This document shows positions 1-64,000 of a stretch of 64,000 bases of DNA, piece after piece. How positions within the stretch are numbered: position 1 is the first letter of the stretch; the number at the start of each line of letters is the position of its first letter. The notes beneath the pieces are model-generated. The model saw nothing but the letters and a program-made list of their open reading frames with translations, made no database searches and had not been told where the DNA came from. Made by a program: the position numbers and the translations under genes. Origin of the DNA: Anaerolineae bacterium (GTDB taxonomy: Bacteria > Chloroflexota > Anaerolineae > B4-G1 > DUEL01); the NCBI GenBank assembly GCA_025060135.1, contig JANXCY010000009.1, positions 1-64,000 of the forward strand, written 5' to 3'.

Positions 1-102
1 CTTACCCGCCACAACTCCCCCCCGGCGGGCCGGCTGGACCCGGCCCACCCCCCCGCAGGGGGTTGGGCGGCGGCCCCGGGCCGGTCGCCGCCGCAAAATT
101 TC

Positions 103-1716
<1,614 letters not shown>

Positions 1717-1720
<4 letters not shown>

Positions 1721-3006
1721 CGCTCCCTCTCCAGTATCCGCATCAGTGCGCGGGCCAGTTTGCCGCTGTCGTGCCGCCAGGGGCGGGCCGGGTCCACCAG
1801 GTCAGCGGTATGGAGGATGTACGGAGCGCCTGTCGGGACCTCCAGCGCGGGGTGCTCCACGCCCTCGGGCAGCCGGTCGGCGTAGGCGAAGTTGTCATTG
1901 GCCAGGACCATTGGGAAGAGGCCCGGGCCTACATGCCGCTCCAGCGCGGCCACGTGGTCGCCGACGGTGTAGCCATCGGTCTCGCCCCGCTGGGTGGCCA
2001 CGTTGCAGACGTAGACCCGAACCGCGCGGGTGGCCGCAACCGCCTGGGCAATGTCCCGTACCAGCAGGTTGGGCAGAACACTGGTATAGAGAGAGCCCGG
2101 CCCAGCGACGACCAGGTCGGCCTCCAGAATGGCCCGCACGGCCCGAGGGTAGGCTGGAACGTCGTCCGGCTCCAAATAGACCCGCTCAATGGTCCCGCCG
2201 GTCTGCGTGATAGTGGATTCCCCAGCCACCCGCCGGACCCCGGCCTCAGCGGTCTCCTCCCGCAGGTCGCCCATCAGCGTTACGTCGTGCAGGGTGCTGG
2301 GCAGCACTTCCCCACGGATCGCCAGGACACGGCTGGATTCCAGAATCGCCCGCTCAAAGGAGCCGGTTACTTCGGCCATCGCGGTGATGAAGAGATTGCC
2401 GAAACTGTGGCCATCCAGGCCCGCATCGGCACCCGCTGAGGGGAACCGGTATTGAAAGAGTTGAGTGATTAACCCCTCATCGTCTGCCAGAGCCGCGATG
2501 CAGTTGCGAAAATCTCCCGGAGGGAGGACGCCCAGAGCCCGCCGCAGGCGCCCGGAACTGCCACCGTCATCGGCAACGGTAACAATTGCGGTCAGATTAG
2601 AGGTGTAGGCTTTTAACCCCCGAAGCAGCGTGGCCAGCCCATGTCCCCCGCCAATGGCGACAATTTTCGGCCCTTGATTCCCCTGCCGCTGGCGGTACAG
2701 CGCTTCCACCACTTGCTGGCCGTCCCGAACAAAGGGGGCAAGAAGCGCCCGGTTCAGGCCGATCAGCCCTCCCGCCACCAGCCCCAGGCCGATCAGAATC
2801 AGAAGCGGGCCCCGGGCCCAGGGGGGCAGGAAGGCCAGCGAAACATAGCGGTAAATCTGGACAAACAGGGGAACCTGCCGGAACAGCAGGCCGGATCCCA
2901 GACCCACCAGAAGGAGGCCCAGGGCTACGATCAGCAGCCAGCGCTTGATGCCGATGCCAGGGACCAGCCATCTGAGAGAACCGCGCCATACCTTTGGTGC
3001 CGACAT
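1717..3006 (-). CDS. YvcK/CofD-like family protein (gluconeogenesis factor type)
   Basis: IVAIGGGHGLATLLRGLKAYTSNLTAIVTVADDGGSSGRLRR motif; N-terminal TM segments. Confidence 0.9.
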
Positions 3007-3511
3007 CCCCGATTCCCTGTTCCTTTACCAACAGGATTACCCCAAAAAGAGCCCTGTTGCCCCGCTCTTTTTCTACTACAACTACGCCGATTTGTCAACC
3101 AGACCGAGGTTTCAAACACGAGTTAGGAGAGGGAGGACAATGGCCAGGAAGATAGCGAGGGCCTCTTCCACCATCCGCTCCCAATCTCGGACCGAAAGCG
3201 ACCATTGCGGATGGCTCCCCAGATGGAGGCGAATCACAAAATGAATCCCTTGGATGCGGCCACGCTCGTTGCGGGTATCTGGGCAGCGATTGCGGTCAGG
3301 CGGAGAGAGCGGGCTTTCAGAATCACCTGACCGATTTCGGCAGCCTGATCGGCAAAGGCTTCGCCATCAAAGAGCCATCGCAGAAAGAGAGACATCTGGA
3401 TGGAACGCATGGAATACCTCCCGACAACCGATGAGGTTTCCCCCGATATTCCCGCAATCCGATGCCCCGCGCCAGTTGTCCCAACTTATGTCCGAACCTC
3501 AGCGCATGGCC

Positions 3512-3540
3512 TTGACAAAATACCTCAGTCGGTGTAAAAT
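3512..3540 (+). promoter_or_regulatory. Sigma70-type promoter upstream of rpoC (TTGACA-N17-TAAAAT)
   Basis: TTGACA 3512-3517 and TAAAAT 3535-3540, spacer 17 nt. Confidence 0.75.
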
Positions 3541-3669
3541 AGCCTTACTTTCCAACTATCAACTGAAACCTGGAAATTCCCTTCACCGCAAGCGCTGAGA
3601 CAGGGGCTCAAGCGCTTTGTTTGTGTTTACCCCAACAGCGTCGGATTGAGGGGGTGGGAAGGGGGCTGC

Positions 3670-6600
3670 ATGAAATATCTGGATGATTCGGCCGAAATTC
3701 AGAATTTCGTCTCTTTACGGATCAGCCTGGCCTCACCAGAGGAGATTCGTTCCTGGTCATACGGTGAAGTAACCAAGCCGGAGACCATCAATTACCGCCG
3801 CCTGCGTCCGGAAAAGGACGGTCTTTTCTGCGAGGCCATCTTTGGACCCACGCGGGATTGGCAATGCTACTGCGGCAAGTACAAAAATATCCGCTATCGG
3901 GGCATTATCTGCGACAAGTGCGGCGTGGAAGTTACCCGCTCCTCCGTCCGCCGGGAGCGCATGGGTCATATTGAACTGGCGGCTCCCGTTGCCCACATCT
4001 GGTACACCCGACAGACCCCCAGCATCCTTGGCATCCTCCTGGACGTTTCCCGCCGAAATCTGGACCGGGTTCTGTATTTTGCCCAGTACGTCATTACTTC
4101 TATAGATGAAGAGGCACGCCAGAAGGCACTCCGACGGCTAAAGGAGGAATACGAGCAGAATCGGCGGGAACTGGAGGAGAAGGCTAGTGGGGCTATTGCG
4201 TCCCTGCAGGAGCGGCTGGCCGAGGAGCGCGCCCGGTTGGAGACGGAAATGGCCACCCTCCGCGCCCGGTTTGAGGAGCGGCTCAACAACGAGACCGAAG
4301 CGCTAATGAAAGAGGCACAAAGCCTGCGCAAGCGCCTGGAGGAGCGCCAGGGCTCCGCCGTTCGTACCCCGGTGATCCTGAAAGCGACCGGCGCCCTCAT
4401 CGCTGAGGCCGGAGAGATCATCGGGCGGGAACACCTGAGCCTCCTGAGCCGCCTCATCCAGGAGGAACTGGAGCATCTGGAAGGCCGCCTCCGAGCCGAG
4501 GAAGAACAGGAACTGGCCCCACTGCTGGCCGATCTGGCCCACTGGCAGGAATCTGTTGCCGAGGGAATCGCTCAGATTCAGGAACAGCTGGCCCGGGAGA
4601 TAGAGAATCTCCGGGCCCGCTTTGAGGACGAGCAGGAGGAATTGCTGAGTCTGGCTCCGCTTCAATTCCTCACCGAGGCCCGCTTGCGGGAATTGAAAAG
4701 CAAATGGGGCCAGGTCTTCCGCGCTGGAATGGGAGCCGAAGCCCTCTACGAAATTCTCCACCGGATGGACCTGGACAGGATGGCTCAGGAGTTGTGGAAC
4801 GAGGCACGCAATGACCCATCCAAACAGCGGCGGAAGAAGGCCATCCGCCGCCTGCGGGTGGTGGAGGCGCTGCGCAAGAGCGGCAACCGCCCCGAATGGA
4901 TGATTCTCACCGTCCTGCCGGTCATCCCGCCGGACCTGCGCCCGATGGTGCAACTGGACGGCGGACGGTTTGCCACTTCCGACCTCAATGACCTCTACCG
5001 GCGCGTCATCAACCGCAACAACCGGCTGAAACGGCTGATCGAACTGGGCGCGCCCGATGTCATCATTCGCAACGAGAAGCGGATGCTCCAGGAGGCAGTG
5101 GATAGCCTCATTGACAACAGCCAGCGGGGCAAGGCGCTCTCCCGTCGGGGCCAGCGGCAACTGAAATCCCTCAGCGATATGCTCCGGGGTAAAAAGGGAC
5201 GCTTCCGCCGCAATCTCCTGGGCAAGCGAGTGGACTACTCCGGTCGTTCCGTTATCGTCATCGGCCCCCAACTGAAGCTCCATCAGTGCGGCCTCCCGAA
5301 GGAGATGGCGCTGGAACTCTATAAGCCCTTCGTTATCAGTAAACTGGTGGAATACAACTACGTCAGCAATGTCAAGGCGGCCCGCCGGTTCATTGAGCGT
5401 CAGCGGCCTGAGGTCTGGGAGATTCTGGAAGAGGTCATCCAGGACCGGCCGGTTCTCCTTAACCGCGCGCCCACCCTGCACCGGCTGGGGATCCAGGCCT
5501 TTGAGCCCGTCCTGGTGGAGGGGAAAGCCATCCAGATTCACCCGCTGGTCTGCGTGGCCTTTAACGCCGATTTTGACGGCGACCAGATGGCCGTCCATGT
5601 CCCCCTTTCCGACATGGCGGTCCAGGAGGCCCGCCGCCTGATGCTGGCGACCCGCAACCTCCTCAAGCCTGCCGACGGCCAGCCCATCGTCGGGCCGACC
5701 AAAGATATGTGCCTGGGCATCTATTACCTGACGATGAAGACCCATGGGCCGCACCGGGGCGACGGTAAGTATTTCGCCGACCTGGATGAGGTGGAGATGG
5801 CCTACCTGTTGGGTTACGTGGACATCCATGCCCGCATCCGGGTCCGGCAGGTCTACGAGCATCAGCCCCCGCCGCCCCAGCCCGTGGAGACCACGGTGGG
5901 CCGTTGTCTCTTTAACCGCGTTCTTCCGGACGAACTCCGGTTTATCAACGAACCGATGGATAAGGGGAAACTGCAGGACCTGGTAGCCCTCTGCTACCGT
6001 CGCCTGGGGGAAGAGCGGACCACGGAGGTAGTGGACCAGATCAAGAACATCGGTTTCCACTACGCCACCCGCTCCGGCGTGACCATCGCCGCTACCGATC
6101 TGACTATTCCGGAGGAGAAGAGTCGCATCCTGGAAGAGGCAACCGCCCAGGTGGCGGAAGTGGAACGGCAGTACCAGCGGGGCTTGTTGACCGCGGAGGA
6201 GCAGTACGCCCGGACGATTGATCTGTGGAGTCGAGCGCGCGAAGAGGTTTCCAAAGCGGTCTCCCAAGCACTGGACCCGGAGGGGCCCGTGGCAATTATG
6301 GCCCAGTCCGGTGCCTCCAAGGGCGGCTTCGGGCCGATCTCCCAGCTGGCGGGTATGCGCGGTCTGATGGCCGACCCGTCTGGCCGCATCATCCCACTGC
6401 CCATCCGTTCCAACCTGCGGGAAGGACTGACCACCCTGGAATACTTCATCAGCACCCACGGCTCCCGTAAGGGTCTGGCAGATACGGCCCTGCGTACCGC
6501 TGACGCGGGCTACCTCACCCGTCGTCTGGTGGATGTGGTGCAGGATGTCATCATCAACGCCTACGATTGCGGAACCCGCAGTGGTATCTGGATTCGTCGG

Positions 6601-8118
6601 GACGACGATGTAGGCGGTCAGACCATGGCAGAGCGGCTGGTGGGCCGCATTGCCGCCGCACCCGTTGTCCATCCCCAGACAGGAGCAGTCATCGTCGCCC
6701 AGAACCAGGAGATTGACGAGGAAGCGATGGAGGTAATAGAGGCCGCCGGGATCAACGAGGTGTTCGTCCGTTCGCCGATGACCTGCGCCCTGCAGCGGGG
6801 TATCTGCGCCCTCTGCTACGGGCGGGACCTGGGCCGGGGCACCCTGGTCCACATCGGGACGGCGGTCGGCATCATCGCGGCCCAGTCCATCGGCGAGCCG
6901 GGTACCCAGTTAACCCTGCGGACTTTCCACACCGGCGGTGTCGCGGCAGGGGGCGACATCACCACTGGTCTCCCGCGCGTGGAGGAACTCTTTGAAGCCC
7001 GCAAGCACCCCAAGGGCGAGGCCGAAATCTCGGATATTGATGGGATCGTCCATATCGTCAACGAGGACGGACGTCGCAAAGTCATCGTCAGCAAGAGCGA
7101 GACGTTCACGGATGAATACTCGGTCCCTCCAGGCTGGACGATTCTGGTCTCAGACGGAGACGTGGTCAACGCCGGTGAACCGATCGCCCGGCAGGGGACA
7201 GAGGAGGAACCGGGTGAGCAGATGCTGGCCCGCCATCGGGGCACCGTCCACCGGGATGGCCGTCAGGTCCGGGTAACCTACGAGCGGCGAGATGAACGAG
7301 AGTACGAAGTCCCGCCCGCGGTCCGGCTGCTGGTGGCGGAGGGGCAGTATATCAAGGCGGGAACACAACTGGTGGAAGGGTCCCGGAATCCCCACCGTAT
7401 CCTTCAGGTCCTGGGTCGGGAAGCGGCACAGATGTACATCCTCTCCGAGGTCCAGAAGGTTTACCGCTCCCAGGGTGTCAACATCAACGACAAACACTTT
7501 GAGGTCATCATCCGTAAGATGCTGGGCAAGATGCAGGTGGTGGACCCCGGCGATACGGATCTCCTTCCGGGCGATCTGGTGGACCGGCTGGCCCTGCAGG
7601 AGATCAACCGTCGGGCCATCGCCGAGGGGAAGCAACCGGCCAAGGCGCGGGCCGTCCTCCTGGGTGTGACCAAGGCCGCGCTGGCAACGGACAGTTTCCT
7701 CTCCGCCGCGTCTTTCCAGCACACTATTCGGGTTCTGGCCAAAGCGGCAGTAGAAGGCCAGAAGGATATGCTCTACGGCCTGAAGGAGAACGTCATCATC
7801 GGGAAATTGATCCCGGCAGGCACCGGCTATCGGGGCGATTCGCCAGATTCCGATGGTCCGATCCCCTCCTACGAGGGCATCCCGTTGCGGCCAGCGGCTC
7901 TCTCGGCTCCACCTCCGCCCTTCCTAATGATGAAGGAAAAAGGGCCAAAGGAAGAAGGTCTGGCCGCGCTGGAAGAGGAACTGGAGAAACTGATCACCGG
8001 AGAAGGGAGCGAATCCCTCACGACGATGACCCCGGACTTGCTGGAAGAAGACGAAGAGTATGAATACGAAGATGTGGGGGAGGATCAGGAGAGCGACGAA
8101 GAGGACGTAGTCGACTGA
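3670..8118 (+). CDS. rpoC: DNA-directed RNA polymerase subunit beta'
   Basis: [10 protein letters not shown] catalytic motif, [13 protein letters not shown] zinc site, [13 protein letters not shown]; start [13 protein letters not shown]. Confidence 0.98.
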
Positions 8119-8141
8119 TCGTGGAATAAGGGGAGAGGCCT

Positions 8142-8176
8142 CAGGGCGACCCTTTCCGGGTCGCCCTGTTTTGTTT
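8142..8176 (+). terminator. Intrinsic terminator after rpoC
   Basis: Perfect 11-bp stem CAGGGCGACCC/GGGTCGCCCTG followed by TTTTGTTT. Confidence 0.9.
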
Positions 8177-8192
8177 CCCACAGAGGGATCAT

Positions 8193-8221
8193 TTGTCTCG
8201 CTTATCTGTTTGCAGTATAAT
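8193..8221 (+). promoter_or_regulatory. Promoter TTGTCT-N17-TATAAT
   Basis: Boxes at 8193-8198 and 8216-8221, upstream of the ORF starting at 8271/8289. Confidence 0.6.
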
Positions 8222-8288
8222 CGTTCCTGAGAGGGCTCATCCGGCCTTCAGCCAGAGGCAACCGTTCACGATGACCAAAGGGGGCACG

Positions 8289-9584
8289 ATGGCGACCAAT
8301 CTTTTGCGCAACGGCGACTTCGAGCGCGGATGGGAGGGGACCCATCACCGATGTGTCGTTTACCCGGTGGGTGGGACTCCCTATGAACGAGACGCAGGTG
8401 AAATCGCCTGTCCTGCAGGCTGGACCGCCTGGTACCGGCACGGGATGCCCGTGGAGCACGACCCGCAGAACACCGTTGGCTGGGCAGCGCCGGAAATCCG
8501 ACCCTGCGGCCTGATCCCCGACCCGGTACGGGTCCGGAGTGGGCAGTATGGATGCCTGGTCTTCACCTTCTCTCGTATCCACGATGCCGGGCTCTTCCAG
8601 CGAGTCAACGTGGCGCCCGGAACCCGGCTGCGGTTGACCGCCTATGCTCACGCCTGGAGCAGCGGCGGATGGGGCGACCCGAACTGCGACAACCCCCGCT
8701 ACAGCGCCGGGGCAGGCACCAATCCGTTCTACGCCGAGGAGGGGACCACGGGGCTCTCGGACGACCTGCGCAACTTCACCTTCCGAGTAGGGATCGATCC
8801 TACCGGCGGTACCAGCCCCTATGCCCCAACCGTCGTTTGGGGAAAGGGAGCCCATATCTACAACGCCTACCGCCCGGTCCCACCAGTGGAGGTTACGGCC
8901 CAGGGCCAGACGGTAACGGTCTTCCTCCGCTCCCGCTGTCTCTGGCCTTTCAAGCACAACGATGCCTACTGGGACGATGTGGTCCTGGAGGTGGTCAGCC
9001 CAATGCCTCAGGTGCAGTTAACGGCGGAGCCCGCCTCCCCGGAAGTCGGGCAGACGGTCCGGGTAACAGCCCAATCCGACCAACCCCTGACAGGATTGAC
9101 GCTGCGCGTTACCGGGCCAGACGGCACGCTGCTGGCCGTAACCCCGGCCGGGCCCGATGCCAGCCCGCCCTATCGCTGGAATTTCATCCCCCAGAAGGCC
9201 GGAGACCATTCGCTGGCATTACTGGCCGAGGGGATGGCCACTCCTCTGGCTCAGATGACCCTCATCGTTCGCCCCCGGGTCTGGGGATTGCCCCGAGAGC
9301 AATACGAGCGAACCTACGTTCTGCTCCCGCCCGGTGCTGGTGTGGAATGGGTACGGGCGATTCTGGAGAGCGGGGCCTGGGATCGGTACCGATGGACTAT
9401 CGGCGGCAGCGCCGACGACGCGGGCATCGGGGCCCTGCTGAGCAAGAGGGTTATCGCCATCAATCCCCAGCAGTGGCCCGGCGACCTGGAGGCCTTTTTC
9501 CGGCAGTACTATCCCGGTACCCGCTTTGTCCCGCTGGTGGCAGCAACGCCGGAGGAACTGCGGCGAAAACTGGCACAGATGTAG
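8289..9584 (+). CDS. Hypothetical protein with carbohydrate-binding-like N-terminus
   Basis: NLLRNGDFERGW start typical of jelly-roll binding modules; no catalytic motif recognised; start could be 8271. Confidence 0.6.
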   Translation: MATNLLRNGDFERGWEGTHHRCVVYPVGGTPYERDAGEIACPAGWTAWYRHGMPVEHDPQNTVGWAAPEIRPCGLIPDPVRVRSGQYGCLVFTFSRIHDAGLFQRVNVAPGTRLRLTAYAHAWSSGGWGDPNCDNPRYSAGAGTNPFYAEEGTTGLSDDLRNFTFRVGIDPTGGTSPYAPTVVWGKGAHIYNAYRPVPPVEVTAQGQTVTVFLRSRCLWPFKHNDAYWDDVVLEVVSPMPQVQLTAEPASPEVGQTVRVTAQSDQPLTGLTLRVTGPDGTLLAVTPAGPDASPPYRWNFIPQKAGDHSLALLAEGMATPLAQMTLIVRPRVWGLPREQYERTYVLLPPGAGVEWVRAILESGAWDRYRWTIGGSADDAGIGALLSKRVIAINPQQWPGDLEAFFRQYYPGTRFVPLVAATPEELRRKLAQM

Positions 9585-9594
9585 GGAATGGGGT

Positions 9595-9622
9595 GCGCCG
9601 GGCGGCGCCAGCCGCCCGGCGC
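9595..9622. terminator. Bidirectional hairpin between convergent genes
   Basis: 12-bp perfect stem GCGCCGGGCGGC-GCCA-GCCGCCCGGCGC. Confidence 0.6.
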
Positions 9623-9632
9623 CCTTCGCGGC

Positions 9633-10169
9633 TTAAGGGGTAGAATAGGAGCGGACGGATAGCCGCTTCATCAGCCTGGCTGGGAGGTTATCCCGATTCT
9701 CCAGGGTTACCTTCACCGTTCGGGCCTGGGGCAACCGGGCCCGAACATCGGCCAGGAGTTCTGGACGAACTACCGCCAGAGCGAGCCGGAAGCCCCCGGC
9801 CCTGAGGATGTCCACCCCCACTGCCCATCCGCTCCCTTCCAACTCCAGGGGGCCCACTTCGTCCACCACCAGCAGGTCGCAGGGAGTGCTGTGGGCCAGA
9901 ACGTCCGCTCCCCAGGATAACACCTCGGGATCAAAGTGAAATCGGCCCACCGGGACACCGCCCGGGCCGGAAAGGGTTAACGGTCGGCAAAGACCGGTCC
10001 GGACGTCCATCACCGTCCGCCGATCTCCATCCTCCCGCAGGGTTAGCAGGCCGGCACAGGAGAGGCCCATCTCCCGGGCCCGTGCAATGGTTCGGAGACA
10101 GAGAGTGGTTTTCCCGACCCCTCGGGGGCCGGTAACCAGGAAGATCCGGGAATGGTTATGTCCATGCAT
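9633..10169 (-). CDS. THEP1-like nucleoside-triphosphatase
   Basis: IFLVTGPRGVGKTTLCLRTI Walker A, LLVVDEVGPLEL Walker B. Confidence 0.85.
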   Translation of the reverse strand: MHGHNHSRIFLVTGPRGVGKTTLCLRTIARAREMGLSCAGLLTLREDGDRRTVMDVRTGLCRPLTLSGPGGVPVGRFHFDPEVLSWGADVLAHSTPCDLLVVDEVGPLELEGSGWAVGVDILRAGGFRLALAVVRPELLADVRARLPQARTVKVTLENRDNLPARLMKRLSVRSYSTP

Positions 10170-10553
10170 GTCCAAGCTCAGTACCTGGATGGGTTGCGTT
10201 CCGTGGTAACCGTCGGGGTGCACGCCGTGGTGGTGGACCCGGCGCCGGAGGAAGGGGGAGCGGGAACGGGTATGAGCGCGCCGCAGTTATTGGTAGCCGC
10301 GCTGGCGGCCTGCATTCTGGCGTTCATTGCCCGTTCCTGTCAACTCCATGACATCCCCCTGAAGCACCTGAAGGTAGAACTGGATTTCACGATCGCAAGT
10401 GCCCCTCGCCGTATCGGGCGCATTGTCGCCCATGTGCGGATGGAGCCCGAACCACCGGAGGAAGTCCGGCGCCGTCTCTTGGCCGTAGCCCGGCGAGCGA
10501 CGCTGCTGAACACGCTGGCCTGTCCACCTGAGATCACCCTGCAATTTGAGTAG
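10164..10553 (+). CDS. OsmC family protein
   Basis: GMSAPQLLVAALAACILAF and NTLACPPEI conserved Cys contexts; start could be 10152, 10158 or 10164. Confidence 0.8.
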   Translation: MHVQAQYLDGLRSVVTVGVHAVVVDPAPEEGGAGTGMSAPQLLVAALAACILAFIARSCQLHDIPLKHLKVELDFTIASAPRRIGRIVAHVRMEPEPPEEVRRRLLAVARRATLLNTLACPPEITLQFE

Positions 10554-10566
10554 GCAATATGGCCAG

Positions 10567-11601
10567 TCAACCGGCATCGGACCGGCCGGGCGGCCTGGGT
10601 TCCGTGTCGGTTGGAGGGGGCTGTAATGCCGCTGCCGCTTCGCGCGTCAGCCGCCTCCGGACCTCTGGCGGAATCGGCCATCCGATGGCCTCCATAGCCA
10701 GCAGTACCCCACCAACGACCGGGGGAACTTCCAGAAGAACCGGACGGACGCCGGGAGCAACGGCCCGGACGGTCTCGTAGAGTGTATCCAGCAAGAGGGG
10801 AATAGCGGAACGGAAGAGGCCCCCGGCCAGCACCAGGTCAAACTCCTCGTTTTCCATCCCCAGTCGGCGGATGACCACGATGGCTCCACCGCCCAGTTCC
10901 CGTCCAGCCCGCAGGACCACCTCCCGCGCCGCTTGGTCTCCGGCCTCCGCCTCTTCCATCAGGGTCTGCACCACCTCGGCGACCAGCGGGAAGAGGTTAT
11001 AGCGCCAGCGGCTGACTCCTTCCAGCAGGTCAGAGAGGTCAGCGGCGCCGACCAGGCGGACCAGCCGGTCAGAGAGGGCTGTAGCGGGCCCCCGTCCGGT
11101 ATAGGCCCGGGCGACCGCATGAAGCGCGGCCTGAGCCAGGTCGGGAGCGCTCCCCCAATCGTCAAAGGGGTAGCCCAGGCCCAGCGTTCGGGCAGTCTCC
11201 CCCCGCCGGTTCCGCCCAGCAACAGTGGTGCCGGTCCCGGCGACAATCACCACCCCCCAGGGCTCCCGGGCTCCAGCCCGCAGGGCGACGAAAGTGTCGT
11301 TGACCAGGACCGCTGGTCCGGAGAGGCCTAAACTCTCTACCAGCGGGCGCAGCCGACTCTCATCCGAGGGCCAATCCAGGCCAGCCAGGCCGTAAGCGGC
11401 CGCCGTAACCTCCTGCGGTACAGTCTGGGCCGCCGCGAGCGCTTCTTCTACTGCCTGCCGGAGCGCCGTCTGCGCGCCCGCCAGCCCCACTCCCTCCCAG
11501 TTCCCCGGCCCTGCCCGCCCGACACCGAGGACCTCCCCGGCCTCGTTCGCGACCAGGGCGTGGGTCTTCGTCCCTCCGGCGTCCACTCCCACAAACCGCA
11601 T
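10567..11601 (-). CDS. BadF/BadG/N-acetylglucosamine kinase-type ATPase
   Basis: MRFVGVDAGGTKTHALV; VIVAGTGTTVAGRN. Confidence 0.88.
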   Translation of the reverse strand: MRFVGVDAGGTKTHALVANEAGEVLGVGRAGPGNWEGVGLAGAQTALRQAVEEALAAAQTVPQEVTAAAYGLAGLDWPSDESRLRPLVESLGLSGPAVLVNDTFVALRAGAREPWGVVIVAGTGTTVAGRNRRGETARTLGLGYPFDDWGSAPDLAQAALHAVARAYTGRGPATALSDRLVRLVGAADLSDLLEGVSRWRYNLFPLVAEVVQTLMEEAEAGDQAAREVVLRAGRELGGGAIVVIRRLGMENEEFDLVLAGGLFRSAIPLLLDTLYETVRAVAPGVRPVLLEVPPVVGGVLLAMEAIGWPIPPEVRRRLTREAAAALQPPPTDTEPRPPGRSDAG

Positions 11602-11807
11602 ATTTTCCCTCCCAGAGACGAGGACAAGCGCTGGGAGCCTTTCAAAAATTCAGGTTCCCGAGAACTGCCAACGCCGTAGCGTAGGCCGCCAGGCCTACAG
11701 GATGCAGGCTGACAACCTGTGCTATGCGACCTTCGGCGTTTTACAGATACGCGTTGAATGGACGAACGCTGCCCGCTATCGGATAAGGATACGCGCCGTA
11801 TCCCCGT

Positions 11808-14672
11808 TTATCCGGGTTCCTTCGCGTCCATCGCCAGAATCCGCCGCAGGAACTGGCCAGTGTAACTGGCCTCCACCTGTGCCACCTCTTCGGGCCGGCC
11901 CTCAGCCACCACCCAGCCCCCAGCATCGCCTCCTTCGGGGCCCAGGTCTATGATCCAATCCGCCACCTTGATGATGTCCGGATGGTGCTCTATGATGACC
12001 ACCGTGTTGCCCGCATCCACCAGCCGGTTCAGGACCGCCACCAGTTTGTCCACGTCTGCCGCATGAAGCCCCACGCTGGGCTCATCCAGGACGTAGAGGG
12101 TTCGTCCGGTAGCGATTTTGGAGAGTTCCCGCGCCAGTTTCACCCGTTGGGCCTCCCCGCCGGAGAGCGTGGGCGCGGGCTGGCCCAGCCGGATATAGCC
12201 CAGCCCCACGTCCTGCAACGTCTGCAACTTGCGCCGGATGGCCGGGAAGGCGGCGAAAAACTCCGCTGCCTCGTCTACCGTCATATCCAGTACCTCGGCA
12301 ATGTTCTTTCCTTTGTAACGAACCTGAAGCGTCTCCCGATTGTAGCGCTGGCCGTGGCAGACGTCGCAGGGGACGTAGACGTCGGGCAAAAACTGCATTT
12401 CAATGCGCAGGACGCCGTGCCCCTCGCAGGCTTCGCAGCGGCCCCCCTTCACGTTGAAGGAGAACCGCCCGGCCCGGTAACCGCGGATTTTGGAGTCCGG
12501 CAGCGAGGCGAAAAGGTCGCGGATGGGTGCAAAGAGACCAGTATAGGTCGCCGGATTGGAGCGGGGCGTCCGCCCGATGGGAGATTGGTCTATGTTGATG
12601 ACTTTATCGATGTGCTTTGTCCCCTCAATGGTGTCGTGCTCTCCGGCAGGCTCGCGGGCACCATGGAGGATCTGCGCCAAGCGGCGGTAGAGGACGTCCA
12701 CCAGCAGGGTGGATTTCCCGGAGCCAGAGACGCCGGTGATGCAGACGAACATCCCCAGCGGAATGCGGACGTCTATGTTTTTCAGGTTGTGTTCCCGCGC
12801 GCCCCGAACCACCAGGAACTGGCCGTTGCCGGGGCGACGGCGATGGGGGACGGGAATCCGCCGTCGTCCAGAGAGGTATGCCCCCGTCAGGCTGAGAGGG
12901 TGGTTCAGGACATCCTCCAAGGTCCCGGCGACGACCACTTCGCCCCCTTTCTCCCCGGCTCCGGGCCCCAGGTCAATGATCCAGTCGGCGGCGCGGATCA
13001 TCGCCTCGTCGTGCTCCACCACCAGGAGTGTGTTCCCCAGGTCCCGCATCGCTTGCAGGGTGCGAATGAGCCGGTGGTTGTCCCGCATATGCAGGCCCAC
13101 GGTCGGCTCGTCCAGGACGTAGAGGACCCCGGTCAATTGGGAGCCGATCTGCGTTGCCAGGCGGATACGCTGGGCCTCTCCACCGGAAAGGGTGTCGGCC
13201 GTCCGGTCCAGCGTCAGGTAGTCCAGCCCGACGTCCACCATAAATTGCAACCGGGAGCGGACCTCTTTCAGAATCCGGTCGGCGATGATGCGTTCCTTCT
13301 CGGTCAGCCGCCCTTCCAGTTCGTTCAGCCAGGCCAGGAGTTGGCTGGCGGGCCAGCGGGTCAGTTCGTAGATGTTCTGGCCACCTACAGTGATGGCCAG
13401 CGCCTCGGGCCGCAGACGCGCGCCGCCGCAGGCCGGGCAGGGGCGGCGGGTCATGAATTCTTCTATTTTAGCGCGGATGTAGTCGGACGTGGTCTCCCGG
13501 TAGCGGCGCTGGAGGTTGGGGATGATGCCTTCAAAGGGAGTGCGGTAGATGCGCCGCCCGCCGTCCCGCGCGGTGTAGGTGATGGGAATCTCTTCGCCAC
13601 CACTCCCGTAAAGGATGAGGTTCCGCTGGGCCGGGGTCAGTTCCCGCCAGGGGACGTCGGTGGGGATGCGGTAGTGGCGAGCAGCGGCCTCCAGCAGTTG
13701 CCAGTAATAGCCGTCGTGGTCGTCGGTGTTCCAAGCAACGATGGCCCCTTCCTCCAGCGAGAGGTCCGGGTTGGGGACGATAAGGTCCGGGTCCAGTTCG
13801 GTCCGGGTCCCCAGCCCCTGGCAGGTCCGGCAGGCGCCGTGGGGACTGTTGAAGGAGAACGTCCGCGGCTCAATCTCCGGCAAACTGATCCCGCAGACTG
13901 GGCAAGCCAGGTGTTCGGAGTAGAGAAGGTCGCGCGGGGGGTCAGAAGAAACGTCGTTGATGACAACAATGCCGTCGCCCAACCGGAGGGCTGTCTCCAC
14001 CGAGTCGGTCAGGCGGGTGCGAAAGTCCGCGTCGGACTCTTCGGGGACGATGAGTCGGTCCACCACCGCCTCAATCGTGTGGAGTTTGTACCGGTCCAGT
14101 TCTATCTCCTCGTCCACGTCCCGGACGACACCGTCTACCCGAACGCGAACGAACCCGGCCTTGCGGACATCTTCCAAGACCGACTGGTGGTGGCCCTTGC
14201 GGTCCCGGACCAGGGGGGCCAGGACCTGGAAGCGGGTGCCTGGCGGCAGGGCGAGGACCGCATCCACGATCTGCTGGGCTGATTGTCGGGTTACCTCGCG
14301 GCCGCACTGGGGGCAGTGGGGGAGACCGATGCGGGCATAGAGAAGCCGGAGATAGTCATAGATTTCGGTGACAGTGCCCACGGTGGAGCGGGGGTTGTGG
14401 GAGACGCCTCGCTGGTCAATGGAGATGGCAGGGGAGAGGCCCTCAATGGAGTCCACATCGGGCTTCTGCATCTCCCCCAGGAACTGGCGCGCGTAGGCGG
14501 AGAGGGACTCCACGTAGCGGCGCTGTCCCTCGGCAAAGATGGTATCAAAAGCCAGGGAGGACTTCCCCGAACCGGAGATGCCGGTGATGACGACCAGGCG
14601 GTTGCGGGGAATCTCCACGGTAATATTTTTGAGATTGTGTTGCCGGGCGCCCCGGACAATGATCCGATCCAT
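11808..14672 (-). CDS. uvrA: Excinuclease ABC subunit A
   Basis: Duplicated ABC ATPase with [30 protein letters not shown], CPxCG zinc motifs. Confidence 0.98.
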
Positions 14673-14836
14673 GGTTCACCTGTGGCGAACAGATATTTTA
14701 ACATGGGTTTATCCAATCAGCAATGGGGTATGAAGAGCTTGGACATCAGTGAGACCCCTTCCCTGCGTGGATTTGACAGGCGGCGAAAACGGTGATAGAC
14801 TGATAACCATCCCACGCGGAGCGAGCGGAGGCATCG

Positions 14837-15307
14837 GTGGAGGCGTTCTATTGGGTTCTGCCCTCTCTGCTGGCCGGGCGGCCCGGGCCGCAGGTTGCCC
14901 CGTGGGACCTGAAGGAACTCTGGGCAGCGGGATTCCGCACAGTCGTCTCGCTGGTTCCGGTGGAAAGCGAGCCCATCCGGGCGGCGGGCTTCCGCCACCT
15001 CCTGGTTCCACTGAACGGAGGGCTGGCCTTTCTCCCCCCGATGCGGCAGCGCCTGGCGCAGCAGATGGAGCCGGTGATTGATTTCGTGGCTGGAGAGATT
15101 GCCGCCGGTCGCCCCACCCTGGTCCACTGCCGCCAGGGGAATGACCGTACCGGTGCGGTCCTGGCCGGTTACCTGATCCGCTACCAGGGCCTGAACCCCG
15201 AGGAAGCCATCCGTCGGCTGCGGGAAGCCAACCCCCGCGCCCTGCGCTCGCTGGGATTCAAACAACTGGTGAAACGCCTGGCCGACTTTCCGCATGGGAA
15301 CCGATAA
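14837..15307 (+). CDS. Dual-specificity/tyrosine phosphatase-like protein
   Basis: LVHCRQGNDRTG = HCX5R signature. Confidence 0.85.
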   Translation: MEAFYWVLPSLLAGRPGPQVAPWDLKELWAAGFRTVVSLVPVESEPIRAAGFRHLLVPLNGGLAFLPPMRQRLAQQMEPVIDFVAGEIAAGRPTLVHCRQGNDRTGAVLAGYLIRYQGLNPEEAIRRLREANPRALRSLGFKQLVKRLADFPHGNR

Positions 15308-16199
15308 CGTCCGTGTCCATCCACGTTCATCCGCGTCTCACTTCCCGCCCCACCTGGCCCTGCTGGTGGGTGTTCTGGCCGCCTCCACCGCCTCGCCCAT
15401 CATCCGGCTGGCCCAGGCGGAAGTGGACTCGCTGGCGATCGCCGCCTGGCGGCTCACTCTGGCTTCCCTTATCCTGGCACCGATTGCGCTGACAGCCCAG
15501 CGGGAGGAACTGCGCCGCCTGACCCGGCGAGATGGGCTCTTGATGCTGGCTTCCGGCGCTATGCTGGCCCTCCACTTCGCCACCTGGATTTCCTCCCTGG
15601 CCTACACCTCTGTGGCGGCCTCGGTCGTCCTGGTGAGCACCAGTCCCCTCTTCGTGGGCCTGGGGTCGTTCCTGATCCTGCGGGAACGGCTGAGCCGCTC
15701 TCTGCTGGTCAGCCTGGCTGTGGCCACGCTGGGGTCCATCATCATCGGTATGAACGATTGGGGACAGGGCACCCACCGGCTGACCGGAGACCTGCTGGCG
15801 CTGGCCGGGGCGCTTTCCGTGGCAGGCTATTTTCTCATCGGGCGACGGCTACGAGCCCGCCTCTCTCTGCTGGCCTACGTCTTTCCCGTCTATGCCACCG
15901 CCGCCGCTGTCCTGCTGGCCGTCGCTATGCTGACGCGCGTTCCCCTGGGAGGATACCCCCCGGTCCACTGGCTTTGGCTGCTTCTGCTGGCAGTGGGGCC
16001 ACAGATTACGGGCCATTCTTCCCTGAATTGGGCCCTCCGTCACCTCCCAGCCACTTATGTAACGCTGGCGATCCTAGGAGAACCGGTCGGCTCCAGCATC
16101 CTGGCCTGGATCATCCTGGGGGAAACGCCTGGTGTTGCGACCCTGATCGGGGGCGTGCTGGTCCTGACCGGCATCGCCATCGCTACCCGCCCGGAATGA
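15294..16199 (+). CDS. EamA/DMT-family transporter
   Basis: About ten hydrophobic helices, duplicated EamA halves; overlaps the upstream phosphatase ORF. Confidence 0.88.
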   Translation: MGTDNVRVHPRSSASHFPPHLALLVGVLAASTASPIIRLAQAEVDSLAIAAWRLTLASLILAPIALTAQREELRRLTRRDGLLMLASGAMLALHFATWISSLAYTSVAASVVLVSTSPLFVGLGSFLILRERLSRSLLVSLAVATLGSIIIGMNDWGQGTHRLTGDLLALAGALSVAGYFLIGRRLRARLSLLAYVFPVYATAAAVLLAVAMLTRVPLGGYPPVHWLWLLLLAVGPQITGHSSLNWALRHLPATYVTLAILGEPVGSSILAWIILGETPGVATLIGGVLVLTGIAIATRPE

Positions 16200-16304
16200 C
16201 CGCCTGACCGATGGCAGGAGGATCCGTAGCGCAGGCTACATTCACAGGTGGGGCGGTGTGCGCTACAGAGCCGATGGCGCAAATCCTAACGGAAGCGATA
16301 CGCG

Positions 16305-17645
16305 ATGGCTGAACCCGGCGAACCGCTGACTGAACGGGAACTGGAAATTCTCCGCTACGTTGCCACCGGCGCTTCTAACAAAGAGATCGCCCACCGGCTA
16401 CACATCAGTACCAACACGGTCAAGGTCCATCTGCGGAACATCTTCACCAAATTGGAGGTGGTTTCCCGCACCGAGGCGACGATGGTCGCCGTGCGCCGGG
16501 GATGGGTCGCCGTGGGGGAAGTGCGCACCGTCAGCGAGGAGGAACCGGGCGCGGAAGCGCTGCAGGCCCCCATAACCGCTCCTGCGGCGCCCGAACCCCC
16601 TCTCCCCTGGTACCGTCGGGTGTTCCTGATGGTAGCGGCGCTGATCGCCCTGGCGGCCGCGGCCCTCGCCTGGCCTCGTCCGGTCCCTTCGGCTCCCCCT
16701 GCCGCCGGAGTCCTCCCCTCCCGGAGCGAAGCGGCGACCATGAGCGCGGGCCGCCGCGCCGCATCCCGGTGGGTGGAGCGGGCCCAGATGCCCACCCGGC
16801 GGGCCTGGCTGGCGGCGACGGCGTGGGAGCGGCGCCTGCTGGCCATTGGCGGAGAGACACCGGAGGGAATCACCGACGCAGTGGAAATCTACGACCCTGC
16901 CACAGATACCTGGGCGCGCGGTACGCCCAAACCAACCCCCGCTGCCTACATTGGCGCCGCCGTTCTGGGAAACCGGGTCTTTGTCCCGGGAGGATGCACC
17001 GCCGACGGCGCGGCTCTCTCTGTCTTGGAGGTCTACGATCCCGCCGCCGATACCTGGGCAACCGCCGCATCGCTCCCCCGGCCCCTCTGTGGCTACGCGC
17101 TGGCCGTCTATGGAGACCGCCTCTACCTCTTCGGCGGCACCGACGGCCGGGCCTACCTGGATACCGTCTACGCCTACGACCCTCAGGCCAACCGCTGGGA
17201 AGAGCAGGCCACGATGCCCATAGCGCAGGCGTTGGCGGCCGCGGCCCCGCTGGAAAACGCAGTCTACGTAGTGGGCGGATATCGCGCTGGCCAGGAGCAG
17301 ACCACCTGTGCCGTCTACCACCCAGCGCGGCGGACCTGGTCGTCCTGTGCTCCTCTCACCCTGCCCCGGGGTGGCCTGGGACTGATCCCTTTCAGTGGTC
17401 AACTCTACGCTGTCGGCGGCGGAGGCTGGGGAGGTTATCTGGGCTTCAACGAACGATACGACCCGGCCCAGGCCCGCTGGATGCCGGTGGAGACCCCCCT
17501 CCTGGGCGAATGGCATGGAGTGGGGGTGGTCCTGGTAGACCTGACCATTTACGCCGTCGGCGGCTATAGCGATGATTATCTCAGCCTGACCCTGGCCTTT
17601 GAGCCACTCCCGTTCCGGATCTTCATCCCGGCTACGGAACGATAA
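16305..17645 (+). CDS. LuxR-type HTH, single TM, Kelch-repeat protein
   Basis: LTERELEILRYVATGASNKEIAHRLHISTNTVKVHLRNIFTKL; TM VFLMVAALIALAAAALAW; repeated Kelch blades. Confidence 0.9.
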   Translation: MAEPGEPLTERELEILRYVATGASNKEIAHRLHISTNTVKVHLRNIFTKLEVVSRTEATMVAVRRGWVAVGEVRTVSEEEPGAEALQAPITAPAAPEPPLPWYRRVFLMVAALIALAAAALAWPRPVPSAPPAAGVLPSRSEAATMSAGRRAASRWVERAQMPTRRAWLAATAWERRLLAIGGETPEGITDAVEIYDPATDTWARGTPKPTPAAYIGAAVLGNRVFVPGGCTADGAALSVLEVYDPAADTWATAASLPRPLCGYALAVYGDRLYLFGGTDGRAYLDTVYAYDPQANRWEEQATMPIAQALAAAAPLENAVYVVGGYRAGQEQTTCAVYHPARRTWSSCAPLTLPRGGLGLIPFSGQLYAVGGGGWGGYLGFNERYDPAQARWMPVETPLLGEWHGVGVVLVDLTIYAVGGYSDDYLSLTLAFEPLPFRIFIPATER

Positions 17646-17742
17646 GGCAGTGGCTGGGAAGCCACACTGGAGATGAGCCATCTCGTTTGTTGCGGCGGCG
17701 CGGCCGCCGCAACAATGTTTACCCTGATGTTGGGAGGTCCCG

Positions 17743-18363
17743 ATGTACGCCATCCTGAAGCGACTGGTCTGCACATTGTTTCCGCTCCTGGTCCGGGCGC
17801 GGGTAACGGGGGAGGAAAACTTCCCACCCAGCGGCCCCTACATCCTGGCGACTAACCACCTCTCCGTCTTTGACCTCCCACTGATTATGATGGTCTGCCC
17901 CCATACGGTGCGCGCGTTCGCTGCCTCCAAGCACCGCCGTAACCCGTTCTACTTCCTTCTCCTCAGTGCAGCCGGCTCCATCTGGGTCCGGCGAGGGGAA
18001 ATAGACCGAGAGGCGCTGCGCGGTGCCTTTGAGGTCCTCAAACGGGGGGAAGTCCTGGGGATGGCCCCGGAAGGCACCCGCGCCCGTAAAGTCTATGCCC
18101 TTCAGCCGGGGAAGACCGGCGCGGCCTATATCGCCACCCGTGCCGACGTCCCCATTGTCCCCGTGGGACTGACCGGGACCGAAAAGGTTAAGGAGAACCT
18201 CCCCCGCCTGCGTCGCACCGACGTAACCATTACCATTGGCGAGCCATTCCGCCTGCCGGAGAGCGGACGGGTGCGCGGGCCCAAACTGGACGAATACACT
18301 GACCTGATCATGCGCCGCATCGCGGCGCTCCTCCCGCCCGAATACCGAGGAGTCTATGGCTGA
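17743..18363 (+). CDS. 1-acyl-sn-glycerol-3-phosphate acyltransferase family
   Basis: NHLSVFD (HX4D) and APEGTRAR motifs. Confidence 0.88.
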   Translation: MYAILKRLVCTLFPLLVRARVTGEENFPPSGPYILATNHLSVFDLPLIMMVCPHTVRAFAASKHRRNPFYFLLLSAAGSIWVRRGEIDREALRGAFEVLKRGEVLGMAPEGTRARKVYALQPGKTGAAYIATRADVPIVPVGLTGTEKVKENLPRLRRTDVTITIGEPFRLPESGRVRGPKLDEYTDLIMRRIAALLPPEYRGVYG

Positions 18364-21202
18364 AAACCGACCCTACACCCTCCATGTCGTCTCCCACACC
18401 CACTGGGACCGGGAATGGTACCGCACCTACCAGCAGTTCCGCTTCCGGCTGGTCCACCTGGTGGCAGAACTGGTGGACATCATGGAGCGGGACCCCGCCT
18501 ACCGCTATTTCCTCCTGGACGGGCAGACAGTGGTCTTGGAGGACGTGGTAGATGTCCGGCCCGACCTGGAAGGTCGCCTGCGGCGACTGATCGGAGAGGG
18601 ACGGCTCTTCATCGGCCCCTGGTTCGTTCTGCCGGACGAGTTCCTGGTGAGCCCTGAAGCGCTGGTGCGCAACCTCCTCTTGGGCGACCGCATCGCCCGC
18701 GCCTGGGGCGCGAAGATGACCATCGGCTACCTCCCCGATACCTTCGGGCACATCTCCCAACTCCCTCAGCTCCTGCGCGGGTTCGGGATGGATACCGCTG
18801 TCCTCTGGCGCGGCGTCGGGGAGGCTCCCACGGAGTTCCGCTGGGCTGCCCCCGATGGTTCCGAAGTCCTAGTCAGTTACCTGCGGGATTCCTACAGCAA
18901 CGCCGCTCACCTTCCGGGGGACGAAGCGGGCTTCGCCGCCGCGCTGGCAGCGGAGCGGGACCGCCTGGCCCCCCATGCTGCCACCTCCCACCTGCTCCTG
19001 ATGCAGGGCACTGACCACATGTTCCCCCGAGCCGACCTCCCACGCCTTCTGGAAGCCGCCGACCGGGTCCTCCCCGACCAGGTCATCCATTCCAGCCTCC
19101 CGGACTACGTCGCGGCAGCGCGGGCCGAACTGGGAGAAGAGGGTATCCGCCGCCTGCCCCTCCGCAACGGCGAGATGCGCGACCCCTCCCGCGCTCACCT
19201 CCTCCCTGGCGTCCTCTCGGCCCGGATGGGGATCAAACAGCGCAACCACGCCTGCCAGACATTGCTGGAACGCTGGGCCGAACCGTTCTCTGCCCTGGCT
19301 GCTCCCTCGCTGGCCCCCTTCCTCCGACGAGCATGGAAGTACCTCCTGGAAAACCACCCCCACGACTCCATCTGCGGCTGTTCGGTGGACCCGGTCCATC
19401 GGGAGATGCAAACCCGCTTTGACTGGTGCCAACAGATTGGCGAGGAAGTTACCCAGACGGCACTGGAGGCCATCGCCGCGCAGGTGGACACGCGAGGGGA
19501 AGGGGCCGTCGCGCTGGTGGTCTTCAACCCGTCCTCCACGCCCCGCACCGATCGGATCGTCGCCGCTGTCTCTCCGCCGGTGGACCCCGAGGGGAGCGTG
19601 CTGATCGGGCCGGATGAACACTCCGTTCCCTTCCATGTCCTGCGCCATACGATAGGCGCGGAGATGGAGTGGACCTTTGACCGAGAGACAATGCGGCAGA
19701 TGACCGCTATGGCCCTGGCCGGTGGTGGGGTCGTCTATGGCGACCGGGTGGTGCGGGGAATGAGCGTCTGGCGGGAAGGGGAGACAGGCCGGTTGACCCT
19801 TTCTGTTGGGCGGGGGACGGCGGGCACTCCTCCCGAGCATCTGGCCGACGCCGTCGCCGCCCTCCAGGCCCTGCTGGAGGATGAGACGGTGCAACAGTTC
19901 ATCGTCCGAGTGCGGGAGGACGAGGCACTGGAGGTTGCCTTCGTTGCCCGGGACGTGCCCCCTCTGGGCTATGCCACGTACCGCTGGGCTTCCTGTGAAC
20001 GACCGGGTGGCGCCAAATGCCCCTTGCGCTCCGAACGCCCCGACGAACTGGCCATCGAAAACGAATGTCTCCGAGTAGAAGCCGACCCGCAGACGGGCCT
20101 GCTGACAGTCTCCGACAAAGAGACCGGGCTGGTCCTTGCCAGTACCCATCGCTTCGTGGACGGCGGCGACCGAGGGGACGAGTACAACTACTGCCCCCCG
20201 GAGGAGGACCTGCTGGTGGACCGACCCGCCGTCCCGCCAGTCATCCACCGGGAGGCCGACGCGCTGGGGGAGAGCCTGGTGATAGAGATGACCTACCGGG
20301 TGCCGGAGGCGCTGGCTCCGGAGCGGAGTCGTCGCAGCAAGCAGTATATAGACCTCCCTATCACCACCCGGGTTACGCTGACAGCGGGCCTGCGGCGGGT
20401 AGATTTCCAAACCGTGGTGGAGAACAATGCGCGGGACCACCGGCTGCGGGTCCATTTCCCAGTTCCTTTGGCAGCGGAGACGGCCTGGGTGGAGGGGCAC
20501 TGGGACGTCGTAGCGCAGGCCCTCGGCAGTGGCACAAGCGGTCAGCCCGCGAGACCGGATTGGGCTGAACAGCCCGTCCCCACCCGCCCCCAGCGCGGCT
20601 GGGCCTGCCTCTCCGATGGCCACTTCGGGGTAACCGTTGCTGTCCGGGGCCTGCCAGAGGTGGAGGTAATGCAGGCTGAAAGCCTGCGCTCCGAGATCGC
20701 CCTGACCCTCCTACGGTGCGTGGGCTGGCTCTCCCGGGACGATTTCCCCTGCCGGGCCGGACATGCCGGACCAGCACTGGCCGTGCCGGAAGCCCAATGT
20801 CCGGGTCGCCACACCTTTCGCTACGCGCTGATCCTCCACACTGGAGACTGGCGGACGTCCTTCGCCGATGCCGATGCTTTCCAGACCGACCTGCGAGCCC
20901 TATCGGTGCCCGCTCACCCTGGGCCCCTCCCGCCGGTCCTCTCTTTTGCCCGCATAGACCCGCCAGCACTGCGCCTGAGCGCGCTGAAGCCCCCCGAAGA
21001 AGGCGAGGGGTTCATCCTGCGGTTGTGGAACATAGAGGACCATCCGGTGGAGGGGACGGTTCGCTTCTGGCGGCCCTTCGCGCGGGCCCTGCGGGTCAAC
21101 CTGGCGGAGGAGGGGGAAGAGGTCCTGGCGACCCGCACCGACACCCTGCGCTTGACCGCTGGCGGTCGCCAGGTGATAACGGTGCGGATAATCGGCCTGT
21201 AG
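18356..21202 (+). CDS. GH38 alpha-mannosidase
   Basis: HVVSHTHWDREWYRTY; IGYLPDTFGHISQLPQLLRGFG; NHPHDSICGCSVDPVHREM. Confidence 0.94.
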   Translation: MAENRPYTLHVVSHTHWDREWYRTYQQFRFRLVHLVAELVDIMERDPAYRYFLLDGQTVVLEDVVDVRPDLEGRLRRLIGEGRLFIGPWFVLPDEFLVSPEALVRNLLLGDRIARAWGAKMTIGYLPDTFGHISQLPQLLRGFGMDTAVLWRGVGEAPTEFRWAAPDGSEVLVSYLRDSYSNAAHLPGDEAGFAAALAAERDRLAPHAATSHLLLMQGTDHMFPRADLPRLLEAADRVLPDQVIHSSLPDYVAAARAELGEEGIRRLPLRNGEMRDPSRAHLLPGVLSARMGIKQRNHACQTLLERWAEPFSALAAPSLAPFLRRAWKYLLENHPHDSICGCSVDPVHREMQTRFDWCQQIGEEVTQTALEAIAAQVDTRGEGAVALVVFNPSSTPRTDRIVAAVSPPVDPEGSVLIGPDEHSVPFHVLRHTIGAEMEWTFDRETMRQMTAMALAGGGVVYGDRVVRGMSVWREGETGRLTLSVGRGTAGTPPEHLADAVAALQALLEDETVQQFIVRVREDEALEVAFVARDVPPLGYATYRWASCERPGGAKCPLRSERPDELAIENECLRVEADPQTGLLTVSDKETGLVLASTHRFVDGGDRGDEYNYCPPEEDLLVDRPAVPPVIHREADALGESLVIEMTYRVPEALAPERSRRSKQYIDLPITTRVTLTAGLRRVDFQTVVENNARDHRLRVHFPVPLAAETAWVEGHWDVVAQALGSGTSGQPARPDWAEQPVPTRPQRGWACLSDGHFGVTVAVRGLPEVEVMQAESLRSEIALTLLRCVGWLSRDDFPCRAGHAGPALAVPEAQCPGRHTFRYALILHTGDWRTSFADADAFQTDLRALSVPAHPGPLPPVLSFARIDPPALRLSALKPPEEGEGFILRLWNIEDHPVEGTVRFWRPFARALRVNLAEEGEEVLATRTDTLRLTAGGRQVITVRIIGL

Positions 21203-21257
21203 CCCGTCGCGCAAGATTCATCCTGCGCTCCCGTTTCCGGTTCCTCGCTGGAAAAGC

Positions 21258-21293
21258 AACCCTCCCGCAGATGGGGGCACCTGCGGGAGGGTT
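21258..21293. terminator. Convergent terminator between GH38 gene and rplS
   Basis: Perfect 13-bp inverted repeat AACCCTCCCGCAG/CTGCGGGAGGGTT. Confidence 0.75.
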
Positions 21294-21306
21294 ACTATAC
21301 AAGGGC

Positions 21307-21660
21307 TTATTCGGGTCTCTTTTCCTTCAGGCGCGTGGCTTTTCCCTTCAGCCCTCGCATATAGTAGAGCCGCGCCCGCCGGACCTTCCCGTGCCGGGTG
21401 ATTTCCACCCTCTCCACGCGCGGGGAGTAGAGGGGGAACGTGCGCTCCACGCCGATGCCATGGGCAGCAATGCGGCGAACGGTGAAACTGGCTCCGGCGC
21501 CGCTACCGCGCACCCGGATGACCATACCCTGAAAAACCTGCACCCGCTCCCGGCCTCCTTCCACAATCCGGGCATACACCCGTACTGTATCTCCTGGTCG
21601 CAGGTCGGGGATATTCGGGTTGCGCTCCAGTTGTCGGTTCAGTGATTCCAATAGGTCCAT
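21307..21660 (-). CDS. rplS: 50S ribosomal protein L19
   Basis: [32 protein letters not shown]; start [10 protein letters not shown]. Confidence 0.97.
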
Positions 21661-21701
21661 GGATTCACCCCTCTCTCCATCCACTGACTCAACGAGGGTG
21701 C

Positions 21702-21729
21702 ATTATACCACAAGTCCGAAATCCGGCAA
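21702..21729 (-). promoter_or_regulatory. rplS promoter TTGCCG-N16-TATAAT
   Basis: Boxes on minus strand upstream of rplS. Confidence 0.5.
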
Positions 21730-21862
21730 GGCCAGACCTTGGTTTGGACATGATAGGAAGCGAGGGATTGGACAGCGGCTTCCTGCTGCCGCCCAATCCC
21801 CTTAACCGCCCCTGCCCTTGGAGCTTGGCTTTTCAGCCCTCAGAAGCCCACCCTGGGGCTAT

Positions 21863-21891
21863 TTGACAGAATCTCCATCCCGCAGTATAAT
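21863..21891 (+). promoter_or_regulatory. Consensus sigma70 promoter TTGACA-N17-TATAAT
   Basis: Perfect -35 and -10 boxes upstream of the S1-domain gene. Confidence 0.85.
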
Positions 21892-21941
21892 AGGCCCGCC
21901 CGGTCGGGGAGACCGGGCACCATTGTGCATCAGGAGTGCGG

Positions 21942-22559
21942 ATGGAACCGACAGGATTCCGACCCACATCCATCGCCGAACTCCGCCCCAAGATGCAACT
22001 GGAAGGCGTGGTCCGCAAGGTGGAACTCTACGGCGCCTTCGTAGACATCGGTCTGGAACGGGACGGGCTGATCCACATCTCCCAGTTGAGCGACAAGCCG
22101 GTCCACCGCGTTACCGACGTGGTCAAAGAGGGCCAGAAAGTTACCGTGTGGGTAACGCAGGTGGACCCCCGGCAGGGACGCATTGCTTTAACCCTGGTCA
22201 AACCCCCGGCCGTAGAATGGAAAGAACTGGCCGAGGGGCAAACACACACCGGCCGGGTGGTTCGGGTAGAGCGGTACGGACTGTTTGTGGACATCGGGGC
22301 CGAACGCCCGGGCCTCCTGCATATCCGGGAGATGGGGAGATTCAACCGACCGGATATGTATCGCGTGGGGGACGAGATTGAGGTGCGGATCCTGCACCTG
22401 GATCGGCGCAAAAAGCGGATAGACCTCGCATTGGCGGAAACAGAGATCCCTCCCCAGGAGCCCGAAGAGCCTCTCCCGAGCCCCATAGAACTGGCGTTTC
22501 GGCGGGCGATCGAAGAGGCCCAGCGGCGAAGCAGAACCCGCGCGATTGCCGCCCGGTAA
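21942..22559 (+). CDS. Two-S1-domain RNA-binding protein
   Basis: Two copies of VRKVELYGAFVDIG/VRVERYGLFVDIG S1 motifs; RBS AGGAG upstream. Confidence 0.9.
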   Translation: MEPTGFRPTSIAELRPKMQLEGVVRKVELYGAFVDIGLERDGLIHISQLSDKPVHRVTDVVKEGQKVTVWVTQVDPRQGRIALTLVKPPAVEWKELAEGQTHTGRVVRVERYGLFVDIGAERPGLLHIREMGRFNRPDMYRVGDEIEVRILHLDRRKKRIDLALAETEIPPQEPEEPLPSPIELAFRRAIEEAQRRSRTRAIAAR

Positions 22560-22581
22560 AGCCAGACCCCACACCCGGCCG

Positions 22582-22689
22582 GGCAAGACGTGATTCCGAT
22601 CCCGATGCTCTCGCGAGGCGCGCGGTCGCCGGAGTTCCTGGACCTGATGGAGAGGCAAGACGTGATTCTGATCCCGATGCTCTCGCGAG
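22582..22689. repeat. 36-bp direct repeat, 36-nt spacer, 36-bp direct repeat
   Basis: GGCAAGACGTGATTYYGATCCCGATGCTCTCGCGAG at 22582-22617 and 22654-22689, one mismatch. Confidence 0.9.
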
Positions 22690-22717
22690 TCAGCCGCTGA
22701 GTCCTGTCGCTCTCTTC

Positions 22718-23116
22718 TTAAAACGCCCCTAACTGACAGCGGGCAATCCGAATCCCCAACGCCTCCGCCGCCGCCGAGACCTCCATTCGGGGGATGTTCA
22801 GCGTATCCGCAATCTCCCAGGCCATTCGGCAGGCCAGGCGTCCCTCACTCAGGCGGTCTCGAATCGCCTGAGCCAGGACCGGCGACACCTGCTCAGCCGG
22901 TCGGACGATTTTGTGGCGGCCTTCCGCTTTCGGCCCATAACCGAACAGTCCCAACTGGCATCGGTTCAATCGGATGCCCATTGCATCGGCAGCCCGACCC
23001 ACTGCTAGCGGTTCGATTCCCAGTTCCTCCGCCACCTGGAAAGCCGCCGCGCACGAGAGCATCCCCTCAGAATCCCGGTAACGGGAGATGGCCTCCCGAA
23101 TATCCTCTTCGGCCAT
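22718..23116 (-). CDS. Uncharacterised protein with two homologous halves ending RCQLG(L/A)F
   Basis: Internal duplication visible by eye: CAAAFQVAEELGIEPLAVGRAADAMGIRLNRCQLGLF / CRMAWEIADTLNIPRMEVSAAAEALGIRIARCQLGAF. Confidence 0.75.
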   Translation of the reverse strand: MAEEDIREAISRYRDSEGMLSCAAAFQVAEELGIEPLAVGRAADAMGIRLNRCQLGLFGYGPKAEGRHKIVRPAEQVSPVLAQAIRDRLSEGRLACRMAWEIADTLNIPRMEVSAAAEALGIRIARCQLGAF

Positions 23117-23278
23117 TTCTCCTCCTATGAAATCCGGGGAATCCACCCCTCAGGGCCTTTCCAAGGGAGGCTGAATGCTCCCTTCCAGCCCCCAGTTTCA
23201 GAGAACCTGCACCGGCGAGATTGCGGAACAGCCCCATCAACCGCCGCGGGCCGCCTGACCACGGTATCGGTGGGCTGA

Positions 23279-24391
23279 TCAAAGCCCTAGCGCTTCCCGC
23301 AGCCGCTCCAGGAAAGTGGGCTGGCGTACCTCCACGACCGATTCGCCGCCCAGAGTCTCCGCCAGTTTCTGGAACAGTTCCCGCTGCTCGCGGGTCAGTC
23401 GGGTCGGCACCTCCACCCGCGTCAGGATCAACAGGTCGCCCCGGCCATCCCGCCGCAGATGGGGCACACCCCGGCCGCGCAGACGGAAGACGGTACCGGT
23501 CTGGGTGCCAGCGGGAATCTCTATCTCTTCCTCTCCCTCCAGCGTGGGAACGGTCACCCGTGCGCCCAGCGCGGCCTGGGCCACGTTGATACCCAGTTCC
23601 ACCAGCAAATCGTCGCCCTGGCGACGGAAATACGGATGGGGTTCTACCTCCAAGACAATGTAGAGATTCCCTGGCGGGCCGCCCCGTTCTCCTGGCTCCC
23701 CCTCGCCAGCCAGCCGGACCTGGGTGCCCGTATCCACGCCAGCGGGGATGTTAACCGTCAGTTTCCGGGTCATATGCACCCGACCCTGACCGCCGCAGCG
23801 GGCACAAGGGGTGGCCACGACCTCTCCGGCTCCTCCGCAGACCGGACAGGTGGTTACGTTGACGAAGGAACCAAAAATGGTGCGCTGAACCTGCCGTACC
23901 TGACCGGAGCCATTACAGGTGGCACACCGGACCGGCGTAGTCCCTGGGGCCGCGCCGCTCCCCCGGCATTCCGGGCAGAGTTCCAGGCGGGTAATCTCAA
24001 TCTCCTTTTTGCACCCAAAGACGGCCTCCTCAAACCGCAGCCGCAGGTCGTAGCGCAGGTCGGCGCCCCGACGAGGCCCCCGCCGACGGCCCGGTCGGAA
24101 GCCGAAGTCCACGCCGAAGACCTCTTCAAAAATCTCAAACGGGTCACGGAAGCCGAAGTCAAAGCCGACCCCCGAGGGTCCAGCGTAGCCATAGCGGTCA
24201 TAAGCGGCCCGTTTCTCAGGATCGGAGAGAACCTGATAGGCCTCGTTGATTTCTTTGAAACGAGCCTCCGCATCCGGCTCCGTAGAAACGTCCGGATGGT
24301 ACTTGCGGGCCAGTTGCCGGTAGGCCCGCTTGATTTCGTCCGGTGTGGCGTTCCGGCTGACACCCAGAACTTCGTAATAGTCCCGTTTCAT
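23279..24391 (-). CDS. dnaJ: Chaperone DnaJ
   Basis: J-domain KRDYYEVLGVSRNATPDEIKRAYRQLARKYHPD; four CxxCxGxG-type repeats. Confidence 0.97.
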   Translation of the reverse strand: MKRDYYEVLGVSRNATPDEIKRAYRQLARKYHPDVSTEPDAEARFKEINEAYQVLSDPEKRAAYDRYGYAGPSGVGFDFGFRDPFEIFEEVFGVDFGFRPGRRRGPRRGADLRYDLRLRFEEAVFGCKKEIEITRLELCPECRGSGAAPGTTPVRCATCNGSGQVRQVQRTIFGSFVNVTTCPVCGGAGEVVATPCARCGGQGRVHMTRKLTVNIPAGVDTGTQVRLAGEGEPGERGGPPGNLYIVLEVEPHPYFRRQGDDLLVELGINVAQAALGARVTVPTLEGEEEIEIPAGTQTGTVFRLRGRGVPHLRRDGRGDLLILTRVEVPTRLTREQRELFQKLAETLGGESVVEVRQPTFLERLREALGL

Positions 24392-24397
24392 CGCGCA

Positions 24398-26212
24398 TCA
24401 CCCAGACTTCGAGGAACAGCGAGCGCTGCCGGCGGTTTCCATTGCCCGGTAGAGTTCGGCCATCGCCTGCCGGACCCGGGGGATGTCTCCCGTCCCCAGA
24501 GCCTCTTCCAGGGACTGGATCTGTTCGTCTATCTGGCGAGAGGCCGCTGGGTCCAGCAGTTCCCCCATTTCCTGCAACAGTTTTCGGGCCGAATAGATGA
24601 GACCATCGGCGGCGTTGCGGGTTTCCGCCCACTCCTTTTTTCGCCGGTCCTCTTCCCGATGGGCCTCCGCGTCCCGGATCATCCGCTCCACCTCTTCGTC
24701 GCTCAACCCGCTGGAGGGGATCACCTGCATGCTCTGCTCCCGTCCGGTGGCTTTATCCCGCGCGGAGACGTGAAGGATGCCGTCAGCGTTGATGTCAAAA
24801 GTAACCTCAATCTGGGGGACACCGCGCGGGGCCGGGGGGATGCCGTCCAGGATGAAATAGGCCAGACTTTTGTTGTCGGCGGCCATCGGGCGCTCCCCTT
24901 GGACGACGTGAATCTGCACTTGGGTCTGGTTGTCGGTAGCGGTGGAGAAAATCTGGGTCCGTCGAACGGGAATGGTGGTATTGCGCTCAATGACCGGCGT
25001 CGCCACACCCCCCAGGGTCTCAATGCTCAGCGTGAGAGGCGTAACGTCCAGCAGGAGGACGTCTTTCACCTCCCCAACCAGAATGCCAGCCTGAATAGCC
25101 GCGCCCAGGGCTACCACCTCATCTGGGTGGACGCCCCGATGGGGCTCCCGTCCGAAGAATTCGGCGACGATGCGTTGGACCGCAGGCATCCGGGTCTGCC
25201 CACCCACCAGAATCACCTGCCCAATGTCGGAGGGCTTCAGGCGCGCGTCCGCCAGCGCCTGACGGCACGGCTCCAGGGTACGCAGAATCAGGTCTTCCGT
25301 CAACTGCTCCAGTTTCGCCCGGGTCAGGTGCATCTGGAGGTGTTTGGGGCCGGAAGCGTCAGCGGCAATAAAGGGGAGATTGATCTCCGTCTCCAGCACC
25401 GACGAGAGTTCGATCTTCGCCTTCTCCGCCGCCTCCTTCAGCCGCTGGAGCGCCTGCCGGTCCTGGCGCAGGTCTATCCCGTGCTCCCGGGCAAACTCAT
25501 CGGCGATGTAGTCTATGATGCGGCGGTCAAAGTCATCGCCGCCCAGGAAGGTATCGCCGCTGGTGGCCCGGACCTCAAAGACCCCATCGCCCACGTCCAG
25601 GATGGAAATATCAAATGTCCCGCCGCCCAAGTCGTAGACAGCGATGAGTTCGTCTTTCTGTTCACCCAGCCCATAGGCCAGCGCCGAAGCCGTCGGTTCG
25701 TTGAGGATGCGCAGGACCTCCAGTCCGGCGATTCTCCCGGCATCCCGCGTGGCCTGGCGCTGGCTGTCGTTGAAGTAGGCAGGGACGGTGATGACGGCCT
25801 GAGTGACCGGCTCACCCAGAAAGGCCTCCGCGTCCGCCTTGATTTTAGCCAGAATCATGGCCGAAATCTCCGGCGGAGCGTACTCCTGTCCATTCATCCA
25901 GACCCGGACGTCGCCATTAGGGGCGGGAGTTACCCGATACGGGACGACCTGAAGGGCCCGCTGGACCTCAGGGTCGTCGTACTTTCGCCCCATAAAGCGC
26001 TTGATGGAGAAGATGGTGTTTTCCGGATTGATGATGGCCTGCCGCTTGGCGACCTGCCCCACCAGCCGCTCTCCCGTTTTGGGGTTGACGGCGACAACGG
26101 AAGGGAACAGCCGCTCCCCCTCCGCACTGGGGATAATGACTGGCTCGCCGCCGGTCATCGCTGCGCAGACAGAGTTGGTGGTGCCCAGGTCAATGCCGAT
26201 GATCTTGCTCAT
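24398..26212 (-). CDS. dnaK: Chaperone DnaK
   Basis: [42 protein letters not shown]. Confidence 0.98.
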
Positions 26213-26826
26213 GCCGACTCCTGCGGTGAGGATTCCGGGGGCCGGTTCGCTCGGGCCACCCGCACCAGTGCAGGACGGATGACCCGGTCGCCCAGCATGT
26301 ACCCCCGCTGCACTTCGCCAATAATCTGTCCCTCCTGATAGCCAGGGGCATCCTCATAGGTTACCGCTTCGTGGTAGAGGGGGTCAAAGAACTTCCCCGT
26401 CGTCTCGATCGGCTTCAACCCCTCTGCTTCCAGGATGAGTTCCAGTTTTCGCTTGATGAGAAAGACTCCTTCCACCCAGGTGAGGCTCTGCAGGCCTGGG
26501 GGAAGGGTCTGGATGGCCCGCTCCAGGTCATCCAGAACGGGCAGGATACGGGCCATCAGGACGGCATTGTTCAGGCGGACCCGTTCCAGAAATTCCGCTT
26601 CCTGTCGCTTGCGGTAGTTGGCGAATTCCGCCTGGGTGCGCTGCCAGCCGTCCAGGTACTCGCTCGCCTGGGCCCTGGCCGCTTCCAGTTCCTGGCGCAG
26701 TCGCTCCAGTTCGGCTTCCAGTGTCTCCGGCCTCGGCTCTTCGGTAACCGCTGCGGTCTCTCCGGCGGTCATCCCGGTTTGAGGGGTTCCCTCTGGGAAT
26801 ACCGACTCTTGCCGTTCGGCCGCCAT
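26209..26826 (-). CDS. grpE: Nucleotide exchange factor GrpE
   Basis: [16 protein letters not shown]...[12 protein letters not shown]; internal Met start at 26826. Confidence 0.92.
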
Positions 26827-26836
26827 GCTGACCTCC

Positions 26837-27928
26837 TTACTCCGTAGAGCGCATTTCGTATTCCGGGTTTTGAGGCAGTGGGGATTCGGTACGGACAACG
26901 AAGACGTCGTAGACCAGTTCGGAGAGGACGCCAGCGACGAAGCGGACCGCGGAGATGGCCCGGCCGTAGCCCATGCGGGTGGGGCCCAGGACGCCCAGCG
27001 CGCCCGTTGCCAGGCCGGCCACGCCGTAGCGGCTGAGGATGAGGCTACAGGCCCGCAGTTCGTCAAAGCGGCCCTCGCCCCCGATCATCACTCGCACGCT
27101 GCCCACGGTGGAGCCCAGCGCGTGGGCCAGGATCGCCTCCAGGAAACTGCGCTCCTCAATGACCCGCAGGATCCCCTGGGCATGGGGGCCCTCCTGGAAT
27201 TCCGGTTCCTGGAGGAGTTCGCTCAGCCCGTCGTGGTAAATTTCCTCGGGGGCAACCGCGCTGGCCCGCCGCATCATTCCCACCACCAGCCGGGCCACAT
27301 CCGCCTCCAAGAGCGGCAGGCTCCCGATGCGGGGCTCAATCTCGTCGGCGGTGAGGCCCGCGCAGAGTTGATTCAGCCGGTCCGCCGCCTCGCTGAGCAC
27401 GGCTTGCGGCAGCGGTTCGGGCAGGGTGAGCATCTGCTGCCGGACCATGCCGCCCTGGAGAACCAAGACCAGCAGGACCAGGCGGCCCTGAGTGGAGATG
27501 AGTTGCATATGCCGGTAGCGGGGCTGGGCGGCCTGCGGCGCGGTCACCAGGGCCGCGCCCCGGGCGGTGCGCGCCAGCACCGACGCTGCCAGCGGCAGCC
27601 ATTCTTCCACATCATCCCGGACCTGCTGGAACTGATGAGCAATCGTACGGCGCTCCGCCAGCGGCAATTCCGTCTCCCGCAGCAGCCGCTCCACAAAGTA
27701 GCGGTACCCCTCGTGGGTCGGCTGGCGTCCAGCGGAGGTGTGGGGATGGGTCAGGTACCCCAACTCCTCCAGGCGCGCCATCTCGTTGCGCACCGTCGCC
27801 GGGCTCACATCCAACCCGTATTTCTCCACCAGCGTCCGGGAGGCGACGGGCGCCCCCGTCTGGACGAATTCCCGCACCACCAGTTCCAGAATCATCTGCT
27901 GTCTCGGGGTCAAATCCTCCGCCACCAT
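26837..27928 (-). CDS. hrcA: Heat-inducible transcription repressor HrcA
   Basis: LTPRQQMILELVVREFVQTGAPVASRTLVEKYGLDVSPATVRNEMARLEELGYL. Confidence 0.96.
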   Translation of the reverse strand: MVAEDLTPRQQMILELVVREFVQTGAPVASRTLVEKYGLDVSPATVRNEMARLEELGYLTHPHTSAGRQPTHEGYRYFVERLLRETELPLAERRTIAHQFQQVRDDVEEWLPLAASVLARTARGAALVTAPQAAQPRYRHMQLISTQGRLVLLVLVLQGGMVRQQMLTLPEPLPQAVLSEAADRLNQLCAGLTADEIEPRIGSLPLLEADVARLVVGMMRRASAVAPEEIYHDGLSELLQEPEFQEGPHAQGILRVIEERSFLEAILAHALGSTVGSVRVMIGGEGRFDELRACSLILSRYGVAGLATGALGVLGPTRMGYGRAISAVRFVAGVLSELVYDVFVVRTESPLPQNPEYEMRSTE

Positions 27929-28300
27929 CCAACCACCTCTGTGGAGTCCTATAAAGTCATACCGGTTTAAAGTCTCGGAAAATCGTGCCGGATAATGCCG
28001 CTTTCGGGAGCGTGCTCACCCCTCCTCACCCCCGGCCCTCTCTCCTCCCCAAAACGGAGAGGGGAGAGGGAAAACGAGAGAGTTTTGCGGCGGCTGGAGG
28101 CTATCGCCCAACCCCATTTCTCTTCCTCCCTCTCCCCCGAGCGAAGCGAGGAGGGAGAGGAGGAGTCAAGGGAAATGAGGGAAGCACGAATTTTCAGGAC
28201 TTTTGCCCGGCACGAGTTGATGAGACTCAGCCACCTCAGTGCTCTTTAACCGGATTTCCGCAGTCGGCCCTGCAGTGCAGGCACAGGCTGCCCGACCTCA

Positions 28301-28366
28301 GCTACAGGCTCACAGCCTACGCTACAAGGCTCACAGCCTGTGCTACAGGCTCACAGCCTACGCTAC
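28301..28366. repeat. Three tandem about 20-bp units GCTACAGGCTCACAGCCTAC
   Basis: Units at 28301-28320, 28321-28341, 28342-28361 plus partial. Confidence 0.9.
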
Positions 28367-28402
28367 GGATCACCCGGAAAGATAGGGGCGCGACTTCGGT
28401 CT

Positions 28403-31090
28403 TTAAGGGATGCGCATTCTCCTCAACAACACCGAATTCCACTCCGAAAGCACGGCCTCTCCTCCCGCAATATCCGGTGGATACCGCTCCCAGGTATAGG
28501 GGTCCCACCATCCTACCTCCAGCCAATATTCCCCGGCAGGAGCATCCGGCGCAATCTGGAAGGTATACGTGTCTTCGTAGACTTTGCCCACTTCCCACCA
28601 GTGGACAGGCAACTGTTGATTCGCCTCTCCCCAAAGGAGGTTGCCAGTGGCCGGGTTGACAGTGGTCCCCAGCAAATGGACGAAACCGTTCACCGGACGG
28701 TCGGCCCGGGTCAACAGTCGCCAGTACAGGGTTACTGTGATAGCGTCCCCTGGCCACGCGTGCTCCGAGGAAACAGTATATCCGATCAGATGAATAATCT
28801 CCCCAAAGCGAATGTCTACGGGAATCTCGCCCAGGTTCTGGGTATCCTTCGCATAAGGAAGGGGTTCCCTGACCCGGACTTCCCACAGCGAGAGCAAACT
28901 ACCAGCGGGGAGGGCTCGCCCGTGCTCGTAGACGGGCAGGGTGGCCCTGCCCGTCGGATCGTAGACGGCGACGCCGATGGTATATACCCCCGGCGGAGCA
29001 TCCGCTGCCAGAGGCATCCGCCGGTGATCCGCCCAGAATTCCCCCGGTTTCAGGTTCAACGGGAGGTCAGTCTGGGCAATTTTGTCGTCGCCCTGCAGGA
29101 CCTGCACCGTTGCTGAGCGAGGGCCGTCCAGCGGCCTCAGCGCCCGCCAGTAGAGGGTCAGTTCCAGTTCCTCTCCCGGCGCCAGGACCCCCCGTTCCAA
29201 CCGATAGCCGACCAGCGCTACCTCGCGCCCCCAGCGGTAATCCAGCACCGGCCCGGAATCGGGGACGACGACTCTCGGGCCCGGGAAGTGGAACGTATCC
29301 CCCAGTTGCCAGCCTCCCTTATTATACACCGGTAGCCGTTCCGTGAAAGTCGTCAGGCCCACCGCCAGAGTCCCGATGGTGGTCCTCGGGACAGTCTCCC
29401 GCACGGGCAGGAGGTAGCGGTCGCAGAAGGCAACCCCTGGGGACCAGAGGGAGGTGGGGAAGGTGCCCAGGCCGGGATGGGTGATCTTCTGCCCCGCCGT
29501 CAGTCCTTCCACCGTCTGCAGGGAGAGGGAGACGAAGTAGTCGGCCCCTACCGGGCCATCGGCTCGCCAGCAGAGGATGACCGGGAGGTTGTGGCCCGGG
29601 CGAATTTCCTCTGCTTCCACTCGGTAGCCCAGAAGCGTGATGCTCTCACCGAAGCGAATGTCGGCCCGATGGGAAACCCGCTCCTCCACTTCCGTCATCG
29701 TCAGCGGCGCGGGGCGGGCATAGGCGGGCCGGATGACCCCGAAGGGCATCCAGAGGGCCAGCGCCAGTAGCAGCGCGCCCAGGGCCAGGAAGAGCCACCG
29801 GCGCGCCCGCGCGGGGGCCAGTTGCACCCAGCCCAGGGCCAGCAGGGTGGCATGGGCACCGATCGCCGGATAGAGTAGCCGCCCCTGGGAGCCGCCGGTG
29901 GTCAGGGTCCAGCGCACCAGCCCCACCGCGACGATCAGCGCCCAGAGGAGGAGGTACCCCACCCGGCCCAGCGTGCCCCAGTCCTTCCGGCGCGCCGCGC
30001 GCGCTCCAAAAAGCACCAGACCCGCCGCGCCAAGAGCCACCAGCAGGCCATAGACCCAATAGACCCACCCCGGCGCGGCCAGGTTGAACCAGCCAAAGAC
30101 GGCCCAGTAGGACATCCAGACCAGCCGGGCCTCGGTCTGGAAGAAGTCCATCAGGCCAAACCCGGGCTCCCGGCGGCCCACCAGCGGGAGCATGGCCGCC
30201 AGGCCCGTAGGGTCGCCGTAGAGGTGCCAGTTGCGCCCGTACCACCACCCGCAGACCGCCAGCGCAATCCCGAAGGTGAGGAGGAAACCACGAAGACGCG
30301 AAGACACAAAGAAAAAATTTTTTGTACTTCGGGTCTTCGTGTCTTGGTGGTAAAAAACCAGCGCCAGGGCGGCGAAGGGCCAGAGGAGGAGGCCGCTCAG
30401 TTTGGTCAGCGCGGCCGCGCCCAGGAGCAGGCCGGCCTCACTCCACCCCCTACGGAAGGAAGTGCCACCAAAGGCGGCAGGGGAAGGGTGAGGCGCCAGC
30501 ACCACCAATGTCCAGGTGGCGATGCAGGCGGCCAGCGCGTCGTTGTTCACCAGGCTGGAGGTGAAGAGAAAGCCCGGGGTGAGGGCAACCGTCATCGCCG
30601 CCCCCGCCGCCACCCATTCCTTCTGCGGGAACAGCCTCCGCGCCAGCACATATGTCCCCCAGACCGTCCCGGCGCCGAAGAGGATGGAAAGCAGGCGGGC
30701 CAGGCGAATCGCCAGCGCCGCCCCCCGGTACGGGAATCGCTCCGCATCGGTGTGGATGTAGTGGTTCTGGTTGTCCCGGTGCCCGATGGGCAAGAGAGCG
30801 GGGAACGGATTCTCGCGCCGGTAGAGATCCGCCAGGTCGCCCTGGGGCACCCACCGGGTCAGGGCTGCCGCCAGCAGGTAGAAAAGGGGCGGCTGGCTGG
30901 CCTCCTGCCGGGCCAGGTGCGGATACTGGTCTGGCGGCTGGCGGGGCAGGGTCCAATGCTCCGCGACGTACCGGACGTAGGCGTAGTGCCAGGACTCATC
31001 GTTCCCCTCAAAGAGGGGGACGGTGAGGCTGTAGAGCAACGCCAGAACCGTGAACAGTCCAGCGTAAAAGGCAGGATGGGAGCGCTTCAT
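28403..31090 (-). CDS. GT39-like multi-pass membrane protein with repeated C-terminal beta-type modules
   Basis: NDESWHYAYVRYVAEH..., multiple TM helices; start MKRSHPAFYAG. Confidence 0.75.
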   Translation of the reverse strand: MKRSHPAFYAGLFTVLALLYSLTVPLFEGNDESWHYAYVRYVAEHWTLPRQPPDQYPHLARQEASQPPLFYLLAAALTRWVPQGDLADLYRRENPFPALLPIGHRDNQNHYIHTDAERFPYRGAALAIRLARLLSILFGAGTVWGTYVLARRLFPQKEWVAAGAAMTVALTPGFLFTSSLVNNDALAACIATWTLVVLAPHPSPAAFGGTSFRRGWSEAGLLLGAAALTKLSGLLLWPFAALALVFYHQDTKTRSTKNFFFVSSRLRGFLLTFGIALAVCGWWYGRNWHLYGDPTGLAAMLPLVGRREPGFGLMDFFQTEARLVWMSYWAVFGWFNLAAPGWVYWVYGLLVALGAAGLVLFGARAARRKDWGTLGRVGYLLLWALIVAVGLVRWTLTTGGSQGRLLYPAIGAHATLLALGWVQLAPARARRWLFLALGALLLALALWMPFGVIRPAYARPAPLTMTEVEERVSHRADIRFGESITLLGYRVEAEEIRPGHNLPVILCWRADGPVGADYFVSLSLQTVEGLTAGQKITHPGLGTFPTSLWSPGVAFCDRYLLPVRETVPRTTIGTLAVGLTTFTERLPVYNKGGWQLGDTFHFPGPRVVVPDSGPVLDYRWGREVALVGYRLERGVLAPGEELELTLYWRALRPLDGPRSATVQVLQGDDKIAQTDLPLNLKPGEFWADHRRMPLAADAPPGVYTIGVAVYDPTGRATLPVYEHGRALPAGSLLSLWEVRVREPLPYAKDTQNLGEIPVDIRFGEIIHLIGYTVSSEHAWPGDAITVTLYWRLLTRADRPVNGFVHLLGTTVNPATGNLLWGEANQQLPVHWWEVGKVYEDTYTFQIAPDAPAGEYWLEVGWWDPYTWERYPPDIAGGEAVLSEWNSVLLRRMRIP
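30287..30351. repeat. Imperfect palindromic element inside CDS
   Basis: ACCACGAAGACGCGAAGAC ... GTCTTCGTGTCTTGGTGGT, 19-bp arms with 2 mismatches. Confidence 0.8.
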
Positions 31091-33396
31091 GGAATCACGA
31101 TGGTACTGACAAAAAGGGAATTCCATTCGGAAAGAGCAACGCCTTCCCCGGCCACCACACGCGGCGGGTAGCGCTGCTGAGTCTCCGGGTCCCACCAGCC
31201 CACTTCCAGCCGGTACTCCCCGGGCGGAGCGTCGGGCGCCACCCGGAAGATGTACGTATCCCGATAGAGGCCGCCCGGCCGCCACCAGTTGATGCCCATC
31301 TGCTTATCTTCCTGTCCCCAGAGGGGGGTGCCGGTGGCCGGGTTCACCGTTGGCCCGATCAGGTGGACAAAACTGTTGGCCCCGCGATCCACCGGGCGGG
31401 AAATTTCCCACCAGAAGGTAACGGAGACCTCCTGGCCCGGCTCGGCGCGGTGGGTGGAGACGGCGTAGCCGCAGAGGTGCAGCGTCTCCCCGAACCAGAC
31501 GTCCACCTGGGCCTGCGCGCCGTGGATAGATTCGCATGTGGAGTGGTGGCGCAGGAAGGGGGTGTGCGGGTCCAGCCAGAAGGTCTTGAGCGCGGCCAGC
31601 CCGACCAGCGATCCGGCAACCCACCAGCGGGGCTTCAGGTAACCTGTAGCATAAGATTCATCTAAGGCTCCGGCGTAAGATAAATCTTGGGCTACAGGGC
31701 GCCGCCAAAGGACAGCCAGGGCCAGAAGGACAACCACTGTTATTCCACTCACCCCGTCTCCCACCCGCTGGGCCATCGTGCCCTCGTATTGCAGGAGAAC
31801 GGTGTGCCGTCCGGGGGGGATGTCCATTAAAATATAGCCACTTCCTTCGGCGGGCTGCAGGGGTCGGCGTTCACCGTCCAGGTACCCCACCCAGCCGGGG
31901 AAATAGAGGGCGTGGAACGCGCCCTGGAAGGCTATCGGCGTCTCCAGTTCCGCCTCCAGATATCCTGTCCGCCGCTCCCAGCGGAGCACCTGTCCTCCCT
32001 CTGGGAGGTTGGAGACGGGCGACCTGGCGATGCGGTCGGCCTCGTCCGGGGTGAAGGGGACGGTCCGCCAGCGGGGGAGGAGTTCCCGGAAGTAACTCAG
32101 GTCCGGAAAGCCCGAGCGCAGGGTGAACTCCCGCACGTCGGCCAGAGTAGGGTCGCGCGGGACCTCGGCGTGGTGGGTAAGGAGGGATGGATATAGGGAA
32201 GGGAGCGCGATGCCCACACCGAGGACAGCCGTCAGCGCGGCGAGGAGGCCAACCCAGCGGCGCGGGGCAACGGCCAGCAAAAGCCCGGTCCCCAGAGCCA
32301 CCACCAGGCCTATGGAAGCCAGGAGCCGCCAGCGGAAATTCAGATACTGCATAATGCCCAGCGGGGTGATGGTGGCCCAGACGGGAGTGGCGGCAGCGGT
32401 CTGCATCCAGAGGGCGACGGCTCCCCAGAGGGCCAGTCCTCCAGCCAGGACCGCGTCGGCCCCTCGTCCACGCCGGGCCAGCAGCGGCATCGCCGCCAGC
32501 GTCAGGGGGATCAGAAACGCCGGGAGCGGCCCCAGAGTCTGCCCGGTGTCGTTGTTGACCAGGCCGGCGTCAAAGACCAGGGGCCAGGCAAAGAACTCTG
32601 AAAGGCGCATCACCCCTGTCGTCGGCGAAGCCCACGACCGGTCGGTCGCGTTCGCCAGTTGTACCGCCCACCGTTCGGCCATAAAGGGGAGCAGGAAGAA
32701 GGCCGCCAGCAGCAGCCCGCCGACCAGGGCCAGCACGGCCATCCAGAGGCCGGTCCGGCCCGCGCGGAGAGTCAGGAAGAGCCACCAGAGGGCCAGGACC
32801 GGCAGGGCCAAGAGCGCGCCCGCGTTGTGGGTGAGGATGAGGGCGGCCCAGGCAACCGAGGCCAGAGCCAGCCGAAGCCCGGAAGGGCTCTCGGCCAGAG
32901 CCAGCAGTCCCCAGAGGACCCAGGGATAGAGGGCGATAGCCATTCCCTGAGGCGACCCGCGCTCAAAGAGTTCCCGCAGGAGGTAGGGCGAATAGGTGTA
33001 GAGAGCGGCGCTGGCCAGCGCGACGTCGGCCCGGCGGAAGAGGACCAGTCCCAGGCCGAAGGCCCCCAGCGACGCGGCCATAAAGGCCAGCGCGACCACC
33101 AGCCGCCAGGTGAGGGCGAATGGAACACCAGCGACATGGAAGACCGTCATCAGGAAATAGATGAGGGGGGAGTAAAACGTGAAGAGGGGCCCGCCCAGGC
33201 CCCCGTTGATGCCGGGGACCCAGCGCGGGTAGAGCCAACCATCCGCCTGCGCGGCGGCGAAGACGACCGCACGGTAGACGTGGAAAAGCGCCGCGTCCAC
33301 CGCGTGCTCCTCAATGGGATTGCTCAGTGCGGGCAACGCGGCAAAGAGCGGCAATAGAAGGGCCAGAGTCCAAGGGAAGAGTCGCGTCTTTCCCAT
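31087..33396 (-). CDS. Multi-pass membrane protein (YfhO/6-PTP-synthase-related membrane type)
   Basis: Multiple TM helices; GINGGLGGPLFTFYSPLIYFL; C-terminal module shared with neighbouring gene. Confidence 0.7.
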   Translation of the reverse strand: MGKTRLFPWTLALLLPLFAALPALSNPIEEHAVDAALFHVYRAVVFAAAQADGWLYPRWVPGINGGLGGPLFTFYSPLIYFLMTVFHVAGVPFALTWRLVVALAFMAASLGAFGLGLVLFRRADVALASAALYTYSPYLLRELFERGSPQGMAIALYPWVLWGLLALAESPSGLRLALASVAWAALILTHNAGALLALPVLALWWLFLTLRAGRTGLWMAVLALVGGLLLAAFFLLPFMAERWAVQLANATDRSWASPTTGVMRLSEFFAWPLVFDAGLVNNDTGQTLGPLPAFLIPLTLAAMPLLARRGRGADAVLAGGLALWGAVALWMQTAAATPVWATITPLGIMQYLNFRWRLLASIGLVVALGTGLLLAVAPRRWVGLLAALTAVLGVGIALPSLYPSLLTHHAEVPRDPTLADVREFTLRSGFPDLSYFRELLPRWRTVPFTPDEADRIARSPVSNLPEGGQVLRWERRTGYLEAELETPIAFQGAFHALYFPGWVGYLDGERRPLQPAEGSGYILMDIPPGRHTVLLQYEGTMAQRVGDGVSGITVVVLLALAVLWRRPVAQDLSYAGALDESYATGYLKPRWWVAGSLVGLAALKTFWLDPHTPFLRHHSTCESIHGAQAQVDVWFGETLHLCGYAVSTHRAEPGQEVSVTFWWEISRPVDRGANSFVHLIGPTVNPATGTPLWGQEDKQMGINWWRPGGLYRDTYIFRVAPDAPPGEYRLEVGWWDPETQQRYPPRVVAGEGVALSEWNSLFVSTIVIP
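31644..31697. repeat. Imperfect inverted repeat inside CDS (CTGTAGCATAAGATTCATCT...AGATAAATCTTGGGCTACAG)
   Basis: Arms about 21 bp with a few mismatches. Confidence 0.7.
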
Positions 33397-33562
33397 ACTC
33401 AGGATGTTAAAATTGCGGGCGCTCTCGTGGTATCCAGATGCCGGTCCGGATCAAATCCATTCAGGAACTCCACCGCTTCTTTGACCGAATGGAAGGTAAA
33501 AACGACCCATAGCCTCCCCTAAGGCACTACCGGGATGGGCGATTTCCCTTTCCTCCATCCCC

Positions 33563-34096
33563 CTACCTCCGCAAAGTCAGAATCACCTCTTGCAGGGGAA
33601 CATTATGCCGTTGAGGATTCGCCCGCCATTTTTCGCCCCGCCGACGCAAAGGCCGAATCGTATAATCTTGAAAACCAATTCCCAAAGCCAACTCGCCCAG
33701 ATAGCGATCCGTCGGAATGTGAATGCCATAAGGCGCCCTGTCGCCCAGCACCAGGATAAAAGGTGCTCCTGGCCGGAGTACCTGATACACCTGCTGTAAC
33801 ACTTCAAACATATCGTTGAAATAGCCCGTTACCATCAGATCATAACTCTTCTTTCCGCCCTTTTGGTGCCGGATTTCAGAAAGTTGGGCAATCTTTGCCT
33901 GTAATTCCGTGTGAACGGATGGTGAAGCGGCTTGCAGACCATCGCTGAGCCGCTCGGTCCGAAAAAAGTACCCAATCGGGCAGTATCGGATGCTTGAAGG
34001 GGCTCCGCCGGCCCCCAAAAAGCCATTTGCTTGCGGGTCAGAGATGCGGGAAACGCGTCCGATGCGCCCATAACGGCTCCTATTTAGCACTCTCAC
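33563..34096 (-). pseudogene. C-terminal fragment of a DNA methyltransferase-like protein
   Basis: EVLQQVYQVLRPGAPFILVLGDRAPYGIHIPTDRYLGELALGIGF...; no catalytic NPPY/DPPY motif, unrelated N-terminus. Confidence 0.5.
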
Positions 34097-34110
34097 AGCG
34101 AGAGTGCTAA
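34084..34110. promoter_or_regulatory. CIRCE element (HrcA operator)
   Basis: TTAGCACTC-N9-GAGTGCTAA, perfect. Confidence 0.95.
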
Positions 34111-34123
34111 AATTCGTTATTTC

Positions 34124-34152
34124 ATGCTACCACGCGTGGGGGAATCTGTCAA
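34124..34152 (-). promoter_or_regulatory. Minus-strand promoter TTGACA-N17-TAGCAT adjoining CIRCE
   Basis: -35 at 34152-34147, -10 at 34129-34124, CIRCE immediately downstream, SD-like AGGAG then ATG at 34071. Confidence 0.65.
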
Positions 34153-34236
34153 GGAAGTCGCTCCCTGGCTGGCTGGTAATCTGGAGGATTTGCGGTATAA
34201 TAACCTTGACAGGAGTTAGCGGAATGGGAGGCTAAC

Positions 34237-36174
<1,938 letters not shown>

Positions 36175-36269
36175 ATGTGCCTTGCCACCCGTCCGGGCGC
36201 TCCGACTTTGATGATGAAGGCTGAGGAGTTTTGCCCGAAGGTACGCCTTTGCGAGACCTTCGCGCTGCT

Positions 36270-38717
36270 CACACTCACCCCCACCACCAACACCACCAGC
36301 CTACCACCCTCCCCCTGCTTCCTCGCCCCCCACGCCGCCACTAACCCCACCGGCGCCAACAGCCACAGCGCCGGGTCCGGCACCGGCACGTACCGGTTCA
36401 GCGTGCGCGGATCGTAGGGATTGAAGGTACGGTTGGGCGTCAGAAACCGCCCCGTTGCCGGATCGTAGCACCCGTGAGCATACAACAACCCGCTCACCCG
36501 GTCAAGTTGCGCCCCCAAGAAGCCAAAGGCACTCTCATAGGCTCCCTGCTCCTCCAGGATGCCACCGAAGGGCCGGTAGGTGCGGGCCAGGATGACGGTG
36601 CTGCTCCCATCGGCCATCTGCCGCAGGCTCCCTTCGCCGTCCCGCAACGGGTAGGCCCAGGCAGGGGTGTATTCGGCCAGAAGGGCGCGTCCGTGGAGGT
36701 AGAGGGTAGGCGTGAGGCCGGCAGTGGAGGCCAGCAGTTCCCCCTGGAAAACAGCGTAGGTAACGGTGAGCGGCACGCCCTGAGCCCAGGTGGTCAGCCC
36801 CAGAGCCGCTGGTCATCGGCGTTGTAGGCGGCCTCGGCCAGCGCGACGTAGGCGCCGCCGGTGTAGAGTTCCACGCGCACCAGGTGGCCGGCAGCATCGT
36901 AGGTGTAGCGGGTTTCGCCTTCGGCGGGGGCGGTGCCGCCGGGGGTCTGGCGAATGAGGTTGCCCCGGCGGTCAAAGGTGTAGTGCCAGGTGATGCCGTC
37001 GCGGGAGGAGTGGGCAGTGAGGAGTTGATTGGCAGGGTTGTAGGTGTAGCGGGTAACGACGGTAGCGCCGACGGTTTCGGTCATCACGGTGACGTTGCCC
37101 ACAGCATCATAGGCGTACTCGAACCGCTCGCCGGTGGAGTATTGGGCGCCGGTGAGCCGGTGCAGCGGGTCGTAGAGCCTGTCCTGAGCGAAGCGAAGGA
37201 TGTAGGTGATGACGCGGGTCACCACCTCCTCTGCACCCCCGCTCCCGCGCGCCTCCGCTCGCCGGCTCCCCTGCACCTCCGCACCCGCGCTTCCCTCCAC
37301 CGCTGCCTCCGCCCCGCCGCTCAGCAGCCCCGCTCCCGCGCAGACGACGGCCACCACCAGCAACACCGCCCCCACCGGCGCGGCCCCGCGCAGCCGCCGC
37401 CTGCTCCGCCCCAGCGCCAGCAAGGCCAGCGGCGCCGGCAGCAGGAGCAGTGGATCCGGCTTCAGTAGCGGCAACCCGGGCCCACGCCCGCCGGCCAGAG
37501 GCCACAGCCCCCGCGCCTGCGCGGTGTTGGACGGGCCGCTCTCGCCCGCCGCATTCTGCGCGGTGACGACGTAATAGAGCCCCGCCGCCCCGTCCAACTC
37601 GTATTCATACCGCGCCAGTAGGGGCGCGGTAACCGCTACCGCGCCTCCCCCGTAGGTGCCGCAATCCCCAGCGGGCGGTACAGCGCATCGTAGTCATACC
37701 TCGTCACCCCCACCGCGTCCGTCACCACCGTCCGGTGGCCCAGCGCATCGTAGGCGATCTCCACGGTGAACCCGGGCACCTCCCCCACGGGCGGGTATTC
37801 TATCCGCATCGGCCGCCCCAATGGGTCGTAGGCTGTGGTAACGGTGATCGGGCCGGATGCGTCCGGATAGACCTCGCCCACGCGCCGGCCCAGCGCGTCG
37901 TAGAGGTAGCGAGTAACGTTCCCCAGCGCGTCGGTAACGACCCCCCGCTGGCCGAATTCGTCGTAACCGTAGAGCGTGGTGTTCCCCAGCGGGTCGGTTG
38001 TAGAGATGACATGGCCGTACTCTTCATAGGCGTAGCGGGTCGTGTGCCCCAGCGCGTCGGTCTGGGCCAACAGGTTGTTGCGGGCATCGTAGATGGAGCG
38101 GGTCGTGCGCCCCTGCGCATCGGTCGTCCTCAGCAGGTTCCCCCGGCTCTCGTATTCCATCCGGGTAACGCTCTCCAGCGTGTCGGTGATGGCCAAGAGG
38201 TACCCACAGCAACGGTCTCACTCCATCCACGTCGTCCGCCCCAGCGCTTCGGTTACCTGTTTGGGCCGGAAGTCCCAGTCATACGTCCGGACTTGCTCGT
38301 GCAGACCCCCACCCCCACCGCCGCCACGCCCAACAATTCATCCTGGCCGTTAAAGGCCCCATCGGTGGAATCCGTCGCGACCCCCGAAAAAGTCGCTTCC
38401 GGCTGGACCCCTCCCACCCGGATATAGGCCGGTCGGACCAGGGTATTTGAAATCCCGCCACCCCAGACCGTCAGGGAGACCGTGTAGAGCCCGACCACCC
38501 AGTAAGTGTGCACCGGCGACGCCACCGTGGCCGTCGTCCCATCCCCGAACGACCAGAGCCGGGCCTCAATGGTCCCGGTGGAGCGGTCGGTGAATTGGAT
38601 GGTCAACGAAGCCGTGCCGGCCCGAGGCATGGCCGTAAAGTCGGCCCGGGGCACAGGTTGGCGCGACCCGGCCGGGGCCTCTACCCGCTCCAGTACCCTC
38701 TCCGGCTCCAGTGCCAT
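36270..38717 (-). pseudogene. Fragmented Rhs/YD-repeat and PKD-domain surface protein
   Basis: Four ORF pieces in three frames: PKD-like (38717-38253), YD repeats DALGHTTRYAYEEYGH.. (38196-37636), YD/Fn3-like (37597-36794), Rhs core YDPATGRFLTPNRTFNPYDPRTLNRYVPVPDP (36776-). Confidence 0.8.
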
Positions 38718-38987
38718 CCGCGCCGAAGCGGCCTCAGGCCCGGAGATCAGAACGACGAAAAGAACCAGAAGCGTAATCAGGGGAAGAAGAAGGGCAACAA
38801 AGAGGGCAACGTTCTTCCAGCAGACGGGAGAAGGACGAGGGAAATACCCGCCCCCCTCTGTTCCACCACTGGTCTCCTCTTTTCGCCCATTCCTCCTGGT
38901 GAGGAATAAAGAACAGAGGGCAGGGGAATGACCTGCTCATTTAGAGATTTTCCAGCCGATTCGCCCCAAAGGGAACGATCCTCTCAG

Positions 38988-39060
38988 CACCCCCGGTGGG
39001 ACTCGAACCCACAGCCCGCGGCTTAGAAGGCCGCTGCTCTTCCTCTTGAGCTACGGGGGC
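38988..39060 (-). tRNA. tRNA-Arg(TCT)
   Basis: GCCCCCGTAGCTCAAGAGG...GCGGCCTTCTAAGCCGC...GGTTCGAGTCCCACCGGGGGTG. Confidence 0.93.
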
Positions 39061-39100
39061 ATTCCGGTTCCAGGGAACCATTCACCGGTCCCGCCCCACC

Positions 39101-39547
39101 CTACTCGGCCACCGGCTGGAGCCCCTTATAAACCTCCCGGCCCGCCAGGGTGCGCAGAATCGTCTCCGCCGAACGCCCCAGGAGACTTGCCAACTGGCGA
39201 GGTGTGAGCGGGGTGTTCCCATTGGCCAGAAAGGCCCGAAAGACCGCATCTACCAGCGGCAACCCGGCATGGAGGTACCCGCGTTGACGGCTGCAGTGCT
39301 CCCGAATCAGGTGCTCCAGACCATCCATCCGGGTGACCTCTGCCGTCTCCGGGTCCACCCAGTCAATCGTGGCAATATCCAGATGGTTGGCAAACACCGC
39401 CTGGTGCTCCGGGCAGAGATGATGCCAGAGTTCCACCCGCAGATTCCGGTTCGCCTGCTCCCACCAGCGGCGGTTAATCTGGAAAGGGGTATCGATCGTT
39501 GGTCGGATCCGATTCAACCGTTTCCCAGGAAGGCTGCTCTCACCCAT
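39101..39547 (-). CDS. Hypothetical protein
   Basis: Intact 148-aa ORF immediately downstream of the 522-aa ORF, same strand. Confidence 0.6.
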   Translation of the reverse strand: MGESSLPGKRLNRIRPTIDTPFQINRRWWEQANRNLRVELWHHLCPEHQAVFANHLDIATIDWVDPETAEVTRMDGLEHLIREHCSRQRGYLHAGLPLVDAVFRAFLANGNTPLTPRQLASLLGRSAETILRTLAGREVYKGLQPVAE

Positions 39548-39559
39548 TCCAGTCCTGCC

Positions 39560-41128
39560 CTACCAGCCAGGCCGCCCCCGGCTGACCCAGTAGTAATCCC
39601 CAACAAAGGTGTACCGGTCATCGGTCACCAGGGTGGTCAGGATCGGGCCGGGCGGCACCCGCATCACCAGGTTGACCGCGCTGTATAGAGTGGCCGCGTG
39701 GACCGTCCCCTGGGGGCTCAGCTTGGCCAGTTCCGGGAAGATTTCCGCCACCACATCGGCCAGAGAACGACGTTCCCGTCGCACCCGTTCTTCCACCCCA
39801 TCCAGGGCCGCCCAGTCGTTCACCGCGATGACCATCAACTCCTCATATTCGCAGGAGATCATATGGCGACCCATCTCAAACCGCAGGGCGCCCTCTTCCA
39901 CGCTAACCGCCCGCACCCATTCCCGCTTCGGACGGGTAGGACGGCGCCGGATCAGCACCACTCCCGGCTCCGGACCCCGCCGGATTTCCACATAGGCCCC
40001 CACGGGCAGGTTGTGCCGCTCGTACCATTCCCCCAGACCGTAGACGAAGCGGCGCTCCCGCACCACCCACCCGGGCATCTCCTCGCCCGTCTCCTCGTCC
40101 CGAAAAACGAAACGAATCCGATGGGTTCGCCCCGTGGGACACACGCGCGCCACGAAAGGCGAAAGGGGTAACGTGCCCGACCGCCGATGAGGATAGGTCA
40201 GCACAATCCGGACGGGTTCCTCATCTCGGGGCAGGGCCACCATCTCGGACCACTCATCGCCCAGCCAGCGCTCCAGATTGAGCAGGCTCTCATCCAGCAG
40301 CCGGTGGTCGTATTCCACCTGGCGGGGCTGGAGACGGGCCGGAGGCTCCAGAATGGGCGCTGGCTCCAGCCGCCGCAGGTACCAGAGAATCCGCCCCGCT
40401 GGCCCCACCTCATCAAACCGTTCGTCCTCAAAGAGGGCATAGTTCAGAGAAAAAAGCGCCAGTTCCGGATGAACCTCTTTCGGCATATCCAGATAGCCAA
40501 TCAGCGCCTCCGCCGGCAGGGGTCCCCCACCCGCCTCATCCAGCACCGCTTCGGCCACATTCAGCAGGCCCGGGGAAATCTCCACCAGCAGGCTTTTCAG
40601 AAACCAGTGCCCGGCCAGCGCCACAAAGCCCGGCTCTGCCTCCAGGCGCACCGCCAACGCCTGTCGGACATACTGCCCATAGCGGTCATACAGCTCCTCG
40701 GGCGAGAATACAGGCCCCGGATCCTCCCAGGAGACTTCATTCAGTTTATGACCCGGCAGTTCGGCCGCAAACTCCCGCACCTGGCCCCCCGGAAAGGCCA
40801 CCTGAATCACCCGGAACGGCCCCAACTGCGGGTTCTGCCCCTCCCGAACGCCGATGACCTGACCCGAGAGGAAATCCAAAAACGGGAAGAAGACCGTATC
40901 GCCCACCTGGTAGGAGTTTTGGGGCAGATAGAGACTTCCCCCGGAGAGAATACGGGCGATCCGCTCTTCCTCGCTGCGGCACCGAAACGCCACCAGAGCC
41001 CGAGCCATCTCGTCGGTGGAAAGAGGCCTCTCCCTCTCCACCAGCAAATTTTTCAGGTATTCCAGATCAGCGGCTGTGGGCTGAAACTCTTTCCAGTACG
41101 AGGGTTCCTGCGTCTTCCGTGGAATCAC
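39560..41128 (-). CDS. Hypothetical protein (522 aa)
   Basis: Long intact ORF with natural protein composition; no family recognised. Confidence 0.7.
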   Translation of the reverse strand: MIPRKTQEPSYWKEFQPTAADLEYLKNLLVERERPLSTDEMARALVAFRCRSEEERIARILSGGSLYLPQNSYQVGDTVFFPFLDFLSGQVIGVREGQNPQLGPFRVIQVAFPGGQVREFAAELPGHKLNEVSWEDPGPVFSPEELYDRYGQYVRQALAVRLEAEPGFVALAGHWFLKSLLVEISPGLLNVAEAVLDEAGGGPLPAEALIGYLDMPKEVHPELALFSLNYALFEDERFDEVGPAGRILWYLRRLEPAPILEPPARLQPRQVEYDHRLLDESLLNLERWLGDEWSEMVALPRDEEPVRIVLTYPHRRSGTLPLSPFVARVCPTGRTHRIRFVFRDEETGEEMPGWVVRERRFVYGLGEWYERHNLPVGAYVEIRRGPEPGVVLIRRRPTRPKREWVRAVSVEEGALRFEMGRHMISCEYEELMVIAVNDWAALDGVEERVRRERRSLADVVAEIFPELAKLSPQGTVHAATLYSAVNLVMRVPPGPILTTLVTDDRYTFVGDYYWVSRGRPGW

Positions 41129-41481
41129 TTCCGTTGTCCCTCAGCCATTAAACTTCATCGGAAATCGGAGGCAGACGAACATGGGCGTTTGCGGAAAATC
41201 TATCCCATCCGTCTCCACCCGTGTATCTCCGTATCCATCCGCGTGCGACCCTGAAATCGGATGCGGACGTACGGGGACCCGCGCGGATGGTTCCCCGGTG
41301 ATCGCCGATGCGCATCCGCTCTATCGGGCTATCGCTGATAGGGTCTGTGATATGGTATCTACCCAAACGCAGACACCGCTTCGGACCCGGAGGGATACTC
41401 CCGCGTTGGGTTAGGGAGATTATACCAGAACTCAACGGGTTTGACAAATTGAGCAAACGGAAAACGCCGATACCCCAAGCG

Positions 41482-42669
41482 TCAGAAAAGCGGGAACTCC
41501 CGGTGGATAATCCGATCCCGAATCTGATGGACCTGGCTCAGGTGCTCATCCAGAATCGCCTCCACGTCGGCCCGAATGCTGGGGGTGAGGGCACCGGAGA
41601 CGGGGCGCACCTGCGCGGTTGCAATCAGGGGCTGGTCCAGCGGCCGCCCGATCTGAGAGAGGATATAGACGGTGGCTTCGCGTATGGTCGGTACTCGCTC
41701 CACAATCTCCCGGGCCACCAGCATGGCCAGCACGTTATAAATCTTGCCCACATGCGAGATAGGGTTCTTGCCACAGGCCGCCTCCAGGCTTGCGGAGCGG
41801 AAGGGAGTGATCAGACCATTCACCCGATTGCCTCGTCCCACCGCCCCGTCGTCGCCCATTTCGGCAGAGGTACCCGTGAGGGTGAGGTAGACGGCTCCGG
41901 CGTCCACATCGTCGGCGGTGTTAACCCGAACCACCACTTGGCGGGTATCTAACTGGCTCGCGTAGGACTGGATCGCCTCTTGCACCGCGTGTTTCAGCTC
42001 CAGGTATTCGGCTGCATCCCCAATATGCGTGGCGATAAAGGGAAGCGCCACGGTGAGCACCATCTCGTCTCCTCGCCGCGCACCCATCACTTTGACGTCC
42101 TCACCAATGGGGAACTGATCAATCAACTGATAGTTGATATACCGGGAAGTCTCATAGACCGCCCGTTCCAGTCCGGACCGGGGCCAGTGGCTGACACCGA
42201 AACTGGTATCGTTGGCCGTTACCTCTTCCACCACATATACCAGTTCCTCGGCCCCCCGTCCGATGAAGGAGTCAATCACCATGTGCCGATCCGGGTCCAG
42301 ATAGCGCATAGTCTCCCGGATGTACTGGCGGGCGGCCTGAATGGCAATGGTGTCCAGAGGGATCTTCCGACCCCGGTACACCGGGGTACCACGACCGGCA
42401 ATCTGGATGCGAATGGGACGAATCATCTGCCCCCCACCATAGCCAACTTCCACTTCCCCGGCCACCAACTGTACCTTATCAAAGTTGTGATGCAGCAGCG
42501 TGCCGAGATGCTCCAGGCACCAGCGGCAGTATTCCACGGAAATCCGCTCGGCGATACCGTCGCAAAGGCTGTCGGGGTGGCCAATCCCTTTGCGCTCCAC
42601 AATCTCTACCGGGAGGTCCTCAATGTACGGCCCACTGGCCTCCATCACGACAATGTTTCGCTGGGACAT
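41482..42669 (-). CDS. Archaeal-type S-adenosylmethionine synthetase
   Basis: [41 protein letters not shown]...; [20 protein letters not shown]; start supported by riboswitch leader. Confidence 0.95.
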
Positions 42670-42738
42670 CTTTTCCCTCCGTATGTAGATGGGGCTCCCG
42701 GTTGGGGCACTCAGGGGCAGACCTGGGGACAGGAAGAT

Positions 42739-42769
42739 AAAAAGCCCCTTCTGGAAAGACGGAAGGGGC
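42739..42769 (-). terminator. Riboswitch-controlled intrinsic terminator
   Basis: GCCCCTTC...GAAGGGGC 8-bp stem followed by TTTTT on minus strand. Confidence 0.9.
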
Positions 42770-42785
42770 ACGACAGGCGCGCCGC

Positions 42786-42922
42786 CTCTTATCTTCCAGA
42801 ACGATCCCGTTCTGCCGGAATTGGCACCTGGGGTGAGACAGGCTCCGGTTACCGACCAGCCAGTCCCCACCCTGGTTGCCGAGGCTTCACAGGGCCGGTC
42901 CCTCCGCCTCTCTGGATAAGAG
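42786..42922 (-). ncRNA. SAM-I (S-box) riboswitch aptamer
   Basis: CTCTTATCCAGAGAGGCGGAGGGACCGGCCCTGTGAAGCCTCGGCAACC...AGGTGCCAATTCCGGCAGAA...AGATAAGAG; P1 8 bp perfect. Confidence 0.97.
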
Positions 42923-42951
42923 TGCCGCCGGGGCAATCCGAATTTAATCGC

Positions 42952-42979
42952 ATCATACCACAAGAACCGGATTTGTCAA
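42952..42979 (-). promoter_or_regulatory. Promoter for riboswitch/MAT transcript TTGACA-N16-TATGAT
   Basis: Boxes on minus strand upstream of aptamer. Confidence 0.75.
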
Positions 42980-42980
42980 C

Positions 42981-43010
42981 TTGACAGCCAACCCCTTTTG
43001 ATGGTATACT
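42981..43010 (+). promoter_or_regulatory. Promoter for fumarase genes TTGACA-N18-TATACT
   Basis: Boxes at 42981-42986 and 43005-43010. Confidence 0.75.
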
Positions 43011-43113
43011 GAACACCGTTATCCAGCGAACTATCCCGCCGGACCCATCCCATCTCGGGCCCGCTGGTTTCTTTCTCCCCCCCATCCGGGTGAACACGAG
43101 GAGGGAATGCATT

Positions 43114-43983
43114 ATGGAAGACCTGACCCCCTCTCTGGTAGAACTGATCCGGCGCGCCTCCACCGACCTGCCCGCAGACGTGGAAGCGGCGCTCCGGGCG
43201 GCCCGCGATCGGGAAGAAGCCGGTTCCGCAGCCGCCAGCGCGCTGGGCGCAATCCTGGAGAACGTCGCGCGGGCGCGTGCTCGCTCCCAGCCTATCTGCC
43301 AGGACACCGGGACGCCCTTCTTTTACGTCCGTTATCCCACCGGAATCCGCGCCAGGGATCTGCGCGCGCAGATGGAAGCCGCAGTCGTAGAAGCCACCCG
43401 CCGTGCCTATTTGCGCCCGAATGCGGTGGACGCGCTGACAGGCCGCAACAGCGGCAACAATCTGGGAGTGGGATTTCCGGTTTTTCACATGGAGGAAGGA
43501 GACGACGACACCCTGGAGGTCGCACTGCTCCTGAAAGGCGGGGGCAGCGAGAACGTTAGCATCCAGTACAGCCTCCCCCACGAGCCCCTCAACGCTGGAC
43601 GGGACCTGGAGGGAGTCCGACGAGTAGTCTTGGAAGCCGTCTACCGGGCCCAGGGTGAGGGATGTGCACCCGGTATCCTGGGCGTCTGTATCGGAGGCGA
43701 CCGAGGAACCGGATACACCGTGGCCAAGCGGCAACTGCTTCGCCCGCTGGATGACGTCCACCCGTTGCCGGAACTGGCCGCGCTGGAACAGCGTCTGCTC
43801 CAAGAGAGCAATGAACTGGGCATTGGGCCGATGGGTTTCGGCGGGAAGACCACCATCCTGGGGGTCAAAATCGGGGTGGCTCACCGACTGCCCGCTTCCT
43901 ACTTCGTTACTGTGGCTTATATGTGCTGGGCATGTCGCCGGGCTCGCCTGACGGTACGCGGCGATGAGGTCCGCTACGGCTGA
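43114..43983 (+). CDS. Class I fumarase/Fe-S hydro-lyase alpha subunit
   Basis: PICQDTGTPFFYVRYPTG; SVQYSLPHEPL-type and CIGGDRG motifs. Confidence 0.93.
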   Translation: MEDLTPSLVELIRRASTDLPADVEAALRAARDREEAGSAAASALGAILENVARARARSQPICQDTGTPFFYVRYPTGIRARDLRAQMEAAVVEATRRAYLRPNAVDALTGRNSGNNLGVGFPVFHMEEGDDDTLEVALLLKGGGSENVSIQYSLPHEPLNAGRDLEGVRRVVLEAVYRAQGEGCAPGILGVCIGGDRGTGYTVAKRQLLRPLDDVHPLPELAALEQRLLQESNELGIGPMGFGGKTTILGVKIGVAHRLPASYFVTVAYMCWACRRARLTVRGDEVRYG

Positions 43984-43998
43984 AAGAGGTCAGACAGC

Positions 43999-44631
43999 AT
44001 GGCCGTTTACGATCTGAGCACGCCAATGGCGGAAGACGCGGTTCGTTCCCTTCGGGTGGGCGATACCGTTTACCTTTCCGGCATCATTGTAACCGGGCGG
44101 GACGCTGCCCACAAATACATGGTCGAGACGTTCATCCGTCCAGCGGCCATACCGGAGAGCGAGCGGGCCCTTTACGAGGCCCTGCGCCGCTGGCTGGCCG
44201 GGAGCGCCATCTACCACTGTGGGCCCGTGGTCCGGCAGCGGGAAGACGGGCGATGGGAGTTCGTCGCTGCTGGCCCCACTACCTCTATCCGGGAGGAGCC
44301 CTATCAGGCCGACGTGATCGCTCACTTCGGCCTGCGGGGGGTCATCGGTAAGGGAGGAATGGGTCCCCGAACGCTGAGAGCCTGCCAGGAATACGGGGCG
44401 GTCTATCTCCATGCGGTGGGCGGGGCCGCCGTGTTGATGGCCGATACCGTCCGAGAGGTCCTGGCCGTCTATAAAAAGGACGAATTCGGAATCCCGGAAG
44501 CCTTCTGGGTTATCCGTGTGGAAGGTCTCCCCTTGGTGGTCACCATGGATAGCCACGGGCGCTCCATCCATGCAGAGGTCCGGGCGGCATCCGAGGCATA
44601 TCTCCGGCGGCTGGTCGGCGCATCCACGTAA
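43999..44631 (+). CDS. Class I fumarase/Fe-S hydro-lyase beta subunit
   Basis: LRVGDTVYLSGIIVTGRDAAHK; GPTTSIREEPYQADVI; GKGGMG. Confidence 0.93.
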   Translation: MAVYDLSTPMAEDAVRSLRVGDTVYLSGIIVTGRDAAHKYMVETFIRPAAIPESERALYEALRRWLAGSAIYHCGPVVRQREDGRWEFVAAGPTTSIREEPYQADVIAHFGLRGVIGKGGMGPRTLRACQEYGAVYLHAVGGAAVLMADTVREVLAVYKKDEFGIPEAFWVIRVEGLPLVVTMDSHGRSIHAEVRAASEAYLRRLVGAST

Positions 44632-44667
44632 AAAACCCTCCCCGGGCGCCCCGCTGGTGGGAGGGTT
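44631..44667 (-). terminator. Terminator downstream of tRNA-Pro (possibly shared with convergent fumarase genes)
   Basis: Perfect 9-bp stem AACCCTCCC/GGGAGGGTT followed by TTTTT on minus strand. Confidence 0.75.
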
Positions 44668-44672
44668 GGCTC

Positions 44673-44750
44673 TGGTCGGGGCGGACGGATTTGAACCGTC
44701 GGCCTCTACAACCCCATTGTAGCGCGCTAGCCAAACTGCGCCACGCCCCG
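44673..44750 (-). tRNA. tRNA-Pro(GGG), CCA encoded
   Basis: CGGGGCGTGGCGCAG...CTACAATGGGGTTGTAG...GGTTCAAATCCGTCCGCCCCGACCA; TATAAT promoter just upstream. Confidence 0.95.
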
Positions 44751-44899
44751 ACTGTTTATATTATAGCAGGTCTGCCCATTTTGGCAAGGGCTGAATGCCG
44801 GTCTGCGAGTATAGACTCTCAAAACACCGTTGGGGAGCGGCTTCGCTGCCACCCCAAAACGGACCCAGCGCGGCTGCCGCTGTGAAAGGATAACCGCCG

Positions 44900-45748
44900 A
44901 TGCTATCTGTGGGTGAAGCGATTCGCGTCCGCCGCAGTACCCGTCGGTACACCGACCGGCCAGTGCCAGATGCCCTACTGGCCCATCTGCTGGCATTCGC
45001 CGCCCACACCCCCCACCTGACCGACCGGCCTCCCCGGGTGACGGTCGTCAGCGGCCGGGAGCGGGTGGCGCGCATCCTGGCCCGCTACCTGGGGGTCTAT
45101 GGGCTGGTTCAGGGCGCGCCGCACCTGCTGGTGGGGCTGATTCCGGAGGACGCCGACCAGGCCCGGCTGGACCTGGGGTATGTCCTGGAGGCGGTAGTGC
45201 TGGAGGCGACGCGGCTGGGGTTGGCCACCTGCTGGATGACCGGCTCCTACCACCCGGAGCGAGCCGCCGATGAGGTGGAGCGGCGGCCAGGAGAAATGGT
45301 CGCCGCGACGGTGGCGCTGGGGTACGCCCGGGAGGACCCACTGGCCCGTCTCCACGACGGCGCGCTCCGGCGGCTGGTAGGGGCTCACCGCCGCCGCCCA
45401 CTGGAAGAGATCGTCTTTGACAGGGAGTGGGGCATGCCCTGGTCGCCGGTCGGGGCCGACTCGGTTCTGGAGGAGGTCCTGGAGGGTGCCCGGCTGGCTC
45501 CCTCGGCGGAGAACCGTCAGCCCTGGCGGTTCGTGGTGGAAAGCGGCCCGCCGTTGGCTTTGCATCTTTTTCTGAACCGACCATCCCCGATAGACGCGGG
45601 GATCGTGATGGCCCACGTGGCACTGGCCGGGGCGGAGGTGGGATGGAGGGGGCGCTGGCTCCTGCGCTGGCAGGACCGGACGTTAGCAGAGATGGTGGGT
45701 GCCCCACGGGATGTCATCCCGGTCGGGACCTTCATGGTGCACGATTAA
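44900..45748 (+). CDS. Nitroreductase-family protein
   Basis: IRVRRSTRRYTDRPVPDALL; ARLAPSAENRQPWRFVV. Confidence 0.85.
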   Translation: MLSVGEAIRVRRSTRRYTDRPVPDALLAHLLAFAAHTPHLTDRPPRVTVVSGRERVARILARYLGVYGLVQGAPHLLVGLIPEDADQARLDLGYVLEAVVLEATRLGLATCWMTGSYHPERAADEVERRPGEMVAATVALGYAREDPLARLHDGALRRLVGAHRRRPLEEIVFDREWGMPWSPVGADSVLEEVLEGARLAPSAENRQPWRFVVESGPPLALHLFLNRPSPIDAGIVMAHVALAGAEVGWRGRWLLRWQDRTLAEMVGAPRDVIPVGTFMVHD

Positions 45749-45871
45749 TCCCCCTTCGTGCCAGTGCCTGTTCTCCTTCCGGCCGCCGGTGGTGGCAGGC
45801 AAGAGAGAAGAAAAAGGGGTTGGCGGCCTCTGTTCGCCGCAACCCCCATTCCCCCGAAACCCCGCACGGGG

Positions 45872-46363
45872 CTATTCCGCGCGCAGAAATCGCTCCTCTA
45901 TCAGGTCAGCCAGACCCACCACATCGTCCAGGCTGAACTGGGGCACGTCCAGGTCGTAGGTCTGGTCGGTGGCGATGGCGACCAGTTCCTCCGGCGAGCA
46001 GAGCAGTTCCCGTCCTCTCTCGGCCCGGCTGACCTCAATCTTGGGCGCCGGTCCCCGCTTATATCCTTCCGTCAGTACAATATCGGCATCCTGGATGGTG
46101 GCGACGATTTCCGGCAGGGTCAGTTCCCGCTCCAGCCGCTGGATGTGGGCAATACGGTTCGGAGAGGCGATGACAACATGGTCGGAGCCGGCCCGAGCAT
46201 GCCGCCAGGTATCCTTGCCTGGCTGGTCAATCTCAAAGCCGTGCACATCGTGTTTAACCGTTGCCACCCGATAACCGCGCCGTTTCAACTCGGGGATCAG
46301 TTTCTCCAGGAGGGTGGTCTTGCCCACTCCGGATTTGCCGACGATGGAGATGACCGGTACCAT
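45872..46363 (-). CDS. mobB: Molybdopterin-guanine dinucleotide biosynthesis protein B
   Basis: VISIVGKSGVGKTTLLEKLIPELKRRGYRVATVKHDVHGFEIDQPGKDTWRHARAGSD. Confidence 0.93.
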   Translation of the reverse strand: MVPVISIVGKSGVGKTTLLEKLIPELKRRGYRVATVKHDVHGFEIDQPGKDTWRHARAGSDHVVIASPNRIAHIQRLERELTLPEIVATIQDADIVLTEGYKRGPAPKIEVSRAERGRELLCSPEELVAIATDQTYDLDVPQFSLDDVVGLADLIEERFLRAE

Positions 46364-46403
46364 CTTCCGGATGAATCACCAGGACGCAAAGGCGCAGGTT
46401 TGT

Positions 46404-47648
46404 TTATCGGATCAGGAAGGGGGCCACATCCTGAAGGGTGCGCCGCCAGCGGCGGAGTTGCTCCCGGACGATGGCCGGTACGGTGGAGGACTGGGGCGCG
46501 GGTGGCCGATGGGAGGCAGTCTCCCAGAGGATGTCTGCCACCCGCCGGGCCGCTTCTGGCGAAGCCAGACGACGGGCTTCTCCGGCGGCGACTCGACGGG
46601 CTGTGGGGTTGGCGACCAGGCGGGCCACGGCGGTCGCGGTCCTTTCCGGCCCCGGCGCCCATATGCCCGCTCCGGCCTGAACGACCAGTTGGACGTTGGG
46701 GGTTTCCTGGGCGGGGATGGCCCCCCACAGGACCATCGGAATCCCGACGGTGAGCGCCTCGGCGATGGTCGTGGGGCCTGCTTTGGTGACCAGCACATCA
46801 GCGGCGCGCATCCACTCATGGATGTTTTCCACGAACCCCTCCACCCGCGTCGGCCCGGGCCAGGGAATGGCCAAGAGACGGGCCCGCAACCTCTCGTTCT
46901 GTCCGGCGATGAGGATCAACTGGGCCGTCGGCGTAGCAGCGGCGACGGCCCGAGCGACCGCCTCCAGCGGCTCAAATCCCACGCCGCCGCCCATCAACAG
47001 GACAGTAGGTCGCTCCGGCTCCAGCCCCAGCCTCCGGCGGACGGCGATCGGGTCTTCGGTGGCAATGCGCTGGAACTGGGAGCCTACAGGCAGACCGGTA
47101 ACTTCTATACGTTCCGGCTCTATGCCGTGTCGCTGGAGTTGTTCCCGGGCCGCCTCGGTGGCGACCAGATACCGGTAGACACCAGGAGCCGCCCACGCGG
47201 CGTGCATAACCACCAGGTCGGTCCCCACCGCCACGAAGGGGGTAGAACGTCCGGCCCATTCCAGGGCCCGGGACAGGGTATACACGGGAACCGGGTGAAA
47301 GGAGACGATGAGGTCTGCAGGATGCTCCCGGAACAGGCGCAGGGCCCGGGGATAGGTAACCGGCCACACCAGGTGGCAAAGGGTCCAGACCCGCCGTCGG
47401 CCATTCAGGATGCGGAATCCCCACCCATAGATGCGTCCCCCTCCCCGTAGGGCGATCGGATACCAGTCCGGGGCCCGGCAGAGGGGCCACGGGGCGTATT
47501 CGGCCAGAACGTCCACTAAGGTTACCTGAGCCAGATCGCCGTACCGCTCTCTTAGCGCCTCGGCGACAGTGCGGGCCACCCGCAGGTGTCCACCACCGGT
47601 GCGGGAATGCAGCAGCAAAAATCGTAGCGGGCGTGAGTTATGGGCCAT
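46404..47648 (-). CDS. MGDG synthase-like GT28 glycosyltransferase
   Basis: [51 protein letters not shown]. Confidence 0.88.
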
Positions 47649-47853
47649 GGTGCTCCTCCAGCATCGGTCCCAGAACGGTCTTGACCCCTTTTTCAAAACG
47701 GGAGCGGGGAAGCATCACCCGTCGTCCACAGGTCAGGCAACGGATGCCGATGTCGGACCCCACGCGGGTTACTACCCACCGGTATCCCCCGCAGGGATGA
47801 GGTTTGCGCATCTGAACGACGTCGCCGACGTGGATGGCCAGTGGCGGTTTCAT
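47638..47853 (-). CDS. DUF951-family small protein
   Basis: [49 protein letters not shown]. Confidence 0.9.
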
Positions 47854-47917
47854 GGTCAAGAGCAAAGGCGTAAGGGACCCCACGGCCTGCGGTCCGTTGC
47901 CGGCCAGGCGGCCTGCG

Positions 47918-49234
47918 TTACGGCGGAGGATGGATCAGGCGAACCCGGGCCACCCGCCGGCCATCCATTTCCTCCACTCGGAGTCGCCGTCCATCCTCCA
48001 GGATAACTTCGTCGCCCACCGATGGAATCCGGTCCAGGCGACCCATCACCCACCCGCCGACGGTAGTATAGAAGGGGTCGCTCAGGCTCAGACCCAGGGC
48101 CTCATTGGCTTCGTCCAGGGTCATCAGCCCATCCAGCAGGACACTCCCATCCGGGAGGTGTTGGGCCTGGGGGGGAGCGGCCTCAAAGAGGTCGCCGATG
48201 TCCCCCACAATCTCTTTCAGCAGGTCTTCCAGGGTTACCAGGCCCGCGGTGCCGCCGTATTCGTCCACCAGGATGGCGATGTGCTGACGAGCACGTCGGA
48301 AATGAGCCAGCAGATCGGCGATGGAGACGGTTTCCGGCAGGAAGAGGGCTTCCCGCATCAGCGCGCGAGCCCTCAGATCGGAGCGGCATGCCCGGATGGG
48401 CCGCAGGAGGTCCTTCAGGTAGACCATGCCGATGATGTGGTCCAGGTCCTCCTCAAAGACGGGGAATTTCGTCAGTGCGGTCCGCTCTGCCAGGTCGGCC
48501 AGTTCGTCCACGGTGGCGTCGGCAGGGACGCAGACCATCTCGGTGCGGGGGACCATCACCCTGGCAGCCCGGCTGGAGCGCAGGTCAAAGACGGCGCGCA
48601 GCATCTGCTCCTCTTCGGCGTTCAGGATTCCCTCCTCCTGACTGGCCTCAATGAGCATCTTCAGTTCTTGAACGGAATGGACCCGCTCGTGGCCGCTGGC
48701 CGGGCGAATCCCCAGCAATCGGAGCAGGCTGTTCCCGGCGCCGTTCAGGGCCCAGATCGCTGGCCGGAATATCTGAAAGACAGCCAGCATGGGCCGGGCG
48801 ACCAGGAATGCTGTCCGCTCCGGGTTCTGGAGGGCGATGGATTTGGGCGCCAGTTCACCCGCCACAACGTGCAGAAAGGTGATGCAGGCGAAGGCCATAG
48901 CGGCAGCGATGGAGTGAGCCGTCGGGCCCACCCAAGATGTCGGAAGGAATTCCAGGAGCGGGACGAAGAGGTGAGCCAGGGCTGGCTCACCGATCCATCC
49001 CAGGGCCAGGCTGGCCATCGTGATACCCAGTTGGGTGGCCGCAATGAAACGGTCCGGGTCATCCAGAGCCCGCCGGACGATCCGGGCGGTGGGATGGCCC
49101 TGGGTAGCCAGTTCTTCCACCCGCGTCCGCCGGACGCTCACCAGACCGAATTCGGCAGCGACAAAGAACGCGTTCAACAGAACGAAGAAGCAGACACCCA
49201 GTAAGCCAGTTAGAATGGGCCAGAGAGTGTTCAT
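47918..49234 (-). CDS. HlyC/CorC (CNNM/CBS) family transporter
   Basis: [28 protein letters not shown] domains; VMVPRTEM. Confidence 0.93.
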
Positions 49235-50484
49235 TTCTGTCCGGCGTATGGTGTGTTCCGTCGTCCTGCCAGGGCGATGGGGATGGCCAGAAGCAGGCTC
49301 AGTCCCCAGAGCGCCAGCCCCACCCCGTTCTCTGAAAGCCAGAGCATCCACGGCCCCATGCCGCTCAGGTCAGCCCGCCAGGCCCGCTCCAGTTGGTCCA
49401 GGGAAAGGTGCAGGGCCTGCTGCACCCCGGCGTCGCAATCCGCGCCATCGGCATACGTCAACAGGAGGGCCCGGAGGCCACTATCGCCATGCTTCCGGCG
49501 GAGGTACCGCACCAGGCTCCCACTCTCGGCGTAGGCCAGCAGAGCCATCTCCGGGTTAGTAGGGAAGGGAGGACAGAGGTCCCGCAGGGGGATGAGCCGC
49601 CCCTCCCGTCGCGCCCGATCCAGGAGGGCGTCCAGATTGGGGTCGGGATGGGTCTGATTGGCCATCGCCAATCCCTCGTTCAACCAGGTCGGAATCCAGG
49701 TGTATCCCTCCGGCCCCACCAGGCGGTAGATCAGGAGGTGGGTCAGTTCATGGGGGATGTCCTGTTCCATCTGGAGGAGGTATCCATCATCGGCCGGGAT
49801 GGTCAGGAGGACAACGCCCAGTTCGGGGTGAGCCTGACCCTGCACCCATGTCCGGCCCGCCATCCGCAGCGCGGCCTGCAGGTCCATCAGGGAGGGGTAG
49901 AGGTAGATGTCCACCTTCTCCGGCAGCGGCGCATGCAGGGATCGGGCGATCCGTTCCAGACTGGCTTTCGCAATATCCAGCGCGGCCTGGATGTAGGGAG
50001 GGTTGTCGACCGCGCTGTGGACAGTAACCGGGCCGGCGGTCCGGGTGAACCAGTCCATCCGGTTATCCTCGTAGCGGAATGTGGAGGGGGGAGTTGTCAA
50101 CTGGTGGCCCGCCGAGTCCCGCACTTCCCACCACCAGGTAACAGCGCCGAAGGGAGGAAAGGGGAACAGACGCAGGTCGCGGGTAAAGGTCGTCTGAACG
50201 GAGGGGCCGGGTTCTATGGGGATGGGGTTCACCTCTACCCGCTCGTCCCCTTCGGATTGAAGGTAAAGGTACAGGGCGGTGATGTTAGCCTGCGCGGTGA
50301 TCCGGACGGAGAAGACGGCCTGCTGGCCGAAGGTGTAGGTAACGGCAGCCTCTTCCACCCTGATGGGTATCTCCTGGGCTCCCACGAGGCCGGTGGGCAC
50401 TCCAATGGCCATTATGAGTATCAACAGGGTTGGGAGTCTCCATATCGTACGGTGGGCTCCGTTACACTGGTTCCCACTCCTCAT
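49231..50484 (-). CDS. Secreted peptidase-MA-like zinc metalloprotease
   Basis: DIPHELTHLLIYRLVG...WLNEGLA HEXXH+E; signal-like N-terminus; C-terminal TM. Confidence 0.8.
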   Translation of the reverse strand: MRSGNQCNGAHRTIWRLPTLLILIMAIGVPTGLVGAQEIPIRVEEAAVTYTFGQQAVFSVRITAQANITALYLYLQSEGDERVEVNPIPIEPGPSVQTTFTRDLRLFPFPPFGAVTWWWEVRDSAGHQLTTPPSTFRYEDNRMDWFTRTAGPVTVHSAVDNPPYIQAALDIAKASLERIARSLHAPLPEKVDIYLYPSLMDLQAALRMAGRTWVQGQAHPELGVVLLTIPADDGYLLQMEQDIPHELTHLLIYRLVGPEGYTWIPTWLNEGLAMANQTHPDPNLDALLDRARREGRLIPLRDLCPPFPTNPEMALLAYAESGSLVRYLRRKHGDSGLRALLLTYADGADCDAGVQQALHLSLDQLERAWRADLSGMGPWMLWLSENGVGLALWGLSLLLAIPIALAGRRNTPYAGQK

Positions 50485-51448
50485 CTCCATCCTCGTCTTC
50501 TTCGTCCTCTTCGTCAAAGAAGTCAAACAGGAGGAAGGCGCCCAGGTCACCATGGAGGAATTCCAGTTCCCGCAGAGCATCCCGTGCGGCGCCGCGCAAC
50601 GCTTCGTTGTCCGAACGGCGGCATTGGTCCAGGGCCTGGCGGGCCTCGTCGCCGCCGATTTGCCCAAGAGCCCAGATGGCGGCCTCTTGGACTTCAGTGT
50701 CCACGTCCTCTATCAGTTCCAGAAGGACGGGGACGGCGTCGGTCAGTTCCAGTTCGCCGCAGGCCCGGGCGGCCTCGTAGCGCATCTGCGGACTGGGGCT
50801 GTGGAGTTCCCGCATCACTTCGGAGGCCCAGCGGTCATCGGCACTGCGGCCCATGGCAAAGACCGCACTGACGCGCATCCGCTCGTCCGGATGGCGGTAG
50901 GCCGCGCGGATCAGTTCGGCCACGATCTCTTCGCCCGAATAGGCCAGGGATTCCAGGGCCCGTCGCCGGACCTCCAGGTCTTCCTGCTCATTGGTACAGG
51001 CCGCCATCAGGGCCTGGAAGGCTTGCTGGTGGGGACGGGGGCGGATTTTGCCCAGTTCGCCGGAGAGCATAAAGCGACCCAGGGAGGTGGCGGCTGCGGC
51101 CCGGACCTCCGCCGAGGGGTCGTTCAGCAGCACGTCGGCCAGCACCGGCACCAGGCGGATGTCCTCGTTCTCCCAGAGGCCCTCCACGGCTGCCAGACGT
51201 ACGGCGGCGTCCGGATCGTCCAGCACCCGCCGGAACACTTCGTCAAAGTTGACTTCAAAGTCGTTTTCAGCGATTTCCACCATCATCTGGGCCATTTTTC
51301 GACGGGTGTCTACCGGCAGCCCGCCCCAAACGGCCCAGACCGCCTCGGCCTGGCTTCGCTCCAGGTTGGAGAGACCATAGAGGGTCCGGCGGTCCGCCCG
51401 ACCGGATTGCAGAGCATCCAGAATCTCAGCAAACGTGGGTTTCTTCAT
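50462..51448 (-). CDS. HEAT-repeat protein
   Basis: Tandem helical repeats (AAVEGLWENED.., AAATSLGRF.., ALESLAYSG.., AAIWALGQIGG). Confidence 0.85.
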   Translation of the reverse strand: MKKPTFAEILDALQSGRADRRTLYGLSNLERSQAEAVWAVWGGLPVDTRRKMAQMMVEIAENDFEVNFDEVFRRVLDDPDAAVRLAAVEGLWENEDIRLVPVLADVLLNDPSAEVRAAAATSLGRFMLSGELGKIRPRPHQQAFQALMAACTNEQEDLEVRRRALESLAYSGEEIVAELIRAAYRHPDERMRVSAVFAMGRSADDRWASEVMRELHSPSPQMRYEAARACGELELTDAVPVLLELIEDVDTEVQEAAIWALGQIGGDEARQALDQCRRSDNEALRGAARDALRELEFLHGDLGAFLLFDFFDEEDEEDEDGDEEWEPV

Positions 51449-52749
51449 CGGTTCAACCAGGACCAGGGAATTAACGGGTTCACAATATCCAGCACGATGA
51501 TGAACAGGGAAAGCGCGATCAGGATGGCCATTCCAGCCATATGGATTTTGGCTTCGGTTTCCGGAGCGATACGACGGCCCCGGATGGCCTCAATGAGGAC
51601 AAACAGGGCCCGCCCTCCGTCCAAGGCAGGGAGGGGGAGCAGGTTGGTCATCCCCAGGGCCAGACTGATGAGTGCGGCGACGGAGAGCGCCAGGAGAGGG
51701 ACCCCCATTTCCAGGCTTTGTTGAAGGGAATAGGCCAGGAGGCCCAGAATCCCTGGAACGCCGACCGGGCGGGCAGCCTCCGCAACAGAGACCTGACCAC
51801 TGGAGACCAGTCGCGGGAGCATCAGGATACTCAGGACGACGCCTGCGATGGTCTTTCCGGCGGCCACAGTGGCGCGGGGTAGGGAGTACCGTTCCAGCGA
51901 TTCCGGGTCGGGCCAGCTTTGCAACCCAATGCCCAGGAAGCCATGCCCATCGGTCAGGACAGGGGTGGCCATGAGGGTCAGCCACTCCCCTTCACGCCGG
52001 ACCGTCAACTCCAGCGGGCGCCCCGGGGAGGAGCGAATCCACTCCCGCAGTTCCGTTGCTCCGTCCTCCAACCGCTCTCCGTTGATAGCGATGATGATGT
52101 CGCCGGGGGAGATACCGGCGGCCTGAGCGGGACTCCCCGGGACCACTTCCTGAACCCGGACAAAGTAGCGGGTGGGCACGCCGGTCATAAACCCGATCAC
52201 CAGCAGGAGAAGGGCGGCCAGGATGTTGAGCAGCGCGCCAGAAAGGAGCACGGCGAGCCGCCACCGCTTCGGCTGCGCGGCCAGGCTCCGGGGATGGGAG
52301 GGGTCCTCCTCGCCCAGCATACGGACAAATCCGCCCAGTGGGAGCAGGTTCAGGGAGTAGATGGTACCGGGCTCCAGTGCGGTCAGCGTGCCGCGCACCC
52401 AGGGGGCCGGGGGCGGCGACTCCTCGTCAGGAATAAAGGTGGTCCGCCGAATCTCCCCCACGCGCGGAAGGCCACCTGAATGGGGCTCCAGCCGGACCTC
52501 CACGGGCTGGCCCGGGCCCAGGCCAGGAGGCAAGCGAACCGAGCCGGGCAGGAACAGCGGCTGCCCATCCAGTTCCAGCGTTCCGGCCTCCCGGGCCAGG
52601 GTGAACAGGCGGGGCGGAAAGCCCAGGCCGAATTCCAGAATGTGCACACCCGCCCGCCGGGCGCTCAGGAAATGCCCCAGTTCGTGAATCAGGATCATCG
52701 GCCCCAGCATCAGAACCAGGGCCAGTGCCAGCCAGAGGAAAAGTTCCAT
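51445..52749 (-). CDS. rseP: RseP-type site-2 metalloprotease
   Basis: MILIHELGHFLSARRAGVHILEFGLGFPP; PDZ domain; LPLPALDGGRALF. Confidence 0.93.
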   Translation of the reverse strand: MELFLWLALALVLMLGPMILIHELGHFLSARRAGVHILEFGLGFPPRLFTLAREAGTLELDGQPLFLPGSVRLPPGLGPGQPVEVRLEPHSGGLPRVGEIRRTTFIPDEESPPPAPWVRGTLTALEPGTIYSLNLLPLGGFVRMLGEEDPSHPRSLAAQPKRWRLAVLLSGALLNILAALLLLVIGFMTGVPTRYFVRVQEVVPGSPAQAAGISPGDIIIAINGERLEDGATELREWIRSSPGRPLELTVRREGEWLTLMATPVLTDGHGFLGIGLQSWPDPESLERYSLPRATVAAGKTIAGVVLSILMLPRLVSSGQVSVAEAARPVGVPGILGLLAYSLQQSLEMGVPLLALSVAALISLALGMTNLLPLPALDGGRALFVLIEAIRGRRIAPETEAKIHMAGMAILIALSLFIIVLDIVNPLIPWSWLNR

Positions 52750-52823
52750 ACCTCACCTACCCAAAAGGTCCAGGACAGTTCGTCCTTTCTCCGAAAAAGC
52801 CTTATCGCATCTTGGGCTGAGCC

Positions 52824-53945
52824 CTACAACGGGCGTTCGTAGATGCGGTGAGTCTTATAGAAGTTCACTCCCAGCCCCTCCATCTCCCGCATCATTTTGG
52901 CGTTCTGTTCGTTGACCTGGACGATCTCGGCGTGGCGAAAGCCCCGCTCGTGGACCGTCTTTTCCAGTTCGGTGAACATAATAGCGTCCACGCCCAAGCC
53001 CTGGTATTTCGGCAGGATGCCGCCGCCGTTGAAGTCAATCCGGTCGGTGTGATGGAATTCCCACATAAGCATCGCCCAGCCGAAGGGGTAAAGACGTCCA
53101 CCGCATTTTTGCAGGGCCCGATTGACGTTCGGGAATCCCAGGATGAAACCGACGATCTCATCGCCCTTGACGACCGCTTTGGAGAGATCGGGCTGGGTCA
53201 GGTTGACGAGCCGGTCAATGATGCGCTGGGCATCCTCCCCGGTGATGGGGACGAACTCCCGGTTCTCGGCGAAGGCGGCGTTGTAGGCCTCCACGACGCG
53301 GGGAGCGATGGCCCGCATCTCCGCTTTGGTGCGGAAGGTGAGCACCCGGAAGCCGCGCCGGGCCTTCACCCGTTCGGCGATCTCCCGAATCCGTTCCGGC
53401 AGTTGGGTGCTTCCGGGCAGATAGCCGGAAAAGTAGTCCGTCTGTTTCTGGAAACCAGCCTCCTGGATGAGACGGTCGTAGTACGGGTAATTGTAAGCAA
53501 TGCCCAGGGCAGGCAGGTACTCAAACCCCCGAACCAGCACGCCCAGGGAGTCCCCGGCGGAGAAGCCCTCGGGCCCGCTGATGGTCTCCAGCCCCCGCCG
53601 TCGGGCCCAGTCAAAGGCGGCGTCAAAGAGGGCACGGGAAACCTCCTCGTCGTCCACTGAGTCAAAAAGGGCAAAGAAGGCTCCTCTCTGGCCCCGGTAG
53701 GCATTGCGCTTGCGGGGCTCCAGGATGGCGATGCGCCCCACCACTTCTTTTCCGATGGTGGCCAGGAAAAAGTCGGCGTCGGAATGGCGGTAATAGGGGT
53801 GGCGCTCCCGATCCAGTTGCTTGCGGGCACTGGAAACCAGTGGGGGCACCCAGTACGGGCATCCCCGATAGAGACGGAAGGGGAAACCGACAAAGCGTTC
53901 CACATCCTGAGGGTTGTCAGTCCGGACCTGATGAATATGCACCAT
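52824..53945 (-). CDS. GNAT-like N-acetyltransferase-fold protein
   Basis: MVHIHQVRTDNPQDVERFVGFPFRLYRGCPYWVPPL; intact ORF. Confidence 0.75.
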   Translation of the reverse strand: MVHIHQVRTDNPQDVERFVGFPFRLYRGCPYWVPPLVSSARKQLDRERHPYYRHSDADFFLATIGKEVVGRIAILEPRKRNAYRGQRGAFFALFDSVDDEEVSRALFDAAFDWARRRGLETISGPEGFSAGDSLGVLVRGFEYLPALGIAYNYPYYDRLIQEAGFQKQTDYFSGYLPGSTQLPERIREIAERVKARRGFRVLTFRTKAEMRAIAPRVVEAYNAAFAENREFVPITGEDAQRIIDRLVNLTQPDLSKAVVKGDEIVGFILGFPNVNRALQKCGGRLYPFGWAMLMWEFHHTDRIDFNGGGILPKYQGLGVDAIMFTELEKTVHERGFRHAEIVQVNEQNAKMMREMEGLGVNFYKTHRIYERPL

Positions 53946-53966
53946 CGGCGTGGCTCCCGAGAGAAC

Positions 53967-54812
53967 TTACGGTGTAACAAAGTAACTGACGGCCAGCACT
54001 CCGGGCCCGGCATGGGTAACGATGGCCGGAGGCAGTTCGTAGATGGGGACTTCGGGAATGCCCAGACGGGCCGAGAAGTCCGCGGCCAGTTCCCGGGCCG
54101 TGGCCTCGGCGTCGGCGTGCATGACCGCCAGGTAGGATTCCGGGCTGGGGGGACATCCGGCCAGGACCAGTTCCCGCAACCGCTCCAGCGCCCGCCGCCG
54201 GGTCCGCTGTTTCTCAAAGGGCTCTACACGCCCGTCCTGCAGGGTAAGGATGGGTTTGACTTGCAGAAGTCCGCCCAAGAGGGCCTGAGCACCGCCGATG
54301 CGCCCGCCCCGGTGGAGGTACTCCAGCGTGTCCACCACAAAATAGACCCGCTGGCGGGCCAGCAGGTCCTGAACCTGGGCGATGATGGTATCGGCCTCCA
54401 CTCCCTCCTGCGCCCAGCGGGCTGCCAGGAGGGCCGCTGTTGCCAGCGGCGCGGCGATGGTGCGGGTATCCACCACCCGGATGTCCGCTCCGGGGAAGTC
54501 CTGGGCCGCCGTCAACGCGCTGCGGACGGTGCCGCTCAGTTCCGAGGAAGGATGCAAGCAGATGATGGTCCGATACCCCTCAGCCAGCAGCCGCTCAAAA
54601 ACGGGATGGTAGAGAGCGGGAGGCGGCGCTGCTGTCTTGGGTAACGTCGGCGACGCGCGCAATTTCTGCAGGAACGTCCGGGTGTCCATTTCCGTGTCGT
54701 CCCGGTAGGACTCCTCGCCAAAGATGATGATCTGCGGAATCATGGGAATATCGTAGGCCCGGGCCCATTCGGGCGGCAGGCCGGAAGTCGTATCGGTAAC
54801 AATTTTGATCAC
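53967..54812 (-). CDS. DegV-family fatty-acid-binding protein
   Basis: IKIVTDTTSGLPPEWARAYDIPMIPQIIIFGEESYRD; VVDTLEYLHRGGRIGGAQALLGGLLQVKPIL. Confidence 0.93.
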   Translation of the reverse strand: MIKIVTDTTSGLPPEWARAYDIPMIPQIIIFGEESYRDDTEMDTRTFLQKLRASPTLPKTAAPPPALYHPVFERLLAEGYRTIICLHPSSELSGTVRSALTAAQDFPGADIRVVDTRTIAAPLATAALLAARWAQEGVEADTIIAQVQDLLARQRVYFVVDTLEYLHRGGRIGGAQALLGGLLQVKPILTLQDGRVEPFEKQRTRRRALERLRELVLAGCPPSPESYLAVMHADAEATARELAADFSARLGIPEVPIYELPPAIVTHAGPGVLAVSYFVTP

Positions 54813-54963
54813 GCTGGCTCCTTTTGTCCCGAGAGGGATCGTTCCCCCTTAGCGAATTATACCGGACAATTGCCAGGAGACAAGGGGAGAGGTGAGAATG
54901 CTGGCCGATGGGCTGGCTGTTTCCCTCTCTGGCGTTCTGCGCACAATCGCGCCGGCCTGCAGG

Positions 54964-55764
54964 CTACTGTTCGTCGGTCTTCTCGCCCTGTACGTCCGGG
55001 TGGGGAAGACTCAATCGGTGGGGACTGGTGTAGACGTGAAAGCGGTTGCCCCGCGCGTAGCCGATGAGAGCGATGTTCCAGAGGCGAGCCATTTCGACTG
55101 AGAGGGAAGTCGGGGAGGAAAGGGAAACCACCACCGGGATGCCCATTCGGGCCGCCTTCACCAGCATCTCTGAACTGATCCGTCCGGTGGTGAGGAGGAT
55201 ACGGTCTCGGAGCGATTGACCCTGCCGCAGGCAGAGGCCGGCCAGTTTGTCCACGGTGTTGTGGCGGCCCACGTCTTCCGCCACCTGGAGTAGCGTTTCT
55301 CCTTCGGCCAGGGCGGAGGCATGCACGCCGCGCGCCTGACGGTGGAGGACAGCCGCGTCCTGCAGACGACGCATCAGCCGGATCACCTGCGCCGGGGTTA
55401 CGATGAGGTCGCTTTCCAGCGGCGGATGGGCCTCCTTCCAGTCCTGGAATGTCGTCCCGCCCCCGCAGCCGGTGGTCAGCGTGCGCATAACGGGGATTCC
55501 CACATCCCGGTACAGCCACACGTCCACGCAACGACGGCTCCCGCAGACGCGCACGCTGACCACGTCCTCTATCCCTTCTATCAGCCCTTCGTTGTAGAGA
55601 AAGCCCAGGGCCAGTTCTTCCAACAGGATGGGCGTGCACCGCAGGCCGACCAGGTCCTGTCCGTTGACGGCCAGGGTGATCTCCTCCTCCACGGGCAGGA
55701 CGCCTTCCACCTGCCGGAGGGAGCCCTGTTCGTAAATCAGCATGCTGGCCGGGTAGATGCTCAT
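54964..55764 (-). CDS. fdhD: Formate dehydrogenase accessory sulfurtransferase FdhD
   Basis: LALGFLYNEGLIEGIEDV; TTGCGGG; VGRHNTVDKLAG; LTTGRISSEMLVKAARMGIPVVVSLSSPTSLSVEMA. Confidence 0.95.
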   Translation of the reverse strand: MSIYPASMLIYEQGSLRQVEGVLPVEEEITLAVNGQDLVGLRCTPILLEELALGFLYNEGLIEGIEDVVSVRVCGSRRCVDVWLYRDVGIPVMRTLTTGCGGGTTFQDWKEAHPPLESDLIVTPAQVIRLMRRLQDAAVLHRQARGVHASALAEGETLLQVAEDVGRHNTVDKLAGLCLRQGQSLRDRILLTTGRISSEMLVKAARMGIPVVVSLSSPTSLSVEMARLWNIALIGYARGNRFHVYTSPHRLSLPHPDVQGEKTDEQ

Positions 55765-56954
55765 CTCAGATACCAGAACTGGTGCTGGGGATCGTAGTCC
55801 CAGCCGTAGGCCGAGAGATCCAGCGAGCGACGCGGCCAGCCTTCCGCCACCCGGCGCCATGTATCTTCCCAGGAACGAATGCCTCCCAGCGCGTCGGCGG
55901 CTTCTACATTACATGCGCCCACCGCCACTGCGGCGGTTACTGCCTGCGCCGGGGACATCCCGCGCAGGAAGGCGCTCAGGAAGCCCGCGATGGTGGCATC
56001 TCCAGCGCCCGTGGTGCCGACGACGTCCACCTGGAAACATGGTGCCCAGATTTCCTGGTCCGCCCAGGCCGTCAGGTCGGACGGCCGCCCTCGTCCCAGG
56101 CCGGCCAGAGTCCTGGCATCGCCGGTCCGTAGATAGAAGCCCCGGTCCCCCAATTTCAGCCCCACAATCCGGACGCCCATTGCCAGTAACTGGTCGCTGA
56201 GGTCTGAGAGCAGAGGCGGCGTGATCCATGGCAGGATGTCTGTACCCTGGGCCGAACGAGACAGCGCCTCATAAGTGGGCCGACGGAGCATAAAGAGGAT
56301 TTCCTCAACGCTGGGGAGGAAAATGTCCACGTAGGGGAGGGTCGCCTGAAGGATGGCTTCCCAATCCGCACGCCCAGCGTCCGATGAGGGGTCCGGGAAG
56401 GCCATGTCCAGTGACGTCGTCACCCCCATCTCCCGGGCCCGGCGGAAAACGGTTGTCAATTCGCGGCCGCCGTCCTCGTACATTCGGCGCATCACGGGTG
56501 GATAGCCGAAATGGAAGAGCCGCGCGCTGCGCAGGAGATCGTACCGGACATCCTCCGCGCTGAACGTATCGTTCGCTCCGGGATAGTGCAGAAATATACG
56601 GTCTATCCCGGGAGGGTTGATGACAATCGTGTAGGAGGTACTGGCGCCCGGATCTACGATCATGCCCGCTACCAGGCCAGGGTCAACGCGGACGACCAGT
56701 TGCTGGATGGCCTGCCCGAAGAAGTCCGCGCCGATCTTCCCCATCAGCAGGGTGCGGATGCCCAGCCGGTGCAGTGCCAATCCGGTATTGGAGACCGGAC
56801 CACCTGTGGAGACGGTGGCGGGCCCAACGGCGATCAGCCGGCCTGGCTGAAACAGGGTTATGAAGACGCCGGGGGAGAGAGAGCCCCATTGGGGGATAAT
56901 ATCCAGGCACAAATGCCCGGCAACCACGACGTCCAACGGATGCCGATTACTCAT
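55761..56954 (-). CDS. PfkB-family carbohydrate kinase
   Basis: [35 protein letters not shown]. Confidence 0.92.
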
Positions 56955-58950
56955 GCCCCAGTTTCCTCAGGGCCTGTTCGATCACCGCCTGGGGAGTGAA
57001 GCCGAACTGGTCCATCAGAACCGGGTAGGGAGCCGAGGCGCCGAAGCGATGGACGCCGATGACAGCCCCATCCGGGCCTATGTACCGCTCCCAGCCCAGA
57101 GGGACAGCGGCTTCTATCGCGATTTTGGGGACGGTCGATGGCAGGACGGCGGCCCGGTACTCCGGCGACTGAGCGTCAAAGAGTTCCCATGAGGGCATGG
57201 AGACCACCCGGGCCCGCACTCCGCGTTCGGCCAAGCCCTCCTGCGCGGCCAGGGCCAGATGGACCTCGGAGCCGGAGGCGATCAGGACCACATCCGGGTG
57301 CCCCTCGGGGGCATCTCGCAGGACATAGGCGCCCCGGGCCAGGTTGTCCGCACCCGCCATCTGGCTCCGGTCCAGCACCGGCAGGTTCTGACGGGTCAGC
57401 AGCAGAGCCGTCGGGCCATGGCGGCGGCGCAGCGCGGCCCGCCAGGCCTCGGCGGTCTCGTTGGCATCACAGGGACGGATCAGGACGAGGTTGGGGATGG
57501 CGCGCAGGGCGGCCAGATGTTCCACCGGTTGATGGGTAGGTCCGTCCTCCCCGATCCAGAGGGAATCGTGGGTCCAGACGTACACCACTGGCAGGTGCAT
57601 CATCGCGGCCAGGCGAACTGCCGGTCGCATGTAGTCGGAGAAGACCAGAAAGGTCCCGCCGTAAGGGATGAGGCCACCGTGGAGAGCCATCCCGTTGAGG
57701 ATTCCGCCCATCCCGTGCTCTCGAACTCCGAAGCGAAGGTTGCGGCCAGCGGGTGTTTCTTTCTGGAAGTCGTCGTAGCCTCTGAGCAGGGTCAGGTTGG
57801 AAGGCGCCAGGTCGGCAGAGCCACCGATGAGAGTGGGAAGAACGGAAGCCAGCGCGTTCAGGACCATGCCGGAGGCCTTACGGGTGGCCATAGGGCCGTC
57901 AGCAGGGGAAAAGGAGGGGATGGCTTCCTCCCAGCCACCGGGAAGTTCGCCCGACCAGAGACGCTCCAGGAGCGCGGCCTCGCGGGGGTACTGGCGGGCA
58001 TATTCGGCGAACATGGCCTGCCAGCGGGCCTGGGCGGCGGCTCCCTCCTCCACCGCCCGCCGGAAGATGGGCAGGACCTCCGGTGGCACCCAGAACTGGG
58101 CATCCGGCGGCCATCCCAGTGCCTCTTTGGTCCGCCGGACTTCTTCCTCCCCCAGGGGCTCGCCGTGCGCCGAGGCGTCGTCCTGTTTGTTGGGGCTCCC
58201 ATAGGCGATGTGGGTCCGGCAGATGATGAGGGACGGGCGGGCGGTTTCCCGGCGCGCGGCCCGAATGGCCGCCGCAATCGCCTTCAGGTCGTAGCCATCC
58301 ACTTTCTGGACGTGCCAGCCGTAGGCGCGGAAGCGGGCGGCGACGTCTTCGGTGAAGGTGATGTCGGTGGGGCCTTCAATGGAGATGTCGTTGTCGTCGT
58401 AGAGATAGACCAGTTTGCCCAGGCCCAGGTGTCCGGCCAGCGAGGCCGCCTCGTGGCTGATACCCTCCATCAGGTCGCCGTCGGAGACAATGGCATAGGT
58501 GTAGTGGTCAAAGATAGGGAAACCGGGCCGGTTGAAGGTGGCGGCCAGGAATCGTTCAGCGATAGCCATCCCGACGCCGTTGGCGAAGCCCTGTCCCAGG
58601 GGGCCGGTGGTGGTCTCCACGCCAGGGGTCAGGCCGTACTCGGGGTGGCCTGGGGTACGGCTGCCCCACTGCCGGAAGGCCATCAGGTCTTCCAGCGTTA
58701 GGTCGTAGCCAGTGAGGTACAGCAGGCTGTAGAGAAGCATGGAACCGTGGCCGGCGGAGAGGACGAAGCGATCCCGGTCCGGCCACTGTGGGTCCTTTGG
58801 ATTATGCTTAAGGAAACGGGTCCAGAGGACATAGGCTACGTCGGCCATGCCCATGGGCATGCCGGGGTGACCCGATCGGGCCTTCTGAACCCCGTCCATA
58901 GCCAGGGTGCGGATGGTGTTGATGCAGAGTTGGTGAATGTCAGGTCGCAT
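56947..58950 (-). CDS. tkt: Transketolase
   Basis: [46 protein letters not shown]; full-length 667 aa. Confidence 0.97.
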
Positions 58951-59130
58951 ATAAGCACCTCGCTATGCTGAGATACTCCTTTTGCCGTTGTAATCCAAGC
59001 CCTGTTGTAGCCAGCATGGTATGCGTCCACGGCCCAAAGTCTGTTTCGCCGCCGAGACGCCGAGCCCGCAGAGCATTTGCTGAGGTCAAACGCTGCCCCC
59101 GGCGTCTCTGCGGTCTGTTTGGCAGTAGAG

Positions 59131-61728
59131 TTATGGTGGGGATTCTGCCTGAGAACCGATTCTCTCCGGCTCAGCCGTTACTGCCAGCCCGTGGCGGGCG
59201 CTCAGTTCCCGGAGGGATCCAAAAGCCGCCTGGGCGACTTCCGGTTCGGGGTCGTTCAGAGCACGGCGAAGGGCGTCCACGTGTTCGGGGCGGCCTACCC
59301 AACCCAGGGTTTGAGCGGCGGCCCGACGAATGGGGGCCGGCCCTTCTGCCAGGGCCCGGAGGAGGGGGCCAAAGGCGGCCTCGCCCAGGCCCACTCCCTC
59401 GCCTTGCTGGGCGGCCCAGGTAATGAGCCAGCCCATACTGGAGGGGACAGGGGGCGAAGGAGGAGGGACGGGAGTGGCTTTCTCTTCCCGTTCGGATAGA
59501 ACGGTGGCCGCAGCAGAGCGGACAATCCACTGGGGGTCTTCCCGCGCGGCCCGGGCCAGCAATTCTCGGGCCCAGATAGCGTCCATCTCTCCCAGCCCAT
59601 AGGCGGCAGCCCGCCGGATCATAAAGTCCTCGCTCTGGAGGGCTTCCCGGAGCGTCCGATAGCCCTCTTCTCCCTGACGGGCCAGTGCCCGGGCAGCCTC
59701 CACTTGGAGCGTTTCGTCTCCTGATTCCAGCACGCGGACCAGCCACTCTACCGCAGCCGGGATGCCGATTTCTCCCAGCGCCTGAACCGCTGCGATCCGG
59801 ACGGCTTCGTGGGGGTCCTCCAGCGCCTTGACGATGGCGGAGAGGTCAGCTTTTTCGCGCAGGACGGCCATCATCCGGGCCGCGATGGCCCGTACCGTTG
59901 GATTGGGGCTACGAAGGGCGTGGCGCAGAAACAGCGGTACACCCGGGTCGCCGGTCCAGATCAGCGCCTCCGCCAGTCGCTGACGGGATTCATCCGAGAG
60001 GTCAGGAGAGAGAAGGGAGCGACCCAGAAGAGCCATTACGCCATTGCGCCACGGGGCATCTGGCGGAGCCAGCGCGGCCCAGCGGGCTGCCCTCCGCAGG
60101 CGGCTCTGCCAGAGGTCATCGGGGCGGGAAAGCCAGGCGCGCACCACTGGTTCCATCCCGCCGATTTCGGCGTAGAAATCGGCTACCGGAAGCCAGGAGG
60201 GATCGTCCAGATGCGTGACCAGCTGGTCGGGCGCCAAGGCCAACGCTTCGGCGGTGAGCATCGCCTGCCAGAGAGGATGGGCAAACCGGTACTGGTCGGG
60301 GGCACAGGCGACCAGTGGCCCCCCCGGTCCTAGGAACGCCTTCACCCGCGCGGCCACGGCCAACCGCACTCGTTTCGGTTCGGGGAGCCTCGGGCGTTCC
60401 GACGGGGGTTCTTCTGGAGGAGAGGGGCCCTCTTCGGAAACGGGCGCTGCCGCCGAAGCCTCGCCTTCCGAGGCCGTATGGGGAGGAAGCCCCCTCTCTT
60501 CGGAGATCGGCTCCACCAGGGTTTCGTTCTCCCCCGCGGAAGCTTCCGCCAGGGGAAAGGCGGAAAGCAGTTGCTGGCGGATGAAGGCTTCCAGTTCCTG
60601 ACGGGAACAGACGAATCGGCCCTCTTCCTGGAGTTTCCACGCCAGGGCGTACAGGATGTCCAGAGGGCTCATCCCCCCAGCCCATTCCAGGTCCGCAGAG
60701 AAGTCGGGCATCCCCTCTGCCCATTTCTCCAGGCGCTGACGGAAGGGGGCTACCCGTTTCGGCGGGAGAGTGCCGTGCTCCAGCAGCCATCCAGCGGCGA
60801 GCGCCACATCCAGCAGCGATTCGGTCTGTTTCCATATGCGCGTCAGATTTTCGGTTGCCTGGTCCAAAGGAAAATGTTCGGGCGTGGGCAGGCGGGTCAG
60901 GAAATCCTGGACCTCCGGACGGTCCCAGGGACAGATCCGCAGGGGGATAAAACCGGCATGAATTAAAGGAGCGTACTGCTGGGCTCCCACAGCGACCACC
61001 CAGATATTGCCCGGGAAGGCATCGGCCAGTTCGGCCAGCCATGCGGTGGCTGGTGCCTGGGCGGCAGGAGGCAGTTCGTCCCATCCATCGGCCAGGACCA
61101 GCGCTCCACCCGCCTGGAGAGCCTGACGGAGCGGGGTCGCGGCGGAGCCAGGGGCGCCGATGGTCTGCAGCGCGCCCTGCACCAGTTGCTGGAGAGGGGT
61201 CGGGGACTTCTTTCCCTCCGATGCCGGAGCCCAGTCCAGCGCTGGGAGGTACACATAGAGGGGAAGGCGTCGGAGCGATGGGTCCGACGAGGCGCCATTT
61301 TCCTGGCGCGCGTGGGTCAGCGCCAGATGGGCCAGAAGGGTGGTTCGTCCGGACGCGGGGCTACCCACGATCAGAATTCGGGGATGACCCCGGAGGGCAT
61401 CGGCTGGCAATAACGGCGGAGGGGCAGAGGACCTGTCCTGCTCCGGGTCAGGGAAGGCAAGCGGGAGAAACAGGCGCACCGGCACGAAGTACTGCTCCAG
61501 GGGACCCAGGTCGGCCAGAGCATGGGCGCTTTGGGCCCAGCGGATGAGCCGCTCCCGGTATCGGGCCTCCCATCCGGCGGTCATCTGGCTGAAAGTGCGC
61601 AGGGCTATGCGTTTCAGTTCCTGCCAGCCCCGCAGGAACGGGTCCCGCAGGAGGTAGCCCAGACCCATCAGCAAAAGGGTGAATCCTGCGCCTACCAGAG
61701 CGGAGTAAATGTCCAGTTGCCAGCCCAT
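59131..61728 (-). CDS. Membrane-anchored NACHT-like NTPase with C-terminal HEAT repeats
   Basis: N-terminal TM; Walker A GSPASGRTTLL; Walker B-like ALVLADGWDELP; C-terminal HEAT repeats. Confidence 0.8.
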   Translation of the reverse strand: MGWQLDIYSALVGAGFTLLLMGLGYLLRDPFLRGWQELKRIALRTFSQMTAGWEARYRERLIRWAQSAHALADLGPLEQYFVPVRLFLPLAFPDPEQDRSSAPPPLLPADALRGHPRILIVGSPASGRTTLLAHLALTHARQENGASSDPSLRRLPLYVYLPALDWAPASEGKKSPTPLQQLVQGALQTIGAPGSAATPLRQALQAGGALVLADGWDELPPAAQAPATAWLAELADAFPGNIWVVAVGAQQYAPLIHAGFIPLRICPWDRPEVQDFLTRLPTPEHFPLDQATENLTRIWKQTESLLDVALAAGWLLEHGTLPPKRVAPFRQRLEKWAEGMPDFSADLEWAGGMSPLDILYALAWKLQEEGRFVCSRQELEAFIRQQLLSAFPLAEASAGENETLVEPISEERGLPPHTASEGEASAAAPVSEEGPSPPEEPPSERPRLPEPKRVRLAVAARVKAFLGPGGPLVACAPDQYRFAHPLWQAMLTAEALALAPDQLVTHLDDPSWLPVADFYAEIGGMEPVVRAWLSRPDDLWQSRLRRAARWAALAPPDAPWRNGVMALLGRSLLSPDLSDESRQRLAEALIWTGDPGVPLFLRHALRSPNPTVRAIAARMMAVLREKADLSAIVKALEDPHEAVRIAAVQALGEIGIPAAVEWLVRVLESGDETLQVEAARALARQGEEGYRTLREALQSEDFMIRRAAAYGLGEMDAIWARELLARAAREDPQWIVRSAAATVLSEREEKATPVPPPSPPVPSSMGWLITWAAQQGEGVGLGEAAFGPLLRALAEGPAPIRRAAAQTLGWVGRPEHVDALRRALNDPEPEVAQAAFGSLRELSARHGLAVTAEPERIGSQAESPP

Positions 61729-61735
61729 GTTGTCC

Positions 61736-62863
61736 TCACAGCGATGGCTGTCTCCGGGTTTCCAGGATTTCCACCAGGGCCATCAACCCACCGTTCACCA
61801 GCGACTGGCCGCCCAGCAGGAGGGGGATGGAAGCCCGGGCAGCGGCGTGCGTAAACGCCCGCAGGAAGGGGTCTTCCACCTCCTGCCAGCGAAGGAGGTC
61901 GGCGTTGAACCGGTCCGCGGGAGAGGGCCAGCATCCCCGTGCGGCCATCAGGACGCGGGTATCCATCAGGGCGGCCTCGGCCAGCGAAGAGAGTTCAGCG
62001 AAGAAACCGTCTACCCCGACCTGTTCCAGGAAATGGGCCAAGAGGCTGCGCACTTCGCCCCGGCGCAGGCGCCCACTGGCCACCATACCCCGCTCCTCCA
62101 CGAAGAGGCGAACCCAGCAACGGGTAGCCTGGTCCAGCGCCATCCACGCGGCCGGGGCCGTCCGACCGATGATGGCCAGATGGCCTCCATCCCGCCCCAT
62201 CACCTCCAAGACCCTCTCTACGGGCCCGGTGGGCCAATCCAGTGCATTCAGGGCCGCGCGCAGCCGGGGGCCGACCCGGGGATGCAGGCGGGCAATCAAC
62301 AGGTCGGCGGGCGTATCCAGGTCCAGGCGGGTCGCGGCGGAAGGGTCCAGGGCCCGGGTAGGGATGTCCCATTCTTCGGAAAGAGCCCAACCCAGGGCGT
62401 TATCCCGTTCCAAGGTGGCCACTCGGGAGGCCAGAGCGCGGGCGGGGTAGAACGCGATCCAGTCCGACGAATACCGGTTGTTGGTAACAGCCTGAGGGCG
62501 GTCTCCGAGAAAATCGCTCAGAGCATCCTGCCAATCCCGGGAGGTCATCAGAGGCGCCGAGCCGCCTCCAGCATAGAGCACCCGGTCCGCGCCGATGCGT
62601 TCGATCAGGCCCGCCAGGCGACGGCCAAAGTGAAATGGCTCGTCGGGACGGTCCACGTCCACCTCCAGCGGCAGTCCCGGCAGGTCCGGGACCCAGGAGG
62701 GGTCGTCGGTCGCAATCACCGCCTGTTCCACCCGGCCGGTCTGCCCGAGGGTTTCCAGCAGGTCTCCGGCGGCGGCCTGATGGGCGCGCCGGAGGGCACT
62801 TTCCACCGGACTCCCGGCCCATCCACCGACCATCAGGAGCAGCGTGATCCGGTCCTGGCTCAA
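61736..62863 (-). CDS. Putative nucleotidyltransferase-fold (MobA-like) protein
   Basis: N-terminal Rossmann-like pattern VLYAGGGSAPLMTSRDW...LDLDTPADLLIA; C-terminal half unrecognised. Confidence 0.5.
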   Translation of the reverse strand: MSQDRITLLLMVGGWAGSPVESALRRAHQAAAGDLLETLGQTGRVEQAVIATDDPSWVPDLPGLPLEVDVDRPDEPFHFGRRLAGLIERIGADRVLYAGGGSAPLMTSRDWQDALSDFLGDRPQAVTNNRYSSDWIAFYPARALASRVATLERDNALGWALSEEWDIPTRALDPSAATRLDLDTPADLLIARLHPRVGPRLRAALNALDWPTGPVERVLEVMGRDGGHLAIIGRTAPAAWMALDQATRCWVRLFVEERGMVASGRLRRGEVRSLLAHFLEQVGVDGFFAELSSLAEAALMDTRVLMAARGCWPSPADRFNADLLRWQEVEDPFLRAFTHAAARASIPLLLGGQSLVNGGLMALVEILETRRQPSL

Positions 62864-62885
62864 TAGACCACTGCTATCCTCAGTT

Positions 62886-63437
62886 CTATCGCAGTTCCGG
62901 GATAATCAGGCCGTAGTTGCCATCCCGGCGGCGGTAGATCACGTTAATCCCACCTTCCTCAGCGTTCAGGAAAACAAAGAACTGATGGCCGAGGAGTTCC
63001 ATTTGCTCAATGGCCTCCTCCGGAGTCATCGGGAGCATTTCAAACCGCTTCACCCGGACAACCCTGCCCGAGATGACCTCTTCGGGCGACAGCCCCTCTT
63101 CTTCCCAGAGTTCTTCCTCTCCCTCTCCGCGCTGCCAGCGGTCCTGCCGCCGGGTCTTATAGCGGGTGATCTGACGCCGCATTTTATCCAGCGCGGCGTC
63201 AATCGCGGCAAACATATCGGCGGCCCGCTCCTCTGCCCGGAGCATCACCCGGGGGGTACGGATGGTCAGTTGGGCGACCTGCCGCTGGTTACTGGAGCGG
63301 ATATTTTCCACGGCCAGGTCCACGCGAGCGTCGGTGATGTTCGGCAGGTATCGGCTCAGTTTGCTGACTTTCTTTTCCACATACTCCTGCAGGCGAGGGG
63401 TTAATTCGATGTTTCGGGTAAACAACTGAATTTGCAT
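62886..63437 (-). CDS. hpf: Ribosome hibernation promoting factor (long form)
   Basis: MQIQLFTRNIELTPRLQEYVEKKVSKLSRYLPNITDARVDL; C-terminal VVRVKRFEMLPMTPEEAIEQMELLGHQFFVFLNAE. Confidence 0.95.
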   Translation of the reverse strand: MQIQLFTRNIELTPRLQEYVEKKVSKLSRYLPNITDARVDLAVENIRSSNQRQVAQLTIRTPRVMLRAEERAADMFAAIDAALDKMRRQITRYKTRRQDRWQRGEGEEELWEEEGLSPEEVISGRVVRVKRFEMLPMTPEEAIEQMELLGHQFFVFLNAEEGGINVIYRRRDGNYGLIIPELR

Positions 63438-63532
63438 CGGATTCACCTCGGGATGAGGTTGAGTGTGGAATGGGACAGCGGGTAGCCGGGCCACCCGCTG
63501 CAGGTTTCCGGATGGACTCTCTCCCTATGGGG

Positions 63533-64000
63533 TCAAAAAGCCCGCGCCAGCGTGAACGCCCAGACCGACCGGGCCCCACCCTTGCGCAGGGCATCAGCAC
63601 ATGCTTCCAGAGTGGCGCCGGTCGTGCAGACATCGTCCACCAGCAGAACCTGGCGACCGCTCAGCCGGTCAGTGGTGCAGCGGAAAGCATCCTCCACGTT
63701 GCGGCGACGGTCTGCGGCTGGCAGGCGCATCTGAGGGAGGGTGGCTCGCACCCGGCAGAGAGACTCCTCATCCATTGGCAGGCCGATGCGGCGGCTCAGC
63801 GCCCAGGCCAGTAGCGCGGCCTGATTGTAACCGCGCCCTCGCAGGCGGGAGGGGTGAAGAGGGACAGGAACGACGATCTCGGCAGGAAGGGAGGCTCGCT
63901 GCCAGCATTCGGCCATCAATGCTCCCAGCGGGTCTGCCAGTTCGCGGGCATGGCGGTATTTTAGACAGTGAATCGCCCATCGGATGGGGCCATGAAAGGG
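63533..64000 (-). CDS. comF: ComF-family phosphoribosyltransferase (5' end beyond window)
   Basis: VVPVPLHPSRLRGRGYNQAALLA; VLLVDDVCTTGATLEACADAL; frame open to window edge. Confidence 0.92.
   Translation of the reverse strand, partial: PFHGPIRWAIHCLKYRHARELADPLGALMAECWQRASLPAEIVVPVPLHPSRLRGRGYNQAALLAWALSRRIGLPMDEESLCRVRATLPQMRLPAADRRRNVEDAFRCTTDRLSGRQVLLVDDVCTTGATLEACADALRKGGARSVWAFTLARAF

Follow-up and report, generated by a model that had tools for sequence, protein, structure and literature searches.

A perfect CIRCE 6.2 kb upstream of hrcA as the probable displaced promoter-operator of a hrcA-grpE-dnaK-dnaJ operon in a Thermoflexus-like genome

Introduction

In class I heat-shock operons of the gene order hrcA-grpE-dnaK-dnaJ, a housekeeping-type promoter and the CIRCE operator stand before hrcA, the first gene. 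A class I HrcA regulon with CIRCE occurs in Bacillus subtilis, and the relief of HrcA repression by heat is the established mechanism of the HrcA family. The closest counterparts of the locus described here are CIRCE-hrcA operons of the same order (G007, G009-G013, G017, G029, G033 and others), which have a near-identical extended -10 promoter and CIRCE, the latter being located 15-221 bp before hrcA. We analysed a stretch of 64,000 nucleotides (the window) from a genome that most likely belongs to a Thermoflexus species (Chloroflexota). Operator, promoter type, gene order and the position of hrcA as first gene are all the same as in the class I operon, but here CIRCE and hrcA are about 6.2 kb apart, and two membrane-protein genes and a methyltransferase (MTase) pseudogene lie in between. 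No report of this arrangement was found in open-licence papers on CIRCE/HrcA in Chloroflexota.

Results

The regulatory region is located on the minus strand and consists of the following elements:

34124-34152, minus strand: promoter with -35 TTGACA (34152-34147), a 17-bp spacer and extended -10 TGG-TAGCAT (34129-34124)
34084-34110, minus strand: perfect CIRCE (HrcA operator), just 3' of the predicted transcription start
34077-34081, minus strand: AGGAG, Shine-Dalgarno-like, preceding ATG 34071

The CIRCE reads TTAGCACTC-N9-GAGTGCTAA, both arms being perfect. The first-pass annotation of this DNA had described TTGACA-N17-TAGCAT, a perfect CIRCE, AGGAG, ATG 34071 and an open reading frame from there to 33835 (78 aa), and all these elements were confirmed, together with a TGn before the -10 hexamer. 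The hexamers are a predicted sigmaA-type (housekeeping-type) promoter with an extended -10, and by its motif and its position relative to this promoter the site at 34084-34110 is an operator at the transcription start, as in CIRCE/HrcA heat-shock operons. When the window was searched for CIRCE with up to 3 mismatches, this was the single match, and none appeared in 100 dinucleotide shuffles; the result for the window was the same with up to 5 mismatches. An Rfam scan of 32000-36500 gave no match.

The same annotation had regarded the promoter as an orphan whose chaperone gene was displaced or deleted. However, a complete chaperone cluster stands on the same strand further downstream:

26837-27928, minus strand: hrcA, the CIRCE-binding repressor and single hrcA of the genome (PF01628, E 5e-45)
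26209-26826, minus strand: grpE, after hrcA
24398-26212, minus strand: dnaK, overlapping grpE by ATGA
23279-24391, minus strand: dnaJ, after dnaK

The cluster is intact and lies 6155 bp 3' of the CIRCE; the gaps between hrcA and grpE and between dnaK and dnaJ are a few bases each, and a search of the window allowing up to 5 mismatches detected no further CIRCE near the cluster. A search of the whole genome (2.29 Mb, 144 contigs, 95% complete), which the annotation had proposed, gave two CIRCEs, the site in the window and one 5' of groES-groEL on contig C60, where groESL is intact. The promoter is thus no orphan: a displaced chaperone operon agrees with the hrcA cluster 6.2 kb away, whereas a deleted one does not agree with the intact hrcA cluster and groESL. 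As a side observation, the dnaK genes beside grpE in G004 (L036 875-2662) and G003 (L077 259-2031) are 73-74% identical to that of the window, at 94-95% identity of hrcA; this may reflect a replacement of dnaK in the two species, and another grpE-like gene follows downstream in G004.

To see how CIRCE and hrcA are placed in relatives, we compared 35 order-level genomes from outside the genus in which a single contig carries both hrcA and CIRCE, and measured the distance to the first aligned hrcA codon; the CIRCE positions of four of them (G018, G028, G034, G035) were taken from a longer listing of CIRCE sites. The chaperone genes follow the operator directly in all 35 (distance 15-221 bp, median 42 bp). 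Within the genus Thermoflexus, this distance is 4671 bp in G002, 5139 bp in G004 and 6155 bp in the genome studied here (G000). The promoter-CIRCE module (34083-34156) is 92-93% identical to that before GT1, the first of the two membrane-protein genes, in G001 and G002. The same -35/-10/CIRCE architecture is found before hrcA in nine other relatives, showing that the block is conserved across the order. Synteny, a check suggested in the first-pass annotation, therefore assigns the site to the hrcA operon, both by the 35 genomes outside the genus and by the genus members. The CIRCE arms are perfect in four species. Between G004 and the window, 8 of the 9 spacer bases and none of the 18 arm bases are changed, as expected under selection on the operator. 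In G006, no CIRCE (up to 5 mismatches) was present in the 4.2 kb examined upstream of hrcA, and GT1 is on a different contig; the CIRCE-hrcA link may thus have been lost in at least one species. By eye, PIN-domain-like (VapC-type) and glycosyltransferase-like genes were seen upstream of GT2-hrcA in this genome (L078 4570-6185).

The DNA between the CIRCE and hrcA contains, besides the MTase remnant, two genes and an enlarged gap:

31087-33396, minus strand: GT1, large membrane protein, PF10131 (PTPS_related)
28403-31090, minus strand: GT2, membrane protein with a C-terminal module common to GT1; its start overlaps the GT1 stop (ATGA)
27929-28402, minus strand: GT2-hrcA gap of 474 bp, enlarged by dispersed repeats

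GT1 is probably a GT-C-type glycosyltransferase; GT2 had no match in Pfam. Relatives of GT1 outside the genus are numerous and only about 30% identical; the two genes thus seem to belong to a large family, and to have been brought in either when the genus arose or during its later divergence. GT1 stands directly behind the CIRCE in G001, G002 and G004, and GT2 is located 5' of hrcA in G000, G001, G002, G004, G005 and G006, while the contig of G003 stops at hrcA. The GT2-hrcA gap is roughly 70-300 bp in relatives and about 70-80 bp in G002, G004 and G005. No sigma70-like promoter was detected in this gap in the five species scanned (G001 lay outside the scan), and the gap of the window contains no CIRCE. 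On the minus strand from 34160 to 26200, no promoter-like site other than the CIRCE promoter was found, and terminator-like sites were at chance level. The dispersed repeats at 27985-28405 have partial copies on several other contigs.

Directly behind the CIRCE lies the MTase remnant, whose identity was obtained by a six-frame search of relatives:

33964-34071, minus strand: N-terminal fragment of the MTase pseudogene, 36 codons from ATG 34071 to LGTF
33835-34071, minus strand: 78-aa open frame, the MTase N-terminus followed by out-of-frame sequence past the deletion junction
33563-33949, minus strand: C-terminal fragment of the MTase pseudogene, about 128 codons

Over 33949-33572, the C-terminal fragment shares 65% identity with amino acids 366-491 of an intact MTase of Thermoflexus sp. 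RSWP15 (G001; E 5e-55), a frame of 493 residues that matches PF01555. The annotation had correctly placed the methyltransferase similarity in a frame (33563-34096) other than that of ATG 34071; its statement that the latter frame resembles nothing does not hold, since the first 36 codons look like an MTase N-terminus and the rest is out of frame. When this N-terminal fragment was compared with the N-terminus of the RSWP15 protein up to the LGTF motif of the family, none of 5000 shuffles reached the score, and 6 of 5000 did so against the whole MTase. When the 1413 six-frame segments of the window were scored with a profile built from 22 N-termini of the family, the fragment ranked first, yet with an E value of 0.56; we therefore base its identity on pairwise score, rank and colinearity taken together. 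Both ends are alike in sequence to the N6_N4_Mtase of RSWP15 (L103/L080) and are colinear with it, but in the window they are in different frames and about 290 middle codons are missing, among them the DPFxGxGTT and TSPPY motifs that PF01555 proteins carry in one frame. Pfam and NCBIfam gave no match for the 78-aa and 177-aa frames, tblastn of plasmids with the C-terminal fragment found only distant MTases, and the 3' flank of the RSWP15 gene has no homology in the window. We conclude that the remnant is a predicted N6/N4 DNA methyltransferase pseudogene, decayed by internal deletion. The leader open reading frame of G004 starts with MGALDTVPTS, which resembles MGASDAFPAS of the window, and then enters the same pre-GT1 sequence. 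These short matches suggest that an MTase gene probably stood right behind the CIRCE in the common ancestor of the window species and G004 and decayed unequally. At 33833-33837 (minus strand, TGATG), the stop of the 78-aa frame overlaps an ATG in the C-terminal frame, an arrangement that might couple translation of the two parts of the pseudogene.

On the other side of the CIRCE, we mapped the junctions by DNA comparison of the window with genus members:

34237-36174, plus strand: ftsH, divergent neighbour, GTG start (the annotation had given ATG)
34164-34236, plus strand: 5' flank of ftsH, its own conserved block ending with TATAAT (34196-34201)
34157-34163: junction of the CIRCE module and the ftsH flank, in this genome only

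The segment 34164-34499, ftsH with its own 5' flank, is present in G001, G002, G004 and G005 with no CIRCE nearby. The TATAAT-ending block is conserved in G000, G002 and G005, and in G001 it was moved upstream by an insertion. The segment 34042-34156 comprises the CIRCE module and leader, and is matched by G004 over its full length. Below 33449 the GT1 homology with relatives resumes, and the piece between 33449 and 34042 is found at this place in no other genus member. The upstream neighbour of the CIRCE varies among relatives, and it is ftsH only in this genome. Just downstream of ftsH, at 36535-38196 (minus strand), fragments of an RHS/YD-repeat protein are found in several frames and look like a decayed RHS gene.

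Discussion

We consider it likely that the CIRCE promoter is the ancestral promoter-operator of hrcA-grpE-dnaK-dnaJ, displaced by insertions, kept under selection and driving a long operon down to dnaJ. It is assigned to hrcA because the genome has only two CIRCEs, the hrcA cluster lies downstream in the same direction, and in relatives the CIRCE is next to hrcA. Its origin as the hrcA-operon promoter is well supported. Promoter ancestry, gene order, the lack of a second CIRCE at hrcA and the integrity of the arms after displacement are established by genome comparison, at the level of sequence; HrcA binding and transcription reaching hrcA are inferred. The ATGA overlaps of GT1/GT2 and grpE/dnaK, the short gaps, the lack of an intervening promoter and the chance level of terminators support the long operon.

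The following course of events would account for the locus. In the genus, GT1 and GT2 would have separated hrcA from its CIRCE. In the line leading to G004 and the present genome, an MTase gene would also have entered directly behind the CIRCE, to be degraded later through an internal deletion, and ftsH would have reached the other side by a rearrangement. In unstressed cells, HrcA on the CIRCE would most likely block the start of one transcript of about 11 kb, containing the MTase wreck, GT1, GT2, hrcA, grpE, dnaK and dnaJ in this order. Heat would inactivate HrcA and lead to derepression, so that HrcA autoregulation would now act at a distance. The proposal in the annotation that CIRCE was recruited for a new gene is correct insofar as GT1 and GT2, and for a time the MTase, came to stand first behind it, while the promoter itself traces back to the hrcA operon.

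Alternatively, the operon may have been split, the CIRCE promoter controlling only GT1, GT2 and the MTase wreck, and hrcA-grpE-dnaK-dnaJ being free of direct HrcA control on an unrecognised promoter near hrcA. Insertions of 4.6-6 kb would favour such a split. The 474-bp repeat-filled gap could contain a promoter that does not follow the sigma70 consensus, Rho could well terminate transcription in the long stretches that are untranslated or out of frame, and G006, lacking CIRCE in the 4.2 kb upstream of hrcA, may be such a case. Nevertheless, we regard a split as unlikely, as the gap has no promoter-like site in five species and is just about 70-80 bp long in G002, G004 and G005, terminators are not in excess, and the CIRCE arms are still perfect.

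An assembly error could have created the adjacency of ftsH and CIRCE, which is seen in one draft genome of 144 contigs and depends on 34157-34163 joining blocks that are apart in relatives. This is rather improbable, since the ftsH flank and the CIRCE module both extend to the junction without loss and the upstream neighbour of the CIRCE varies anyway; the conclusion on CIRCE and hrcA would be untouched, because hrcA lies on the other side. That the CIRCE regulates the divergent ftsH, an option raised in the annotation, is very improbable: the CIRCE is 126 bp upstream of ftsH and is overlapped by a plus-strand match TTAGCA-N18-TAAAAT, but ftsH of four other genus members stands elsewhere without CIRCE, the TATAAT-ending 5' block is common to G001, G002 and G005 with homology ending before the CIRCE module, and the CIRCE lies upstream of the TATAAT element rather than over its start. 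Finally, a left-over regulatory region of deleted groESL or another chaperone gene, as might be suspected because groESL and hrcA operons typically have this layout, is hardly credible, being contradicted by the intact groESL with its own CIRCE on C60 and by the synteny with hrcA.

Returning to the displaced hrcA promoter, we regard the element itself as ordinary and its location as unusual. It probably still works as the switch of the hrcA-dnaK operon, whose 5' end has been extended. Tentatively, insertion may have extended the HrcA regulon in Thermoflexus: glycosyltransferase-like genes and transiently an MTase would have been captured at the 5' end, placing envelope glycosylation under heat control, with the DnaK system driven from 6 kb away. 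Insertions, in at least two rounds, have opened a CIRCE-hrcA layout that is normally fixed, and the operator remained perfect. The locus is thus a natural experiment on whether a stress operon under repressor control still works when several kilobases separate it from its promoter. A cultured species, Thermoflexus hugenholtzii (PMC8129789), offers experimental access if it has the same arrangement. Prediction of CIRCE regulons by the next gene only would miss dnaK here, and label GT1 or the MTase wreck as a heat-shock gene.

A further observation concerns family f3 (G020, G024, G030, G032, G041, G042, G045, G047 and others), where, on the contig without hrcA, a perfect CIRCE is accompanied at a distance of about 62-64 bp by an imperfect one, CAAGCACTC...GAGTGCTAA. 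This pair is a tandem operator, probably at groESL.
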